64,000 nucleotides of DNA, taken from positions 62,001 to 126,000 of the forward strand of contig JAKVON010000004.1 of assembly GCA_022482785.1 (NCBI GenBank). The letters are read 5' to 3'. The position numbers and the translations under genes are program-made. Positions within the stretch are counted from its first letter, which is position 1. Each line of letters starts with the position of its first letter. Positions 1 through 64,000 of the stretch are shown piece after piece. The stretch comes from Atopobiaceae bacterium. GTDB lineage: Bacteria > Actinomycetota > Coriobacteriia > Coriobacteriales > Atopobiaceae. Under the pieces are notes generated by a model. The model was not told where the DNA came from and made no database searches. It worked only from the letters and a program-made list of their open reading frames with translations.

Positions 1-1251
1 CTGGGCTATGGCCCGGCCCTCTCCGGCGAGGGCGGCGTCTGCCGCGCCACGGCCGAGCGCGACGGCTGGATCGACTTCAACGCAGGGCGTCCTGGCCGCT
101 CCGGAGGGCTTCGAGCGGCGCGAGACCACCTGGGACGAGCCGTTCCTCATGTACTTCTCGTCCGGCACCTCGGGCGAGCCCAAGATGATCATGCACGACC
201 ACAGCCTGCCCCTCGCCCACTGCTTCACGGCGAAGTGGTGGCAGTCGGTCTGCTCGGACGACGGCCTGCACTTCACCATCGCCGACACGGGCTGGGCGAA
301 GACCGCCTGGGGCAAGATCTTCGGGCAGTGGGTCATGGAGGCCGCCGTCTTCACCTACGACTTCGACCGCTTCCACGCCGACGAGATCCTCGACCTCATC
401 CCCAGGTACCACATCACGACGCTCTGCTGCCCGCCCACGATGTACCGCATGATGCGCCAGACCGACTTCGACGCGCACGACCTCTCGTGCCTCACCTACT
501 GCGCGACGGCGGGCGAGGCGCTCAACCCCGACCTCTTCCAGTTCTGGAAGGAGCACACGGGCCACACCATCCACGAGGGCTTCGGCCAGACCGAGACCTC
601 GGTCATCGTGGGCAACTGGGTGGGCGGCCCCGAGCCCAAGCCCGGCTCGATGGGCAAGCCCTCCCAGCAGTTCACGGTCGAGATACAGCGTGACGACGGG
701 AGCCGCTGCGACACGGGCGAGACCGGCGAGATCTGCATCAAGCTGACCCCCGACCTCCACGGAATCCTCAAGGAGTACTACAAGAACCCCGAGGAGCAGG
801 CGAAGTCGCGCCGGCGCGGCTGGTACCACACGGGCGACACCGCCTGGGTGGACGAGGACGGCTACTTCTTCTACGTGGGGACGCAACGACGACGTGATCA
901 AGAGCTCGGGCTACCGCATCGGGCCCTTCGAGATCGAGAGCGTGCTGCTCGCCCACGAGGCCGTGCGCGAGTGCGCCGTCACCGGCGTGCCCGACCCGGT
1001 CCGCGGCTACGCCGTCAAGGCCACCGTCGTGCTCTCGAAGGGGTTCGAGGGCACCGACGACCTCACGAAGGAGCTGCAGACCTGGGTCAAGCACAAGACC
1101 GCGCCCTACAAGTACCCCCGCGTGATCGACTACGTGGACGAGCTGCCCAAGACCACGAGCGGCAAGATCCGCCGCGTGGCCATCCGCATCGCCGACGAGG
1201 AGAGGGCCCACCTCCCGGTGGAGAACGACAAGATCGACGGGCCTCACGTAG
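1..1251 (+). CDS. AMP-forming acyl-CoA ligase, 5' end outside window, frameshifted as sequenced
   Basis: This is the C-terminal two thirds of an acyl-CoA synthetase that activates a carboxylic acid via an acyl-adenylate. It aligns throughout with the complete paralogue at 1569-3374. The phosphate-binding motif [12 protein letters not shown], the FGQTET motif, the [12 protein letters not shown] hinge region and the C-terminal catalytic lysine motif KTTSGKIRR are all readable. Three one-base insertions relative to the paralogue (in GGG at 85-87, near 881, and in GGG at 1239-1241) split it over two frames. Correcting them restores a stop TAG at 1249-1251, matching the paralogue's end. The same kind of lesion occurs in other genes here, so sequence error is more likely than a decayed gene. 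Substrate is not determined. Confidence 0.85.
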
Positions 1252-1281
1252 GCGCGGTCGCCCCTTGGACGACGCCCCCCT

Positions 1282-1310
1282 TTGTCTCATGGGGCGAAGA
1301 GGGCTATACT
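1282..1310 (+). promoter_or_regulatory. Sigma-70-type promoter of the second acyl-CoA ligase leader
   Basis: A -35 box TTGTCT (1282-1287) lies 17 bases before a -10 box TATACT (1305-1310). It sits just after the first ligase stop and would drive the leader ORF at 1368 and the ligase at 1569. The spacing is ideal; the assignment is by inspection only. Confidence 0.5.
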
Positions 1311-1367
1311 TTGCCAAAACCGCGCGGCCGAGCATGCCGCGACTTTCGACGCACAGGGAGGGTGAGC

Positions 1368-1460
1368 ATGGACGCAGCGACAAGGCACACGGGTGGTCGC
1401 CAGATTATCGTCTCGTCCCTCTCCCCCGCCGCGCACGTCTCCAACATCGCCATTATCTAG
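1368..1460 (+). CDS. Putative 30-residue leader peptide
   Basis: A 30-codon ORF starts with ATG seven bases after a good ribosome binding site (GGGAGGGTG) and ends at TAG 1458-1460. The peptide is Ile/Val-rich at its end (RQIIVSS...NIAII) and its stop codon abuts an inverted repeat (1460-1492). It lies between a strong promoter and the acyl-CoA ligase start at 1569. This layout is that of a ribosome-mediated attenuator, where stalling on isoleucine codons could switch downstream folding. No homologue is recognised. It could be a chance ORF; the ribosome binding site is the main argument for translation. Confidence 0.4.
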
Positions 1461-1545
1461 GTGCTGCCTGGCCCTCGGGTCTTGGTAGCACCGCCTCCGC
1501 GCACGTCCGGGACATCCGTTTCGGCGGCTTTGCCATGGCTGGGGC
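1460..1545 (+). promoter_or_regulatory. Leader hairpins upstream of the acyl-CoA ligase
   Basis: GGTGCT (1460-1465) pairs with AGCACC (1487-1492), and a second dyad GGCGGC...GCCGCC follows at roughly 1524-1551. Neither has a U-run, so they are not classical terminators by themselves. They start at the stop codon of the leader ORF, which is why an attenuation role is suspected. The rest of the 1252-1568 gap holds only this promoter, leader ORF and hairpins. Confidence 0.35.
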
Positions 1546-1568
1546 CGCCTCATACCAGAGGATAGATA

Positions 1569-3374
1569 ATGCGAAACATCAACCTGCGCTACGTGACCGA
1601 GTCCTATGACGCCGACGGCGTCCTCTCCGACTTCACCGCGAACCTCTCCGAGGACTTCAACTTCGGCTACAGCATCGTCGACGACATCGCCACGGCCGAG
1701 CCCGACCGCCCCGCCATGGTCTGGTGCAATCCCGAGGGCGAGGAGCACCGCCTCTCGTTCGGCGACATGAGGCGCTGGAGCGACAAGTGCGCCAACTACC
1801 TCTCCGAGCAGGGCATCGGCCGCGGCGACATGGTCATGGTGATCATGAGGCGCCACTACCAGTTCTGGTTCGTGGCGACGGCGCTGGCCAAGCTTGGGGC
1901 CGTGATGGTGCCGGCGACCTTCATGCTCAAGGAGCACGACCTCGCCTACCGCCTCAAGGCGGCCGACATCAAGGCCGTCGTCTGCACCTCCGTTGGCGAC
2001 ATCGCCCAGGTCTGTGACAACGTGGCCTCGCAGTGCCCCAGCCTCAAGGTGAGGATGCTCGTGAACGGGGCGGGCGGCGGCAAGCTCTCCCGCGAGGAGG
2101 CCGCCAAGCTGGGATACGGCGAGGCCCTCTCCGGCGAGCAGGGCCTCTGCAGGGCGTCCATCGAGCGCGAGGGCTGGCTCGACCTCAACTCCGGCGTGCT
2201 CGCCGCATCCGACCGTTTCGAGCGGCGCGAGACCAACGGCTTCGACCCCATGCTCATGTACTTCTCGAGCGGCACCTCGGGCGAGCCCAAGATGGTACTG
2301 CACGACTCGGGCTACGCGCTCGCCCACATCGTGACCGGCAAGCAGTGGCACAACGTCCACTCCGACGGCGGGCTCCACTTCACCATCGCCGACACCGGCT
2401 GGGGCAAGGCCGTCTGGGGCAAGTACTACGGCCAGTGGATCATGGAGGGCTGCGTCTTCACCTACGACTTCGACCGCTTCCATGCCGACGAGATCCTCTC
2501 GCTGGTCGCGAAGTACAAGATCACCACGCTCTGCTGCCCGCCCACGATGTACCGCATGCTCTCCGAGGCGGACGTCGACTCGTTCGACCTCTCCACGCTC
2601 GAGTACCTCACCACGGCCGGCGAGGCCCTGAACCCGGACCTCTTCCAGTTCTGGCGCGAGCACACCGGCCTCACGATCTTCGAGGGCTTCGGACAGACGG
2701 AGACCGTCCTCACGATCGCGAACCTCGCCAACTCAACGCCCCGGCCCGGCTCGATGGGCAAGCCCTCGCCGCAGTTCGAGGTCCAGATCTGCCGTCACGA
2801 CGGCACCAAGTGCACCACGGGCGAGACCGGCGAGATCTGCATCAGGCTCGACGGCAAGGGCAGGAGCGGGCACCCCGGCACGACCGGCCTCATGATGGAG
2901 TACTACCGAGAGCCGGAGAAGACCGCCGAGGCCATGCATGACGGCTGGTACCACACGGGAGACACCGCCTGGGTGGACGAGGACGGCTACTTCTACTACG
3001 TCGGCCGGACCGACGACGTGATCAAGAGCTCGGGCTACCGCATCGGGCCCTTCGAGATCGAGAGCGTCATGCTCGAGCACCAGGCCGTGCGCGAGTGCGC
3101 CGTCACCGGCGTCCCCGACCCGCTGCGCGGCTACGCCGTCAAGGCGACGGTCGTGCTGGCCTCGGGCTTCGTTCCCTCGACCGAGCTCACGAAGGAGCTC
3201 CAGACCTGGGTCAAGCACAAGACGGCCCCCTACAAGTACCCGCGCATCGTCGACTACGTGGACGAGCTGCCCAAGACCGTCAACGGCAAGATCCGCCGCG
3301 TGGCCATCCGCCGCCACGACGAGGAGCTCGCGCACGAGACGAAGGAGCAGGACAAGACCGACGGCCTCGTGTAG
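1569..3374 (+). CDS. AMP-forming acyl-CoA ligase (Acs/medium-chain type)
   Basis: A complete 601-residue ANL-superfamily ligase that would adenylate a carboxylate and transfer it to CoA in the cytoplasm. The P-loop-like motif [12 protein letters not shown] is at about residues 231-242, FGQTET near 372, the [21 protein letters not shown] hinge near 465, and the catalytic lysine in VNGKIRR near the C terminus. The start is supported by AGAGGAT upstream of ATG. It is a close tandem paralogue of the preceding gene, so the pair arose by duplication. The upstream Ile-rich leader hints at control by amino-acid supply, perhaps for branched-chain acids, but the substrate cannot be read from the sequence. 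The stop is 14 bases from the convergent ydcF-like gene. Confidence 0.93.
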   Translation: MRNINLRYVTESYDADGVLSDFTANLSEDFNFGYSIVDDIATAEPDRPAMVWCNPEGEEHRLSFGDMRRWSDKCANYLSEQGIGRGDMVMVIMRRHYQFWFVATALAKLGAVMVPATFMLKEHDLAYRLKAADIKAVVCTSVGDIAQVCDNVASQCPSLKVRMLVNGAGGGKLSREEAAKLGYGEALSGEQGLCRASIEREGWLDLNSGVLAASDRFERRETNGFDPMLMYFSSGTSGEPKMVLHDSGYALAHIVTGKQWHNVHSDGGLHFTIADTGWGKAVWGKYYGQWIMEGCVFTYDFDRFHADEILSLVAKYKITTLCCPPTMYRMLSEADVDSFDLSTLEYLTTAGEALNPDLFQFWREHTGLTIFEGFGQTETVLTIANLANSTPRPGSMGKPSPQFEVQICRHDGTKCTTGETGEICIRLDGKGRSGHPGTTGLMMEYYREPEKTAEAMHDGWYHTGDTAWVDEDGYFYYVGRTDDVIKSSGYRIGPFEIESVMLEHQAVRECAVTGVPDPLRGYAVKATVVLASGFVPSTELTKELQTWVKHKTAPYKYPRIVDYVDELPKTVNGKIRRVAIRRHDEELAHETKEQDKTDGLV

Positions 3375-3388
3375 GAGGCCGTCCCGGC

Positions 3389-4402
3389 CTACATCCTGAG
3401 GCTCGAGGCCACCACGCCGAGCACCCAGACCGCGACGAGCAGCACGAGCGCCCACCTGTGCTCGAGCATCACGGCGACGTACTCGCGGATGAAGGCGTTG
3501 GGGAAGTAGTACCGGGCGGTCCTGCTGCCCACGCCGTCGGCCTTGAGCCCCACCCTGCGGGCGTAGGTCGCCGTGCGGAACACGTGGTAGTCGCTCGTGA
3601 CGAAGACGCAGCTCGGAGAGGCGATGCCCCGCTCCGCCGAGACCTCGTCGACGATGCGCTTGGAGTTGGCCATGTTCTGGTAGGTGTTGGCGGACTCGTC
3701 CTCGAGCAGGATATGCTCGCGTGGCACGCCGCGGAGCACGAGGTAGTCGCACATGGCCTGCGCCTCGGAGTTCGCCTCGTCCGGGCCCTGGCCCCCAGAG
3801 GCGATGATGAGGGCCCTGCTCCCGCCGCCCTCGAAGACGCGGAACGCCTTGTCGCACCTCCCGGCCAGGAGCGGGGTGACCGAGCCGTCGGGCATGAGCC
3901 CCGCCCCATGGATGACGATGAAGTCGAAGTCGGCGCGCTGGGGCACCATGCGATAGAGGACCGAGTACAGGAACAGGGCGGCGAACGTGAAGCTCACGTA
4001 CAGGCCGAGCATCCCCACGAGGACGGCGGCGTAGACGACCGCGGGGCTTACCGAGCCGGCCGCGCCGAGCGACCAGACCACGAACGCCAGCGCGCTCCAC
4101 ATGACCACGGGAAACGCTATCGAGAGCACGTTCGGCAGCCTCAGCCCCTCCTTGCGGATCGAGGTCACGCCGCACCAGACGAACATGACGGAGACGCCTA
4201 CGAGCAGGAGGGGCGACAGCAGGAGGAGCACCGCGACCGCCAGGAGGGGCGGGAACATGTCGCCCCGGAAATGGGCTATGACCTCCAGGGCGAGGGAGAT
4301 CACGCACATCATCAGGTAGACGGCGTTGCGGAAGCGGCGCTTCTCGCGCAGGAACGAGATGGCGAAGAGCGCGGCCCAAACGCCGGCGAGGATGAGGAAC
4401 AC
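3389..4402 (-). CDS. YdcF-like DUF218 membrane protein
   Basis: A 337-residue protein with about five membrane segments in the first 170 residues, a cytosol- or surface-facing DUF218 (YdcF/SanA-type) domain, and a final membrane helix near the C terminus. Family signatures visible are DFIVIHGAG, ASGGQGPDEANSEAQAM, DESANTYQNM and VTSDYHVFR. Family members bind nucleotide-like ligands and are linked to envelope processes, but the reaction is not established. The start is a GTG preceded by AAGGGAGG. It is the last gene of the murI-rph-ydcF run, 25 bases after rph. In many actinobacteria rph is followed by rdgB, which is absent here. Confidence 0.88.
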   Translation of the reverse strand: MFLILAGVWAALFAISFLREKRRFRNAVYLMMCVISLALEVIAHFRGDMFPPLLAVAVLLLLSPLLLVGVSVMFVWCGVTSIRKEGLRLPNVLSIAFPVVMWSALAFVVWSLGAAGSVSPAVVYAAVLVGMLGLYVSFTFAALFLYSVLYRMVPQRADFDFIVIHGAGLMPDGSVTPLLAGRCDKAFRVFEGGGSRALIIASGGQGPDEANSEAQAMCDYLVLRGVPREHILLEDESANTYQNMANSKRIVDEVSAERGIASPSCVFVTSDYHVFRTATYARRVGLKADGVGSRTARYYFPNAFIREYVAVMLEHRWALVLLVAVWVLGVVASSLRM

Positions 4403-4427
4403 GCGTGCCTCCCTTGTCTGGTCTCGT

Positions 4428-5172
4428 CTAGCTCGTGAAGTCGGTGGCCTCGTCCTGGAGGGCGACGAGGCGCTCGATGCCCCTCTGCCCCAGGCCGAGG
4501 AGGCGGTCGAGCCTGCGCGCGGTCGAAGGTGGAGCGCTCCCCCGTCCCCTGGAGCTCGACGATGCCGCCGTCCGCGGTCCCCACGAGGTTCATGTCGACC
4601 TCCGCGTGGGAGTCCTCGGGGTAGTCGAGGTCGAGGAGCTCGCAGCCGCCGACGACCCCCATCGATATGGCGGCGACCTGCCCCGTGAGGGGCAGGTGCG
4701 CGAGCGTGCCGGCATCGACGAGCGACATGAGGGCATCGTGGAGGGCCACCCAGGCGCCGGTCACGCTGGCGGTGCGCGTGCCCCCGTCTGCCTGGATGAC
4801 GTCGCAGTCCACCGTGACCGTGCGCTCGCCGAGGCCGCGCAGGTCGACCACGGCGCGCAGGCTCCTCCCCACGAGCCGCTCTATCTCCATCGAGCGGCCC
4901 TTGCGGCCGCGGTACTCGCGCTTGCTCCTCGTGTTGGTCGAGGCGGGCAGCATCGCGTACTCCGCCGTCACCCAGCCCGCGTGGGCGCCCTTGCGCCAGC
5001 CGGGCAGCACGTCCTCGATGGTGGCCGAGCAGAGCACGCGCGTGTCGCCGAACTCCGCCATGCAGCTGCCGGCGGCGTTCTTCATGACGTCGCGCGTGAG
5101 CGTGACGGGCCTCATCTCGCCCGCGGCGCGCCCGAACGAGCGGGCGCGCGCGGATGCGTCGCCTCCTTGCAT
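4428..5172 (-). CDS. rph: Ribonuclease PH, one frameshift as sequenced
   Basis: RNase PH trims tRNA 3' ends by phosphorolysis. The 247-residue product shows the family start (GEMRPVTLTRDV), GDTRVLCSATIED, the EYAMLPASTNTRSKRE block, GRSLRAVVDL, and the DADGG-like IQADGGTRTASVTGAW and DYPEDSHAEVDMN segments. One extra base in CC near 4512 shifts the last 35 codons. Removing it restores RLLGLGQRGIERLVALQ and the TAG at 4428-4430, and the length becomes 248 codons. It lies 3 bases after murI and is certainly co-transcribed with it. The indel is probably sequence error. Confidence 0.92.
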
Positions 5173-5175
5173 GGG

Positions 5176-6078
5176 CTACTCCCCCTCCCCGGTCCCGACG
5201 CAGTCCGTCAGGGCCTCGAGGTCCTCCAGGTCGACATGCTCGATCGAGTCGAGCGGGTGCCCGAAGATGAAGCTCCCCGCCACGGCGAACTCCGTGATGT
5301 CGTCGGAGGTCGTCGCGAACCGGTAGGCGGGGTCGACGCCGGCCGGGGCGAGGTCCCCGCGGCGGTCGAGCGTGGCGCGGAGCTCCGCGGAGGTCTCCTC
5401 GGCGGAGGAGACGATGCGGACGCCGTCGCCGAGGGCGGAGCGCACCTCGGGGGCGAGGAGCGGGAAGTGGGTGCAGCCGAGCACCACGGTGTCGATGCCG
5501 CGTCCGAGGAGGGGTGCCGCGGCGGCACGCGTGGCGGCACGTATCGCAGGCGTGTCGAAGATGGCCTTGTCGCTCATCCAGTCCTCGTGGAGGTGGGCGC
5601 CGCTCACGAGCTCGTCCTCGACGATCTCGACGAGGGCGGGGGCGGCGGCCTGGGTCACGCGGACGCCGGCGTCGAGCATGCCGATGGCGCGAACGTACGA
5701 GCCCGAGTCGACCGTGCCCTGGGTCGCGAGCACGCCGACCCTCCTCGAGCGGGTCGCCTGGATGGCCGCGCGGGCGCCCGGCTCGATGACGCCCATGACG
5801 GGCACCTCGAGCGAGCGCTGGAGCACGTCCAGGCCGGCGGCCGTGGCGGTGTTGCAGGCGATGACCACCGCCTTGACGTCGCGGCTCTCGAGCCATGCGC
5901 CCACCTGGCGCACGAACAGGCGGACCTCCGCCTGGTCGCGCGGGCCGTAGGGGCAGCGCTTCGTGTCGCCGATGTAGATGATCGACTCGCTCGGGAGCTC
6001 CTTGGCGATGGCGCGGGCCACCGTGAGGCCTCCGAGGCCGGAGTCGAAGATGCCGATGGGCTTGTCAGTGGGTTCCAT
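5176..6078 (-). CDS. murI: Glutamate racemase
   Basis: A 300-residue cofactor-independent racemase making D-glutamate for peptidoglycan. The substrate-binding FDSGLGG (Asp12), first catalytic cysteine in ACNTAT (Cys75) and second in GCTHFPLL (Cys202) are all intact, together with GDTKRCPYGPR. It heads an operon with rph and the ydcF-like gene on the minus strand. The start is preceded by CGAAAGGGTCGC, a reasonable ribosome binding site. Length is at the upper end of the family. Confidence 0.96.
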   Translation of the reverse strand: MEPTDKPIGIFDSGLGGLTVARAIAKELPSESIIYIGDTKRCPYGPRDQAEVRLFVRQVGAWLESRDVKAVVIACNTATAAGLDVLQRSLEVPVMGVIEPGARAAIQATRSRRVGVLATQGTVDSGSYVRAIGMLDAGVRVTQAAAPALVEIVEDELVSGAHLHEDWMSDKAIFDTPAIRAATRAAAAPLLGRGIDTVVLGCTHFPLLAPEVRSALGDGVRIVSSAEETSAELRATLDRRGDLAPAGVDPAYRFATTSDDITEFAVAGSFIFGHPLDSIEHVDLEDLEALTDCVGTGEGE

Positions 6079-6145
6079 GCGACCCTTTCGGAAGGCTTGG
6101 GAAACGAGGGCGACTCACATTGTAGACCCGGACGCCGGGGCCGGC

Positions 6146-7303
6146 TCAGCGAGTGCGGCCCCGCACCTTGGCCAGGGCGGCCTCCGTCGCCGTCGCGACG
6201 GCGCTCGAGGCCGTGACGGCCGCCGCGCCGGCGGTGGCGCCCGCCATGGCCTGCAGGAGCCTCACGAGGACGTCCTTCGTCCGCGGGTCGGAGGCCGCGA
6301 TGGCGTTGGCGATCTGCTGGATGCCGCCCACGCCCCCTCCGAAGATGCCGTCGAGCGTGGTGGCGCCGCCGGCCGAGAGGGCGTCGAACATCTGGTTGGT
6401 GAAGTTCCTGCGGTCCTCGAGCCCCACGCCGTCGAGCAGCCTGGAGAACGACTGGTTCCACACCTTGCACTCCGGGAGCAGGCCGTCGGTGAGGACGAGG
6501 CCCGTGGCACCCGTCTGCCAGGTGAGGGGGTCGTGCTGGGCCACGCCTGAGGCGCTGCTCGTCACGATGCCCTTGGGGACGCCCTCGGGGTCGAGGAGCA
6601 TCCCCACGATGCTGAAGCTCGGCACGATGCGCCGGAGCTTGCCCTCGAGCAGACCATAGCCGCCGGCAGGCAGGACCTCGGGGGCGATGCCGGGGCCGTC
6701 GTCGCTGTAGACGCATGCGATGCGGTCGCGAAGCCGCTGGGGTATAGCCATGGCGGCGTACATCGCGAGGTTGCCGCCCTTCGAGTGGCCGCCCACGAGA
6801 TAGCGGCCGTCCGGCCTCATCGTTCTCTCGAGGTAGTCGGCGGAGGCGACCTGCGCGCCCGTGACCTCGCATCCGAGCAGGAAGTCCTCGCGCCAGCCCA
6901 GAAGCGTCTGGTCGGTCCCGCGCAGGGACACGTAGACGGCTCCGTCGGCGAGGGCCACGTGCAGGGCGCTGAACTGCATCCGCCTGTCCTCGTCGCGCAC
7001 GTCGACGTAATTCGAGAGCAGCGCCCCGCCGAAGCGCTCGGAGGCGGCGAGGGCACGGAGGAAGGGGGCGTTCACCTGGGCGAGCGAGCGGATCCTCGGC
7101 GCGACGTCCTCCCCCGTCTCGGCGAGGAGCGTCCTCAAGGCCGACGCGACGTCCACGGCCCCTCCCGTCGCCTCGGCGGGCACGATGCCGGTGAAGTCGA
7201 CGTAGGAGAGCGTGGCCAGGATGACGTTGTCGACGTCGTTGAAGGGACGCTCGGCCAGGGTCACGTCCCCGCGCCAGGCAAGATAGTCGGTGATGTTGGG
7301 CAT
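6146..7303 (-). CDS. DUF2974 (Mbeg1-like) alpha/beta-hydrolase
   Basis: A 385-residue protein that begins with the family's typical MPNITDYLAWRGDVT segment and carries a lipase-type nucleophile elbow GHSKGGNLA (Ser at about 174). The DUF2974 family is widespread in Firmicutes and Coriobacteriia and is predicted to be a cytosolic lipase or esterase; no substrate is known. A Gly-rich region (about 310-330) and an Ala-rich helix near the C terminus could contact membrane. It is monocistronic, between murI and the divergent sensor kinase, with AGGGAGGG before the ATG. Confidence 0.85.
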   Translation of the reverse strand: MPNITDYLAWRGDVTLAERPFNDVDNVILATLSYVDFTGIVPAEATGGAVDVASALRTLLAETGEDVAPRIRSLAQVNAPFLRALAASERFGGALLSNYVDVRDEDRRMQFSALHVALADGAVYVSLRGTDQTLLGWREDFLLGCEVTGAQVASADYLERTMRPDGRYLVGGHSKGGNLAMYAAMAIPQRLRDRIACVYSDDGPGIAPEVLPAGGYGLLEGKLRRIVPSFSIVGMLLDPEGVPKGIVTSSASGVAQHDPLTWQTGATGLVLTDGLLPECKVWNQSFSRLLDGVGLEDRRNFTNQMFDALSAGGATTLDGIFGGGVGGIQQIANAIAASDPRTKDVLVRLLQAMAGATAGAAAVTASSAVATATEAALAKVRGRTR

Positions 7304-7384
7304 GGTCCCTCCCTCGTGAGCCGTACGGGGGATTATTCCCCAACGCCGCGCCGGACGCCCCGCCTCCGCACGGTATTAATTGCT

Positions 7385-9832
7385 ATGATTGACGCAGATA
7401 ACGTTCGTGATGGCAATGCTTCGGCTGGTGCCTTGGTCACAGGTCAGGAGATGAGTCGAGCGACGGAAGGCGATGGGGTTTCGGAGTGGCTGCGACGCAT
7501 TCCCGTCGCCGTGGGGTATTTCGTCCACGACGCGCAGGGGTGCCACGCCCTCTTCATGAACGACGCCCTCGGCGAGATCCTCGGCATGGACGCGTCGCAG
7601 GTCGCGAAGGCCCTCGACACCGGCCTCGCCGGAATCGTGTACGCGGAGGAGTCCGAGCGGATCCGCCTCATGCTGTACAAGGCGGGGATAACCGGGGGAC
7701 GCTATCGCACCCTCGGCCGGATCGCCCGCGCCGACGACGGGCCCCGCTTCGTCGACATCTGGCTGAACGCCGAGCCCGAGGGTGACGGGTCGAGCCTCTT
7801 CTGCCTGGTCGTCGCCGACGCCTCCCTGCAGACGTCCAGCAGGCGCAAGCTCGACAGCAGCTACGAGCGCCTCCTCGGGGCGATGGACAACATTCCCGGC
7901 GGCATCGTCGTCCTCGACACCATCAACGGCAAGGCCCTCTCCACCATCTACGCGAGCAACGGCATCGGCAAGCTGCTGCATGGCTCCCACGAGGAGGTGT
8001 CGCGACTCTACGAGAGGGACTTCATGGCGTGCGTCCATCCCGAGGACCGCGAGAGGGTGACCCACATCGTCGAGGACGCCGTCAGGAACCTCGCGGACTT
8101 CCAGGCCAGCTTCCGCCTCTCCACCGTGACCGGCGGATACGCCTGGGTTGCCGCCAGCGGCAGCGTCGAGGCCGCCGAGGGCCATCGGGTGGTCTACCTC
8201 TCGCTCGTGGACTTCTCGTCCGACCACGAGATGCAGGTCGTCCAGAAGACGGTCCTCGAGAACTTCGCGCGTCACAAGTTCCAGTACATCTGCCTCGTCG
8301 ACGGGACGCGCAACTCCTTCCAGATCCTCGCGTCGAGCGACATCGAGGGCATCACGATCCCGAAGGAGGGCGACGACTTCGACCGCACGATGAGCGAGCT
8401 CATCGACGCCTACGTCCCCGCCGGGGAGCGGGAGGGGCTCAGGGGGTCCCTGCGGCTCGAGAGCCTCCTCGAGGCGCTGCGCACGCGGCCCGACGTCGAG
8501 ATCTTCTACACGCTGCTGGTCCCCAACGGGAGGGAGCGCTACCACGAGGCCTGGGTCAGCTGGGTCGACCCCAGAAGGAGGCTCCTCGCCCTGGTCGCGA
8601 GCGACCACACGGAGGAGCACCTCCTCGAGGCGCAGGGCCGCCAGGCCCTGAGCGACGCCCTCAGGGCGGCCGAGCAGGCGTCGGTCGCGAAGGGGGAGTT
8701 CCTCTCGCGCATGAGCCACGACATCCGCACCCCCCTGAACGCGATCATGGGGTTCACCGAGATGAGCCTCGACGACCCGAGCGTGAGCACCGCCGAGAAG
8801 GAGCGCCTCTCGAAGGTCGCCTCCTCCTCGAGGTTCCTCCTCTCCCTCATCAACGACGTCCTCGACATGAGCCGCATCGAGAGCGGGAGGCTCACCCTGA
8901 ACGAGGCGACGTTCTCCCTGGCCGAGCTCGTCGAGGGCGTCTCGTCCATCGCCGACGCGCAGTGCGCGGCGGGAGGGGTGCGCTTCGAGCGCTCCTTCGG
9001 CCCGGGAGTGTGCACGGAGTTCGTGGGCGACAGCCTCAAGCTCCAGCAGGTCCTCGTCAACCTGCTCGGGAACGCGGCCAAGTTCACGCCGAGGGGAGGC
9101 CTCGTCTCCCTCGCGGTCGAGCAGGTCGCCGGCGACGAGAACCATGCCATCCTCGCGTTCCATGTCGTCGACACGGGGCGCGGGATGTCGGCGGAGTACC
9201 TCCCTCACCTCTTTGAGCCCTTCTCGCAGGAGAGAAGGAGCTCCTCGGACGAGCACAAGGGAACGGGGCTCGGCCTTGCCATATGCCACAGCCTGGTATC
9301 GATGATGAACGGGGACATCCAGGTCGAGTCGAGGCTGGGCGAAGGCACGAGCTTCGTCGTCGAGGTCCCCTTGAGGAGGGTGCGCGACCAGGCGACGCCA
9401 GACGACGAGAAGGGTTCGCGTTCGAGCTCCTGCGCGGCGGACGGGGCGAGATTCCCGGGAAAGCACGTCCTCCTCGCCGAGGACAACGCCATGAACCTCG
9501 AGATCGCACGCTACCTGCTCGAGAGGGTCGGGCTGGTGGTGGACTCCGCCAAGGACGGGAGCGAGGCGCTCGAGCTCTTCGAGGAATCGGCCGTAGGCGG
9601 CTATGACGCGGTCCTCACCGACATCGAGATGCCCGTGATGGACGGGAGGCGGATGGCCAAGGCGCTCCGCCGCCTCGACCGGAGCGACGCCGCGACCGTG
9701 CCCATCATCGCCATGAGCGCCGACGCCTTCGAGGAGGACGTGCAGACGTCACTCATCTGCGGGATCAACGGCTACGTGGTGAAGCCCATAGACGCCTCGC
9801 ACCTCTACGAGACGCTGGAGCGCTACCTCTAG
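7385..9832 (+). CDS. Hybrid sensor histidine kinase with C-terminal receiver
   Basis: An 815-residue soluble hybrid kinase. PAS-like sensing regions occupy roughly residues 25-430 (two segments beginning near VGYFVHDAQG and LLGAMDNIPGG). The HisKA helix has FLSRMSHDIRTPLN with the phospho-accepting His near 445, followed by an ATPase domain with N-box NLLGNAAKF, DTGRGMS and KGTGLGLAI. The receiver domain has the phosphorylatable Asp near 746 in LTDIEMPVMDG and the Lys in VVKPID. No membrane segments are seen, so an intracellular signal is likely. The ATG at 7385 lacks a ribosome binding site; ATG 7451 after CAGGTCAGGAG is a strong alternative. There is no adjacent response regulator. Its stop overlaps the convergent dhaK stop within CTAG. 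Confidence 0.92.
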   Translation: MIDADNVRDGNASAGALVTGQEMSRATEGDGVSEWLRRIPVAVGYFVHDAQGCHALFMNDALGEILGMDASQVAKALDTGLAGIVYAEESERIRLMLYKAGITGGRYRTLGRIARADDGPRFVDIWLNAEPEGDGSSLFCLVVADASLQTSSRRKLDSSYERLLGAMDNIPGGIVVLDTINGKALSTIYASNGIGKLLHGSHEEVSRLYERDFMACVHPEDRERVTHIVEDAVRNLADFQASFRLSTVTGGYAWVAASGSVEAAEGHRVVYLSLVDFSSDHEMQVVQKTVLENFARHKFQYICLVDGTRNSFQILASSDIEGITIPKEGDDFDRTMSELIDAYVPAGEREGLRGSLRLESLLEALRTRPDVEIFYTLLVPNGRERYHEAWVSWVDPRRRLLALVASDHTEEHLLEAQGRQALSDALRAAEQASVAKGEFLSRMSHDIRTPLNAIMGFTEMSLDDPSVSTAEKERLSKVASSSRFLLSLINDVLDMSRIESGRLTLNEATFSLAELVEGVSSIADAQCAAGGVRFERSFGPGVCTEFVGDSLKLQQVLVNLLGNAAKFTPRGGLVSLAVEQVAGDENHAILAFHVVDTGRGMSAEYLPHLFEPFSQERRSSSDEHKGTGLGLAICHSLVSMMNGDIQVESRLGEGTSFVVEVPLRRVRDQATPDDEKGSRSSSCAADGARFPGKHVLLAEDNAMNLEIARYLLERVGLVVDSAKDGSEALELFEESAVGGYDAVLTDIEMPVMDGRRMAKALRRLDRSDAATVPIIAMSADAFEEDVQTSLICGINGYVVKPIDASHLYETLERYL

Positions 9833-10833
9833 GATCCCGAGCGCACCGTGAAGAACGGCGCCGAGCTCGGGGCGTTCCAGAGGCTCGCGAGCTCGTCGTC
9901 CATCCTGATGAGGTTGATCTGGAAGCCGGCGGCCTCCTGGACGGTGAGCACGTTGCCCACCTTCCGCGCGACCGCCTCGACCGACCTCTCCCCGAGCACC
10001 CTCATGCAGCCACGGAAGACGAGGAGGAGCTCCATCATGGTGGTGGAGCCCATGCCGTTCACCATGAGCAGCACCTTCTCGCCCGCCGTGATGCCGAGGT
10101 CGGCAAGGAGCGAGCCCATCATGATCCGGGCGGTGTCATCGGCCGAGCGAAGCCGCATGCGGCCGCCGCCCTCCTCGCCATGCTGCCCCATGCCGATCTC
10201 CATGTCATCCTCGCCGAACTCCGCAAGGAGCTTGCCGCTCACCGGGTGCGTCGCGCCGCGCACGCCCACGGCGAGGGTGGCCATCTGGTCGGCGAGCCGC
10301 TGGGCGATCGCGGCGACCTCGTCGAGGCTCATGCCCTGCGCCGCCGCGGCCCCCGCGATCTTGTAGATGGGAACGCAGCCCACCAGCCCGCGGCGGTTGT
10401 CGGAGTCCGTCCGGGGGGCCGTCGAGATGTCGTCCTGCACCACGACCATGCGGACGTCGATGCCGCATCCCGCGCACCTCTCGACCGTCGCCCTGCCAGA
10501 GATGAGGTCGCCGGCATGGTTGAGGATGACGAGGAGGACCCCCTTGCCCCGGTCGGCCAGCGACACCGCGCGGAAGGTCTCGTCCGCACCGGGGGCGACG
10601 AAGATGTCGCCTGCCGCGAAGGCGTCGAGCATCCCGTCCCCGACGTAGCCGCAGGCGCACGGCTCGTGGCCGGAGCCGCCGATGGACACGATCGCCACGC
10701 GGTCCGCGCCCTCGAGGCCGCGGTTCAGGACGATGCGCGGCTCCTCGATCGTCACGGCATCCGGGTAGGCCAGCGCATAGCCCTCGAGGAGCTCGTCGAC
10801 GAGATCCGCCGGGTCATTGATGAACTTCTTCAT
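9829..10833 (-). CDS. dhaK: DhaK-like dihydroxyacetone kinase subunit (orphan)
   Basis: A 334-residue protein starting MKKFINDPADLVDE, the usual DhaK start, with AAAGGGCGAGAC upstream. DhaK binds dihydroxyacetone covalently through a histidine; both key histidines are present, in GGSGHEP and in GQHGEEG (equivalent to the substrate-linked His). No dhaL or dhaM is found in the window, so a phosphoryl-transfer partner must lie elsewhere or the protein acts on another substrate. It follows the alpha-galactosidase by 69 bases and probably belongs to the TetR-controlled operon. The terminal TAG overlaps the kinase gene stop on the opposite strand. Confidence 0.88.
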   Translation of the reverse strand: MKKFINDPADLVDELLEGYALAYPDAVTIEEPRIVLNRGLEGADRVAIVSIGGSGHEPCACGYVGDGMLDAFAAGDIFVAPGADETFRAVSLADRGKGVLLVILNHAGDLISGRATVERCAGCGIDVRMVVVQDDISTAPRTDSDNRRGLVGCVPIYKIAGAAAAQGMSLDEVAAIAQRLADQMATLAVGVRGATHPVSGKLLAEFGEDDMEIGMGQHGEEGGGRMRLRSADDTARIMMGSLLADLGITAGEKVLLMVNGMGSTTMMELLLVFRGCMRVLGERSVEAVARKVGNVLTVQEAAGFQINLIRMDDELASLWNAPSSAPFFTVRSGS

Positions 10834-10902
10834 GTCTCGCCCTTTCGCGTCGTCACGGTGCACACAACGGACGTTACGACAAGACCCATCGGAGCTGGCC
10901 CG

Positions 10903-12528
10903 TCATTCCGCAGACGGGCGCGGCCCCTCCTTCGTACGGAATATCTCGACGGCCTCATGGAAGCGGGCGAGGTCCTCGGGGCCCCAACGTCCCATGTCGT
11001 CGGAGGTGAACAGCACGCCGCCGAGCGTCTCGTCGGCAGCGAGGAGCTCGGCCTTCCGCTCGGGGGACAGCCTGACGTCGCCCGAGCGGAGGAAGAAGAC
11101 GTCGGGGTCGCAGCGGAAGGCCCGCCCGTCGAGGTGCGCGCGGCCCCTGGTGTCGGCGAGGCTGTTCCTGGTGCTGACGCGCTCGCGGTGGAGCAGGCGC
11201 ATGTAGGGCTTGTCGTCCCAGTCGAGGCCCACGTCGCATCCCACGCGGCAGTACTCGGTACGGCCGAAGGCCGAGACCAGCGGAACGCCGCAGAGGTCGA
11301 AGCGAACGCCCGCGGGCACGCTCGCCCTCAGGAGGTCGAGCGCGTCGGCCATGAGCTCGCCGCGGTTGAGGCCGTCGTGGGGAAGCATGCAGGCGGCGAA
11401 GAGGAAGTCGAGCTTGAGGAGCCTGTAGCCCCACTCGCGCGTGACGGTCGCGAGCACCCGCCCGAGGTGCTCGCGGACCTCGGGGGCGCGCGTGTCGAGC
11501 GCGACGGCACCGCTCCAGTTGCAGCCGGTCTCGACGGGCCGTCCGGCCGCGTCGCGCAGCAGCCAGCCGGGATGCTCGGAGAAGAGGCGGGACTCCCTCT
11601 CGCACACGAAGGGGGCGAGCCAGATGCCCGGCAGCATGCCGCGCGCCGCCGCCTCGCGGGCGAGGGGGGCCATGCCCTCGGGGAAGCGGGCGGGATCGGG
11701 CGACAGCCAGTCGCCCACCCTCGCATAGCCGTCGTCGACCTGGAAGACCGGCTCCGCGGGCCCCAGCTCCACGCCGTCGAGCGCGCCGGCCAGACCGTCG
11801 AGGTCGCGCTCGAGCGTCGCCTCGTCGATGTCGCCGTAGTGACGGTACCAGCTCGTGAAGCCCACGACGGGCGACGCCGGCCGAGGCCTCACGCCGGCGA
11901 GCGAGAGCCAGCGCCCCACGGCCTCGCCGAGCTCCCCCTCGACGACGGAGAAGGAGACGAGCTCCCGCGACGAGCCGGGCTCGAGCGCGCGGGCGGGGGG
12001 CTCCTTCTCGAGCGTGACCTCGTCGTCCGGCGCCGAGGTGCGGACCGTCGTGAGGCCCGAGTCCTCGCAAAGCGAGCCCACGAGCGTCACCTGGCCGCCG
12101 CGGCGCAGGTAGCAATAGCCAAACCCATGCATGCGGCCGGGCCTGTCGTCATAGCGCGTGAAGCGGTAGTCGCCGCTGCCGTCGAGGACGTACTTGTCCA
12201 CGATGCCTTCGGGCACGCGACGAAGCCCCCGCATGCGGCCACGTGGGCTGCGCTCCCAGCTGTCCGTCCAGGACTCGTACCCGTTGAGGAAGACGGAGTC
12301 GGCCTTCGAGACGGGCAGGGCGATTCTCGCGACGCAGCCCAGGATCCGCACGCGGGAGGCCGGCCTCGTCACGAGCCGCCACGACACGCCGTCCGAGGCG
12401 AGCTCGAGGCCGAGCTCCGCCGCGGCCGATCCCGGCGACGCCATGCCGTCGGCGCCGACGACGACGGACCTCGCCGCAGGCTCTCCCTCCGCCTGGTAGT
12501 CGATCGCGATGATGGGTTCGACCCCCAT
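10903..12528 (-). CDS. Alpha-galactosidase (GH36/clan GH-D)
   Basis: A 541-residue retaining glycosidase, shorter than the usual 700-residue GH36 enzymes because the N-terminal beta-sandwich is compact. Visible motifs are FNGYESW-like LNGYESWTDSW, FQVDDGY, the nucleophile Asp374 in LLKLDFLF and the acid/base Asp near 432 in CRVGCDVGLDW. It would remove terminal alpha-galactose from oligosaccharides or glycolipids in the cytoplasm, as no signal peptide is seen. It starts 4 bases after the transporter stop, so uptake and hydrolysis are coupled. Confidence 0.9.
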   Translation of the reverse strand: MGVEPIIAIDYQAEGEPAARSVVVGADGMASPGSAAAELGLELASDGVSWRLVTRPASRVRILGCVARIALPVSKADSVFLNGYESWTDSWERSPRGRMRGLRRVPEGIVDKYVLDGSGDYRFTRYDDRPGRMHGFGYCYLRRGGQVTLVGSLCEDSGLTTVRTSAPDDEVTLEKEPPARALEPGSSRELVSFSVVEGELGEAVGRWLSLAGVRPRPASPVVGFTSWYRHYGDIDEATLERDLDGLAGALDGVELGPAEPVFQVDDGYARVGDWLSPDPARFPEGMAPLAREAAARGMLPGIWLAPFVCERESRLFSEHPGWLLRDAAGRPVETGCNWSGAVALDTRAPEVREHLGRVLATVTREWGYRLLKLDFLFAACMLPHDGLNRGELMADALDLLRASVPAGVRFDLCGVPLVSAFGRTEYCRVGCDVGLDWDDKPYMRLLHRERVSTRNSLADTRGRAHLDGRAFRCDPDVFFLRSGDVRLSPERKAELLAADETLGGVLFTSDDMGRWGPEDLARFHEAVEIFRTKEGPRPSAE

Positions 12529-12532
12529 GGCG

Positions 12533-13915
12533 CTACTCCCTCCCCGAGCCCGAGCCCGGCTCCGGCTCGCCGATGGAGGCCAGCACGCTCCCCTCGTGGT
12601 ACCTGGTGAACACCAGTCCGCCGGCCAGGCACAGGACGGTGGCGACGATCGCGGTGAGGCGGTATCCGAAGCCGTTCGTGCCCACGAGAGCGATCGAGGT
12701 GAAGAGGATCATCGCGAAGGACTGCCCGAGCTTCATGCCGAAGGTGCGGGCGGCATAGAACATGCCCTCGCGCTTCTCGGCGGTCTCGACGGCGTCGGCC
12801 TCGGCGATGTCGGCGAGCACCGCCTGGGGCAGGATGCCGAGGATCGCCATGGGGATGGCGGCCATGACGGCCACGAGCCCGCCCCACACGATCGAGGGGA
12901 TGCCGAACGAGCCCGAGAGCGAGGTGACGAGGAACGCCAGGCTGAAGAAGAAGAACGCGAACGCGACCAGCCTCTTCTTCCCCATCCTCTTTGCCAGGAC
13001 GTTGACGGGCGCATAGAACGCGAGCGAGAGGAGCGTCATGACGGCGAACAGGACGAACGTCATCGAGTCGTCGAAGCCCATGAGGACGGTGATGTAGAAG
13101 GGCATGCCGGTCTGGAACATGGTGAGGGCGATCCAATAGAGCACGTCGGAGCCCACGAACGTCTGGAACTCCCTGTTCCTGAAGGTCTTCTTGAGGCTCT
13201 CCCCCATCGACGCGGTCGACGGGGTGGTCACGGCATACTCGCTCTCCTTGATGGCGAACGTGGGCACGAGCATGCACGCGACGGCAACCGCCGACAGGAT
13301 CGCGATCGTCGCGCGGAAGCTCCCCGCCACGCCGAGCGACGGCTGGAAGACGGCGGCGATGTTGGGGACGAGGTAGGCGACGGCCGTGCCGAGGAAGAAC
13401 GTCACCGAGATGCGCGTGGAGACGTCGATGCGGAGCTTCTGCGTGCGGCCGAGCTCGGGGATGAGCGCGTTGAACGGCGTGCAGTAGCAGGTCATGCAGA
13501 AGTAGAACACGAGGACGAACACGAGCAGGAAGACGTCGTTCGCCACGCTGATGCCGTTCACGGGCGAGAAGAACACGAGCGTCGTGGCCACGCCGAACGG
13601 GATGGCGGCATAGCGCATGAACGGCATGCGGCGGCCGAGCTTGTGCTTGCACGCATCCGACTTCGAGCCGATGAACGGGTCGACGAAGGCGTCGATGAGA
13701 CGTCCCGAGGCGGTGATGAGGCCGATGACCGTGAGGCCAAGCACGACGGCGCCCTGCGTGATGAAGAGCTGCATGCCCTTGCCCACGAGCTCCTCGCTCG
13801 GCTGGTAGTAGTACACGAGCCAGTTCGAGATGATGCCCGAGAGGATCGACCACCCGAGCTGCCCGATCGCGAACGTCCAGAGCACCCGGTTGTCTGCGAG
13901 CCTCTTCTCCTCCAT
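12533..13915 (-). CDS. GPH-family (MelB-like) sugar:cation symporter
   Basis: A 460-residue integral membrane transporter of the glycoside-pentoside-hexuronide family. Twelve hydrophobic segments can be traced, with the family's SGRLIDAFVDPFIGSKSD loop after helix 2 and the GRRMPFMRYAAIP motif. It would import an alpha-galactoside with a cation and pass it to the GH36 enzyme encoded directly downstream. AAAGGGGAAGG precedes the ATG. It lies 47 bases after the tetR gene and is likely in the same transcript. Confidence 0.92.
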   Translation of the reverse strand: MEEKRLADNRVLWTFAIGQLGWSILSGIISNWLVYYYQPSEELVGKGMQLFITQGAVVLGLTVIGLITASGRLIDAFVDPFIGSKSDACKHKLGRRMPFMRYAAIPFGVATTLVFFSPVNGISVANDVFLLVFVLVFYFCMTCYCTPFNALIPELGRTQKLRIDVSTRISVTFFLGTAVAYLVPNIAAVFQPSLGVAGSFRATIAILSAVAVACMLVPTFAIKESEYAVTTPSTASMGESLKKTFRNREFQTFVGSDVLYWIALTMFQTGMPFYITVLMGFDDSMTFVLFAVMTLLSLAFYAPVNVLAKRMGKKRLVAFAFFFFSLAFLVTSLSGSFGIPSIVWGGLVAVMAAIPMAILGILPQAVLADIAEADAVETAEKREGMFYAARTFGMKLGQSFAMILFTSIALVGTNGFGYRLTAIVATVLCLAGGLVFTRYHEGSVLASIGEPEPGSGSGRE

Positions 13916-13962
13916 GCCTTCCCCTTTCCTCGGGCCGTCGTGCGCGACGGGCCCCGCTGCCG

Positions 13963-14649
13963 TCATCTGGTGGCGCCGCCGAGAGACTCGATGGCCATGG
14001 ACACGATGCACTCGAGCTCCTCCTCGCCGTGGGAGAAGTCGTCGGTGGGCAGGACCTCGCCGCGGACGAGCTTCTCGGCCACGCCCATGAGCGCATGGGC
14101 GACCGCCTGGAAGAAGACGCCGAAGTCCACCTCCCGCGCGATCGAGCCGTCCGCCCGCCCGAGGCGATAGGCCTCCTCGAGCACGGGATAGAACGCGTTG
14201 ACCTCCGAGCCGTAGGCCTCGAGCCGGGCCACGTCGACGCGCTCGTCGAGCACGAAGCGGTCGAACTCGTCGAGGAACGCCACGAAGTCGGGATGCTCGC
14301 GATAGGCGATGCGATACTGGTCGAGGATGAGGCGGAGCTTGCCCAGCCCGCTCTCGGCATCGAACGAGCTGGTTGCCACGAGCTCTCGGAACGACGCATG
14401 GAAGCTCCCCCAGAGGAGCGTCGCCGCCTCGATGGCGAGGTCTGTCTTGGTCGAGAAGTGACGATAGAGCGTCGCCACCCCCACGCCGCACCCGTCCGCC
14501 ACGTCGGTCATCTTCACCGAGCCGATGCCCCGCTCGAGGAAGAGCCGCGCGGCAGCCCGCACCGCGGCCTCGTCGGAAGCCGCCGATGCCTGCGACGGCT
14601 CGGGCAGCGGCACGTCCTGCAGCAGGGTGACCTCTCGTCGTCTTTCCAT
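13963..14649 (-). CDS. TetR-family regulator
   Basis: A 228-residue repressor-type protein. The N-terminal helix-turn-helix reads AARLFLERGIGSVKMTDVADGCGVGVATLYRHFSTK, the typical TetR pattern, starting near residue 30; the remainder is an all-helical ligand domain. Two palindromic sites lie in the short gap to the divergent gene at 14750, so it very likely represses both its own MFS-galactosidase operon and the divergent gene. The inducer is unknown, plausibly the imported glycoside or a product. Confidence 0.93.
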   Translation of the reverse strand: MERRREVTLLQDVPLPEPSQASAASDEAAVRAAARLFLERGIGSVKMTDVADGCGVGVATLYRHFSTKTDLAIEAATLLWGSFHASFRELVATSSFDAESGLGKLRLILDQYRIAYREHPDFVAFLDEFDRFVLDERVDVARLEAYGSEVNAFYPVLEEAYRLGRADGSIAREVDFGVFFQAVAHALMGVAEKLVRGEVLPTDDFSHGEEELECIVSMAIESLGGATR

Positions 14650-14669
14650 TTGACCGCTCTCCTCATGGG

Positions 14670-14707
14670 TGATAGTCTTGCTATCAACGTGATAGTATCA
14701 CTATCAC
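14670..14707. promoter_or_regulatory. Paired TetR operators
   Basis: Two adjacent dyads share the half-site TGATAG. Site 1 is TGATAG-N5-CTATCA (14670-14686). Site 2 is GTGATAGT-ATC-ACTATCAC (14689-14707), a perfect 8-bp dyad. They lie 20 bases from the tetR start and 43 from the divergent start, the expected place for an autoregulated TetR. Confidence 0.8.
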
Positions 14708-14749
14708 CAGCTGACGCAAGACAGAAGCTCCACGAGAAGGGGAACGGCC

Positions 14750-16282
14750 ATGAGCGAGCAGATCGACCGCGCGCGGAGCGTCTTCGGCAACGCCATCGAC
14801 GAGAGGACCTACCAGAAGGCCTGCAAGTCGAAGGAGGACTACGCCAGGAGGTTCGGCGACGACTCCGATGCGGTCTACCACCTCCGCGCGGAGGGCCTGC
14901 CCGTGATCGGCGAGGCGCTCGGCGTGCGCGACCTCGTCATGGAGGGGGCGACCGGCCCGCTCGACCTTTATGCCGACGCCAGGGCACAGCCCTCGGCCCC
15001 CCTCACGCCCCACGCGGTCGAGGGGGCGAACGGGGCGCCCGTGGTGGTCGGCAACATCCGCATGGGCTTCGGCCACTACCGCATCTCGATGGCCATGGCC
15101 AGCGCCGCCCATGCCATGGGCTACACCCCCTACTGGCTCGACCTCAACTCCTTCCCCGAGACCACCTGCACGAAGGTCATCTCCCACCAGAACGAGCTCT
15201 ACTCCATGGGTTCGCGCTGGAGCCAGAGGTACGGCCTGTTCAACAGGCTCTACTGGGAGCCGCTCAACTCCGAGGGCTTCCGCAAGCTCTCCTACAATGC
15301 CCCCGACCAGAAGAACTCCGAGCTCATGGTGCCGGTCTTCCGCGACATCCCCAAGGATGTCCCCTACATTGGCACGCACGTCTGGCCGTCCCAGGCGGCG
15401 GTGCACGCCGGCCTCACGCACGTGGTCAACGCCATCCCCGACAACTGGCCGATGGCCCTTCACCTGGCCGAGGGCTCCATCCATGCCGTCCAGACCCCCA
15501 GCGCCTACCTCGGCTACAAGGAGCTGCGCGGCATGGACAAGGGCCGCGCCCTGAGGCCCATGCCCAAGGGCAGCATCCGCTGCACGGGCCACTACATCGA
15601 CCACGAGCTGGTCGCCAACATCGGCGCCGACTGCGCGGCGCGGCGCTCCCGCCTCGAGGGAGGGGAGCCCATTCGCTACCTGCTCACCGTGGGCGGCGCA
15701 GGTGCCCAGCAGGAGCTCTTCGCCGCCATCGTGCGGCACCTGCTCCCCTACGTGCGCTCGGGGCAGGCCTGCCTGCTCGTCAACGTGGGCGACCACGCCG
15801 ACGTCTGGGAGGGGCTCGAGAGGTCGGTCGACGGCCTCGCCTCCATCGCCACGAGGCACTTCGACGCCTTCGAGGGGACGGCCCGCCTGTCGTCGGATGC
15901 CCTCGCCGGTCCGCTCTCCGGCGTCCACGCCTTCTGCGACGACGACATCTTCGCCGCGGTCTACTCGACGAACCTCCTCATGAGGGCCTGCGATGTGCTC
16001 GTCACCAAGCCCTCCGAGCTCGCCTTCTACCCCGTGCCCAAGCTCATGATCCACCGTGTGGGCGGCCACGAGGCCTGGGGCGCCGTCCGCGCGCAGGAGG
16101 TGGGCGACGGCACCTACGAGATCGACGACACCGGCGAGGTGCTCGCCATGATCGACTCGTTCCAGGCCGACCACTCCCTCGTCGAGGACATGTGCGACCA
16201 CATCGAGACCGCCGAGCGCATCGGCATCTACGACGGCGCCTACGAGTGCGTGCGCCTTGCGGTGGCCGGGAAGGGCGAGTAG
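14750..16282 (+). CDS. Uncharacterised GT-B-fold-like protein
   Basis: A 510-residue soluble protein. Residues around 100 read VVVGNIRMGFGHYRISMAMASAA, resembling the N-terminal glycine loop of MurG/MGDG-synthase type glycosyltransferases. The C-terminal half has TVGGAGAQQELFAAIV and LVTKPSELAFYPVPKLMI, which resemble the nucleotide-sugar site of the same fold. This suggests a glycosyltransferase, but the acceptor and donor cannot be named and the protein is not a standard MurG. GAAGGGGAACGGCC precedes the ATG. It is divergent from tetR and shares its operators, tying it to the alpha-galactoside operon. Confidence 0.8.
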   Translation: MSEQIDRARSVFGNAIDERTYQKACKSKEDYARRFGDDSDAVYHLRAEGLPVIGEALGVRDLVMEGATGPLDLYADARAQPSAPLTPHAVEGANGAPVVVGNIRMGFGHYRISMAMASAAHAMGYTPYWLDLNSFPETTCTKVISHQNELYSMGSRWSQRYGLFNRLYWEPLNSEGFRKLSYNAPDQKNSELMVPVFRDIPKDVPYIGTHVWPSQAAVHAGLTHVVNAIPDNWPMALHLAEGSIHAVQTPSAYLGYKELRGMDKGRALRPMPKGSIRCTGHYIDHELVANIGADCAARRSRLEGGEPIRYLLTVGGAGAQQELFAAIVRHLLPYVRSGQACLLVNVGDHADVWEGLERSVDGLASIATRHFDAFEGTARLSSDALAGPLSGVHAFCDDDIFAAVYSTNLLMRACDVLVTKPSELAFYPVPKLMIHRVGGHEAWGAVRAQEVGDGTYEIDDTGEVLAMIDSFQADHSLVEDMCDHIETAERIGIYDGAYECVRLAVAGKGE

Positions 16283-16296
16283 GGCATCCCGCGGGC

Positions 16297-16665
16297 CTAC
16301 GAGGCCGCCTCGACGTTCGCCGTCGCGACGAGCGACGAGCCCGTCCCGCAGACGTCTGCCACCAGCACGTCGCCCACATGCACCGGTGCCCGGACCAGCG
16401 TGTGGTTGACCACCTCCATGACGTCGAGGATCCGCTCCTTGGGAACGTCCTGCAACGTCTTGACCGAGACCCGATCGCGTGCCCCGCCCGAGACGCTCAC
16501 CGTGCTTGTCACGGTTCTCGTGGGATGGACGACCTCCTTCCGCGCATAGACCTCGCCGCGCTTGCACGTGTTGCCCGAGACGTCGAGCACATCGGCACCC
16601 TCGAGACGCACGGCGAGCGCGCATCCTCTGGGGCACTGGATGCAGGTCAGATGCCTTGTCTCCAT
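16297..16665 (-). CDS. DUF1667 protein, cysteine-rich partner of the FAD oxidoreductase
   Basis: A 122-residue protein with a C-x2-C-x3-C cluster (Cys8, Cys11, Cys15) and a fourth cysteine in NTCKRG, consistent with an iron-sulphur site. The C-terminal part reads DVPKERILDVMEV and PVHVGDVLVADVCGTG, typical of DUF1667. In other anaerobes this gene is the last member of an operon with FAD-dependent glycerol-3-phosphate dehydrogenase and an NAD/FAD oxidoreductase, exactly as here. It is probably an electron-transfer subunit. The precise role is not established. Confidence 0.88.
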   Translation of the reverse strand: METRHLTCIQCPRGCALAVRLEGADVLDVSGNTCKRGEVYARKEVVHPTRTVTSTVSVSGGARDRVSVKTLQDVPKERILDVMEVVNHTLVRAPVHVGDVLVADVCGTGSSLVATANVEAAS

Positions 16666-16675
16666 CGTCGCCCTC

Positions 16676-17980
16676 CTAGTCCCGCTCGATCGCGAGCGTG
16701 ATGACGTCCAGACCGCCGCACGCCTCGATGTCCTTGCGCCGGAGCACGACCTGCTCCATCTCGCCCGGCGCGAGCATCGGCCGCTTGCGGTGCTGAACGC
16801 GGTCCTTGCCGAGATAGACGCTCACATAGGCGTTCTCGTACACGGCGCCCACGCGAAACCTCACCGTGAGCGCATCTCCCATCCGCTCGGGGTCGACGCT
16901 GCTCGGCACGGTGTAGCGCACGCCGTTCGTTGCCCGCAGGGCGATACGAGCACCACCGCCGGTCGCAAGCCTCCCCTGCACGAAGTCGGCGGCGCGACGG
17001 CCCGCCCCCTCGGCCTCCTCGGAGACGAAATCGACCAGGTCATGCACATGGAGCACGTTTCCGCAGGCGAACACGCCAGGTATCGACGTCTCGAGGCTTT
17101 CGTTGACCACGGGGCCGTTGGTGATGGGACTGATCTCGACGCCGCACGCGCGCGAGAGCTCGTTCTCGGGGATGAGTCCGCAACTCAGGAGCAGCGTGTC
17201 GCAGGTGTAGCGCTCCTCGGTACCGGGAACGGGCCGCCTGTCGGGACCAACCTCGGCGATGGTTACCGCGCTCACGCGCTCCTTGCCCTCCACGTCGACC
17301 ACCGTGTGCGACAGCTTGAGGGGAATGCCGTAGTCGTCGAGGCACTGCACGATGTTGCGCTTGAGCCCGCCCGAGTAGGGCATGAGCTCGGCAACCACCT
17401 TCACCTTGGCGCCCTCGAGCGTCATGCGCCTGGCCATGATGAGGCCGATGTCGCCCGAGCCGAGAATCACGACCTCCCTACCGGGCATGTAGCCCTCGAT
17501 GTTCACGAGCCGCTGTGCCGTGCCCGCCGTGAAGATGCCAGCCGGCCGGTACCCGGGGATGTTGAGGGCGCCGCGCGGACGCTCCCTGCACCCCATCGCG
17601 AGCACCACCGCGCCAGCCTTCACCTGGAACATCCCGTCCTCGCGATTCATCGCGGTGACGATCCTGTCCCGCGAGATGTCCATGACCATGGTGTTGAGCC
17701 GATAGGGAATGCCCAGCTCGCGCACCTTCCGAGCGAAGCGGTCTGCGTACTCGGGACCGGTGAGCTCCTCCTTGAACCTGTGAAGGCCAAATCCGTTGTG
17801 GATGCACTGGTTGAGAATGCCGCCCAGCTCCGCGTCGCGCTCGAGGATGAGGATCGACTCGCAGCCGGCCTCGCGCGCAGACGCCGCAGCCGCCAGCCCG
17901 GCGGGTCCGCCGCCCACGATGACAACGTCGACCTGTTCGACGCCTGCAGTCTGCCCTGTGCCCCCTGTCTCCGTCATCAT
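16676..17980 (-). CDS. NAD(P)/FAD-dependent oxidoreductase of the glycerol operon
   Basis: A 434-residue pyridine-nucleotide-disulphide-type flavoprotein. The FAD motif VVIVGGGPAGLAAA begins near residue 15, the NAD motif VVILGSGDIGLIMARR near 175, and a second FAD-binding block ends in GVFACGNVLHVHDLVD. It would pass electrons from the GlpA flavoprotein to a carrier in anaerobic glycerol-3-phosphate oxidation. AAGGAGGTG precedes two consecutive ATG codons; the first overlaps the TGA of glpA (ATGA). The co-translated order glpK-glpA-this gene-DUF1667 supports the assignment. Confidence 0.92.
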   Translation of the reverse strand: MMTETGGTGQTAGVEQVDVVIVGGGPAGLAAAASAREAGCESILILERDAELGGILNQCIHNGFGLHRFKEELTGPEYADRFARKVRELGIPYRLNTMVMDISRDRIVTAMNREDGMFQVKAGAVVLAMGCRERPRGALNIPGYRPAGIFTAGTAQRLVNIEGYMPGREVVILGSGDIGLIMARRMTLEGAKVKVVAELMPYSGGLKRNIVQCLDDYGIPLKLSHTVVDVEGKERVSAVTIAEVGPDRRPVPGTEERYTCDTLLLSCGLIPENELSRACGVEISPITNGPVVNESLETSIPGVFACGNVLHVHDLVDFVSEEAEGAGRRAADFVQGRLATGGGARIALRATNGVRYTVPSSVDPERMGDALTVRFRVGAVYENAYVSVYLGKDRVQHRKRPMLAPGEMEQVVLRRKDIEACGGLDVITLAIERD

Positions 17981-19430
17981 GCCTGCACCTCCTTGCTTCT
18001 CTCGAGGACGACCTTCGACGCGCCACCGCTCTTGGTGATCTCCTCCAGGGGAATGCCAAGCTCCCTGCTGGAGGAGGTCCATTACGCGCGGGCTGCAGAA
18101 TCCACCCTGGCACCTCCCCATCCCAGCGCGAACGCGACGCTTGACGCCGTCGAGCGAACGGGCGCCGAGCGGCCTTCTGATCGCGTCGAGGATCTCGCCC
18201 TCGCTCACCGACTCGCAGCGGCAGATGATCTGGCCGTAGGCGGGCTCGCGGCGGATGAGCTCGTTGCGCTCCTCGATGGTGAGCTTCTTGGGGTCGAGCG
18301 GCCCCCGTGCGAGTTCCCTTCCACGCGCCCTTGGCCGCGGCCTGGAACATCTCGCGCACCTGCGACCCCACGTACTCGCCGATCGCCGGAGAGCTCGTGA
18401 GCCCCGGAGACTCGATGCCCGCGCAGTCGAAGAAGCCAGGCGCGTCACCCACCTGCCCGAGGACGAACTCATGGTGGTCCTCATGGGCACGGAGGCCCGC
18501 GAAGCTCGTGATCACCTGGCGAAGCGGGATGTCGGCGACATTCTCCGAGGCCCTCTCCCGGATGAGGTCAAGTCCGGCCTGGGTGGTTGCGGTGGCCTCG
18601 CGCTCGTCGTCGGGCAGGTCGATCGCCGTAGGGGCCCACGAGGATGTTGCCGTGGACGGTCGGCGCCACGAGCACGCCCTTGCCCTGGGCCGTTGGCTGC
18701 GGGAAGATCACGTGGGAGACGAAGCCCCCGGCGTCGTGGTCGAGCAGGAGGTAATCGCCGCGACGGGGCGTGATGTGGATCTTCCTCTCGGAGACCATGT
18801 TGTGGAGGACGTCGGCATAGAGGCCCGCGGCGTTCACCACGGCACGGCTGCGATACTCGCCGTTGTTGGTCCTCACGTGCCAGATGCCCTCGGCATCACG
18901 CGAGAGCCTCTCGGCCGCGGTGTTGAAGTGGAAGTCGACGCCGTTTCGAACGCGTTCTCGGCCATCGCGATGTCGAGCGCGAACGGGCAGACGATGCCGG
19001 CCGAGGGTGCGTAGAGCGCGCCCACCACGCCGCCCTCGAGATGCGGCTCCATCTCGAGGGCCTCCTCGCGCGAGAGGATGCGCATCCCCCTCACTCCGTT
19101 CGCGACGCCGCGGGCGAGCAGCTCCCGGAGACCAGGGAGTCGCTCCTCGTCGGTACACACCAACAGGGAGCCGATGCGCTCGAAGGGTACGTCGAGGTCA
19201 TGACAGACCTCGCCCATCATCTCATTGCCCCGAACGTTCATCCTCGCCATCATCGAACCAGGCTGACAGTCGTAGCCAGCGTGGACGATGGCGCTGTTCG
19301 CCTTCGAGGTGCCGCAGCAGACATCCTCTCCCTTCTCGATGACGAGGGTGCCGAGCTCGTACTTCGAAAGCTCCCGCGCAACGGCGGCTCCCGACACTCC
19401 GGCGCCGATGATTATCACGTCATAGACCAT
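17977..19430 (-). CDS. glpA: Anaerobic FAD glycerol-3-phosphate dehydrogenase with BFD [2Fe-2S] domain, frameshifted as sequenced
   Basis: The flavoprotein oxidises glycerol-3-phosphate to dihydroxyacetone phosphate. The start is VYDVIIIGAGVSGAAVARELS, followed by ANSAIVHAGYD, VVNAAGLYAD and a C-terminal BFD-type domain with ICRCESVSEGEI...GMGRCQGGFCSPRV, whose four cysteines bind an iron-sulphur cluster. Four indels interrupt it: extra bases near 18064, 18317 and 18630 and a missing base near 18946. With these corrected the length is exactly 484 codons and the ending ...VLERSKEVQA overlaps the next gene by ATGA. A real pseudogene is possible but the intact neighbours argue for sequence error. 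Confidence 0.88.
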
Positions 19431-19444
19431 AAGCCTCTCCCTTC

Positions 19445-20978
<1,534 letters not shown>

Positions 20979-21162
20979 TTATCCTCCACTCGCCCTCACG
21001 CCTGCGCCCCGATCCCTCCCAGGCAGGGGGTCCGGCTCTGGCACCGCAGCTTGCAAACGCCCCGGGACGGCACGAGATGGGTGCGGGTCCGCATGCGTGG
21101 GCAAGCGCCTCACGCGGCCGATCGCTCCGTACGAGCGAAATCCCACGTTCGACAGATCGGGG

Positions 21163-22050
21163 CTAGCTCACGCGATTCTCTGCGACGACCTTGTCCACCA
21201 GCGCTGCGGAATCCTCCGAAAGGGGCTGGAAGGGCCTGCGCATCCCGCCGACCCCCATGCCGTCCTCGTTGAGGACGTGCTTGATGGCAGGGAACAGCCC
21301 GACCGACATGAGCGTCTCGAGGATGTTGTTGGCCTTCGCCTGGAGACGTCGCGCCTCCTGGCCGTCGCCTGCAAGGTAGGCCTGGTAGATCTTGAGATAA
21401 TGCGGAAGCATGAAGTTGAAGGTCGACCCGATGAACCCGTCGCAGCCCATGGCGAGGAAGGCCACCATCTCGTTCTCGAAGCCGCCGAAGCACTTCAGGG
21501 CGGGGTTGACGCTACGCAGACGCTCCATCTGGTAGACGTCGAGGTTCGTATGCTTGACGCCTGCGATCGAGCCCGACGCGAGCATCGAACGGATCTCGGG
21601 GTTGCTCAGGTCGATGTCGTAGTGGGTGTTCGACGGGATGTTATAGAAGAAGACGCCCTGGCCGGCCGCCGCCGCGATGTCGTCGTAGTAGCCCGCGACC
21701 GCCTTGGCCGGATAGCCGTAGTAGATGGGCGGCGTCGCGGCGAAGCGCTGGAAGCCCAGCTCGCGCGCGGCCTTCGCGTAGCGCACCGACTCCTCGGTGC
21801 CACATGAGCCCACGTGGGCGAACATCGTGCAACGGTCACGATACTCGGAGAAGACCTCGAAGAGGTGAATCCTCTCGGCCTCGGTGAGCATGAAGCACTC
21901 GCCCGAGCTCCCGGCGACGAAGAACCCCGCCGCGCCCTCCGAGAGGTTCCTCTCGATCATGGCACGGGTCGCGTCGTCATCGACGGTCCCGTCCTCCTTG
22001 AACGGCGTGATCGCCGCGACGTACAGTCCCTCTGGTTGGTTCTCGCTCAT
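21163..22050 (-). CDS. DapA/NAL-family aldolase, probable 2-keto-3-deoxy-L-fuconate aldolase
   Basis: A 295-residue class I (Schiff-base) aldolase. The TIM barrel shows AAITPF, GSSGECFMLT (the GTTGE-like carboxylate loop), the catalytic tyrosine in FFYNIPS and the Schiff-base lysine in AGVKHTN. The cluster context (fuconate dehydratase, lactonase, FucO) predicts cleavage of 2-keto-3-deoxy-L-fuconate to pyruvate and L-lactaldehyde. N-acetylneuraminate or dihydrodipicolinate chemistry is less likely, since neighbours for those pathways are absent. GAGGAGC precedes the ATG. It is the last gene of the minus-strand sugar-acid operon. Confidence 0.88.
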   Translation of the reverse strand: MSENQPEGLYVAAITPFKEDGTVDDDATRAMIERNLSEGAAGFFVAGSSGECFMLTEAERIHLFEVFSEYRDRCTMFAHVGSCGTEESVRYAKAARELGFQRFAATPPIYYGYPAKAVAGYYDDIAAAAGQGVFFYNIPSNTHYDIDLSNPEIRSMLASGSIAGVKHTNLDVYQMERLRSVNPALKCFGGFENEMVAFLAMGCDGFIGSTFNFMLPHYLKIYQAYLAGDGQEARRLQAKANNILETLMSVGLFPAIKHVLNEDGMGVGGMRRPFQPLSEDSAALVDKVVAENRVS

Positions 22051-22150
22051 GTCGTGCTCCTCAAGCTTGGTTTCGAATATGTCATCTCGCCGTCGCCCCC
22101 TCCCCATGAGCCGAGGAGGGAACGGCAGGTTATGCATCTCGTTCGTGCGA

Positions 22151-22945
22151 CTACAGGCTGATGCCGTAGGCGTGCATCGCGTTGTCCCTGAAGAACCCCT
22201 CGTCGTCGGCGAAGGCCTCGCGCAGCACGGCGAGGTTCTCCTCGAAGGTGGAGTAGAGCTCCACAACCGGCCAGTTCGACGCGTAGAGCAGGCGCTCGGG
22301 AGAGAAGGCGTCCTTCGCGAAGCCGAGCAACTCGTTCACGAACGCCTGGTCGGCCGTCGGGAATCCCGACACCTTCACATAGAGGTTCGGCAGCGTGGCA
22401 AGCCTGCGCATGGCAGCGAGGTACCTCTCGTCGAGGGCCTGCACGTTGCCGAGGTGGTTGAGGATCACGGTCTCCTCGGGAACTCGGGCGAGGGCCTCGT
22501 AGAGGTCGCCCAGCTCGCCGACGCGATTGCACGACTCGAACGGCAAGCCTCTCCCGGCCAGAGCTCGAAGCCCTTCGACGAAACTCGCCTCGAGGCACCT
22601 GCCCTTCGGCGAGGAGGGCACATGGAGCGGCTCGCGGACCCCGGCCGCATGAATGGGAACGCGCATCCATGGGCTCACGCGAGAGCGGAGCATGAGGGCG
22701 AGCACCTTGTCCTGGGGGAAGCCCCGGGCGATCTCGTCCTCGAGCAGCGGGTCATCGGAGTCGACCTCTACGTAGACGCCACCCAAGAAGGCGACGTCCC
22801 CGATCGCCTCGTAGCGGGAGGCGAGCTCGTCGATGGTGTACGTGCGCGTGATCGCACCATTCGTCTCGGCCAGCCAGGGCAGGTTCTGCCTGGCGAGGTC
22901 CCAAACGTGAAAATGCGAGTCGATGATCTCGAGCGTCCCGGACAT
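22151..22945 (-). CDS. Amidohydrolase-2 family lactonase, probable L-fuconolactonase
   Basis: A 264-residue metal-dependent TIM-barrel hydrolase (COG3618 type). The metal-binding IDSHFHVWDL is at the N terminus, VILNHLGN in the middle, and LLYASNWPVVELYS near the C terminus carries the final aspartate-equivalent region. Family members open sugar lactones such as L-fucono-1,5-lactone. It sits between the predicted dehydrogenase and aldolase genes, which is where this step belongs. AAAGGAGCC precedes the chosen ATG at 22945; an upstream ATG at 22993 lacks support and would cover a hairpin. Confidence 0.87.
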   Translation of the reverse strand: MSGTLEIIDSHFHVWDLARQNLPWLAETNGAITRTYTIDELASRYEAIGDVAFLGGVYVEVDSDDPLLEDEIARGFPQDKVLALMLRSRVSPWMRVPIHAAGVREPLHVPSSPKGRCLEASFVEGLRALAGRGLPFESCNRVGELGDLYEALARVPEETVILNHLGNVQALDERYLAAMRRLATLPNLYVKVSGFPTADQAFVNELLGFAKDAFSPERLLYASNWPVVELYSTFEENLAVLREAFADDEGFFRDNAMHAYGISL

Positions 22946-22962
22946 GAGGCTCCTTTCGTTGA

Positions 22963-23040
22963 CTCCCGGCGAGCCGGGAGCCCTGACGTTCATCGTGGGA
23001 TGCCCCGGTCGCGGAGAGAGGGGTTTTACGCGACCGGGGC
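22963..23040 (-). terminator. Two strong hairpins between the dehydrogenase and lactonase genes
   Basis: CTCCCGGC-GA-GCCGGGAG (22963-22980) is a perfect 8-bp stem, and GCCCCGGTCGC (23002-23012) pairs with GCGACCGGGGC (23030-23040) over 11 bp. Neither is followed by a U-run on the minus strand. They may be partial terminators or stabilise processed operon segments. Confidence 0.45.
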
Positions 23041-23065
23041 GGTTCCGCTTTCGAAGCCTTCTTCC

Positions 23066-24154
23066 CTACTCGTAGTCGACGGGCGTCTCGCCGTGTGCGC
23101 TCGACTCGTAGCAGGCCTCGCACACACACATCGTCTTGTAGGCGTCGTCGATGTTGTTGATGTAGTCGTAGTCGGGGTTCGCGGCCTTCTTCATGAGGCC
23201 GCCCATGGTGCCCACGAACGCCTCGGGGAACCAGCTGCCCTTGACGTCGAGCGTGCGCCAGCCCTTTCCGTCATCGAGCAGGTTGTACTTGAACACGTCG
23301 GGCTTTCCCTTGGGGTAGTCGAGGTAGACGCCCGTGGTGATCTTGATGCAGCCCTTGGTGCCCTCGATCTTGATGAAGCACTCCTGCTCGTCGAGGCCGT
23401 ACTTGTGGTTGTGGTTGGAGATGATGCCGGCACGCAGGTAATCGCCGTAGTCCATGATGATGTTCGACTTCACCTGGGCGAGGCCGTCCATCTCGGGGTG
23501 CTTCATCGTCTTGCAGTACACGCCCTTGGGGTCGCCGAGGAAGTAGCGCACCATGTCCACCCAGTGGATGGAGTGGTAGTTGATCTCCATGCGGTCCACC
23601 TTGTAGAGGAAGTCCCAGAGGTTCCAGGGGGTGAAGACGGTCTCGCGCACCTCAAGGTCGACGATGGTGCCGAGCAGGCCCTCGTCCACCATCTGCTTGG
23701 CGGCGATGACGTAGGGCGCATCGCGCAGCTGGAAGTTGATGCCGGCGGTGAGGTGCTTCTCGTGGACCATGTCCAGGATCCTCTTGGCCTGCTGGATGTT
23801 CTCGCCCATGGGCTTCTGGATGAGGGTGACCGAGCCGTCGGGGATGTGCTCGAGCACGGAGGGGATGCGCGACGCGGGGACGGCGATGTCGAAGATGGCG
23901 CCGTTGTCCTGGGCGAGCTTGACCGCATCCTCGATCGTCTCGCAGACGGTGGGAACGCCGAACTTCTCGGCCATCATCTTCGCGCGGTCGGGATTGAGGT
24001 CGTAGGTGCCGGTGACCTGGTAGCCAGCCAGCTTGTACGCGGGGTAGTGGCAGTCGTTCACGATTCCGCCGGCACCGATCGAGACGATCGGGCGCTTCTC
24101 GTCCTCGGTGGGGTGGACCGGGCAGAACTTCATCTCTTCGAGCGAATCAACCAT
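23066..24154 (-). CDS. Gfo/Idh/MocA-family dehydrogenase, candidate L-fucose dehydrogenase
   Basis: A 362-residue NAD(P)-dependent oxidoreductase. The Rossmann motif reads VSIGAGGIVNDCHYPAYK, the conserved dehydrogenase motif IQKPMGENIQQAK corresponds to the usual EKP, and a substrate-domain histidine lies in INYHSIHWVDMVRYF. It would oxidise the pyranose to its lactone, the first step of the non-phosphorylative route. Known bacterial L-fucose dehydrogenases in such clusters are often short-chain dehydrogenases, so a Gfo/Idh enzyme here would be a substitution; the substrate is inferred from context only. Confidence 0.88.
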   Translation of the reverse strand: MVDSLEEMKFCPVHPTEDEKRPIVSIGAGGIVNDCHYPAYKLAGYQVTGTYDLNPDRAKMMAEKFGVPTVCETIEDAVKLAQDNGAIFDIAVPASRIPSVLEHIPDGSVTLIQKPMGENIQQAKRILDMVHEKHLTAGINFQLRDAPYVIAAKQMVDEGLLGTIVDLEVRETVFTPWNLWDFLYKVDRMEINYHSIHWVDMVRYFLGDPKGVYCKTMKHPEMDGLAQVKSNIIMDYGDYLRAGIISNHNHKYGLDEQECFIKIEGTKGCIKITTGVYLDYPKGKPDVFKYNLLDDGKGWRTLDVKGSWFPEAFVGTMGGLMKKAANPDYDYINNIDDAYKTMCVCEACYESSAHGETPVDYE

Positions 24155-24178
24155 GTGTATCGACGCTCCTTCTTCTCA

Positions 24179-24194
24179 TGCCGCCACGGCGGCA
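24179..24194 (-). repeat. Intercistronic hairpin
   Basis: TGCCGCC-AC-GGCGGCA is a perfect 7-bp inverted repeat in the 77-base gap between the transporter and dehydrogenase genes, 25 bases upstream of the dehydrogenase start. It may adjust expression of the genes downstream of the transporter. Confidence 0.4.
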
Positions 24195-24231
24195 CATGGA
24201 TGCGATGCCTATCGAACCGTTCCCAGATGGT

Positions 24232-25239
24232 TTAGAGGGTGTTGCTGATGCCGAGGATGACCAGCGAGACGATGAGGATGCCGTCGGCGCTGAGCAGGAA
24301 CTTCTTCGCCTTCTCGAAGCCCTCCCACTCGCCGTCCTTGAGGCCCCACGCGTTTGCGATGATGAGGCCGAGCGCGTTGAAGCCGATCCAGCCGACCACG
24401 GGGCCGAAGCCGCCGAGAAGCACGGTCGCGATGCCGTAGACGCCGAGGGCCGCGTACCAGGCGATGCCGGTGAGGGCGCTCTTCGCGTAGCCGACGCCGC
24501 AGCCCTTGTCGGTGTAGTTGTGGAAGTTCTTGTTCTTGGCGAGCAGCACGAGCGCATAGCCGATGTTCGCCACGAAGCCGCCCATGGAGACGACGACGAT
24601 CCAGGGGATGACGGCCGCGTTGGTGGCGCTCACGCCGCCCGCGACGGCGAGCTGGCTCGTGACGCCCGCATAGGTGAAGCCGATGTTCTGGGCCGCACCG
24701 CCGAGCCCGGAGATGAAGGCGAGGATGAGGCCGGTCTTGAAGCGCGGGTCGCGGCCCTTCTCGGTCTCGGCGCCTTGTGCGTCACGTAGGAGACCAGCCT
24801 TGGTGAAGAGCGCGAGGCCGATCACGAGCAGGACGATGCCGATCACGAGTCCGGTGACGTAGGCGCTGCTCGGGACCTTTGAGCTCATGAACAGCGGGAC
24901 GAGCGCACCCACGATGCACGAGACGCCGTAGGCGATGCCGTTCGTGAGCGAGATGCCGATGTAGTCGATGGCCTTGCCGAAGCCGATTGCCGAGACGCCC
25001 CAGAAGAACCCGCAGAACGCCGCCATGAGGATCGTCTGGCCAGGTGCCGCCGCGATGTACTGGAAGAACCCGGGAACCGTGATCGACGCCCAGACGCACG
25101 GCGTGATGACCATGCCCACAATCGAGAAGATCGCCCACATGGCCTCCCAGGAGAACGGCTCGTACTTCTTCATCCCGAGCCCATACGTCCCTTGGAAGAA
25201 ACCGGCGAGGACGAGCACCGCAATGCCTGCTGCAAACAT
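24232..25239 (-). CDS. RhaT-like sugar transporter
   Basis: A 335-residue membrane protein with about ten hydrophobic helices, resembling the L-rhamnose:proton symporter RhaT (drug/metabolite-transporter fold). Recognisable segments are LAGFFQGTYGLGMKKYEPFSWEAMW, LMAAFCGFFWGVSAIGFGKAIDYIG and the repeat half RFKTGLILAFISGLGGAAQNIGF. It is the first gene of the minus-strand operon and would import the 6-deoxyhexose. L-fucose is predicted from the enzymes downstream; L-rhamnose is an alternative the transporter alone cannot exclude. GAAGGGAAGAGG lies before the ATG. Confidence 0.9.
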   Translation of the reverse strand: MFAAGIAVLVLAGFFQGTYGLGMKKYEPFSWEAMWAIFSIVGMVITPCVWASITVPGFFQYIAAAPGQTILMAAFCGFFWGVSAIGFGKAIDYIGISLTNGIAYGVSCIVGALVPLFMSSKVPSSAYVTGLVIGIVLLVIGLALFTKAGLLRDAQGAETEKGRDPRFKTGLILAFISGLGGAAQNIGFTYAGVTSQLAVAGGVSATNAAVIPWIVVVSMGGFVANIGYALVLLAKNKNFHNYTDKGCGVGYAKSALTGIAWYAALGVYGIATVLLGGFGPVVGWIGFNALGLIIANAWGLKDGEWEGFEKAKKFLLSADGILIVSLVILGISNTL

Positions 25240-25284
25240 TCCTCTTCCCTTCTGTCGATTAGCTTGTGGTCGTGCAGCCGTGCC

Positions 25285-25300
25285 GTTCGTATATGTGAAC
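25285..25300. promoter_or_regulatory. IclR operator A
   Basis: GTTCGTATATGTGAAC is a dyad of the form GTTC-N2-ATAT-N2-GAAC. It precedes the transporter operon and matches two sites upstream of the fuconate dehydratase gene, so it is the likely IclR binding site. Confidence 0.65.
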
Positions 25301-25322
25301 GTAGTTCTGTTTTAAGAACTAC
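25301..25322. repeat. Perfect inverted repeat next to operator A
   Basis: GTAGTTCT-GTTTTA-AGAACTAC, with 8-bp arms, directly abuts operator A on the IclR side. It could be an additional operator or a transcript-end hairpin; it lacks a U-run. Confidence 0.45.
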
Positions 25323-25341
25323 GATGCGAACTATAACGACG

Positions 25342-25377
25342 GAGACGACCCCGGGGAAGAGAAGCCGGGGCCGTCTC
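25342..25377 (-). terminator. Hairpin downstream of the IclR gene
   Basis: GAGACG (25342-25347) pairs with CGTCTC (25372-25377), and CCCCGG pairs with CCGGGG inside. The stem is strong and lies between the IclR stop and the transporter promoter region. No long U-run follows, so termination efficiency is uncertain. Confidence 0.45.
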
Positions 25378-25434
25378 GCGAACGGTCTGTTCTTTGTTGT
25401 GAACGGCTATATGCGCAGGCAGAGCACCACTCTT

Positions 25435-26202
25435 CTAGGAAAGCGTCCTCTCGAGGCGGTCGCGGGTGTCCATGAGGATCTCGCGAACCATCTGCTCCTT
25501 CTCGCGGGTGAACCGGAACGACGGCACCGAGACGCTCATTCCATAGACCACTTCCCCGCGCACCTTGATGGGCACTGCGAGGCAGTCGACCTCCTCGGTG
25601 ATCTCGCCCCCATCGTGTGCGATTCCCGACTCGCGAACCTGCTCGAGCTGCCTCGCAAGCTGATCGAAACTCGTGATCGTGGTCTTCGTGATACGCTCGA
25701 ATCGATCGCCCACGAGCTTGCGCACCTCGTCGAGCGGCATCTCCGAGACGAGGGCCTTGCCGATGGCCGTGCAGTAGAGGGGCAGGCTCTTGCCAACGTC
25801 CGACTTGAGGCTGATCGCCTCGGTGGAGTCGACCTTCGCCACGTAGAGGGCCCGGCCATCCTCGAGCACGCCGAGCTGGCACGTCTCGTTGCAGGCATCG
25901 ACGACGGAGCGCATCGCATCGGTGACGACCCGCATCGCCCTGCCGCCGCTGTCGTAGCTCATGCCCACGAGATAGGACTTGAGGCCGATGGAGTAGCGCG
26001 CCGACGCCTCGTCGAGCTCGACGAATCCCTGGTCGGCCATCGTGTGGATGATGGGATAGATGCTGCTCTTGGGAGCCCCGACCTCGCGTCCCAGCTCCGA
26101 GAGGGTCATCCCTCCCTCATGACGCGCCAAGAGCCTCAGGATGGTGAGAACCCTGAGCGTCGACCTGTGCTCCACGCCACGACCGGCGTCGTCTTTGGGC
26201 AT
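25435..26202 (-). CDS. IclR-family regulator of the deoxy-sugar cluster
   Basis: A 255-residue regulator. The N-terminal winged helix-turn-helix reads VLTILRLLARHEGGMTLSELGREVGAPKSSIYPIIHTM, followed by the IclR effector domain with CTAIGKALVSEMP and EVDCLAVPIKV. It sits between the transporter operon and the divergent fuconate dehydratase gene, and the same 16-bp dyad occurs on both sides, so it very likely controls both. AAGGAGC precedes the ATG at 26202. The effector is expected to be a sugar-acid intermediate. Confidence 0.93.
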   Translation of the reverse strand: MPKDDAGRGVEHRSTLRVLTILRLLARHEGGMTLSELGREVGAPKSSIYPIIHTMADQGFVELDEASARYSIGLKSYLVGMSYDSGGRAMRVVTDAMRSVVDACNETCQLGVLEDGRALYVAKVDSTEAISLKSDVGKSLPLYCTAIGKALVSEMPLDEVRKLVGDRFERITKTTITSFDQLARQLEQVRESGIAHDGGEITEEVDCLAVPIKVRGEVVYGMSVSVPSFRFTREKEQMVREILMDTRDRLERTLS

Positions 26203-26321
26203 TTGATGCTCCTTCTTCTCTTGTGGACGGCTTTGCTCGCCCACGTATCATTGTATGTCCCGCTTCGCGAACGTCGTTCGTCGGGAGCATCTGCCGCTCG
26301 GCGGACATGACGAGAATCCCA

Positions 26322-26349
26322 TTGACTTTTCTTTGGGCAGGGCTTACAT
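26322..26349 (+). promoter_or_regulatory. Promoter of the fuconate dehydratase gene
   Basis: TTGACT (26322-26327) and TTACAT (26344-26349) are separated by 16 bases. The IclR-like operators B and C begin 5 bases downstream, overlapping the transcription start region, which suits repression. Confidence 0.5.
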
Positions 26350-26353
26350 TCGC

Positions 26354-26388
26354 TGCCGTATATGTGAACTGTTTTCGTATATAGGAAC
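26354..26388. promoter_or_regulatory. IclR operators B and C
   Basis: Site B is TGCCGTATATGTGAAC (26354-26369) and site C is TTTCGTATATAGGAAC (26373-26388). Both match operator A (25285-25300) in the core GTATAT and the GAAC half-site, and their centres are 19 bp apart (about two helical turns). Confidence 0.65.
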
Positions 26389-26444
26389 ACTCTACCATAT
26401 GAAGCCCAGGCGCATGCCGGGGCAGAGAAGGATGTGATGCCTCA

Positions 26445-27684
26445 ATGGGAACCGTCACGATACGCAGCATCGAGGTCGAGGACAGGCGTTTTCCGCTCGC
26501 GGACGGTGCCGGGCTCGGACGCAGTCCACACCGTCCCCCAATACGCCTACGCGGTGTGCAAGCTCAAGACCGACACGGACGTCGAGGGGCACGGGGCCTG
26601 ACCTTCACCCTCGGCTATGGCAACGACATGGTCTGCACGGCCATCAAGTACCTCTCCGAGGAGCTCGTGGGGCGTGACATCGAGGAACTCATGGCGACCT
26701 TCGGCGAGACGTTCGCCAAGATCACCGACTCGCCGTGCTATCGCTGGCTCGGCCCCCACAAGGGAGTGGTGCACCTCGCGCTCGCGAGCATCACCAACGC
26801 CTGCTTCGACCTCTGGGCCAAGTCGCGTGACGTGCCCCTCTGGAAGCTTCTCGTCGACCTCACGCCCGAGCAGGTCGTGGCCCTCTGCGACTTCCGCTAC
26901 GTGGAGGACGTGCTCACGAAGGAGGAGGCGCTCAGGCATCCTCCGTGACGCGCAGCTCACCAAGGACTCCCGCATGGGCATCCTCGACACGGGCTACACC
27001 GGCTATGACACCTCGGTGGGCTGGTTCAACTACCCCGACGAGAAGGTCGTCGCCAACGCGAAGCAGGCCGTGGAGAACGGCTTCACCGCGATGAAGCTCA
27101 AGATCGGCTCTCGCGACCATTCGCGCGACATCCGCCGCGCCCTGCTCATCCGAGAGACGGTCGGCGACGACGTGACCATCATGCTCGACGTCAACCAGCA
27201 GTGGACCATGGCCGACGCGATCGAGGTCATCCCGCAGGTCAAGAAGATGAACCCCTTCTGGATCGAGGAGCCCACCGACCCGGACGACGTCCTCGCGCAC
27301 CAGACGATCGCACGCGCCTTCTCCCCGCTCAAGATCGCCCTCGGCGAGCATGTCCCGAACAAGGTCATGTTCAAGAACTACCTGCAGGCCAAGGCCATGT
27401 CGTTCAACCAGGTGGACGCCCTGCGCGTGGGCGGCATCTCCGAGTGGATCCTCGTGAGCCTCATGTCTCGCAAGTTCGACGTGCCCGTGATTCCGCACGT
27501 GGGCGACATGGGTCAGATTCATCAGCACCTGGTGCTGTTCAACCACATCTCCGTGGGACACCCGGCGCTCTTCCTCGAGTACATCCCGCACCTCGCGAAG
27601 TACTTCAAGGATCCCGTCGTCATCCGCGACGGAAAGTACGTCGTGCCCCAGACGCCCGGCTCGACGTCTGACTTCATCGGGTAG
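26445..27684 (+). CDS. L-fuconate dehydratase (ENOSF1-like enolase superfamily), frameshifted as sequenced
   Basis: Dehydrates L-fuconate to 2-keto-3-deoxy-L-fuconate. The product resembles human ENOSF1 and bacterial fuconate dehydratases: LTFTLGYGNDMV, WLGPHKGVVHLALASITNACFDLWAK, the catalytic KLKIG, metal ligands in MLDVNQQW, WIEEPTDPDD and ALGEHV, and the general base in VIPHVGD. Extra bases in GGG at 26511-26513, in GGGG at 26593-26596 (two) and near 26935 split the frame; correction gives 412 codons. The start ATG has only a weak upstream GAAGGATG. It is divergent from the IclR gene and followed by fucO. Confidence 0.88.
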
Positions 27685-27721
27685 ACATCGTCCTCGATAA
27701 GGGCACGAGAACCAGCCACCA

Positions 27722-27749
27722 GCCTCCCGCCAACGCGGGAGGCCTTTTC
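27722..27749 (+). terminator. Intrinsic terminator between the dehydratase gene and fucO
   Basis: GCCTCCCGC (27722-27730) pairs with GCGGGAGGC (27735-27743), followed by CTTTTC. It may be leaky, as the fucO ribosome binding site follows at once (CAAGGAGGAATC). It would lower fucO relative to the dehydratase. Confidence 0.65.
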
Positions 27750-27762
27750 ACAAGGAGGAATC

Positions 27763-28926
27763 ATGGCCAATCGCATCGTTCTCAACACCATCTCGTACCA
27801 CGGCAAGGGCGCCATCGAGGAGATCCCCGGGGAGATCTCCCGCCGCTCCCTCGAGAAGGCCTTCGTCTGCTCCGACCCGGACCTCGTCAGGTTCGGGGTG
27901 ACCAGGAAGGTCACCGACGTCCTCGACAAGGCCGGCATCGCCTGGGAGCTCTACAGCGAGATCAAGCCCAACCCCACCATCAAGAACGTGCAGGACGGCG
28001 TTGCCGCGTTCAAGAACTCCGGCGCCGACTGCATCGTCGCCATCGGCGGCGGCAGCTCCATGGACACCGCCAAGGGCATCGGCGTCATCGTGAACAACCC
28101 CGAGTTCGCCGACGTCGTGTCGCTCGAGGGCGTGGCCCCCACCACCAAGCATGCCGTCTTCACCATCGCCGTCCCCACCACGGCCGGCACCGCGGCCGAG
28201 GTCACGATCAACTACGTGATCACCGACCCCGACAAGCAGCGCAAGTTCGTCTGCGTCGACACCAATGACATCCCCGAGGTCGCCGTCGTCGATCCCGACA
28301 TGATGGCCTCCATGCCCGTTGGCCTCACCGCCGCCACCGGCATGGACGCCCTCACCCATGCCATCGAGGGCTACACCACGAAGGCCGCCTGGGAGATCAC
28401 CGACATGTTCCACCTCGAGGCCATCCGCCTCATCTCCGGGAACCTCCGCGACGCCGTCGCCGAGGCCAAGAGCGGCGTCCCGGACTCCGGCCGCGAGGCA
28501 ATGGCCATGGCTCAGTACATCGCCGGCATGGGCTTCTCGAACGTGGGCCTGGGCATCGCCCACTCCATCGCCCACACCTTCTCGGCGCACTATGACACCC
28601 CCCACGGCGTCGCCTGCGCCATCATGCTGCCGCTCGTCATGGAGTACAACGCTCCCTGCACCGGCGAGCGTCTGCGCGCCGTGGCCAAGGCCATGGGCGT
28701 CGAGGGCACCGATTCGATGAGCATCGAGGAGGCGCGCGCCGCTGCCGTCCTCGCCGTGCGCACGCTCGGCGAGGACGTGGGCATCCCCACCACCGTCAAG
28801 GGCCTCGTCGCCGCCGACTACGACCGCCTCGCGGACGACGCGCTCGCCGACGCCTGCTGCCCCGGCAACCCAAGGGACGCGACCAAGGAAGACATCATCG
28901 AGCTGCTCAGGAAGGTCACCGCATAG
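27763..28926 (+). CDS. fucO: Lactaldehyde reductase (1,2-propanediol oxidoreductase)
   Basis: A 387-residue group III iron alcohol dehydrogenase strongly resembling E. coli FucO. Shared blocks are MANR at the start, SGADCIVAIGGGSSMDTAKGIG, NNPEFADVVSLEG, TTAGTAAEVTINYVITD, RKFVCVD and GMGFSNVGLGIAHSIAH; iron-binding His residues are in ALTHAIEGY, AHSIAH and DTPHGVA. It reduces L-lactaldehyde to (S)-1,2-propanediol, regenerating NAD under anaerobic conditions. AAGGAGGAATC precedes the ATG. Its presence fixes lactaldehyde as a product of the cluster, as expected for L-fucose or L-rhamnose. Confidence 0.95.
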   Translation: MANRIVLNTISYHGKGAIEEIPGEISRRSLEKAFVCSDPDLVRFGVTRKVTDVLDKAGIAWELYSEIKPNPTIKNVQDGVAAFKNSGADCIVAIGGGSSMDTAKGIGVIVNNPEFADVVSLEGVAPTTKHAVFTIAVPTTAGTAAEVTINYVITDPDKQRKFVCVDTNDIPEVAVVDPDMMASMPVGLTAATGMDALTHAIEGYTTKAAWEITDMFHLEAIRLISGNLRDAVAEAKSGVPDSGREAMAMAQYIAGMGFSNVGLGIAHSIAHTFSAHYDTPHGVACAIMLPLVMEYNAPCTGERLRAVAKAMGVEGTDSMSIEEARAAAVLAVRTLGEDVGIPTTVKGLVAADYDRLADDALADACCPGNPRDATKEDIIELLRKVTA

Positions 28927-28950
28927 AAGCCGTCCCAATGGGACGAGAGA

Positions 28951-28988
28951 GGGCGTCGGAGAATGCTTCTCCGACGCCCTTCTTGGTT
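28951..28988 (+). terminator. Intrinsic terminator after fucO
   Basis: GGGCGTCGGAGAA (28951-28963) pairs perfectly with TTCTCCGACGCCC (28967-28979) around a TGC loop and is followed by TTCTTGGTTT. Confidence 0.85.
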
Positions 28989-29109
28989 TGGCGCCAGGAG
29001 CCCGGGGAGAGCCTCGAACATGCGTCGCACTCTCTTGAAAGGACGACCCATGCCCATCGCAACGCATTCGGGCCGCGAGCATCCGCCCGCGGCCCGACCT
29101 CGCGTCTCC

Positions 29110-29185
29110 TGGTGGGCGATGAGGGATTCGAACCCCCAACCTTGTGCGTGTAAGGCACCTGCGCTAGCCATTGCGCCAATCGCCC
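29110..29185 (-). tRNA. tRNA-Val (UAC)
   Basis: The acceptor stem GGGCGAT pairs with ATCGCCC, the D arm is GCGC-loop-GCGC, and the anticodon loop CTTACAC gives UAC. The T loop is TTCGAAT, and CCA is encoded at the 3' end (29112-29110). The rest of the 28927-29354 gap holds the fucO terminator and the helicase upstream region. Confidence 0.93.
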
Positions 29186-29354
29186 GAATCGCCGCCACGC
29201 CCGCAGGCGAAGGGGCGAGAGAAGTTTACCATAGCTGGACTTTTCCCTTTGGAGGGCCTGTGTGCGAGGGGGCATCGAGGCGCCGCATGAGCGGGCCGGC
29301 CCGATGCCTGCTATCCTTGTCGTCGACATCTCTATCGATTGGAAACATCCCCTC

Positions 29355-30821
29355 ATGACAATCAGCGATTCCCCGCGCACAGACGCGCATCCTGCCGACA
29401 TGCCCGCGGAGCCGGACGGCTTCGCGGCGCTCGGGCTCTCCCCCACCATGCTCTCCGCCGTGCGCGACCTGGGCTACGCACAGCCCACCCCCGTCCAGCG
29501 AGAGTCCATCCCCGAGGTGCTGGCCGGTCGCGACCTGCTTGCCGCCGCCCAGACCGGCACCGGCAAGACGGCCGCGTTCCTGTTGCCCATCATGGACGGC
29601 CTGGGGCACGTGGGACGCGGGGCCGGGCCGCTCGTGCTCGTGGTCACCCCCACCCGCGAGCTCGCGCAGCAGATCGACGACGTGGCCTCCGCCATCGCCC
29701 GCCACACCCACCACTCCTGCGTCACCGTGGTCGGCGGCGTGGGGTACGAGCCCCAGAAGGCGGCGCTCGCCCGCGGGTGCGACGTTCTCGTGGCCACGCC
29801 CGGGCGTCTCATCGACCTCATCGAGCAGGGAGTCTGCCACCTCAAGGACGTGCAGGCGCTGGTGCTCGACGAGGCGGACCGCATGCTCGACATGGGGTTC
29901 CTCCCCACCGTTCGCAAGATCGTCGCCCAGGTGCCCCGGGACCGCCAGACGCTCCTGCTCTCCGCCACGCTCGACGACTCGGCCATCGGCGCGATCGCCG
30001 ACCTGGTTCGCGACCCCGTCCGCGTCGAGATCGCCCACAAGGGCACCGTGGCCGACACGATCGACCAGTATGCCATCGCGGTGTCGCCCGAGGTCAAGAA
30101 CGGGCTTCTCGCCAAGGTGCTCGCGAGCGAGGGCCCGGGCCGCGTCATCGTGTTCTGCCGCACGAAGCACCGTGCCGACGCCTGCTGTAGGCGCCTGCGC
30201 AAGGCCGGCATCTCCTGTGCCCCCATCCATGGCAACCGCAGCCAGAACCAGCGCGACCGCGCCCTCTCCGAGTTCCGTTCGGGCAAGGTAGACGTGCTCG
30301 TGGCCACCGACGTGCTCGCCCGCGGCATCGACATCTCCGACGTCCGCTACGTGGTGAACTTCGACGTCCCCGCCGACCCCGAGGACTACATCCACCGCAT
30401 CGGCCGCACGGGGCGCGCCGGCGAGACGGGCTGGGCGCTCACCTTCGTCACCACCGACGACGCCGCCGACCTCTACGACATCGAGCGGCTCATGGGCTCC
30501 GTCGTACCGGCCTACCAGCCCAAGGCCCCGCTCGACCTCGGCGAGGAGCCGCCCTCGCTCGATCCCGGGCGCTCGGCGGAGAGGGCGAAGGGCCCCGCGA
30601 AGCGCAAGAAGGGCCGCGGCAAGGGCGGCAAGAGGCAGGGCGGCCGCCCCGACGGGCCCGCTGCCAAGCCCTCCGAGAAGGCCAGGCCCAAGGCCGCCCC
30701 GAAGCCCAAGCCCAAGCACGGCTCCGACCGCAAGCCCAAGGCGGATGCCAGGCCCAAGGCGGCCGACGAGCCCAAGAAGAAGCACCACCGCCACCCAGGC
30801 GACAAGGGCGGGAAGCACTAG
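29355..30821 (+). CDS. DEAD-box RNA helicase (RhlE type)
   Basis: A 488-residue ATP-dependent RNA helicase. In order are the Q motif (FAALGLSPTMLSAVRDLGYAQPTPVQ), AQTGTGKT, PTRELAQQ, TPGR, DEAD (VLDEADRMLDMGF), SAT, and the second-domain motifs IVFCRTK, ATDVLARGID and HRIGRTGRAG. The last 110 residues are a Lys/Arg/Pro-rich basic tail that would bind RNA. The ATG at 29355 has only GGAAA upstream, but upstream alternatives lie outside the helicase homology. Likely role: ribosome assembly or mRNA unwinding. Confidence 0.94.
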   Translation: MTISDSPRTDAHPADMPAEPDGFAALGLSPTMLSAVRDLGYAQPTPVQRESIPEVLAGRDLLAAAQTGTGKTAAFLLPIMDGLGHVGRGAGPLVLVVTPTRELAQQIDDVASAIARHTHHSCVTVVGGVGYEPQKAALARGCDVLVATPGRLIDLIEQGVCHLKDVQALVLDEADRMLDMGFLPTVRKIVAQVPRDRQTLLLSATLDDSAIGAIADLVRDPVRVEIAHKGTVADTIDQYAIAVSPEVKNGLLAKVLASEGPGRVIVFCRTKHRADACCRRLRKAGISCAPIHGNRSQNQRDRALSEFRSGKVDVLVATDVLARGIDISDVRYVVNFDVPADPEDYIHRIGRTGRAGETGWALTFVTTDDAADLYDIERLMGSVVPAYQPKAPLDLGEEPPSLDPGRSAERAKGPAKRKKGRGKGGKRQGGRPDGPAAKPSEKARPKAAPKPKPKHGSDRKPKADARPKAADEPKKKHHRHPGDKGGKH

Positions 30822-30901
30822 GGGGCCGCCCGGCCCCATGTCTTTTTCCCGACTCGCAGGGCAGCCATGTCCTCGACGCCCGCAGGCGTTATCCTTATGG
30901 C

Positions 30902-32461
30902 ATGGAAAACACTACCTTCAAGGCCCTCGCGGAGCTGCTCTCTGAACGGGGCTACCTCGCGAGTGCCACCACCCCCCTGCCCGAGCTCGCCATCAGCGGA
31001 GCCGCCCATGACTCCCGCGACGTCGAGCCCGGCGACGTCTTCGTCTGCAAGGGCGCGGCGTTCGAGCCGCGGTTCCTCGCGGCGGCGATCGCGTCCGGCG
31101 CCGTCGCCTACCTCTGCGACGAGGGACACGCCGCCGCGCTCGCGACCGAGGCGCCGGGCACGCCCGCGCTCGTCTGCACGGACCTGCGCCACGCGATGTC
31201 CGTGGTCTCCGCCGAGGCCTGGGGGCACCCGGACCGCGACATGGAGGTCGTCGGCATCACCGGGACCAAGGGCAAGTCGACCGTCGCCTACATGGTCCGC
31301 ACGATCCTCGATGGCGGCGAGCCCTACTCCAGGGCCGCCGTCATGGGCTCGATCGAGACGTACGACGGCGAGGAGCGGTTCGAGAGCCACAACACCACCC
31401 CCGAGGCACCCGAGCTGTGGCGCCACCTCGCGCACGCGCGCGACCACGGCCTCTCGATGGTGATGGAGGTGTCGAGCCATGCCCTCAAGCACGAGCGGGC
31501 CGACGGCCTCACCTACGACATCGCCTGCTTCCTCAACATCGGCCGCGACCACATCTCGCCGGTCGAGCACCCCACCTTCGAGGACTACCTGTCCTCAAAG
31601 CTCCTCATCTTCGACCGCTGCCGACGCGGCGTGGTGAACCTCGACACCGACTGCGCCTCGACGGTGCTCGCCGCCGCCCGCAAGGCCCCGCACCTCACGA
31701 CCTTCTCGGCGAGGAGCAACGCCGCCGACGTCTGGGCGGAGAACGTGACTCCCGGCCACGGGTTCGTCTCGTTCGACTGCCACACCCCGGAGTGGTCCGA
31801 CCACGTCATGGTGGGCATGCCGGGACTGTTCAACGTCGACAATGCCCTCGCCGCCATAGCGATCTGCCAGCTGCTCGGCATCGGGCGCCAGCAGATCCTC
31901 GACGGGCTGGTCGAGGCGCGCGTACCAGGACGCATGGAGCTCATCGAGAGCGAGACGGGCGACATCGTCGCGCTCGTCGACTACGCCCACAACAAGCTCT
32001 CCTTCGAGAAGCTGTTCGAGTCGGTCGAGGCGGAATACCCCGGGCGCATGGTCGTCGCCGTCTTCGGGGCGCCCGGCAACAAGGCCCAGGAACGCAGGAA
32101 GCACCTGCCCGAGGCCTCGGCGGGCCACTGCGACCTGGTCATCTACACCGAGGAGGACCCGGCCCACGAGCCGGTCTCCGAGATATGCGCGGACCTGGCG
32201 GCCAACACCCCGCCGAACCTCCCCTATGAGATCGTCGAGGATCGCGAGCGGGCCATATGCCGCGCCGTCGAGGTGGCGGACGCGGATGCCGCCCACCGCG
32301 AGGCCGTGCTGTGCCTCCTTGCCAAGGGCGACGAGACGCGGCAGCACCGCGGCGATGCCTTCGAGCCCGTCAGGACCGACGGCGACATCGTCACCAAGGC
32401 CCTGCGCGAGCGCGACGAGCGCCGGCGCAGGATGCGAGAGGAGCCCCATGAGCAGGGCTGA
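30902..32461 (+). CDS. murE: MurE-type UDP-MurNAc-tripeptide ligase
   Basis: A 519-residue Mur ligase with the ATP loop VVGITGTKGKSTVAYM near 115, NTTPEAPELWRHL, EVSSHALKHERADGL and the C-terminal GAPGNKAQERR. It would add the third amino acid to UDP-MurNAc-dipeptide. The DNPR motif that marks meso-diaminopimelate enzymes is replaced by EEDPAHEP, so lysine or ornithine is more likely. There is no ribosome binding site; TATCCT ends about 7 bases before the ATG, so the mRNA may be leaderless. It overlaps the next gene by 14 bases. Confidence 0.88.
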   Translation: MENTTFKALAELLSERGYLASATTPLPELAISGAAHDSRDVEPGDVFVCKGAAFEPRFLAAAIASGAVAYLCDEGHAAALATEAPGTPALVCTDLRHAMSVVSAEAWGHPDRDMEVVGITGTKGKSTVAYMVRTILDGGEPYSRAAVMGSIETYDGEERFESHNTTPEAPELWRHLAHARDHGLSMVMEVSSHALKHERADGLTYDIACFLNIGRDHISPVEHPTFEDYLSSKLLIFDRCRRGVVNLDTDCASTVLAAARKAPHLTTFSARSNAADVWAENVTPGHGFVSFDCHTPEWSDHVMVGMPGLFNVDNALAAIAICQLLGIGRQQILDGLVEARVPGRMELIESETGDIVALVDYAHNKLSFEKLFESVEAEYPGRMVVAVFGAPGNKAQERRKHLPEASAGHCDLVIYTEEDPAHEPVSEICADLAANTPPNLPYEIVEDRERAICRAVEVADADAAHREAVLCLLAKGDETRQHRGDAFEPVRTDGDIVTKALRERDERRRRMREEPHEQG

Positions 32462-33383
32462 CCAGGCGGAGGGCTTTCGGCTCTTCCCCACGAAGCGCCC
32501 GAGCGGGGAGATGGCGGAGAGGCTCCGGCGAATCCGCTACGTCGTCTCCGACGCCGACGGCACCATGTTCACCGGCGCGAAGGCCACCAACGCCAGCGAC
32601 GGGACCCCCTCCGCCGAGCTCGTCGAGACCCTCATCGAGCTCAGGCGGGCCGGCGTCTCCGTGATCCCCTGCACGGGCCGCAACCGCGCCATGATTGCCG
32701 AGGACGCCCGCATCCTCGACCTCCCCGGCTGGATCGCCGAGATGGGAGGGCTCATCTGCACCAGCCAGTCGAGCCAGCCCGAGTGGGCCTACTTCACGGG
32801 CGACATGCCCTACGACCAGGCATCGGGAAAGACCCCCCACGACGCGATCTGCGAGACCGGCGTCATCGACGCGATGCTCGGGCGCTGGCCGCACGAGCTC
32901 GAGACCTACCATGACAATGGCATCGGCTTCGAGTACCGGGAGGTCACCGTCGCCCTGCGCGGCAGGATCGCCCCCGACGAGGCACAGGCCATGCTCGACG
33001 CGTCGGGACTCCCCCTCTACCTGGCCGACAACGGCTTCGTGCGGCGCATCTCCGGCGCCTCCGCGCTCGACTGCGACCGCGAGCACCCCGTGGGCATCCA
33101 TACCTACCACGTCACCCCGGCCGGCGTCACGAAGGGCACGGGAACCGAGCGCTTCGTGCAGATGATGGGGCTCGAGCGCGACGAGGTCCTCTGCGCCGGC
33201 GACTCCCCGGCGGACTGCGACATGGCCTGCGCCTCGGGCCTCTTCCTGTTCATGCACAACGGGCTCGACCACCCGCTCGCCCACCAGGAGCTCGCGAGGC
33301 GAGACAACGCCTACGTGAGCCGCCTCGACAGCACGGACGGCTGGTGCGAGTGCATGCGCGCCCTCCTGGCCGCGAAGGGGTAG
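32448..33383 (+). CDS. HAD-superfamily (Cof-type) phosphatase
   Basis: A 311-residue hydrolase. Motif I is VSDADGTMF (nucleophile and acid/base Asp), motif II is in PCTGRNRA, the motif III lysine is in TPAGVTKGTG and motif IV is LCAGDSPADCDMA. These define a class IIB HAD phosphatase acting on a small phosphorylated metabolite. GAGAGGAG precedes the ATG, which lies inside murE, so the two are translationally coupled. The substrate cannot be inferred. Confidence 0.9.
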   Translation: MSRADQAEGFRLFPTKRPSGEMAERLRRIRYVVSDADGTMFTGAKATNASDGTPSAELVETLIELRRAGVSVIPCTGRNRAMIAEDARILDLPGWIAEMGGLICTSQSSQPEWAYFTGDMPYDQASGKTPHDAICETGVIDAMLGRWPHELETYHDNGIGFEYREVTVALRGRIAPDEAQAMLDASGLPLYLADNGFVRRISGASALDCDREHPVGIHTYHVTPAGVTKGTGTERFVQMMGLERDEVLCAGDSPADCDMACASGLFLFMHNGLDHPLAHQELARRDNAYVSRLDSTDGWCECMRALLAAKG

Positions 33384-33476
33384 GGCCGCCGTCGCCCGCA
33401 GGCCCCCGTCCCGATGCCGCGCGGGAATGTATACACTACCGAGATACGTCCCTTCGGGTCGCCTGAGGAGGTTGCC

Positions 33477-34493
33477 ATGTCGTTCGACCCACGTCGCGAG
33501 GACTATCTGCGCCTCGGGCTTCGCTTCGCGCGAACGCTCGACTCCAAGGACCCCTTCGGCGCAGCGCGCGCCATCTCCACCTTCTCGCGCCGCTACGACC
33601 AGAACCGCGACGCCCTGCCGCAGTCCGACGGCGACCGTGCCTTCCATCTCGTCGCAGAGGCCACCGACCTCATCGACTACCAGCTGCCCTTCGCGAGCGA
33701 CGAGGCCGTCCAGCCCCTGCTCGACAACGCCGGGAAGCTGCTCGACGAGGCCCTCGACCTCGATGCCCACTGCCATGACGCCACGCGCATGAAGGCCGCC
33801 GCCGAGCTCCTCTCCTTCGAGTCGTACTACCGCTTCCTCGAGGCCAACGCCCCGGCGGTCCGCGAGTCATGCCTGCGCCGCCGCGACGCCGCCCGCGAGG
33901 AGTTCGGCGCCAGGGCGGACCTCGCCGGGGACATCGCCCTGCGCCCGTACCTGCGCTGGGCCTCGACGGAGGCCGCCAAGGCCCTCATCTGCGGGCGCTA
34001 CACCAAGACCATAGAGCTCGCCGACGAGCTCCTCGAGCTCGACCCCACGGACCAGTGCGACGTGCGCTTCACGGCGGCGCTGGCCTTCGCCAAGCTCGAG
34101 GACGAGGCCGGCCTCGAGAGGCTCGCCCGCGGCCGCAACGTGCGGCTCGCGAGCTCGACAGGCCCCGAGCATGCCGACGCGTGGCTGCTCATGGCGCGGG
34201 TGGCCCTGGCCTACAAGCGTCGCGACCTCACGTGCGCGCGCGAGTGGCTCGCACGCATCACCGAGAGCTACCCCCATGCCCTCGAGACGCTCTCGCGCCA
34301 GGACGAGCTCCCCGACGGGGTGTTCGCCCGGCTCGCGGTCGCGCCCCACAGCGAGGACGAGCTCATCCTCGCCGTCTCCGAGGCTACGGTGCTCCTCCAG
34401 GAGGGGCGCGACGAGAACGGCAGGGGGACGCTCGGCGCATGGGTGGCCGCCCAGACAGGCGTCCCGGCAGACGCCTCCGCAAGGCGGGCGTAG
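33477..34493 (+). CDS. Uncharacterised helical-repeat protein, first of a pair
   Basis: A 338-residue soluble, acidic, almost entirely helical protein. Segments such as LICGRYTKTIELADELLELDPTDQCDVRF resemble degenerate tetratricopeptide repeats. No catalytic motif, signal peptide or membrane segment is seen. GAGGAGGTTGCC precedes the ATG. It is followed after 3 bases by a second gene of similar size and composition with the same pattern (RALSLDPGCVDARLL), suggesting an ancient duplication and a two-component complex. I do not recognise a named family. Confidence 0.82.
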   Translation: MSFDPRREDYLRLGLRFARTLDSKDPFGAARAISTFSRRYDQNRDALPQSDGDRAFHLVAEATDLIDYQLPFASDEAVQPLLDNAGKLLDEALDLDAHCHDATRMKAAAELLSFESYYRFLEANAPAVRESCLRRRDAAREEFGARADLAGDIALRPYLRWASTEAAKALICGRYTKTIELADELLELDPTDQCDVRFTAALAFAKLEDEAGLERLARGRNVRLASSTGPEHADAWLLMARVALAYKRRDLTCAREWLARITESYPHALETLSRQDELPDGVFARLAVAPHSEDELILAVSEATVLLQEGRDENGRGTLGAWVAAQTGVPADASARRA

Positions 34494-34496
34494 CCC

Positions 34497-35471
34497 ATGG
34501 ACGCCTCCGACGAGCTGGTGCGCCGGCTCTCCCTCAAGCGCAGCGACAAGCTCGGCCATCTCTCCCCGGAGGGCTTCGCCGAGCTCGAGCGCTCCGTCTC
34601 GAAGAACCCCTCGCTCTTCGTCGACGACGAGCACGAGGCCGCCTTCCTCGAGGTGGGCAAGGCCCTCGCACGCATCGAGGACTCCCGCGACGAGGAGGAG
34701 AACCTCGACGACGACGCCTACCTCAGGGCCCGCAGGCACCATCTCGACCGCCTGGTCGCCGACTGCGACCGCGCCCTCTCGCTCGACCCCGGCTGCGTCG
34801 ACGCCAGGCTGCTCCGGGTCCTTGCCGCCGACCAGGACCCCAACGAGGCCCTCGGGCTCCTCCTCGAGCTCCAGCAGGAGGTCGAGGAGCAGGACGGTCC
34901 CCTGGTCGTGCCCGATTCGGGGGACGCCTGGGACGACGTCTTCAGCCGGCCGCGCCTGAGGCTCGACGCCGCCGTGGCCCGCACCTGCTTCGACGGGGCC
35001 CGCTACCGCCTGGCGGAGAGCTCGTGCAGGAGCCTCATCGAGCACGCCCCCTCGGACCTGCTGGGGGCACGCCTGACCTGCTCGCTCGCCCTCGCGCGCC
35101 TGGAGGACGAGAAGGGGCTGAACGCGCTCGACGTGCGGTTCCGTCGCGCCGGCAACGCCTGGATGCACCTCTCGCGGGCGCTTCTCATGTTCAAGCTCGA
35201 CCGCCTGGGGGCGGCCCAGCGCGCCATCATGGGCTTCGCGAACCTCTGCGAGGGAGGGGCCTACCTCCTCGTGCATCCCACCTACGTCGACATCTACCTG
35301 CCGGACCGCCCCTCCTTCAAGCCCGGGAGCTTCGAGGAGAGCCTGCTGGCCGTGCACGAGGCGGACCCGATCGTGGTGGACACCCCCGACTTCGTCGCCT
35401 GGGCCTCGACCCTGCCCGAGTTCGTCGCGAAGGCGCAGGGCTTCGACGACGGGGCCGATGCCGGCTGGTAG
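34497..35471 (+). CDS. Uncharacterised helical-repeat protein, second of a pair
   Basis: A 324-residue acidic helical protein with degenerate TPR-like segments (DCDRALSLDPGCVDARLLRV; CRSLIEHAPSDLLGARLTCSLALARLEDEKGL). The phrase ALARLEDE-GL recurs in the upstream gene as ALAFAKLEDEAGL, supporting common origin. The start is 3 bases after the upstream stop, so expression is coupled. The C-terminal 60 residues (HPTYVDIYLPDRPSFKPGSFEESL) are non-repetitive. The function is unknown. Confidence 0.82.
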   Translation: MDASDELVRRLSLKRSDKLGHLSPEGFAELERSVSKNPSLFVDDEHEAAFLEVGKALARIEDSRDEEENLDDDAYLRARRHHLDRLVADCDRALSLDPGCVDARLLRVLAADQDPNEALGLLLELQQEVEEQDGPLVVPDSGDAWDDVFSRPRLRLDAAVARTCFDGARYRLAESSCRSLIEHAPSDLLGARLTCSLALARLEDEKGLNALDVRFRRAGNAWMHLSRALLMFKLDRLGAAQRAIMGFANLCEGGAYLLVHPTYVDIYLPDRPSFKPGSFEESLLAVHEADPIVVDTPDFVAWASTLPEFVAKAQGFDDGADAGW

Positions 35472-35525
35472 CGTGCGTCGAAACTGGCCAGGGCCGTGAG
35501 CCGCGCCGTGCCCGGCGCCGAGCGC

Positions 35526-36518
35526 CTAGGAGCCGATGCCGAGCCGCGCGCAGACGGCGCGGTCGATGCCCGCCGCGTCGAGGCCGGCCTCGGCAAGCAG
35601 GTCGCGACGGATCGCGCCGTCGGCATACCCCGGGACGGTGCCGATGCGAAGCAGGGCGGGACGATCGCCACGGCCCTCGAGCACCTCGGCGACGGCGGAG
35701 CCGAGCCCGCCTCGCGTCGAGTGCTCCTCGACGGTGACGACGAGGCGTCGCGCGGCTGCGGCCGCCATGGCGATGACGGCGTCGGCGTCGATGGGCTCGA
35801 TGGACGACACGCTCGTCACGCTCGCCTCGACGCCGTGCGACGCGAGGGCCTCGGCGGCGTCAAGGGCCGCGGCGCTGACCGAGCCGGTGGCGAAGAGGGC
35901 GACGTCGGAACCCGTGCGGAGACACTCGGCGGGACCGATGGAGCCTTGGTAGCCGCCTGGGTGGAGGCAGGTCTGGGAGAGGTTGCCCGTGATGCGCACG
36001 TAGGCGGGGCGCGGGCGTGCGGCAAGCTCGCGAATGACGCCGACGAGCTCGACGTTGTCCACGGGGGAGATGACGGAGAGGCCGGCGATCGAGCGCATGA
36101 GCGAGACGTCGTCGGTAGAGGTGTGGGTGGCACCGAGGTCGCCCGAGTCATAGCCTGCGGCGAGGCCCACCAGCACCACGGGGGCGCGCATGATGCCGAG
36201 CCCGACGCGGACCTGGTCGTACGCGCGGCCGGTGATGAACGAGGCGTAGGCCGGCGCGAACGTCGGGAAGCCCTCGAGGGCGAGCTCCGTGGCAATGCTC
36301 ACCTGGTCCTGCTCGGCGATTCCCGCCTGGACGAACGACGCGGGATGGGTGTCGCGCAGCCCGAGCAGGCCGAGCCTGCGGCCGTAGTCGGAGACCACGA
36401 CCGTCAGCGCATCGTCGGCGTCCGCGATGCCAGCGAGCGTGGCCCCGAGCACGGCATGGGCCGACTGCGAGCAGAGGTCCTCGACCTCCGAGGCGGGGAC
36501 GCCCCACGCGGCGCTCAT
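35526..36518 (-). CDS. Transketolase C-terminal subunit
   Basis: A 330-residue polypeptide equal to the pyrimidine-binding and C-terminal domains of transketolase. FVQAGIAEQD carries the glutamate that activates thiamine pyrophosphate, DLGATHTSTDD and ISPVDNVEL follow, and the C-terminal domain has VEEHSTRGGLGSAV. Split transketolases, encoded as two adjacent genes, are common in anaerobes. The start overlaps the N-terminal subunit stop (ATGA-type overlap, 36515-36518). Confidence 0.93.
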   Translation of the reverse strand: MSAAWGVPASEVEDLCSQSAHAVLGATLAGIADADDALTVVVSDYGRRLGLLGLRDTHPASFVQAGIAEQDQVSIATELALEGFPTFAPAYASFITGRAYDQVRVGLGIMRAPVVLVGLAAGYDSGDLGATHTSTDDVSLMRSIAGLSVISPVDNVELVGVIRELAARPRPAYVRITGNLSQTCLHPGGYQGSIGPAECLRTGSDVALFATGSVSAAALDAAEALASHGVEASVTSVSSIEPIDADAVIAMAAAAARRLVVTVEEHSTRGGLGSAVAEVLEGRGDRPALLRIGTVPGYADGAIRRDLLAEAGLDAAGIDRAVCARLGIGS

Positions 36519-37379
36519 CGCGGATCGCCCCCCTCGGCAAGCTCGTCGAGCGCGACATGGTAGAGGTCCTCCGTGAGGACGTTGTCATGCCACTCGACCC
36601 GGCCCTCGGCAAAGGAGAGGCCCTTCCCCTTGACGGTGTCGCAGACGAGGGCCTGCGGGCCGCCGCCCCGGGCGCCCCTGTCGAGTGCCTCGGCCAAGGC
36701 ATCGCGCACGGCCGCCACGTCGTTGCCGTCGACCTCCTCCGCCTCGAGGCCGAACGCGCGGAACTCCTCGAGCAGGCTGCCCGAGTCGACGACCTCGGAG
36801 GTGGGCCCGTCGAGCTGGAAGCCGTTCCTGTCGACGAGTATCACGAGGTTCGAGAGGGCGTTGTGGGAGGCGAACGCGACGCTCTCCCAGATGGAGCCCT
36901 CGTTGGTCTCGCCATCCCCGAGCAGGCAGAAAACGCGCGAGGGAAGGCGCTTGCGCGCGAGGGCCAGGGCGAGCCCGGCGGAGAGGCCGAGGCCCTTGGC
37001 CCAGCGAGCCGCCGCTTATCTCGATGCCATGCGCGAGGTCGCGCTGCGTCTGGCGGTAGAGCAGGGTCCCATGCCCGCACACGGGCTCTGACATCTCCTC
37101 GTCGGAGAGGAATCCGGCCTGGTGGAGAGCGGCGTAGAGCGCGACCGCCGCATGGGCCTTGGACAGGACGAAGCGGTCGCGCGAACCCCAGGCGGCACCC
37201 GTCGCGCCCACGCCCGTCTCCATGACGTCGGCATAGAGGGCCGCGAGGATGTCGACGCACGAGAGCGACCCGCCGAGATGCGCCTTGTGGTTCGGGCTGC
37301 GATAGCAGAGGTCGACGACCTCGCGGCGCATGGTGCGCGCAATGGCCTCGAGCTCCCTCCTGCCCAGGTTCCTTCCCAC
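36515..37379 (-). CDS. Transketolase N-terminal subunit, one frameshift as sequenced
   Basis: The 287-residue thiamine-pyrophosphate-binding half of a split transketolase. It shows SPNHKAHLGGSLSCVDIL, SKAHAAVALYAAL and the TPP motif LLGDGETNEGSIWESVAFA with VDRNGFQLDG. One extra base near 36995 interrupts it after GGSLGQG; correction gives 288 codons. With the C-terminal subunit it interconverts pentose, tetrose and triose phosphates. Confidence 0.92.
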
Positions 37380-37405
37380 ACAGACCTCCCCGAAGCCTCA
37401 TAGCC

Positions 37406-37438
37406 AGGCGCCCCGCGGCCAGAGCCAGAGGGGCGCCT
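37406..37438 (-). terminator. Hairpin downstream of tRNA-Glu
   Basis: AGGCGCCCC (37406-37414) pairs perfectly with GGGGCGCCT (37430-37438). It lies just 3' of the tRNA on the minus strand, so it probably ends or protects the tRNA transcript. There is no U-run. Confidence 0.5.
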
Positions 37439-37449
37439 GAGAGAAGCGA

Positions 37450-37524
37450 TGGTGCCCCCAACGAGACTCGAACTCGTGTCGTCGCCTTGAAAGGGCGGTG
37501 TCCTAACCACTAGACGATGGGGAC
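37450..37524 (-). tRNA. tRNA-Glu (UUC)
   Basis: The acceptor GTCCCCA pairs with TGGGGGC. The anticodon stem CCGCC-CTTTCAA-GGCGA gives anticodon UUC, the T loop is TTCGAGT and a 3' CCA is encoded. A -10 box TATACT (minus strand, 37535-37540) lies 10 bases upstream. Confidence 0.93.
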
Positions 37525-37547
37525 GTGCCGCCAAAGTATACCAAACG

Positions 37548-37595
37548 CCATCGTACCCACCTGGCGGCCCGACCAAGTCGGCAGGTCTACGATGG
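37548..37595. repeat. Long imperfect dyad between tRNA-Glu and bioY
   Basis: CCATCGTA (37548-37555) and TACGATGG (37588-37595) are perfect inverted repeats, with further pairing inside (ACCT/AGGT and GCCCGAC/GTCGGC). The dyad occupies the shared upstream region of the divergent tRNA and bioY genes. It could be a protein operator, for example for a biotin regulator, or a leader hairpin for bioY. Confidence 0.5.
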
Positions 37596-37633
37596 AACCA
37601 ACATGAACACCTGAGCGGAGCGGGAGGGAACGC

Positions 37634-38212
37634 ATGGCCCACGGGACGAGCGCGTCGGCAGGCGGAGGGGCAGGCATCGCCCCACGCGACATCACCCGCA
37701 CCGGGGCGTCGGTCGCCCTCCTCGCGCTCTCCGCCTGGGTGACCGTTCCGCTCGGGCCCGTGCCGCTCACGCTCCAGACCATGGCGCTCGCCTTCGTCGC
37801 GCTCGCCCTCACGCCGTCCCAGGCGATCGGCTCCGTTGCCCTGTACGTCGCGCTCGGCTCCCTGGGCCTGCCCCTCTTCTCGGGCATGCGCGGAGGGCTC
37901 GGCGTCATCGCCGGTCCGACAGGAGGCTTCATATCGGGGTTCCTCGTGGGCATGGTCGCCGCGCAGGCGGTCCTGCGGGCCGGCAGGGACAGGTGGCATC
38001 GGCTGGCGGCGTGTGCCGCGCTCCTCGGCGTCTCGTACGCGCTCGGATGCCTGCAGCTCATGGCCGTGGCCTCGCTCGGGCCGGGCGAGGCGCTGCTCGC
38101 GGGATGCCTCCCGTTCGTGATTCCCGACATCGTGAAGGCACTCGTCGGCAGCAGGGTCGCCAGGTCCGTCTGCCACGCGTTGCCAGGCCTCTTCGACCAG
38201 GAAAGGGGCTAG
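37634..38212 (+). CDS. bioY: BioY biotin transporter S component
   Basis: A 192-residue membrane protein with six hydrophobic segments. BioY signatures are VPLGPVPLTLQTMALAFVALAL, ALGSLGLPLFSGMRGGLGVIAGPTGGF(ISGF) and FVIPDIVKALVG. It is the substrate-binding part of an ECF transporter and captures biotin; the energising EcfAAT genes are not in the window. CGGGAGGG precedes the ATG. Its TAG overlaps the stop of the convergent PPK2 gene within CTAG. Confidence 0.94.
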   Translation: MAHGTSASAGGGAGIAPRDITRTGASVALLALSAWVTVPLGPVPLTLQTMALAFVALALTPSQAIGSVALYVALGSLGLPLFSGMRGGLGVIAGPTGGFISGFLVGMVAAQAVLRAGRDRWHRLAACAALLGVSYALGCLQLMAVASLGPGEALLAGCLPFVIPDIVKALVGSRVARSVCHALPGLFDQERG

Positions 38213-39804
38213 AGCTCCAGGCCCGCGTCCCCCAGCCGCTCGTCGATGGCCGCGCTCACGATGCCGAGCGCCTTGAGGCGCGCGTACCTCTTGTCGTCGG
38301 ACTCGATGACGTTCCACGGCGCGTAGGGCGTCGAGGTGAGGCGGAGCATGTCGTCCACGCAGGTCGCGTAGTCGTCGTTGCGCTCGCGGTTGCGCCAGTC
38401 GTCGGGGGTGATCTTCCAGCGCTTCTCGGGGTTGTCCTGCCGTTCGTTGAAGCGCCTGAGCTGCTCCTCAGACCCAACGTTGATCCAGAGCTTCACGAGG
38501 ATGGCGCCCCAGCGCTCGAGCTCGGCCTCGAACTCGTTTATCTCGTCGTAGGCGCGCCGCCACTCCTCGGGCCTGGCATAGCCCTCGACGCGCTCGACCA
38601 GGACCCTCCCGTACCAGGTCCGGTCGAAGATCGCCGTGTGGCCGGTCCTGGGCAGGCGCGTCCAGAAGCGCCACAGGAAGGGCCTCGCGAGCTCCTCGGG
38701 GGTCGGGGAGGCGATGGGGTTCACCATGTAGATGCGGGCGTCGAGGCCCTGGGCGAGGCGCTTGATGTTGCCACCCTTGCCGGCGGCGTCCCAACCCTCG
38801 TAGGCGACCACGAGCGGAATCCTCCTGCGGTACAGCTCCGCCTGCTGGCGGTGGAGCGCCTCCTGGAGCCCGGCAAGCCTCCTCGCGTACTCCCTCTTGC
38901 CCACCACGAGGTCGTGACGTGCGTCCTCTATGCGGCCGACCTCCACGAGCTCGTGCATCGAGGAGAGGTCCGCCGCCGAGCCGATGCCCTCCTGCCCGTC
39001 GTCCCGGACGTGGGCGGCGACGGCCGCGGCCACCTCGTCGATCGTCCCCGTCGTGTCCACGCCGCGGGCGGCCAGCGCCCACTCGAAGGCCGCGACGAGG
39101 GTCTGCATGATCGCGACGTTCGCGTTGCGCCGGTGGGTCGCCTCGACGACGGTCCAGGGAGCGGCCGGACGGTCCGTCACGCTCAGGAGGCGCTCCAAGA
39201 CCTTGGCGTAGGCCCCGTAGCGCTGGACCTGGTCCACGTCGCCATCGGTGACGCGCCAGGACGTGTTGGGGTCCAGGAGGAGCTCCATGAAGCGCTCGCG
39301 CTGGACGTCGGCCGGGATGTTGAGGAAGATCTTCACGATGAGGTACCCGTCGGCGGCGAGCTGGGTCTCGAACGAGCGGATCGAGGTCGAGTAGCTTATC
39401 GCCTGGTCGACGAAGCTCTCGCGGGCGGCCGCGTCCTCGTCGTTCGAGCTGGACATCGCCAGGCTCTTCATCACGGCGTGGTACCAGCCCTGGTCGAAGA
39501 TGGTCATGGTGCCATGGCCGCCGACCCTCGACCAGAACCGGGCCATGAAGGGAAGCCTGCTCTCGCTGCCGACCGGGTCCTGGGTGGCATAGACGTTGAA
39601 GTAGCGGCTGTCGAGGTTGACCACCAGGTCCGAGACGGCGGCCCCCTTCCCGGCCGCGTCCCAGCCCTCGAACAGCACGATGGAGCCCAGGCCAGCGAAG
39701 CGGGCCATCTGCTGGAGCACCATGAGGCGCTCGGCAAGCGGCTTGTAGAGCCTCTTGTACTCGTCCTTGCCGAGCCTGGGCGCTGCCGCCTTCGATTCGA
39801 GCAT
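38209..39804 (-). CDS. Two-domain PPK2, polyphosphate:AMP phosphotransferase type
   Basis: A 531-residue protein with two fused PPK2 domains, each with its own Walker A (LFEGWDAAGKGAAV near 45-58 and AYEGWDAAGKGGNI near 330) and Walker B/lid region (FDQGWYHAVM; FDRTWYGRVLVERVEGY). This class II two-domain layout is known for PAP enzymes that phosphorylate AMP to ADP with polyphosphate. Only the second domain keeps the lid arginines of the FDRTWYGR pattern, as usual for the class. It may link to the Ppx/GppA protein encoded at 53.7 kb in polyphosphate turnover. Confidence 0.92.
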   Translation of the reverse strand: MLESKAAAPRLGKDEYKRLYKPLAERLMVLQQMARFAGLGSIVLFEGWDAAGKGAAVSDLVVNLDSRYFNVYATQDPVGSESRLPFMARFWSRVGGHGTMTIFDQGWYHAVMKSLAMSSSNDEDAAARESFVDQAISYSTSIRSFETQLAADGYLIVKIFLNIPADVQRERFMELLLDPNTSWRVTDGDVDQVQRYGAYAKVLERLLSVTDRPAAPWTVVEATHRRNANVAIMQTLVAAFEWALAARGVDTTGTIDEVAAAVAAHVRDDGQEGIGSAADLSSMHELVEVGRIEDARHDLVVGKREYARRLAGLQEALHRQQAELYRRRIPLVVAYEGWDAAGKGGNIKRLAQGLDARIYMVNPIASPTPEELARPFLWRFWTRLPRTGHTAIFDRTWYGRVLVERVEGYARPEEWRRAYDEINEFEAELERWGAILVKLWINVGSEEQLRRFNERQDNPEKRWKITPDDWRNRERNDDYATCVDDMLRLTSTPYAPWNVIESDDKRYARLKALGIVSAAIDERLGDAGLEL

Positions 39805-40096
39805 GGCGTGCCCCTCTTTCCGACGGCCCCGTCCGATCTAGGCCGTTTGTACCCGACGGGGACGGGAAGCCTGGCTTGGGAGTGGCATCGATGTCCGAAC
39901 GCGCCGTCCGAGGCGGCGAGGAGAGAAATTGTCGGCCTTCCCTTCTCGCGTATATCCCCGCGCGAAAAAGGAGATAGGATGTGGTGACGCGACGTCGCAT
40001 CGCATCGCCGATGGCCTGATGGCGTACCGTCCTCCTGCGCGCTCCCTGCATCGACAGGGCAAGCGGGCGCACTCGTTTTTCCCATCTTGGCATACG

Positions 40097-40119
40097 GAGG
40101 GCTCTCGCCCTCTTTATTA
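40097..40119 (+). terminator. Terminator-like hairpin in the leader of the iron alcohol dehydrogenase
   Basis: GAGGGC-TCTC-GCCCTC (40097-40112) is followed by TTTATT. A second dyad GCCGCG...CGCGGC (40126-40147) lies just before the ribosome binding site. Together they may form a leader attenuator. The rest of the 39805-40165 gap shows no gene; it contains AT-rich patches near 39925-39980 that may hold the promoter. Confidence 0.45.
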
Positions 40120-40165
40120 CTGGTTGCCGCGGCACTGCGATCGCGGCGAGACGTCAGGAGGAACC

Positions 40166-41380
40166 ATGGGTCGTTTTACCAATCCGCGTGATCTGTACTT
40201 TGGCGAGGGCTCGCGCCATGAGGTGAAGAACCTCAAGGGCACCAAGGCCATCATCGTCTCCGGCGGCCACAGCATGCGCGCCGGCGGCTTCCTGCAGGAC
40301 GTCCAGGCAGACCTCGAGGCCGCGGGCATGGAGGTCGCGCTGTTCGAGGGCGTCGAGAGCGACCCCTCCGTCGAGACCGTCATGAAGGGCGCTGCCGCGA
40401 TGCAGGAGTTCGGCCCCGACTGGATCGTCGCCATCGGCGGCGGCAGCCCCATCGACGCCGCGAAGGCCATGTGGATCAAGTACGAGTACCCCGAGACCAC
40501 CTTCGAGGACATGTGCAAGGTCTTCGGCCTTCCCAAGCTGCGCACCAAGGCCCACTTCTGCGCCATCAGCTCCACGTCGGGCACCGCGACCGAGGTCACG
40601 GCCTTCTCGATCATCACCGACTATGCCAAGGGCATCAAGTTCCCGATCGCCGACTTCGAGATCACGCCCGACGTCGCCATCGTCGACCCCGAGCTCACCT
40701 ACTCCATGCCCGCCAAGCTCTGCGCGCACACCGGCATGGACGCCCTCACTCACTGCCTCGAGGCCTACGTCTCCACGGCCTCCTCGATGTTCACCGACGC
40801 CAACGCCCTCCACGGCATCCGCGAGATCCACGAGTGGCTGCCCGTCTCCTACAAGGGTGATAAGGACGCCCGTCAGCACATGCACGAGGCGCAGTGCATC
40901 GCCGGCATCGCCTTCTCCTCGGGCCTCCTCGGCATCGTGCACTCCATGGCCCACAAGACCGGCGCCGCGTTCTCCGGCGGCCACATCATCCACGGCTGCG
41001 CCAACGCCATGTATCTGGGCAAGGTCATCCAGTTCAACGCCAAGGACGAGAACGCCCGCAAGCGCTACGCCTTCGTCGCCAAGGAGATCCTGCACCTCGA
41101 GGGCTCCACGGACGAGGAGCTCGTGGCCGCGCTGGTCGCCGAGATCCGCCACATGAACGACCAGCTCGACATTCCGCAGGGCATCAAGAACTACGGCCAG
41201 GGCGGCGTGAAGAGCGAGACCTCCTGCATCGACGAGCAGGAGTTCCTCTCCAAGATCCACGACGTCGCGGCCAACGCGCTGCTCGACGCCTGCACCGGCG
41301 CCAACCCCCGCAAGCCCACGCAGGAGGAGATGGAGAAGCTCCTCAAGTGCGTCTACTACGACCAGGACGTCGACTTCTAG
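40166..41380 (+). CDS. Iron-containing alcohol dehydrogenase
   Basis: A 404-residue group III dehydrogenase of the butanol/aldehyde-alcohol type, longer than FucO and only distantly related to it. Motifs are WIVAIGGGSPIDAAKAMW, STSGTATEVTAFSIITD, and the metal-binding His residues in DALTHCLEAY, VHSMAHKTGAAF and GHIIHGCANA. It probably reduces short-chain aldehydes to alcohols for NAD recycling. TCAGGAGGAACC precedes the ATG. The gene ends YDQDVDF-TAG, and a near-identical copy of this end recurs at 42359-42384. Confidence 0.93.
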   Translation: MGRFTNPRDLYFGEGSRHEVKNLKGTKAIIVSGGHSMRAGGFLQDVQADLEAAGMEVALFEGVESDPSVETVMKGAAAMQEFGPDWIVAIGGGSPIDAAKAMWIKYEYPETTFEDMCKVFGLPKLRTKAHFCAISSTSGTATEVTAFSIITDYAKGIKFPIADFEITPDVAIVDPELTYSMPAKLCAHTGMDALTHCLEAYVSTASSMFTDANALHGIREIHEWLPVSYKGDKDARQHMHEAQCIAGIAFSSGLLGIVHSMAHKTGAAFSGGHIIHGCANAMYLGKVIQFNAKDENARKRYAFVAKEILHLEGSTDEELVAALVAEIRHMNDQLDIPQGIKNYGQGGVKSETSCIDEQEFLSKIHDVAANALLDACTGANPRKPTQEEMEKLLKCVYYDQDVDF

Positions 41381-41381
41381 G
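41356..41381 (+). repeat. Direct repeat copy 1 (3' end of the alcohol dehydrogenase gene)
   Basis: These 26 bases encode YDQDVDF plus the stop and first base after it. They recur with one mismatch (25/26) at 42359-42384, beyond the prepilin gene. Confidence 0.85.
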
Positions 41382-41410
41382 ATTGCTGGCCGATAAGGGC
41401 TGCAGGTCAT

Positions 41411-41451
41411 GGGATGGTCTCGACACAGGTGTGTCGGGACCATCCCTTTTC
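41411..41451 (+). terminator. Intrinsic terminator after the alcohol dehydrogenase gene
   Basis: GGGATGGTC (41411-41419) pairs with GACCATCCC, with an inner CGACAC/GTGTCG stem, followed by TTTTC at 41447. It is a strong, classical rho-independent terminator. Confidence 0.88.
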
Positions 41452-41488
41452 TGCGGGCGGGTGGGCGTGTGCGTCGCGAGGCGGGAGG

Positions 41489-42256
41489 CTAGCTCACGAG
41501 CTTCCAGTTGCCGTTCTTTCCTGCCAGGAAGTCCGCGAAGGTGTTGACGTTGTTCCGGTTGAGAGTCGTGTTGCCGCTGCTGTCCGTCGTGACGTTCGTC
41601 GAGGCGTAATAGTGCCCGTCATAATAGATGGCGAACCCCTGCCATTGGGCATGACCGGTGCTGTCGCTGTTCGCGAAGAGGAAAACCTTCTTCTCTCCGC
41701 CTATCGTCGCGGTATCGGGTCGCCAGTACATGTCCTTGCCGTCGTAGAGCTTCGAGACCCCAAGGGCGCTGGCCAGATCCGCGGACGTCGTCGACGGGAG
41801 CGTGCCGCCATTCGCCTTGGCCACCGCGGCAATCAGGTCGTCTCCGCTGTGATACTTGCCGTTGTATCCCGCCTCGGTCTGGGCCGCGAGGTCTTCGAAG
41901 GTGTTGAGCGCCGCATTCCCCGATGTCCCACCGTAGGTGAACGTGATTCCGGAGGTCGTATAGGTGCAGGAGAGGCTCGAGCCGTCCGCCTGGCCCTTCG
42001 AGGGGATGCTTCCGCCTTCTGTCGTGACGAAGGTGACCCATTCCGCCTCGGTCTTCCTGGAGAAGTCCCCGTCGTAGTTGCTCATGCACTCAACGGTGGC
42101 AAGCGACTTCGCGCTGCGGCAGTTCGCGGCGTCTGCCGCAGCGCGCGCCTTCGCGAGCTGCCCCGCGAACAGGGGTATGGCGATGGCAACGAGAACCGCG
42201 ATGATGGCCACCACGACGAGCATCTCCATGAGCGTAAAGCCGCGGTCACGATGCAT
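41489..42256 (-). CDS. Orphan type IV prepilin-like protein
   Basis: A 255-residue protein with a class III signal: RDRG-FTLMEMLVVVAIIAVLVAIAIPLF, where prepilin peptidase would cut after the Gly and methylate the Phe; Glu at mature position 5 is present. The following 30 residues form the usual amphipathic helix, and the rest is a Ser/Thr/Gly-rich globular domain with two cysteines. No other pilus, secretion or peptidase genes are nearby, so it may be a minor pilin using machinery encoded elsewhere. Its codon choice looks less GC-biased than its neighbours, and it is flanked by direct repeats, which suggests insertion. Confidence 0.88.
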   Translation of the reverse strand: MHRDRGFTLMEMLVVVAIIAVLVAIAIPLFAGQLAKARAAADAANCRSAKSLATVECMSNYDGDFSRKTEAEWVTFVTTEGGSIPSKGQADGSSLSCTYTTSGITFTYGGTSGNAALNTFEDLAAQTEAGYNGKYHSGDDLIAAVAKANGGTLPSTTSADLASALGVSKLYDGKDMYWRPDTATIGGEKKVFLFANSDSTGHAQWQGFAIYYDGHYYASTNVTTDSSGNTTLNRNNVNTFADFLAGKNGNWKLVS

Positions 42257-42358
42257 GCCGAGACCCTTCGGTACAAGATCGCTGATATTGATGCGATTCT
42301 ACCCCGCGCATGCAACCGCCCCTTGCCGGGAGCAGCGCGGAAAGGCAGACGGACTCGC

Positions 42359-42384
42359 CTACGACCAGAACGTCGACTTCTAGG
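42359..42384 (+). repeat. Direct repeat copy 2 (remnant of the alcohol dehydrogenase 3' end)
   Basis: It matches 41356-41381 at 25 of 26 positions (a single G to A change, turning the encoded D into N). It is not part of an intact gene. Confidence 0.85.
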
Positions 42385-42415
42385 GTTCTCCGATATCGCT
42401 TTTCCAGACGGGAGG

Positions 42416-43369
42416 CTATCCCTTCCCGCCGGGCAGTGCCTTCTCGATATGCACGAAGGCGAGCGGCCAGAGGAAGGCGATGGAGAACACGGGGAGGAAG
42501 CCGATGGCGAAGTAGCCGGCCAGCGTGCCGACGACGGAGCCGAGCTTCATGCCGAGCGCGAGGAGGAGGAACATCAGGACGATGCCCGGGACCAGGCGGA
42601 GGAGGCGGCGCGCCCAAGAGGAGGTGTCCTCGAAGCCCACGAGGCGCCGCTCGAGCACGAGGCCGAGCGCCATGGCGTCGAAGGCGCCCGCCGCATAGAA
42701 GACGACGGGGATCGCCTGCATCGGATCGTAGAGGACGTTTCCCGCCGCGTCGTAGTCGATCGGGTACGGCTTGAGCATCGCGACGGAGAGGGCCACGACG
42801 CTCGCCGCGAGGCAGCAGAGGAGGATTCTGACGTCCCTCCACTCGCACGCACCCACCCAGCCGAAGGCGCGGTCGACGACAACGGCCGCGCCGTAGCCGA
42901 CAGCGACGCCGACGACCACGTCCTGGGGCGTATGGCATCCGAGGTAGTTGCGCGAGAAGACGATGAGGACGACGGCGACGACACAGGCGACGACGACAGG
43001 CCTCCGCTTTCTGTAGGAGCGGGCAAGGCTGCCGAACGTGCCGGCGGCCAGGGCCGCGTGACCGCTGGGAAACGAGTAGCCGATGGCCCCCGACGCGGCG
43101 GCGTCAGCCACATGGAGGCGCGTGTCGCGCACGAAGGGCCGATAGACGCAGAAGAGGATCTTGAGGAACTCGTTCACGAAGCTCCCGAGGCAGAACGAGG
43201 CGAGGATGCGGGCCCCGACGCGCCGGTCGATGCAGTAGTAGACGGTCGCGACGACAATCAGCAGATACTGCGGCATGCCCAGCGTCGTGATGAGGCAGAG
43301 GAGACTCTCGACGCCGGAGCCCAACGACTGGCGAACCCCTTGGAGCCACAGCAGGTAGTCGATGTCCAT
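42416..43369 (-). CDS. PAP2-superfamily membrane phosphatase
   Basis: A 317-residue membrane protein with about eight hydrophobic helices. The three PAP2 motifs are present: KILFCVYRPF, SFPSGHAALAAGTFG and SRNYLGCHTPQDVVVG with catalytic histidines. It probably dephosphorylates a lipid phosphate such as undecaprenyl diphosphate or phosphatidate. The chosen ATG at 43369 has GAGAGAGGC upstream; longer reading frames run back into the dispersed repeat and are unlikely to be coding. Confidence 0.9.
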   Translation of the reverse strand: MDIDYLLWLQGVRQSLGSGVESLLCLITTLGMPQYLLIVVATVYYCIDRRVGARILASFCLGSFVNEFLKILFCVYRPFVRDTRLHVADAAASGAIGYSFPSGHAALAAGTFGSLARSYRKRRPVVVACVVAVVLIVFSRNYLGCHTPQDVVVGVAVGYGAAVVVDRAFGWVGACEWRDVRILLCCLAASVVALSVAMLKPYPIDYDAAGNVLYDPMQAIPVVFYAAGAFDAMALGLVLERRLVGFEDTSSWARRLLRLVPGIVLMFLLLALGMKLGSVVGTLAGYFAIGFLPVFSIAFLWPLAFVHIEKALPGGKG

Positions 43370-43460
43370 GCGAATGCCTCTCTCCGCTCGGGGTGCGCCC
43401 CCATGCCCTCGGGTGCCTATCGGTACTGTATCCCTCGGCAGGTCGGCTTGCCCGGCTCGC

Positions 43461-43620
43461 GTTTCTAGGTTTTTTTCCTGGCCTTTCTCGGAGCAGATCG
43501 ACGGCTTTCGAGCCATGCCCGGCAAAGCACCAGTTGGAAAACATAGAAACGCCGCTAGGACCTGCCAAGGAAGGAGCACTGGTAGGGACGATGGGACTCG
43601 AAGTACCTATGCCCTTCTCA
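43461..43620. repeat. Dispersed repeat copy 1 (160 bp)
   Basis: These 160 bases align without gaps to 50171-50330 at 143 positions. The first 90 bases have ends GTTTCTA (43461-43467) and TAGAAAC (43544-43550), which on the minus strand fold into a long stem with an inner GGC-loop-GCC hairpin. Bases 43581-43602 match the tRNA-Leu 3' end at 53536-53557 at 20 of 22 positions. On the minus strand, bases 43649-43618 resemble the last dozen codons of the DUF4143 ATPase gene, with single-base gaps. The 43370-43668 interval holds nothing else. Confidence 0.85.
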
Positions 43621-43668
43621 GAAAACAGGGGACTCGCCCAGGGGAATTCCCCGCCCGCAAGCCATTGC

Positions 43669-44520
43669 CTACTGTTCGAACCTGATGCCATGAAGTCGGA
43701 TTGCCTCTTCGACCGTCGCGATGTCGAGGATGAGGCTCTTCCCCGTGTCCATCGCCCGAATCGTCGACATCTCGGCCGCGGAGAGCTCGAAGTCGTCGAC
43801 GTCGAAGTTCTGCGCGATTCTTTCCTCGTGGACAGACTTGGGTATGGCCACGACACCCTCCTGGCGAAGCCAGCGCAGAATCACCTGGGCGGCCGACTTC
43901 CCATGAGCGGACCCGATTTCTGACAGCGTCTCGTTCGAGAACATGCCGCGTCTCCCCTCGGCGAAGGGCGCCCAGGCCATGGGGGCGACCCCGTAGCCCG
44001 CTTGCAGCTCGCGAAGGGCCCTCTGCTGGCAGAGGGGGTGGGTCTCCATCTGGTTGACGGCTGGCACGATATCGTGGGAGAGGATGAGGTCCACGAGCCG
44101 GTCGGCGAGGAAGTTGCACACGCCGATGGCCCTGACGCGGCCGCCGCGGGCGAGCTCCTCCATCGCCCGCCAACTCCCGTGGTAGTCGCCGTAGGGCATG
44201 TGGACGAGGTAGAGGTCGAGGTAGTCCGTGCCGAGGTTCTCCAGCGTCTTCTCGAAGGACGCCATGGTCCGCTCGTAGCCCGCGTCCTGAATCCACACCT
44301 TCGACGTGATGAAGACGTCCCCGCGGCTTATGCCACTCTCCGCGACGGCCGCCCCGACCGCACGCTCGTTGCCGTAACATGCCGCGGTGTCGATGAGGCG
44401 ATATCCGAGTTCGAGCGCCGAGAGCACGCTCCTCTTGCAGACCTCCTGGTCCGCGACCTGGAAGACGCCGAATCCGAGGAGCGGCATCTCGACTCCGTTG
44501 TTGAGGATGATCGTGTCCAT
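43669..44520 (-). CDS. Aldo/keto reductase
   Basis: A 283-residue NADPH-dependent reductase of the 2,5-diketo-gluconate-reductase type. The catalytic tetrad is readable: Asp in [11 protein letters not shown] (with Tyr), Lys in [10 protein letters not shown] and His in [11 protein letters not shown]. The cofactor-binding [21 protein letters not shown] is near the C terminus. It is the most distal gene of the LysR-divergent cluster, 35 bases after the Cys-type hydrolase. It would reduce reactive carbonyls. Confidence 0.93.
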
Positions 44521-44555
44521 GTTCCCGCTCTTCTCCTCTCGCCTGCCGGGCCCGA

Positions 44556-45497
44556 CTATGCCAGGCTCTTCGACAGGAACTCCTCTATCTTGCCGAATGG
44601 AATCTTGGCGACGTCATCGTAGAGGTCGACGTGGTTGGCATCCGGCACGATGAGCATCTCCTTCGGCCCTGGGACGGCCGCGTAGACCCCTTCCGTGAGG
44701 CCGCGCGACATGGCCTTCTCGCCGGCGACGAGGAGGATGGGGCACTCGATCCAGTCGAGATGGTTGAGCTCCTGGAAGTCGAGGAACGCCATGTCATCGG
44801 TGACGGCGAACTGGGCGATCGAGTTGTGGTGATAGCCCCGGCTGCGCGCGTAAAACGTGCCAAACTCGGAGGCGACGGGATCGTCCTCGAAGTCGAGCTC
44901 GAGCCCGGTGCGTCGGTAGAGCGTGGGAGCGGGGTTGAGGAAGTCGATATAGCGCTGCTCGGCCATATCGGCGAGGTGCGCGCGTCGCTGCTCGTCGGAG
45001 AGCATCCGGTAGTTGCTCGAGATGTCAACCATGCTCGCCGTGACGACCGCCCTGACGCGAGGGTCGACCTGCGCGGCGGAGAGGGCGAACGCGCCGGAGC
45101 CGCAAATGCCCACCAGACCGATCCTCCCACGGTCGACGAAGTCGCGAGTGCCGAGGTAGTCCACGCCGGCATGGAAGTCCTCGGTGAAGACGTCGGGGCT
45201 CGAGATGTGCCTCGGCTCGCCGCCGGAGTACCCGTTGTAGGAGGGATCGAAGGCGAGCGCCACGAACCCGGCATGGGCGAGCTCGTTGGCGTAGACGCCG
45301 GGGCCCTGCTCCTTGACGCCGCTGTAGGGAGGGCCGACCACGACGGCCGGGGCCTTCTCCGCGGACCCGTCGAGCGCGAGCCCCCTGGGCGTGTAGAGGT
45401 CGGCGGCCAGCGTGATGCCGTAGTGGTTCTTGAACGAGACGTGCGCTCGGCAGACGTCGTCCGCAAGCTTGAAGATGTAGTTGCCGTCCTGTGCCAT
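44556..45497 (-). CDS. Alpha/beta-hydrolase with Cys nucleophile elbow (paralogue 1)
   Basis: A 313-residue protein of the dienelactone-hydrolase/X-Pro-peptidase-like group. The nucleophile elbow reads [11 protein letters not shown], so the central residue is Cys instead of Ser, as in dienelactone hydrolase. The acid and His of the triad are probably in [10 protein letters not shown] and [12 protein letters not shown]. It is clearly paralogous to the gene at 48149-49162 (shared [33 protein letters not shown] patterns). AAGGGAGCC precedes the ATG. Substrate unknown. Confidence 0.9.
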
Positions 45498-45532
45498 GAT
45501 GGCTCCCTTCACAGAGGATCCTTCGCTGAGAT

Positions 45533-46153
45533 TTAGAAACCGAGACCTTGCGCCCATGCCGCAACCTCTTCGGCCGAGGCACTCGCCTCGAAGCGACGGC
45601 CGACACCCCACTCGGCATCGGGAACGATGCCCTTGAGCTCGTCGGTCGCCCTCCCTATGCCGCTGCCGCCCGAGGTGCAGAAGTCGGCCAACCGCTTGCC
45701 CGCGAGCGCCGCCGCGTTCTGCTCGAAGAGCGTGCACATGATCCGCGGCACCGTCTCCCACCAGATGGGATGGCCGAAGAGGATGACGTCGTAGTCGCCC
45801 CACTCAGGCATCGCCGACGCTATCCCCGGTCGCGCCGTGCCGTCGCGCTGCTCGACCGTCGCTCGCGTGGTCTCGTCGTCGTAGTCAAGGTCGTGCTCGG
45901 TGTAGGGCTGTTCCGGCTCGATCTCCAAGTAGTCTGCGCCGATGGCGCCCGCCAGGGCCCGTGCGACGCCGCGCGTGTTCCCCGTCGCGGAGAAGCACAT
46001 GACCAGCGTCCTGGCTCCCGTCTGAGCCTCACCAGCGCCGGTGGTGCTAGCAGACGAGTTCGCACCAGACGATGCGGAATCGGGCCTCGCGGCCGAGCAC
46101 CCCGCCATGGCGAGCGACGCGGCCGCGACGAGGAATGACCTCCTCGTGATCAT
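45533..46153 (-). CDS. Exported flavodoxin-domain lipoprotein
   Basis: A 206-residue protein. The N terminus has a twin-arginine-like MITRRSFLVAAASLAMAG with a lipobox ending at Cys19, followed by a Ser/Ala linker and a flavodoxin domain with the phosphate loop FSATGNTRGVA and FGHPIWWETVPRIM. It would be exported folded with its FMN and anchored outside the membrane as an electron carrier or quinone-reducing partner. It starts immediately after the stop of the flavin reductase-like gene. Such secreted flavodoxins recur in gut anaerobes. Confidence 0.9.
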   Translation of the reverse strand: MITRRSFLVAAASLAMAGCSAARPDSASSGANSSASTTGAGEAQTGARTLVMCFSATGNTRGVARALAGAIGADYLEIEPEQPYTEHDLDYDDETTRATVEQRDGTARPGIASAMPEWGDYDVILFGHPIWWETVPRIMCTLFEQNAAALAGKRLADFCTSGGSGIGRATDELKGIVPDAEWGVGRRFEASASAEEVAAWAQGLGF

Positions 46154-46708
46154 CTACCTCGCCGCCTTCGCAAAGCTCAGGCACGGCGCGATGGTCTCCC
46201 CCGTCCTCAGGTAGGTGTAGCTCGGCATCTCGAACAGCACCGGCTTGAAGACGTCGTAGTCGGGCTTGCCCTTGTCGTTCAGGATGGCCTCGTCGGCATA
46301 GGTGTTCGCGATCGTGGTGATGAAGTTGTCGAAGCCGTCGGTGTCGTAGACGTCCTCGACCTCGCACTCCATCACGAGCCTCGCGTCGTCGATGACGGGC
46401 GCGCCGGCATCCCCCGCAGTCCAGGAGAACGCCTCGGACTTGTCGACCTTGGCGCCGCTCGCCATGCCGCACCAGTCCGCCTTGGCGAGGATGCCCTCGT
46501 CGACGACGTTGACCGAGAGGACCTTGGCCTCCTTGACCCAGCGGTTGATGTGGTGGGGCTTGGCCAGGCTCACCATCACGTGGTCGTGGCCCATGATGCC
46601 CATGTGCGCCACGAGCGTCCACGTTGGTTTGCCGTCCTCGGCCATCGCCCCGATCACCGCGACCGGGCAGGGGTAGAGCGCGAGCTTGCTTCCGATGTTC
46701 CTCTTCAT
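46154..46708 (-). CDS. Flavin reductase-like (flavoredoxin) protein
   Basis: A 184-residue FMN-binding split-barrel protein, starting MKRNIGSKLALYPCPVAVIGA and with TLVAHMGIMGHDHVMVSL and KAKVLSVNVVDE-type core strands. Relatives include flavoredoxin and flavin reductase domain proteins that carry FMN for electron transfer. GGAAGGAACC precedes the ATG. It lies between an FMN reductase and the exported flavodoxin, supporting a redox chain. Confidence 0.9.
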   Translation of the reverse strand: MKRNIGSKLALYPCPVAVIGAMAEDGKPTWTLVAHMGIMGHDHVMVSLAKPHHINRWVKEAKVLSVNVVDEGILAKADWCGMASGAKVDKSEAFSWTAGDAGAPVIDDARLVMECEVEDVYDTDGFDNFITTIANTYADEAILNDKGKPDYDVFKPVLFEMPSYTYLRTGETIAPCLSFAKAAR

Positions 46709-46746
46709 GTCGGTTCCTTCCATTTGGTCGTTGGGCATGGGACGCT

Positions 46747-47265
46747 TCACAGGCTCGCCCCGAACCGCTCGAGCCGATCGGCCATCGCGGCCGACCTCGC
46801 CTCGCCTGTGGTGGCCTCGAAGACGCCGCAGTCCTCGGCACCGAAGTATCCCTGCAGGTATCCGTGGTAGACGCCCTCGGCGTTGGCATAGACGCCATGC
46901 GCGCCCGAGCACAGGAGGAGCGCCATGCGCTTGCAACGCCTGGGAATGCCACCCGCGTAGGTGCGGTGGATGAGGCAGTGCATCTGCCCCGAGAGGGACC
47001 CGTAGTAGATGGGGCTCGCGATGACGATCATGTCGGCCGCGTCCCAGAGAGGGTAGACCTGGTCCATGTCGTCATGCTGTACGCAGGCGCCGTCGCCGCG
47101 CGTGTGGCAGAACTCACAGCCCATGCAGCCGTGGATCCCCATGCGGGCGATGTCGAGCACGTCCACCTCATGGCCCGCGCCACGTGCCCCGCGGGCGAAT
47201 GCCGCCGCCATCGCCGCCGTCCCGCCGTTCGGACGGGCGCTGCCGTTCAGGACCAGGATCCTCAT
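46747..47265 (-). CDS. NADPH-dependent FMN reductase family protein
   Basis: A 172-residue flavodoxin-fold protein, starting MRILVLNGSARPNGGTAAMA, the FMN phosphate loop. A cysteine cluster C-x2-C-x2-C followed by a fourth Cys (CMGCEFCHTRGDGAC) resembles iron-sulphur flavoproteins. ASPIYYGSLSGQMHCLIHR is the usual second FMN loop. It would move electrons from NAD(P)H to flavin partners encoded downstream. Confidence 0.92.
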   Translation of the reverse strand: MRILVLNGSARPNGGTAAMAAAFARGARGAGHEVDVLDIARMGIHGCMGCEFCHTRGDGACVQHDDMDQVYPLWDAADMIVIASPIYYGSLSGQMHCLIHRTYAGGIPRRCKRMALLLCSGAHGVYANAEGVYHGYLQGYFGAEDCGVFEATTGEARSAAMADRLERFGASL

Positions 47266-47271
47266 GGTCGC

Positions 47272-47634
47272 CTACCGCCTTTCAATCGTAAGGTCGTACG
47301 TGCCGGAGAGCCCGCGCAGCACGGAGAGGTCGCCGTCCACGCGGCCCATACTCACCTGGTCGCCGTAGCGCATGGAGTTCTCCTCGTCGGCGAAAAGGAC
47401 CGCGAACCAGCCGCCGCCGGGGTTGTAGTTGACGTCGCCGTCCTTCCAGCCGCGATGCACCTGGCGCTGCTCGTAGGGCAGCTCGAACGGCATCCGGCCG
47501 CAGAAGTCGACGCCGGTTCCGCTCACATGGATGGTCGTCGGGAGCTTCTCGGCGAAGGCGCGCGCCGTCTCGCTGTCGTCAAGCGTGGCCCCGACCTCGG
47601 TCGAGCCGAATCGCATGGTGATGTTCTGAGGCAT
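47272..47634 (-). CDS. Cyclophilin-like fold protein
   Basis: A 120-residue protein of the cyclophilin-like (TM1367-type) beta-barrel family: ITMRFGSTEVGATLDDSETARAFAEKLP, then DFCGRMPFELPY, GDVNYNPGGGWFAVLFADEE and TYDLTIERR. The family lacks proven isomerase activity and is often next to flavodoxins. It begins 6 bases before the FMN reductase gene, so the genes are coupled. Confidence 0.87.
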   Translation of the reverse strand: MPQNITMRFGSTEVGATLDDSETARAFAEKLPTTIHVSGTGVDFCGRMPFELPYEQRQVHRGWKDGDVNYNPGGGWFAVLFADEENSMRYGDQVSMGRVDGDLSVLRGLSGTYDLTIERR

Positions 47635-47651
47635 GGTTCTGGTTCCCTTCG

Positions 47652-48152
47652 TTAGTTGGCTGCAGAGAAGGTCACGGCAGCGGAGCCGGCGCCCACGGCC
47701 TCGGCGAGTCCCGACGGGTCGTCAAGCCTGGCCAGCGGCACATAGGAGTAGCTCGCGTTGTCGTGCGTCGCGTAGAACAGGACGACGCAGCTGTCCTCGT
47801 AGAGCATGACGTCGCCGGCCTCGATAGGGCTCACGACGGAGGCGCCCGCCGTCGGGTAGGTCGCGTCGCCGTAGGCGTACTTCTCGTTGCCGCCGAGCTC
47901 GGCCATGTCGAGCGTCATGGGAAGGCGAGACGCGAACCGGCGCGCCGCCTCGGTGTCTGCGAGCGTTGCCGTGAAGGCCTTGCCGTTGACGGCGATGGTG
48001 ATGGAGCTCATGGTTGTCGCCTCCTGCGAGGTGCTCGTTGTTGTGGGTTGCGCGCTTGTGGCAGACGTGCCCGCAGCGCAGCCAGGAAGAGGAATCGTCA
48101 GGGCCAGCATCACGAACGCGACGAGAGCCCTGCGACACGCTCGCATCCTCAC
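47652..48152 (-). CDS. Cyclophilin-like lipoprotein
   Basis: A 166-residue lipoprotein: a positively charged start, hydrophobic core and lipobox IPLPGC (Cys25), then a Ser/Thr linker and a cyclophilin-like domain (ITIAVNGKAFTATLADTEAARRFASRLP). It is a membrane-anchored paralogue of the next gene. The start overlaps the upstream hydrolase stop. Exported location matches the exported flavodoxin of the same operon. Confidence 0.88.
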   Translation of the reverse strand: MRMRACRRALVAFVMLALTIPLPGCAAGTSATSAQPTTTSTSQEATTMSSITIAVNGKAFTATLADTEAARRFASRLPMTLDMAELGGNEKYAYGDATYPTAGASVVSPIEAGDVMLYEDSCVVLFYATHDNASYSYVPLARLDDPSGLAEAVGAGSAAVTFSAAN

Positions 48153-49162
48153 GCCCCCAGCACCTTGCCGAAGAACTCCGCTGCCTTGGCGAAGGGAATC
48201 CTCTCCTTGTTGTCGTAGAGGTCGACGTGGTCGCAGTCGGGGATCACCACGAGCTCCTTGGGCTCGGGGGCCGCGGCGAAGGCGTCCTCCGTGAACTCGC
48301 GCGAGTGCGCGTCGGCGCCCATCACGTAGAGCTGGGGACGTCCCGCCAGAAGGTCGATGTTCGCGAACGGGAAGAAGGCCATGAGCGCCGCCGTGCTGTT
48401 GAGCGTGATCTGGCCCGTGCAGTTGGGCGTGCGGCCGCGCTCGGTGCAGTAGTAGGTGAAGAACTCCTGGCTCACGGGGTCGAGCTGGTCGTAGATGGCT
48501 GCGCAGGCCTCGGCCGTCACGGGGAAGGCCATCTGGTAGGCCGTCTGGGCGCCCGCCGCCTCGCGCCAGCGCTGCTCGGCGGCCTGGGCGAGCATGGCGA
48601 GACGCGCGTCTCGGCCGATGGCGTGGCCGAGACCCTCACGCGTGGCCTTGCCCATGTCGTACATGCTGAACGTCGCGAGCGCCTTCACGCGCGGGTCGAG
48701 GCTGGCCGCCGCCGTGGCGAAGCCGCCGCTTGCGCAGATGCCGATGAGGCCGATGCGCTCGCGGTCGACGAAGGGCTGCAGGCCGATCCAGTCGACCGCG
48801 CTCATGATGTCCTCGACGTAGGTCTCGGGGCTCGAGGCGTGGCGCGGCGAGCCGCCCGACTCCCCGCCGAACGAGAGGTCGATGGCCAGCGCCACATAGC
48901 CGTAGGTGGCCATCTCCTGGGCGTAGAGGCCGTTGGACTGCTCCTTCACGCCGCCATGGGGATGCGAGGCCACGATGGCGGGGTAGCACTTGTCGGTCGC
49001 GTCGTCGAAGTCCTCGGGGAGGTAGAGGTCGGCGACGATCTCGGTGCCGAAGCGGTTGCGGAAGCGGACCTTCCGCATCTCGATCTGCGGGTAGATCTCG
49101 AACGTGCGGTGGTCGTTGCCCACGAACTCGAGCTCGCTCGCGGCTGGGTAGGTCTTCGCCAT
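48149..49162 (-). CDS. Alpha/beta-hydrolase with Cys nucleophile elbow (paralogue 2)
   Basis: A 337-residue hydrolase paralogous to 44556-45497. The elbow is GLIGICASGGFA, again with Cys at the nucleophile position. HPHGGVKEQSNGLYAQEMA and SFGGESGGSPRHASSPETYVEDI are shared with the other copy. First gene of the cluster, divergent from the LysR gene; GAGGAGGCATCC precedes the ATG. The two hydrolases bracket the flavin genes. The reaction is unknown. Confidence 0.9.
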   Translation of the reverse strand: MAKTYPAASELEFVGNDHRTFEIYPQIEMRKVRFRNRFGTEIVADLYLPEDFDDATDKCYPAIVASHPHGGVKEQSNGLYAQEMATYGYVALAIDLSFGGESGGSPRHASSPETYVEDIMSAVDWIGLQPFVDRERIGLIGICASGGFATAAASLDPRVKALATFSMYDMGKATREGLGHAIGRDARLAMLAQAAEQRWREAAGAQTAYQMAFPVTAEACAAIYDQLDPVSQEFFTYYCTERGRTPNCTGQITLNSTAALMAFFPFANIDLLAGRPQLYVMGADAHSREFTEDAFAAAPEPKELVVIPDCDHVDLYDNKERIPFAKAAEFFGKVLGA

Positions 49163-49278
49163 GGATGCCTCCTCGTATGGGATTTCTCGTCGAGAAGATT
49201 GTCCGGCCTGCGACGAAGCAATACAATTGCCTATATCGAATATCGCGTTATGCGTTGAAGGCATGGATTGGAGCCATC
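49163..49278. promoter_or_regulatory. Divergent control region of the LysR gene and redox cluster
   Basis: This 116-base AT-rich island separates the two divergent genes. It contains CAATACAATTGCC and TATATCGAATATCGCG, the only low-GC stretch nearby, where a LysR regulator would bind. No single convincing operator can be defined from one copy. Confidence 0.45.
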
Positions 49279-50169
49279 ATGGAGCTGCGCGTGCTTCGCT
49301 ACTACCTGGCGGTCTGCCGCGAGGGCACGATGTCCGCCGCCGCCGAGTCGCTCCACGTGACCCAGCCCACCCTCTCCCGCCAAATCGCCGACCTCGAGCG
49401 CGAGCTGGGCTGCGAGTTGCTCGAGCGCCACAGTCGCTCCGTCACGCCCACCGAGCAGGGAATCTACCTGCGCCGCCGCGCCGAGGAGCTCGTCGGGCTC
49501 GCCGACCAGACGGCGGCCGACCTCGCGCACGGCGAGGACGTGGTGGAGGGCGACGTCTGGATCGGCGCCGGCGAGAGCGAGACCATGCGCTCCGTGGCCG
49601 CGAGGATCCGCGAGTTCCGGGAGCTCCATCCGCAGGTGCGTTTCCACATCCACAGCGGCGACTCCGCCGATGTCGTGGAGCGGCTCGAGCACGGCAGCGT
49701 CGACTTCGCCGTGCTCATGTCGTATCCCGGGATTGACCGCTACGACCACGTCCCGCTCTCGCCCACCGACGCCTGGGGCGTGCTCATGCCCGAGGGCGAC
49801 CCCCTGGCGGAGAAGGACGTCATCTCCCCGATCGACCTCGTGGGACTCCCCCTCATCGCCTCCGAGCAGGCCGAGAGTGCCGGGACCTGCGCCGCGTGGC
49901 TCGGCGAGCACGCCACGAGCGTAGACATCGTCGCGACGTACAACCTGCTCTTTAACGCCGAGATGCTCGTGCGCGAGCGGGTTGGCTACGCGCTCTGCCT
50001 GGACAGGATCGCCACCACGGGCAAGGGCACGGGACTCGAGTTCCGCCTGCTCTACCCGCCGGCCGTCACAACCATCGACTTCGCCTGGAAGAGAGGACAG
50101 GTCTTCTCCGCCGCACCACGCGCGTTCCTGGAGAGCCTCACCCACGACGCGACAGGACAGCAAGGCTGA
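49279..50169 (+). CDS. LysR-family regulator
   Basis: A 296-residue regulator. The winged helix-turn-helix reads MELRVLRYYLAVCREGTMSAAAESLHVTQPTLSRQIADLERELG, typical of LysR, followed by a two-lobed effector domain. GGAGCC lies 5 bases before the ATG. It is divergent from the flavin/hydrolase cluster and is almost surely its activator or repressor, perhaps sensing an electrophile or quinone. The dispersed repeat copy 2 starts 2 bases after its stop. Confidence 0.94.
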   Translation: MELRVLRYYLAVCREGTMSAAAESLHVTQPTLSRQIADLERELGCELLERHSRSVTPTEQGIYLRRRAEELVGLADQTAADLAHGEDVVEGDVWIGAGESETMRSVAARIREFRELHPQVRFHIHSGDSADVVERLEHGSVDFAVLMSYPGIDRYDHVPLSPTDAWGVLMPEGDPLAEKDVISPIDLVGLPLIASEQAESAGTCAAWLGEHATSVDIVATYNLLFNAEMLVRERVGYALCLDRIATTGKGTGLEFRLLYPPAVTTIDFAWKRGQVFSAAPRAFLESLTHDATGQQG

Positions 50170-50170
50170 C

Positions 50171-50330
50171 GTTTCTAGGTTTTTTTCCTGGCCTTTTCCA
50201 GAACAGCTCGACGGCTTTCGCGCCATGCTCGGTAAAGCACCAGTTGAAAAACATAGAAACGTCGCTAGGGCCTGCCAAGGGAGGAGCACTGGTAGGGACG
50301 GAGGGACTCGAAGTGCCGCTGCCCTTCTCA
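50171..50330. repeat. Dispersed repeat copy 2 (160 bp), at the 3' end of the ATPase gene
   Basis: It matches 43461-43620 at 143 of 160 positions without gaps. It begins 2 bases after the LysR stop and reaches the stop codon of the DUF4143 ATPase. Terminal GTTTCTA/TAGAAAC (50171-50177, 50254-50260) and an internal GTTC/GAGC versus GCTC/GGGC pairing difference between copies would keep the fold. Bases 50291-50312 match the tRNA-Leu 3' end (20/22). Confidence 0.87.
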
Positions 50331-51521
50331 GAAGAACAGCGGCACTTCGCCCAGAAGGAACTCCTCGAGGCCACATGCCCCCGCGGCAGAGCCGCCGACG
50401 ACGATTCGCTTCGCTTCGGGATACTTTGTCAGGAGCTTCGCCATGCCGCTCTGCGAGCTCTCTGTCCCGCCCTTCACCTCGATGGCGGAGAGCGCCGCCC
50501 CCTTCTGCGCCACGAAGTCGACCTCGTCGTTGCCCTCCCGCCACCAGGAGAGCTCGAACCCCTCCTCAGGCGCCCGGGCGAGCAGGGACGCACCCACGCA
50601 CGACTCGACCAGACGTCCTCGGAGGTCGCCCTCCCCCAGCAGGCGATCCCTGCCCTTGTCGGAGACCGCGCTCATGAGGGCCGTGTCGTACACCATGAGC
50701 CGCGGCGAGCTCCTGCGCCGCGTCAGCTCCTTGGCGTCGAACTTGGGAAGCGCGGCGATCATGCCGGCCTTGTCCAAGAGGTCGAGGTAGTGCGCGATGG
50801 TCACGGTGTTGCCCGCGTCCTGGAGCTGCCCGAGCATCTTGTTGTAGGAGAGCTCCTGGGCCGAGTAGGCGGACCCGAGGCGGAAGAGGGTCCGCATGAG
50901 GGCGGGCTTGCGCACGTCCTCGAGCGCGAGCACGTCCTGGGAGATGGTGGGCTCGATGATGGAGTCGCGCACGTAGGCGGTCCAGCGGCTCTCGTCGCCC
51001 GTGAGGCGCGCCGCCCCCGGGTACCCGCCGAAGTAGAGGTAGTCGTCCAGGGAGTACCCGAAGGCGTCGCAGCACTCCACGTACGACCAGTGCGGCGAGC
51101 GGATAAGCTCGAAGCGCCCCATGAGCGAGTCCTCGAGCCCCTTGTGCAGAAGGAGCGAGGACGAGCCGCTGAGCAGGACCTTGACCTTGGCCCCCGTGCG
51201 CTGGTCGGCATCCCAGAGCGACTTCACCGTACCCGGCCATCGGCGCACCTTCTGCACCTCGTCGATGGCGAGGACGACGGTCCGGTCGTTGCCACGCGTC
51301 ATGTTGCGCGCCTGCTGCCACTCGGTTCGGAGCCATTCCGGCGACGGGTCGAGCGGGTCGTCGGCGCTCACGACGTGGCTTTCGAGGTCCACCTTCGCGA
51401 GGGCCTGCGCGAGCATGGTGCTCTTGCCGGTCTGTCGCGGTCCGACGATGACCTGCATGAGCGGGTTCCCGCCCTCGGCGATTCGCCTCGAAATCGTCTC
51501 GACCTGGCTGCGCTCGTACAC
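50328..51521 (-). CDS. AAA ATPase with DUF4143 C-terminal domain
   Basis: A 397-residue ATPase: Walker A in VIVGPRQTGKSTML, Walker B in VVLAIDEVQKV, sensor region VLLSGSSSLLL and the FGGYPGAARL block, then a DUF4143 (PD-(D/E)XK-like) domain with the motif EVDFVAQKGAALSAIEVKGG. The D...ExK residues are intact, so a nuclease-like core is possible. The family is abundant and multi-copy in gut anaerobes and its role is unclear. The start is GTG after AGGAGGTG. An 18-bp inverted repeat lies upstream. Confidence 0.92.
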   Translation of the reverse strand: MYERSQVETISRRIAEGGNPLMQVIVGPRQTGKSTMLAQALAKVDLESHVVSADDPLDPSPEWLRTEWQQARNMTRGNDRTVVLAIDEVQKVRRWPGTVKSLWDADQRTGAKVKVLLSGSSSLLLHKGLEDSLMGRFELIRSPHWSYVECCDAFGYSLDDYLYFGGYPGAARLTGDESRWTAYVRDSIIEPTISQDVLALEDVRKPALMRTLFRLGSAYSAQELSYNKMLGQLQDAGNTVTIAHYLDLLDKAGMIAALPKFDAKELTRRRSSPRLMVYDTALMSAVSDKGRDRLLGEGDLRGRLVESCVGASLLARAPEEGFELSWWREGNDEVDFVAQKGAALSAIEVKGGTESSQSGMAKLLTKYPEAKRIVVGGSAAGACGLEEFLLGEVPLFF

Positions 51522-51534
51522 AGTGCACCTCCTA

Positions 51535-51574
51535 CTGAGTATTTTTACTCAGCATACTGAGTAAAAATACTCAG
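51535..51574. promoter_or_regulatory. Perfect 18-bp inverted repeat upstream of the ATPase gene
   Basis: CTGAGTATTTTTACTCAG (51535-51552), then CATA, then its exact reverse complement (51557-51574). Each arm is itself a dyad (CTGAGTA/TACTCAG). It spans the expected -10/-35 zone of the ATPase promoter and is strikingly AT-rich, so it is a likely operator pair. Confidence 0.75.
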
Positions 51575-51654
51575 CTCAAGGACGAACACGCTCATCGGCA
51601 TCAAAGGAATGACGCGTTGGTAAAGCGTCGACAGACAAGCGATGGAACTGGAGC

Positions 51655-52239
51655 TCAGGTCAGAAGGCCTCCCCGATCTCGCCGATGAACATGGCATGCA
51701 CACCCATGGCTTCCTCTCAGAGACATACCGAACGTTGCGCGGAACGCCTTGTAGAAGTTGCTCGTGTCGGCGTAGCCCACCATCCGCGAGACGTCCTCCA
51801 CGGGAAGCGTCGTGGATGAGAGGAGCAGGTGGCCGCACGAAAACCGGTCGCGCTCTGGGTCGATGAAGAAGCGCAGGAGCCTGTCGCTGGTCGAAACCGC
51901 GGGCAGGAACGAGCGGAAGAGCACCTCGGGCCTGATGTGCATCCTGACGATGACGGACCCTTCGGGCAGGGCGAGCAGCCCGTAGCCCGTGAAAGGCTGG
52001 CCGACATAGATCCCCCCGCCGACGGGCGAGACGAAGCCCCCGTCCGTCGAGACCCTCATCTCGGCCACGACCCTGGCGGTGGCGTCCCGGTCGATGAGGA
52101 TGTCCTTGTATCCGTTGACGACCGAGTAGTAACCCTCGCGCATGAGGGTCGGCCTCGGGTCCTCGTCCATCCTCATGTCGCGCGACTCGAGCAGCTCCAC
52201 CCGCTCTTCGATCGTCCTGAACGACTTCTCTTTCTCCAT
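51655..52239 (-). pseudogene. Abi-like N terminus fused to an AraC-family remnant
   Basis: A 194-codon ORF made of two unrelated parts. The first 50 residues (EKSFRTIEERVELLESRDM...REGYYSVVNGYKDI) match the N-terminal motif of Abi_2/AbiD-F abortive-infection proteins. The rest resembles an AraC-family regulator: a sensory-domain segment and the second DNA-binding helix-turn-helix VEDVSRMVGYADTSNFYKAFRATFGMS. The first helix-turn-helix and much of both parents are missing. GGAGATGAGAGAC precedes ATG, so the Abi start signals survive. Most likely a recombination scar, though expression as a hybrid is possible. Confidence 0.6.
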
Positions 52240-52250
52240 GTCTCTCATCT

Positions 52251-52288
52251 CCAAAAGACAGCACCCCAGGCAAATACCTGAGGTGCTG
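52251..52288 (-). terminator. Intrinsic terminator downstream of the Tat lipoprotein gene
   Basis: On the minus strand CAGCACC (52288-52282) pairs with GGTGCTG (52265-52259), with an inner AGG/CCT pair, followed by TCTTTT. It lies between the lipoprotein stop and the Abi-like start. Confidence 0.7.
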
Positions 52289-52326
52289 AAAAACACCAGT
52301 TGCTAGTTAGCCGAAAAGTCTCGCGA

Positions 52327-53130
52327 TCATTTATCCGAAATCGTGAGGCCATCCGCCTTCGGGTCAGTATCCGTGTTGAAGGTCGCCGTCATAGCCGCGT
52401 CCTCGCTGTCGTAGCGGCGCACCAAATAGCCGATGCTCTCACCTTTGTAGTTCGACACGCCCCACCCTGCAAACCACATGTCCAGAACGTTATACGTGCC
52501 GCACGGTCCAGAAAAGTAGTATGAGAATGACAATTTGTCATGCTCGAAGGAGTCGCTGTATTGAGTTGGTGGGTCTGCAATGCGGTGCACCTTGCCAGTC
52601 GCGGGGTCGGTTCTCAACGACTCACTTGACACGTGATTCCCCGTCGAGTCCGTCTCCCCGTAGATGCCGAACGACACATCCGTGACGTAGTCGCCGCCGT
52701 CCTGCTTGTCTGCGGCGAGGCTCGCGTCACACGCAGCCATGCACTTCGCAAGCACATCGGCATCGGACATGCCCTGCATGTCGGTTACCTTGAACCACAC
52801 GAGAGGTGAGGCTGCAGTCTCGTCGTAAGCCGACATCCCATGCACTCTATCGACTTTACCGTCGTGGAAGTGCAGGGCATCGAACGTAGCGTCCTTCGCA
52901 GGCCTCTTGTCCATGACATACCAGAACGACTCGCCATTCCTGAGCGCCGTCGGTGTCCAGCTCTCACTGGCAGTCGAAGTGTTCCCTGATGACGCCGCAG
53001 CGCCCGTGGTCGCAGTGGTGGCAGCGGAGCCGCCGTTCGAACAGCCGCCTAGGACGGCCACCATTGGCGCAGCAAAGGCCGCTGCCCCAAGAATCTCCAA
53101 CGCCTCGCGCCGCGAATATGTCCCTGCCAT
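52327..53130 (-). CDS. Tat-type lipoprotein of unknown function
   Basis: A 267-residue exported protein. The N terminus SRREALEILGAAAFAAPMVAVLGGC combines a twin-arginine signal with a lipobox (Cys30), then a Ser/Thr/Ala linker of about 30 residues and a globular domain rich in Asp and aromatic residues. No known family is recognised. AAGGAGACATC precedes the ATG. Codon use is visibly less GC-rich than in the housekeeping genes, in line with an accessory region. It is divergent from an XRE regulator with a dyad between. Confidence 0.83.
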   Translation of the reverse strand: MAGTYSRREALEILGAAAFAAPMVAVLGGCSNGGSAATTATTGAAASSGNTSTASESWTPTALRNGESFWYVMDKRPAKDATFDALHFHDGKVDRVHGMSAYDETAASPLVWFKVTDMQGMSDADVLAKCMAACDASLAADKQDGGDYVTDVSFGIYGETDSTGNHVSSESLRTDPATGKVHRIADPPTQYSDSFEHDKLSFSYYFSGPCGTYNVLDMWFAGWGVSNYKGESIGYLVRRYDSEDAAMTATFNTDTDPKADGLTISDK

Positions 53131-53159
53131 GATGTCTCCTTCGTCCTCTGGTTTCTAAG

Positions 53160-53179
53160 TGGCACCATATACGGTGCCA
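53160..53179. promoter_or_regulatory. Operator-like dyad between the lipoprotein and XRE genes
   Basis: TGGCACC-ATATAC-GGTGCCA is a perfect 7-bp dyad in the 51-base divergent gap, the natural binding place for the adjacent XRE-family protein. Confidence 0.65.
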
Positions 53180-53181
53180 CC

Positions 53182-53427
53182 ATGATGATAGCTGCTCATA
53201 GCATTCATGACATGGATGACGGGCGGATGGACATGTTGGGCGGAAACATACGGCGGGCACGCGAAGACAGGGGCGTCTCGCAGCGCCAGCTGGCCCTGAG
53301 AGTCGGCACGAGTCACTCGCAGATGGGTCGGATCGAACACGGGAAGACGAGCGTCGGCTTCACTCTGCTGTGCAGGATAGCCGACGCCCTCGGGACGACA
53401 GTTTCAGAACTCGTTTCTGGAATGTAG
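53182..53427 (+). CDS. XRE-family helix-turn-helix protein
   Basis: An 81-residue regulator with a Cro/CI-type helix-turn-helix: IRRAREDRGVSQRQLALRVGTSHSQMGRIEHGKTSVGFTLLCRIADALGTTVSELV. The start at 53182 has no ribosome binding site; ATG 53230 (MDMLGGNIRRA) after GGGCGG is a reasonable alternative and removes only non-conserved residues. It probably autoregulates and controls the divergent lipoprotein gene. Confidence 0.87.
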   Translation: MMIAAHSIHDMDDGRMDMLGGNIRRAREDRGVSQRQLALRVGTSHSQMGRIEHGKTSVGFTLLCRIADALGTTVSELVSGM

Positions 53428-53534
53428 CCAGAGCGATTTCGGTCGCTTGTCCATCTGTGTGTCCACTTTTCAGGAAATTGCCCTGATTCTCGCATACAGA
53501 TAAGCAATCTACCAGCGCATTTATCATCAAATAA

Positions 53535-53619
53535 TGGTAGGGGCGGTGGGACTCGAACCCACAATCCTTTCGGCGAGAGATTTTAAGTCTCCTGCGTATG
53601 CCAATTCCGCCACGCCCCC
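53535..53619 (-). tRNA. tRNA-Leu (UAA)
   Basis: A class II tRNA with acceptor GGGGGCG/CGCCCCT, anticodon loop ACTTAAAAT giving UAA, a long variable arm (CTCGCCGAAAGGAT), T loop TTCGAGT and encoded CCA. Its 3' 22 bases resemble part of the dispersed repeat. The gap 53428-53534 is AT-rich with no gene seen. Confidence 0.94.
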
Positions 53620-53670
53620 ACGTAGGCGCACATGCCAGTCGCTGCCTAAGAAAATACCCCACTCCCGGCC

Positions 53671-54684
53671 TCAGAGGCGCGAGAGCCCGGGCTTCCATCC
53701 GCCCACGATGGACCGGCCGGACTCCGCGGCAGACACGGCGAGTGCCAGCCCGAAGAGGAGGTCGCTCTCGCTCACGGTCAGCTCGCCGAATCCCGTAACG
53801 CGCAGGAGCTCGCGGATGGCGATCGCGCCGCCCAGGATGACCGGGGCCCGCTTGGGTTGGAGCCCGATCACGTGGCGACGCTCCTCCACCGTGAGCGAGG
53901 CGAGCATCCGCTCGAGCGCGTCGACGTCCTCGCACGAGAGGGTCGCCAGGTGCACCTTATGCGAGTCGTAGGGATCGAGCTGCTCGCGCATGGCCACGAG
54001 CGAGGTGACCGTCCCTCCCACGACGCAGAGCCGCCCCGGCCTCTCGACCGCCCCGTCGCCGGCCGCGGCCTCGCTCCAGGGGACGTCCGCCCCGAGGCGC
54101 TCGCGGCAGAACGCGTGGGCCCGTGCGAGGTCGTCTGCCGTGGGAGGGTCTGCCTGCGAGAGGGCATGCTCGGTCACCCGGCGGCAGCCCACGTTGGCCG
54201 ACCTCACGTACTCGATCTCGAGCGGGTCGCCCTCCTCCCCCGCCCTGGCGAGACGTCCCACGGCAAGCTCCGTCGATCCCCCTCCGTTGTCGGCCACGCA
54301 GATGCGCTCGCCGCGAAAGTCCTGCGCCACGCCGAGGAAGGTGAGCGAGCCCTCCACCTCGCCGGGGATGACCTCGGGGGAGAGCCCGAGGCCACGCAGG
54401 CGCCCGAGCAGATCGGAGGAGTTCGAGGCGTCACGCGCCGCGCTGGTGAGCGTGCAGCATGCCCGCTCCGCGCCCGCCTCCCGCGCGGCCGCGACGAAGT
54501 CGGCGCTGCAGCTCGAGACCCGCTCGATGGCACCGGGGGCGAGGAAGCCCGTCTTGTCGACGCCCTCGCCCAGGTCACAGATGCGCGTCTGCTTGGCGAG
54601 GTGGTCGACGTGGCCGTCAGAGACCTCGGCGAGCGCAAGGCGCACCGAGACGGTCCCTATGTCGATGGCGGCTGCCAGGCCCAT
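53671..54684 (-). CDS. Ppx/GppA-family phosphatase
   Basis: A 337-residue exopolyphosphatase or pppGpp phosphatase of the ASKHA fold. Motifs are AAIDIGTVSVRLALAEV, TLTSAARDASN, the EVEGSLTFLG catalytic Glu region, VADNGGGSTELAVG and VVGGTVTSLVAM. The catalytic GGGS-type phosphate loop is intact. It would degrade polyphosphate or guanosine pentaphosphate. It starts 1 base after the DivIC-like gene's stop, in an operon with cell-division and MazG genes, as in other actinobacteria. Confidence 0.93.
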   Translation of the reverse strand: MGLAAAIDIGTVSVRLALAEVSDGHVDHLAKQTRICDLGEGVDKTGFLAPGAIERVSSCSADFVAAAREAGAERACCTLTSAARDASNSSDLLGRLRGLGLSPEVIPGEVEGSLTFLGVAQDFRGERICVADNGGGSTELAVGRLARAGEEGDPLEIEYVRSANVGCRRVTEHALSQADPPTADDLARAHAFCRERLGADVPWSEAAAGDGAVERPGRLCVVGGTVTSLVAMREQLDPYDSHKVHLATLSCEDVDALERMLASLTVEERRHVIGLQPKRAPVILGGAIAIRELLRVTGFGELTVSESDLLFGLALAVSAAESGRSIVGGWKPGLSRL

Positions 54685-54685
54685 G

Positions 54686-55561
54686 CTATCCGGCCCTGTA
54701 GAAGAAGACGGCGTCGAGGGCGCTCACGTACCACGGCAGGTCGGGGATGGAGGACTGGTCGTCGGCGATGATCGAGGTGACGGAGCTGCCGCTCGTAGAG
54801 GAGTCGTCGACCCCCTCGACGCTCACCGCAGTCTCCCCCTCCTTGACATAGCCCCTCTTGCGCGCCGCGTCCTCGATGCCCTCCTGGGTCTCGAGGGTGT
54901 TGACGTCGCCCCTGAGGGTCTCGTTGTTGGAGTTCGTCTGGTCGAGCTTGTAGGCGAGCTCCTGGGCATCGCGCGTGGCGACGTAGTAGTTGCGTGCCGG
55001 AACGTAGAGGAAGGCCAGGGCGACGACGACGCAGGCGAGCGCGATGGCCGCCTTGCGGCTTGCCCCCTGGAGCGACGCGATGCGCTCGCGGAGGGGCTTC
55101 GCCTGCCCCTCCCCCTTGGCATCGTCCTCGGACGCGCCGTCGACGCGCCCTGATGGCTTGGCCTTGCCCGCAGGCGGGACGTGCGGGAAGGGAACGTGCG
55201 GAAGTGCGTGGCGGATGCGCCTCTCCGGGGAATCGGGCCTGGCGTCATCGGAGGCCTTCGGCGGCACGGCCGCGGGTGCCGAGGCGGGGATGGCCCCCGT
55301 CCGCCGGACGGCGCCCGGATCGTCCTCGGACGCGACGGAAGCGGCCGCGTGGATCTGCGCCTTCGAGAGGGCGCCCGTGGAGTCGGCGTCGGCGCCCCTC
55401 GACTCGCTGACCTCGAACGGCATCGATGCCTTGGCCGGCTCGACGCGCTTCGTTGGCTTGCGGCGCACGGACCTCGAGGCAGGACGGCGCGAGGGGGCGG
55501 CCGATGCGGCCTTCTCCTCGGACGGAGCCTTGAATTCGATGACCTTGCCGCTTGAGCCCAT
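54686..55561 (-). CDS. DivIC/FtsB-like septum formation protein
   Basis: A 291-residue membrane protein. The first 170 residues are disordered, charged and Ala/Pro-rich; one membrane helix (AALACVVVALAFLYVPARNYY region) follows, then a coiled coil (RDAQELAYKLDQTNSNNETLRGDVNTLETQEGIEDAARKRGYVKEGE) typical of DivIC/FtsB. It would act in the divisome with FtsL/FtsQ. The long cytosolic tail is a lineage feature. It lies between mazG and ppx, the conserved actinobacterial order. Confidence 0.88.
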   Translation of the reverse strand: MGSSGKVIEFKAPSEEKAASAAPSRRPASRSVRRKPTKRVEPAKASMPFEVSESRGADADSTGALSKAQIHAAASVASEDDPGAVRRTGAIPASAPAAVPPKASDDARPDSPERRIRHALPHVPFPHVPPAGKAKPSGRVDGASEDDAKGEGQAKPLRERIASLQGASRKAAIALACVVVALAFLYVPARNYYVATRDAQELAYKLDQTNSNNETLRGDVNTLETQEGIEDAARKRGYVKEGETAVSVEGVDDSSTSGSSVTSIIADDQSSIPDLPWYVSALDAVFFYRAG

Positions 55562-55669
55562 GTTGTTCGATTCGTCTGCGTTTGGCCGGAAGCAGTTGAG
55601 GTAACCCGACCTCTGACGAGAGCATACCTCGCCGGGAAGGGCACGTGGGGCGCTTTCTCCTGCTCACAT

Positions 55670-57526
55670 TTATAGCAGATTGGGATGCTCGCGTCCCTTG
55701 GCGGAACGCCAAGCGCGCTCGAGCTCGTCGGGGGCGAGGTCCGCAAGGTCGACATGGCGTTCGGCGGCCTGCGCCTCCATGTCCGCCCAGCGCCTCCGGA
55801 ACTTCCCGGTCGACGAGCGCAAGGCCCCCTCGGCGTCGATCCCCTCGTGGCGGGCGACGTTCACGAGGGCGAACAGCAGGTCGCCGAACTCGAGCGAGGC
55901 CTCGGCCGAGCCCTGCTCCTCTGCCTCGAACTCCGAGCGCTCCTCGGCCACCTTCTCCCAGACGTCGGCGGTGGTCTCCCACTCGAAGCCGACGGCCGCC
56001 GCCTTCTTCGAGACCTTCTGGGCCTCCATGAGCGCGGGCATCGCCCGCGGCACCCCATCGAGCAGGCCGGACGGCCCCGCCGTAGCAGCCCTCTCCCTGA
56101 GCTTCACGTCGGTCCATATGCCGAGCACGTCGTCCGGGGTCTCCGCCTTGGCCGCGTCCGCCTCTCCGAACACGTGGGGGTGGCGCCTCACGAGCTTCTC
56201 GTCGAGCTCGGCGCAGACGTCGTCGATGTCGAAGCCGCCGGCGTCCGCGTCGATCTGGGCATGGAGCAGGACCTGCATGAGCACGTCGCCGATCTCCTCG
56301 CGCAGATGCGCCATGTCTCCCTCCTCGATGGCGCCGACGGCCTCGTAGGCCTCCTCGAGCATGTTCCGCGAGATGGACTCGTGCGTCTGAACCTTGTCCC
56401 AGGGACACCCGTCCGGCTGGCGGAGACGCCAGATCGTCCGGACCAGCGCGTCGAAGGCGGGATGCCCCTGCGGGGCATGGCGACGCCTCGAGGTCTGCTC
56501 GTCGGCTCGGCCGACGGCACCCCCGAGCCTGGGCTGCACGCCCATCCCCACGGCGTCACGGACGCCGCGGGCAAGGAATGCGGCCCCGCGCGCGTTCGGG
56601 TGGAGGCGGGCGTCGGCGAAGAGCGCGGCGTCATGGGGAACCAAGTCGAGGCCTTCCACGAACCTCAGGCTCCCATGCCTCTCGCACAGGCGCGAGAGCA
56701 GGGACCCCACCCATGGCAGTCCGACCCCGGAAGGCATCTCCGCATCGATGTCCGCGCGCCAGGCGGGGCCGATGACATAGGTGGGCACATCCGGATAGAC
56801 GCTTGCCAGGCGGTCGAGGTAGCGCTCGGCGGCCGCCTCGATCGCGGGGGCGGAGGGGGAATGGGCCCAGTCGTTGGTCCCATAGGCGACGGTGACGAGG
56901 GAGGGCCGCGCAACGACGTCGCCGACGTCGACAAGGGGGCCGTCGTCGAAGAGGCCGCCTGCGATGGATTGGTTCACGAGGTCCAGGCCGAGGTCGTCGG
57001 CAAGCCGGGCCGGCCAGGACAGGCTCGGGTGCCCCACGATCCAGCCCTGCGAGATGGAGTCGCCCAGCGCGAGGAGCACGGGGCTCTGGCCGATGGGCTC
57101 GACGCGCCCGTTCGCCGACAGCGGGCCCACGGCGACCCCCATGACGCACGGAAGGTAGATGCGGAGGTCGACAAGGTCATGGGCGGGGTTCTCGAACCGC
57201 GCCGCGACGCGGCCGTCCCGCACGGGGAGGGTCGTGACGAGAGTCTTCCCGACGACGACGTCGATGCCGTCGGGCACGCCGAGCGCCGAGGCGTCGCCGC
57301 CCTGCGGGAAGGTGATCCCGCAGTCGAACGAGACCTCGTCGCCGTCCGTCCTGAGGGCGAGCACGACGCCCGAGGTCGAGGTGGCATTGCCCCCATGACC
57401 TCCCGCCTCGGCCCGAGAGACCTGCTCGGGCGAGAGGCGCATCGGCCTCCACAGGCCATCGCCCGCAGGCTCGAGGCGAACCGCCCCCCGGACGAACGGG
57501 GCGAGGTCGGTGATGATGGTGGGCAC
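55670..57526 (-). CDS. SGNH-hydrolase/MazG fusion protein
   Basis: A 618-residue protein joining two enzymes in one frame. Residues about 1-345 form a bacterial SGNH esterase with an N-terminal beta domain: block I LALGDSISQGW, block III VAYGTNDW and block V DARLHPNA. Residues about 370-618 are a MazG pyrophosphohydrolase with two domains: WRLRQPDGCPWDKVQTHESI, LEEAYEAVGAIEEGD, EEIGDVLMQVLLHA and the second EFGDLLFALVNVARHEGID. GAGAGGAGAG precedes the GTG start at 57526; a longer ATG start at 57598 lacks one. MazG cleans up nucleotide pools; the fused esterase's link is unclear. Confidence 0.85.
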   Translation of the reverse strand: MPTIITDLAPFVRGAVRLEPAGDGLWRPMRLSPEQVSRAEAGGHGGNATSTSGVVLALRTDGDEVSFDCGITFPQGGDASALGVPDGIDVVVGKTLVTTLPVRDGRVAARFENPAHDLVDLRIYLPCVMGVAVGPLSANGRVEPIGQSPVLLALGDSISQGWIVGHPSLSWPARLADDLGLDLVNQSIAGGLFDDGPLVDVGDVVARPSLVTVAYGTNDWAHSPSAPAIEAAAERYLDRLASVYPDVPTYVIGPAWRADIDAEMPSGVGLPWVGSLLSRLCERHGSLRFVEGLDLVPHDAALFADARLHPNARGAAFLARGVRDAVGMGVQPRLGGAVGRADEQTSRRRHAPQGHPAFDALVRTIWRLRQPDGCPWDKVQTHESISRNMLEEAYEAVGAIEEGDMAHLREEIGDVLMQVLLHAQIDADAGGFDIDDVCAELDEKLVRRHPHVFGEADAAKAETPDDVLGIWTDVKLRERAATAGPSGLLDGVPRAMPALMEAQKVSKKAAAVGFEWETTADVWEKVAEERSEFEAEEQGSAEASLEFGDLLFALVNVARHEGIDAEGALRSSTGKFRRRWADMEAQAAERHVDLADLAPDELERAWRSAKGREHPNLL

Positions 57527-57601
57527 GGGGCTCTCCTCTCGCAGAGGTTCGAGACGCCCCAATTGTATCCCCGTCCCAGGCACCGGAATGCCCCTCACGC
57601 A

Positions 57602-57629
57602 TTTCCTATCATGCGGTAGGTATTATACT
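57602..57629 (+). promoter_or_regulatory. Possible promoter of the peptide-binding lipoprotein gene
   Basis: A TATACT -10 box (57624-57629) lies 16 bases after a weak -35 (TTTCCT, 57602-57607). It is the only AT-rich stretch in the short divergent gap. Confidence 0.4.
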
Positions 57630-57674
57630 AGCCACGTCATGGGGTCCTCCGGGCCCGCGGGGAAAGGAAGAGGC

Positions 57675-59284
57675 ATGGAACGCAACCAGCTCACTAACGT
57701 CACGCGACGCGGCTTTCTCCGGATGGCGGCCTGTGCCGCCGGGGCCGTGGGGGCGCTTCCCCTCGCCGGGTGCGCCGCGCAGGGAGGCTCCGGGACCCAG
57801 ACGAGCCAGAGCGTCACCTACGCCCTGAACGAGAGCCCCCAGGCGCTCGACCCCGCCCTCGTGAACGACTTCGGGTCTCTCGAGCTCTGTGCCAACCTCT
57901 ACGAGGGGCTCTTCCGCTTCAAGGGTGAGACCTGCGACGTTGAGCCCTGCCTCGCGGAGAGCTATCAGGTATCCGACGACGGCCTCACCTACACCTTCAG
58001 GCTTCGCGAGGGGGTCAGGTTCCACGACGGGACCGACTTCGACGCCGCGGCCGTGGTCACGAACTTCGAGCGGCAGATGGACGGGCACGCCACCTCCGGA
58101 ATGGGCTACGCCGACTTCGTCTTCGGATCCGACGAGACGGGCGTGGGGGTGAAGTCGGTGGTCGCCACCGACGCGCGCACCGTCACCTGCACGATGCGCT
58201 CCGCCTGCACCCCGTTCCTCCGCAACCTCGCCATGGCCCTGGGAACGCCCATCGTCTCCCCCGCCGCGCTTGCCAAGGCCGGCGGAGACCTCTCGGCGGC
58301 CCCATGCGGCACCGGTCCCTACATGCTCGACAGCTGGGAGAAGGACGCGACCGTCACGCTCAAGGCCTTCGACGGCTACTGGGACAAGGACAACGTCCCC
58401 AAGACCCCTACCGTCGTCTTCCGCATCATGCCGGAGTCCGCGGCCCGCGTGACCGCCCTCTCGAACAACGAGGTGGACATGATCACGGCGGTCGAGACCA
58501 ACTCGGCCCCGACCGTCAGGGCCAACGGCGACGACATCGACGCCATCGACGGCCTCAACGTGAACTACCTCTGCTTCAACACCGCGAGCAGCAAGCTCTC
58601 GAGCGTCGGGGCGCGCACGGCCGTGTGTCAGGCCATCGACGTCGCCCAGATGGTGAAGACCCTCTACGGCGACTACGCCGACGCCGCCAACTCGCTCATG
58701 CCGTCGTTCATGGCCTCCTACGTGCAGGACGTGAGCTACCCCTCCTACGATCCGGATGCCGCCAAGGGCCGCCTTCGCCGCCGCCGGCATCACCGACCTG
58801 GTGGCGATCACCTACACCACGGCGATGCAGTACAACCCTGCAGGCGGCCAGGCCCTCGCCGAGTCGCTCCAGGGCTACCTCGCGAAGTGCGGCGTCAGCC
58901 TCACGATCAACTCGTACGACTGGGCCACGTTCCGGACGAAGCGCAAGGAGGAGTACTTCGACCTCGGCTTCTACGGCTGGGCGGGCGACAACGGCGACCC
59001 GGACAACTTCATGAACCTCTTCGCGTCCACGAGCGGCGTCGCCTCCATGTCCCACTTCGCGGACGACACCTACGACAGGCTTGTCGAGGAGGGCATCAGG
59101 ACGCCCGACGGCTCGGCACGCGACGACATCTACCACCAGCTCGAGAAGAGGCTCGCGCAGCTCCTGCCCTGCCTGCCCCTCTCGCATGCCAAGACGGTCT
59201 GCGCCTACAAGCCCTCCGTGACCGGGTTCACGATGCATCCCCACCGGCTGGAGCAAGCTCGCCGGCGTCGCGAAGAGGGCGTAG
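57675..59284 (+). CDS. ABC-type oligopeptide-binding lipoprotein (SBP_bac_5), frameshifted as sequenced
   Basis: A 535-residue substrate-binding protein. The N terminus TRRGFLRMAACAAGAVGALPLAGC has a twin-arginine signal and a lipobox. Family segments are YALNESPQALDPALVNDFGSLELCANLYEGLF, DDGLTYTFRLREGVRFHDGTDFDAAAVV, CGTGPYML and YGWAGDNGDPDNFM. Extra bases in GGG at 58766-58768 and CCCC at 59239-59242 break it; correction gives 536 codons ending WSKLAGVAKRA. No permease or ATPase genes adjoin, so it is an orphan receptor. GGAAAGGAAGAGGC precedes the ATG. Confidence 0.9.
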
Positions 59285-59288
59285 GGCC

Positions 59289-62200
59289 CTACTCCTCGTC
59301 GTCGCCGCCCAACTCCTCGAGCACGCCGAGGGCGGCAGGCATGACCTGCTCCGCAGAGATGCGGAACGGGTAGGCGAGCTTGTGGCTCTTGGGATAGACC
59401 AGGGCCCCCTTGGACTTGAGCTTGGGGATGAGGTTCCGCGCCACGTCGACTCCCTGGTAGACGAGACGCCCTCCCGTGAGCGACACGGAGGTCACGCCGA
59501 GGCGCGACGCCCGGATGCGCACGCGGGCGCGGTCGAAGAGGTTCTTCCCCGCCAGGGGAAGCGCGCCGTCGGCCTCCTCGCACTCGCGCTCGAGCGCGTC
59601 CACCTCGGCGAGCTCGGTGGCCGAGGCCAGCCTGCGGTAGACCAGCACGCGCCGGTCCACGTCGGGGAGGTATTCGTCCGCCAGGTAGAAGTCGGCGGGA
59701 AGGTTGATGGTGACCTCGACCTCCGCCACGTCCGCGGACTCCCCACGCGCCTCCGAGACCGCCTCGCCGAGCATCTGGGTGAACAGGTCGAAGCCCACGC
59801 TCGAGAGGTTGCCGTGCTGCTCGGCCCCCATGAGCGAGCCGGCGCCGCGAATCTCGAGGTCGCGCATCGCGATGCGCATGCCGCTGCCCAGCTCCTGGAA
59901 CTCGTTGATGGCAGTGAGGCGCGCCGTGGCCTCGGGGGTGAGGGGCAGCTCGCCGGGGAACATGAAGTAGGCGTATGCCTGGATGCGGCCACGTCCCACG
60001 CGGCCCTTGAGCTGGTAGAGCTGGGCCAGGCCCAGACGCTGCGAGTCCTCGATGATGAGGGTGTTGGTGTGGGGGTTGTCGATGCCGCTCTCGATGATGG
60101 TCGTGGCCACGAGCACGTCGATCTCGTGCTCGGTGAAGCTCAGCATGACGTCCTCGACCTCGCGCGCGCTCATCTGCCCGTGCGCGATGCCCACGCGGGC
60201 CTCGGGCGCCGCCTGGTTGACGCGCTCGACCGCGTCCTCGATCGTGGTCACCCGGTTCGAGACGTAGTAGACCTGCCCCCCGCGGGCGACCTCGGAGCGG
60301 ATGGCGGCGGAGACCTTGTCGGGGTCGTACTCCCCCACCATGACCCTTCACGGGCAGGCGTCCCGGCGGCGGGGTCATGATGAGCGACATGTCGCGGACC
60401 CCGGACATCGCCATCTGCATGGTGCGGGGGATGGGCGTGGCCGAGAGGGTGAGCACGTCGACCTGCTCGCGGATGTTCTTGAGCTGCTCCTTGGCCTGGA
60501 CGCCGAAGCGCTGCTCCTCGTCGACGATCACGAGGCCCAGGTCGTGCGGGTTTATGTCCGCGGAGAGGAGGCGATGGGTCCCCACGAGCACGTCCACCGA
60601 GCCGTCGGCGAATCCCTCGAGGGCGGCGCGCTGCTGGGCGGGGGTCACGAAGCGCGAGAGGACGGAGACGCGCTTGTCGAAGGAGGCGAAGCGGGAGAAG
60701 AAGGTCTCGAAGTGCTGCTCCGCGAGGATCGTCGTGGGGCAGAGGACCATGACCTGGCGGTCGTCGCCCACGCACTTGAAGGCCGCGCGGAGGGCCACCT
60801 CGGTCTTGCCGAAGCCCACGTCGCCGCAGAGGAGACGGTCCATGGGCTTGGGGGCCTCCATGTCGGCCTTGATGTCGGCGAGGGCTGTGAGCCTGGTCCG
60901 GCGTGAGCTCGTAGGGAAAGCTCGACTCCATCTCGAGCTGGGCCGGCGAATCCGGCGGGAAGGCGTGGCCCGCGACCGAGGCGCGCCTGGTGTAGAGGTC
61001 GACGAGGTCGAAGGCGAGGCGCTTCGCGGACTTGCGGGCCTTTCCCGTGGCGCGCGACCAGTCGGCGGTGTTGAGGCGGGTGAGGCGAGGCGAGCTCCCG
61101 TCCGGGCCCACGTAGCGCGTGATGCGGTCGACCTGCTCGAGCGGCACGAAGAGCTTGTCCCCGCCCGCATACTCCAGGAGGAAGTAGTCGCGCTCGCGTC
61201 CCTGCCACCTCCTGCCGAACGATGTCTGAGAAGAGCGCGATGCCGTGCGTGGCGTGGACCACGTAGTCGCCCGGCTTGAACGGGAAGGTGACCGAGGTAG
61301 GGGTCCACCCGCCGGCGCGTCTTGTGGCTGGCCATGCGCGCCGTGAGGTCGGATATCGAGAGGACCGCCAGGCGCGCCGTGGGAACGACGATGCCCGCCG
61401 GGACGGGGGCGTCGAAGAACGTGACGCGGCCTTCCGCCAGCGGGGTCGCGGAGCCCACGGTGCCTGGGACGTTCTCGGGAGCCTGGGCGAGCGACTCGCC
61501 GAAGGGGATGTGCTCGTCGGTGAAGGCGAGCTCCAGCGAGGAGCGGCCCGAGCGCTCGGGCACGGCGAAGCAGACGGCGCACCCGTCCGAGACGAACTGC
61601 CTCACGCGCCCCAGGAGCTTGGCGTCCGAGCCGGCGATGGCGGGCTGGCGCACCTGGAGCTCGGCGGTGGCCGAGCCGCCCGCCCTCATGATCGAGGCGA
61701 AGGAGAGGCGCTGCTGGGTCCCGAAGTCGAGGTCGCGTGGCATGACGAAGAGGCCCGAGGCCTTCGCGCGGGCCGCGCCTGCCGCGGCGGCTATCTCGTC
61801 GCCCGCGCGCTGGCAGTCGTCGAAGAGAGCGCGGGGCTCGGCGAGGCAGACGAGCGTCTCGGGGCAGAGGTGCGCGAGCGGGGTGGCGCTCGCGCCGTAC
61901 AGCACGGGAAGGTAGCGGTCGAGCGTCGGGGACGACGAGCCCGACTCCATGAGCTCGAGGTCCGCGGCGACGTGGCTGTCCTCCTGGGCCTTGGCATAGA
62001 GCGCCTTGCGGGCGCGGGCGACCGTCTCGGGCGTGAGGGCTATCTCGCGGCAGGGCGAGACGGTGACCTCCTCGAGCTCGCCGATGGTCTGGCCGGTCGC
62101 GGCGACCATGCGGCGCACGTGGTCGATCTCGTCGCCGAAGAACTCGATGCGCACCGGGCTCGAGGCCTGGGCGGGAAACACGTCGACGGCATCCCCGTGG

Positions 62201-62727
62201 ACGTGGAACTGCCCTGGGGAGTCGACGGCTCCCTCGTCGGCATAGCCGAGGCCCACGAGCAGCGCGCCCATGTCCTCGAACGGGACCTCGTCCCCCACCG
62301 AGAAGGTCGAGCTCGCGAAGTAGCCCGAGCCGACGGGAGGCACGCAGCGCATGAGCGAGCGGGCGCTCGCGACCACGATGACGGGCTCGGCGGCCGAGAG
62401 CCGCGCGAGGGAGCGGCAGCGGGCGCCGATGACGGCGTCGTCGGCGGCCACGTCGGCCCAGGGCCAGTCCTTGCGCTCGGGGAACCGACCCACGCTCCCC
62501 AGGCCGAGCCAGGCGGCAAGCGTGCGCGACGCCCTGTCGGCAGCCTCCTCGCCCGAGACAACGAACAGGCAGGGGCGGGGATGCTCCGCCCAGAGGGCGG
62601 CGAGGAGCAGTGGCCGCGCGGACTGCGCGACGGCCAGCGTCGCGTCATGGCCGTCCGCGAGCTCACGGGCAATCGCCGCGTACTCGGGGGAGGTCCTCAG
62701 TTGTCGTGCGACCCTGTGAACGAACAT
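59289..62727 (-). CDS. mfd: Transcription-repair coupling factor, frameshifted as sequenced
   Basis: A 1144-residue DNA translocase that removes stalled RNA polymerase and recruits UvrA. In order: UvrB-like N-terminal modules (PVRIEFFGDEIDHVR), the RNA-polymerase-interacting domain (KPGDYVVHATHGIALF...DYFLLEYAGGDKLFVPLEQ), helicase motifs LLCGDVGFGKTEVALRAAF, VDEEQRFG, TLSATPIPRT, ATTIIESGID and QLKGRVGR, and the C-terminal TRCF domain. Four extra bases (60344-60346, 60892-60893, about 61210 and 61300) break the frame; correction gives 1145 codons. As a core repair gene, real inactivation is unlikely. The convergent lipoprotein gene ends 4 bases away. Confidence 0.93.
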
Positions 62728-62746
62728 GGGGCTAGTCTACCTCTCG

Positions 62747-64000
62747 TCAGCGCCCGCTCTTCTTGAGCTGGAACAGGCCGTTGGAATCGTCGAACGCCTC
62801 CGAGAAGTAGGGGTCGCCGTCAGCCACCTGGGGATGCAGGGACCTCACCAGCGCAAGGCCCGCCTCCCATGACGCGGCGTCACGCCGTTCGGCGGCCCAT
62901 GCGGTACGTCTCCTGGCAAACCGGGACGCGAGGCACACGACCAGGAGCCCGTGCTCGCGCAGCCTGAGGCAGTAGTCCTCGACGCAGAGGGTCTCCGGAA
63001 GGGATTCGTCGAGAGGCCCGATGCGCTCGACGTCCGCACGCCTCATCACAAGACAGCCCGCCGAGAGGGCCGTGCAGTCCCGGGAGTGGCGGATCACGTT
63101 CATGTAGCCCAGGTCAACGGGAGCAAGGCCCTGCTCAACGGGAAGGGGGCTGCCATCCTTCCTCACCACAAGCCCGACCGACTGAATCACGTCGTCCTGG
63201 TCGCACATGAGAGGCCCCACACAGCCCACCTCGGGCCTCGCGAACGGAGCGACCAGGTCGTCGAGCCAGCCCCTGCCAGGGGGGTTGCAGTCCTCGTCGA
63301 GAATCACCACGAGGTCACCGGCCGATCTGGCGATGGCCTCGTTGACGGCCCTCCCGAACGACGCGTTCCGGGTGCCCCTGCGAACCTGCGTACGCACGCG
63401 GCACAGGCGCATGAGCGCCATCGTCCTCATGTGGTCGAGGGCATCGGAGCCATCCCGGGGAACGACGACGACGCTCGCCGTCGGAGACGGGTCCGGCAGC
63501 TCGTATCGGACGCGATAGGAGAAGTCGGTGCTCCCGTACTCGACCGTCGCGGGCAGCCCTCGGCGGTCGATCTCCCTCTGGACTGCCTTCTGCCGGCGAC
63601 CAGGGCGTAGGGCTTGCTCTCGCGATGGCGTGCGGTCGACGCGGCATGGTCACGCCAGTGGTAGAGCATGCGCGGAACGTGCACGATCTCGCGCGCGACG
63701 GAGGCCGCCTTGAAGGTGAGGTCGTAGTCCTGCGCGGCGGCGACCTCGGCGTCCGAGCGCTCCGTGAGCTCGAGCGCGCGACGGCTCACGCAGAGCATGT
63801 GGCACACGTAGTTGTAGGTGTAGAGCAGGTCCGGGTTCCATCCCGGCTTGAACTTGGGAGCGAAGAAGAGCTCGCGCCCGTCCACCTCCCCCCAGTAGTC
63901 CTCGTCGCAGAAGAGGAGGTCGCACTCGGGATGGGCGTTGATGGCCTCGACGTAGCGGAAGAGCGCGTCAGGCTCGACGAAGTCGTCGTGGTCGACGAAG
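62747..64000 (-). CDS. Family 2 glycosyltransferase, 5' end outside window, frameshifted as sequenced
   Basis: The C-terminal 417 or so residues of a large glycosyltransferase with at least two GT-A-type segments. The first reads FVDHDDFVEPDALFRYVEAI at the window edge with AAQDYDLTFKAA; the second reads LVVILDEDCNPPGRGWLDDLVAPFARPEVGCVGP with VEDYCLRLREHGL. These are typical of rhamnan/cell-wall polysaccharide polymerising transferases. One base is missing near 63594 (or two added), splitting the frame after YALVAG. The stop is TGA at 62749-62747. It would act in capsule or wall glycopolymer synthesis. Confidence 0.88.

Follow-up and report, generated by a model that had tools for sequence, protein, structure and literature searches.

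An SGNH hydrolase fused in frame to a complete two-domain MazG is conserved in part of the family Atopobiaceae

A single gene of an Atopobiaceae bacterium encodes an SGNH/GDSL hydrolase followed in the same frame by a full two-domain MazG, and this join is real and maintained by selection in 11 genera of the family. The gene occupies positions 55670 to 57526 of the minus strand of the window, by which we mean the whole stretch of 64,000 nucleotides analyzed here (assembly GCA_022482785.1, contig JAKVON010000004.1). It probably produces one bifunctional cytosolic protein, the product of a single-origin fusion that was later lost in some lineages. The fusion appears to be undescribed, both halves being familiar enzymes: neither an SGNH partner of MazG nor SsfX3 together with GDSL was found in the literature searched, most subscription journals lying outside it, and the one paper that names both MazG and GDSL is unrelated. 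An apparently undescribed partner is thus added to the known MazG fusions, and a conserved two-enzyme protein replaces a housekeeping enzyme in part of a family that includes animal-associated species.

Gene and reading frame

The minus-strand frame of the fusion is open from a stop at 57625 to a stop at 55672. The start at GTG 57526, giving a protein of 618 residues, was borne out by a probable ribosome-binding site, AGGAG, upstream of it at 57533 to 57537 (minus strand), and it is the best-supported start; a longer one, GTG 57598, lacks an AGGAG-like site. Residues are numbered here along the 642-residue frame that starts at GTG 57598; subtracting 24 gives the position in the 618-residue protein. 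The original prediction had also held that every frame is free of stop codons near the junction, which is incorrect, since the third minus-strand frame stops at 56558 and 56633, and the only open minus-strand frames across 56440 to 56520 are that of the fusion and one alternative. The fusion frame itself is clean, and these stops do not affect the conclusion about the fusion. No strongly hydrophobic segment was found at the N terminus of the protein, consistent with a cytosolic location.

Domain architecture of the fusion protein

Family searches confirmed that an SGNH hydrolase and a full two-domain MazG lie in a single chain, which is matched by Pfam Lipase_GDSL_2 (PF13472; E value of 1.4e-16), by Pfam MazG (E value of 9.4e-30), and by NCBIfam TIGR00444, the last spanning both MazG domains at residues 389 to 634 of 642 (model positions 2 to 248 of 248) and scoring 277.6 bits (cut-off, 148.3). 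All blocks of the SGNH superfamily, I (GDS), II (G), III (GxN(D)), and V (D..H), are present and in order within the hydrolase domain (56564 to 57088, minus strand, as are all motifs below). In an alignment of 34 full-length fusions, block I (GDSISQGW, 57041 to 57064) contains the putative nucleophile Ser181 within an invariant GDSI, followed by invariant Gln184 and Gly185; block II (NQSIAG, 56957 to 56974) has invariant N, Q, and final G, the last being Gly214; and block III (GTND, 56870 to 56881), with Asn242, is invariant throughout. Block V (DARLHP, 56597 to 56614) has an invariant D (Asp329) and P, and its His333 is kept in 33 of the 34 proteins, the remaining one showing an H-to-Y change. 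The spacing of this block is DxxxH (DxxxHP) rather than DxxH.

Upstream of the hydrolase domain lies a beta-sandwich-type region (57089 to 57511, minus strand) that resembles SsfX3_N or GxDLY. Its Pfam matches are weak: SsfX3_N is found in 5 of 12 members (best E value of 8.7e-4) with scores of 15.9 to 16.1 bits, below the cut-off of 27 bits, and GxDLY is found in 4 of 12. In a profile search, the SGNH unit together with its N-terminal region aligns over its full length with SsfX3 (PDB 3skv; E value of 4.2e-16), a GDSL enzyme that has an N-terminal beta-sandwich and is its nearest solved relative over that length, followed by TesA-type thioesterases. SsfX3 differs in that it is not fused to MazG, and its identity to the fused SGNH is remote. 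It is a biosynthetic-cluster enzyme of Streptomyces, where it acts as an acyltransferase in the biosynthesis of tetracycline SF2575. An AlphaFold model of the fusion is good for MazG, but its SGNH half is of low confidence (mean pLDDT of 60.8, with only two SGNH rows in the alignment), so the SGNH fold assignment rests on sequence profiles.

The MazG half (55697 to 56446, minus strand) matches PDB 3cra/3crc with an E value of 2.7e-60, and its nearest solved relative, 3cra, is the MazG of Escherichia coli. Both proteins have the two MazG domains in full and every metal-binding residue, and E. coli MazG lacks the 350-residue N-terminal SGNH unit. The Glu and Asp residues of the metal-binding motif in the first domain (EEAYE...EEIGD, 56285 to 56356, minus strand) are invariant in the 34 fusions, as are Glu553, Glu556, Glu570, and Asp573 of the motif in the second (ERSE...EFGD, 55880 to 55942, minus strand). 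Extra domains at the N terminus of MazG are already known. YabN (NF052436) also carries an unrelated enzyme domain N-terminal to MazG, but its partner is a methyltransferase and not an SGNH hydrolase; the fusion scores 292 bits against its profile, far below the cut-off of 525, and only the MazG part is matched (profile positions 229 to 485). The MazG of Mycobacterium tuberculosis possesses an extra N-terminal alpha/beta region required for activity, which is about 85 residues long and is not an SGNH hydrolase (PMC10014863).

No other MazG was detected in the source genome, in which the full-length fusion gene was found once; as this draft is 85.5% complete, another mazG may have been missed. 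Among the relatives, the two domains of one fused MazG (L171 in G061) seem to be separated by an insertion of about 80 residues, and smaller insertions appear in G020 and others.

Distribution and conservation

The survey sample comprised 140 Atopobiaceae genomes of 35 genera, 138 of which gave some match. The fusion recurs in related genomes: SGNH and MazG share one stop-free frame in 35 of the 140 genomes and 11 of the 35 genera. These include four single-contig assemblies, G058, G059, G019, and G027 (100, 99, 96, and 99% complete, respectively), and the same fusion is carried by a public record, RUG13877 (L019). A stop/start pair between the domains, set beforehand as the finding that would count against the fusion, was sought in these orthologues; none was found, and the fusion stands. 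In the other loci that were inspected, MazG lacks an SGNH partner. Decayed SGNH sequence in front of these unfused genes was considered and ruled out, since two HMMs found none in the 3 kb upstream of MazG in the loci examined. Among the matches listed from 398 genomes of the class, a list cut off at low scores, every full-length one is in Atopobiaceae, and only unfused MazG was seen elsewhere; a search of other Actinomycetota for the SGNH unit returned remote SGNH proteins only.

Across the 11 genera, the fusion sequences have diverged to 48 to 58% identity. In ten close pairs, dN/dS is 0.09 to 0.24 for the beta-sandwich, 0.06 to 0.19 for SGNH, and 0.08 to 0.21 for MazG. Together with the invariant residues, these ratios rule out a recent domain accretion without selection. 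The inter-domain stretch including the linker (56447 to 56563, minus strand) gives 0.03 to 0.59 in the same pairs, indicating that the linker is translated coding sequence. Between block V and the MazG core, 61 to 137 amino acids are present in different fusions, variable in sequence and always in frame.

A sister SGNH clade with other fusion partners

A second SGNH clade, which most of the family's genomes carry, is the sister of the fused clade. In most loci examined, its members share a frame with a GNAT acetyltransferase to which they are fused (L172 to L178 and L185 to L214; FR47, E value of 1.1e-11); in other loci they stand alone, and in three genomes (G018, G027, and G028; L219, L222, and L225) their fusion partner is a domain of about 450 residues. 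The SGNH-GNAT proteins have the same N-terminal region and likewise place SGNH N-terminal to another enzyme; they differ in having the GNAT partner, in residing at another locus, and in block III, which is GxNY and not GTND in those sequences that were read. The domain of about 450 residues matches no Pfam family (best E value of about 0.1) and had no match in a phmmer search of PDB, and the label ATP-grasp is only a guess. Its homologues are separate genes in many Coriobacteriia, and in several genomes one lies just downstream of the SGNH-GNAT gene. Given the two partners of the sister clade, the SGNH unit is a recurrent fusion module, which has formed at least three different fusions within Atopobiaceae. 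A dGTPase gene (dgt, named by reading its sequence) lies near the sister SGNH in about half of the loci fetched. At the sister locus of the source genome itself (L179, G000:C11), SGNH and GNAT are in different frames, unlike in most relatives, by either an assembly frameshift or a true split.

Origin of the fusion

In the SGNH tree, the fused SGNH halves are monophyletic (support of 100/98), and no unfused member of their clade was seen. Synteny places fused and unfused MazG at one common locus, mfd–mazG–ftsB–ppx. A patchy picture comes from the MazG tree, which requires seven state changes and has weak deep branches. The single SGNH clade and the one locus for both MazG forms are best fitted by one ancient fusion followed by several losses, and this history, with losses rather than transfers, would accommodate both trees. 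Given the seven changes and weak deep branches of the MazG tree, the fusion may alternatively have been gained repeatedly, or the fused gene may have been transferred. In the preferred history of one fusion, the SGNH gene would have been duplicated in or before the ancestor of Atopobiaceae, one copy would have been placed before mazG at the mfd–mazG–ftsB–ppx locus and then joined to it in frame, and the SGNH half would later have been dropped in several genera.

Proposed function and alternative readings

Both active sites seem intact, making a two-headed cytosolic enzyme the likeliest reading, in which the two activities are predicted from sequence. The MazG half would serve in house-cleaning, converting (d)NTP to (d)NMP and pyrophosphate. 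The other half, an SsfX3-like SGNH serine hydrolase, would cleave an acyl ester or thioester bond in some small molecule of the cytosol, with Ser181, His333, and Asp329 performing catalysis and Gly214 and Asn242 forming the oxyanion hole. Since M. tuberculosis MazG is active as a dimer (PMC10014863), the fusion is expected to dimerize too, and each particle would then bear no fewer than two SGNH heads, attached by flexible linkers. The protein offers a way into finding the substrate of a subfamily of SsfX3-like cytosolic SGNH enzymes that has repeatedly been joined to other enzymes.

Are the two activities linked? We give about even chances to the reading that the fusion merely coexpresses or carries two unrelated enzymes with no substrate in common. 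The long and fast-evolving linker, the joining of the same kind of SGNH to different partners, and the absence of the SGNH half from most genera while MazG stays all speak for it. Against it, the fused state has been kept through long divergence in 11 genera, and an SGNH clade of which every member seen is fused would be harder to reconcile with mere carriage.

For the chemistry of the SGNH half, the kinship with SsfX3, its closest solved relative over the whole length, brings up an acyltransferase rather than a hydrolase. We hold this to be unlikely, though worth keeping in mind, as the similarity is remote (phmmer E value of 3e-7) and TesA-type hydrolases match the catalytic domain almost equally well. 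Somewhat less likely still is a coupled house-cleaning enzyme, whose SGNH half would strip the acyl group from acylated nucleotides, nucleotide sugars, or nucleosides and whose MazG half would remove the resulting triphosphate, both steps serving a single class of damaged or by-product nucleotides. Fusions often unite steps of one pathway, and with dgt near the sister SGNH, both SGNH paralogues stand beside (d)NTP-hydrolyzing enzymes. The original suggestion, that removing a nucleotide or nucleotide-sugar by-product might be coupled to de-esterification, has in this dgt proximity its single indirect hint. The dgt neighborhood may nevertheless be plain housekeeping synteny; many relatives have MazG without SGNH, and the sister SGNH is fused also to GNAT and to an unrelated uncharacterized domain. 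If the activities are linked, the protein would point to a so far unrecognized step in the clean-up of acylated nucleotides or of something related. An extended version, to which we assign a slightly lower probability again, treats the SGNH unit as a family-specific, fusion-prone module that acts on one class of acylated cytosolic metabolites with MazG, GNAT, or the uncharacterized domain of about 450 residues; joined to MazG, it would clear acylated nucleotides in two steps.

It is very improbable that one gene yields two proteins by an internal translation start or cleavage of the linker: the linker looks disordered and in some fusions its region contains an in-frame ATG, GTG, or TTG, but such starts are not conserved, one fusion having none and several just one, and the sites upstream of them are poor. 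An assembly or sequencing artefact, in which an indel removed a stop, is effectively dismissed, for although the adjacent mfd lies in several frames in the source assembly, 34 other genomes have the same fusion, four of them in single contigs, and the orthologues, with synteny, dN/dS, and the invariant catalytic residues, uphold the original prediction that no local indel created it.

Neighboring genes in the window

Two conserved neighbors, both named by reading their sequences, follow the fusion gene on the minus strand: an FtsB/DivIC-like septum protein (54686 to 55561; synteny clusters 3, 23, and 28) and a Ppx/GppA-like phosphatase (53671 to 54684; synteny cluster 1). The conserved upstream neighbor, mfd (59295 to 62727, minus strand), was located by tblastn with a complete relative, with matches in three frames. 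Here, mfd is in at least five pieces in three frames, with shifts near 61285, 61200, 60905, and 60340, which suggests assembly indel errors or a decayed gene. The mfd side of the mazG locus often includes a Gfo/Idh/MocA-type gene, again named by reading its sequence. In the window, an extracellular solute-binding protein of an ABC transporter, also recognized by reading, lies between mfd and the fusion gene at about 57676 to 59373 (plus strand), and its frame appears to shift near 58750.
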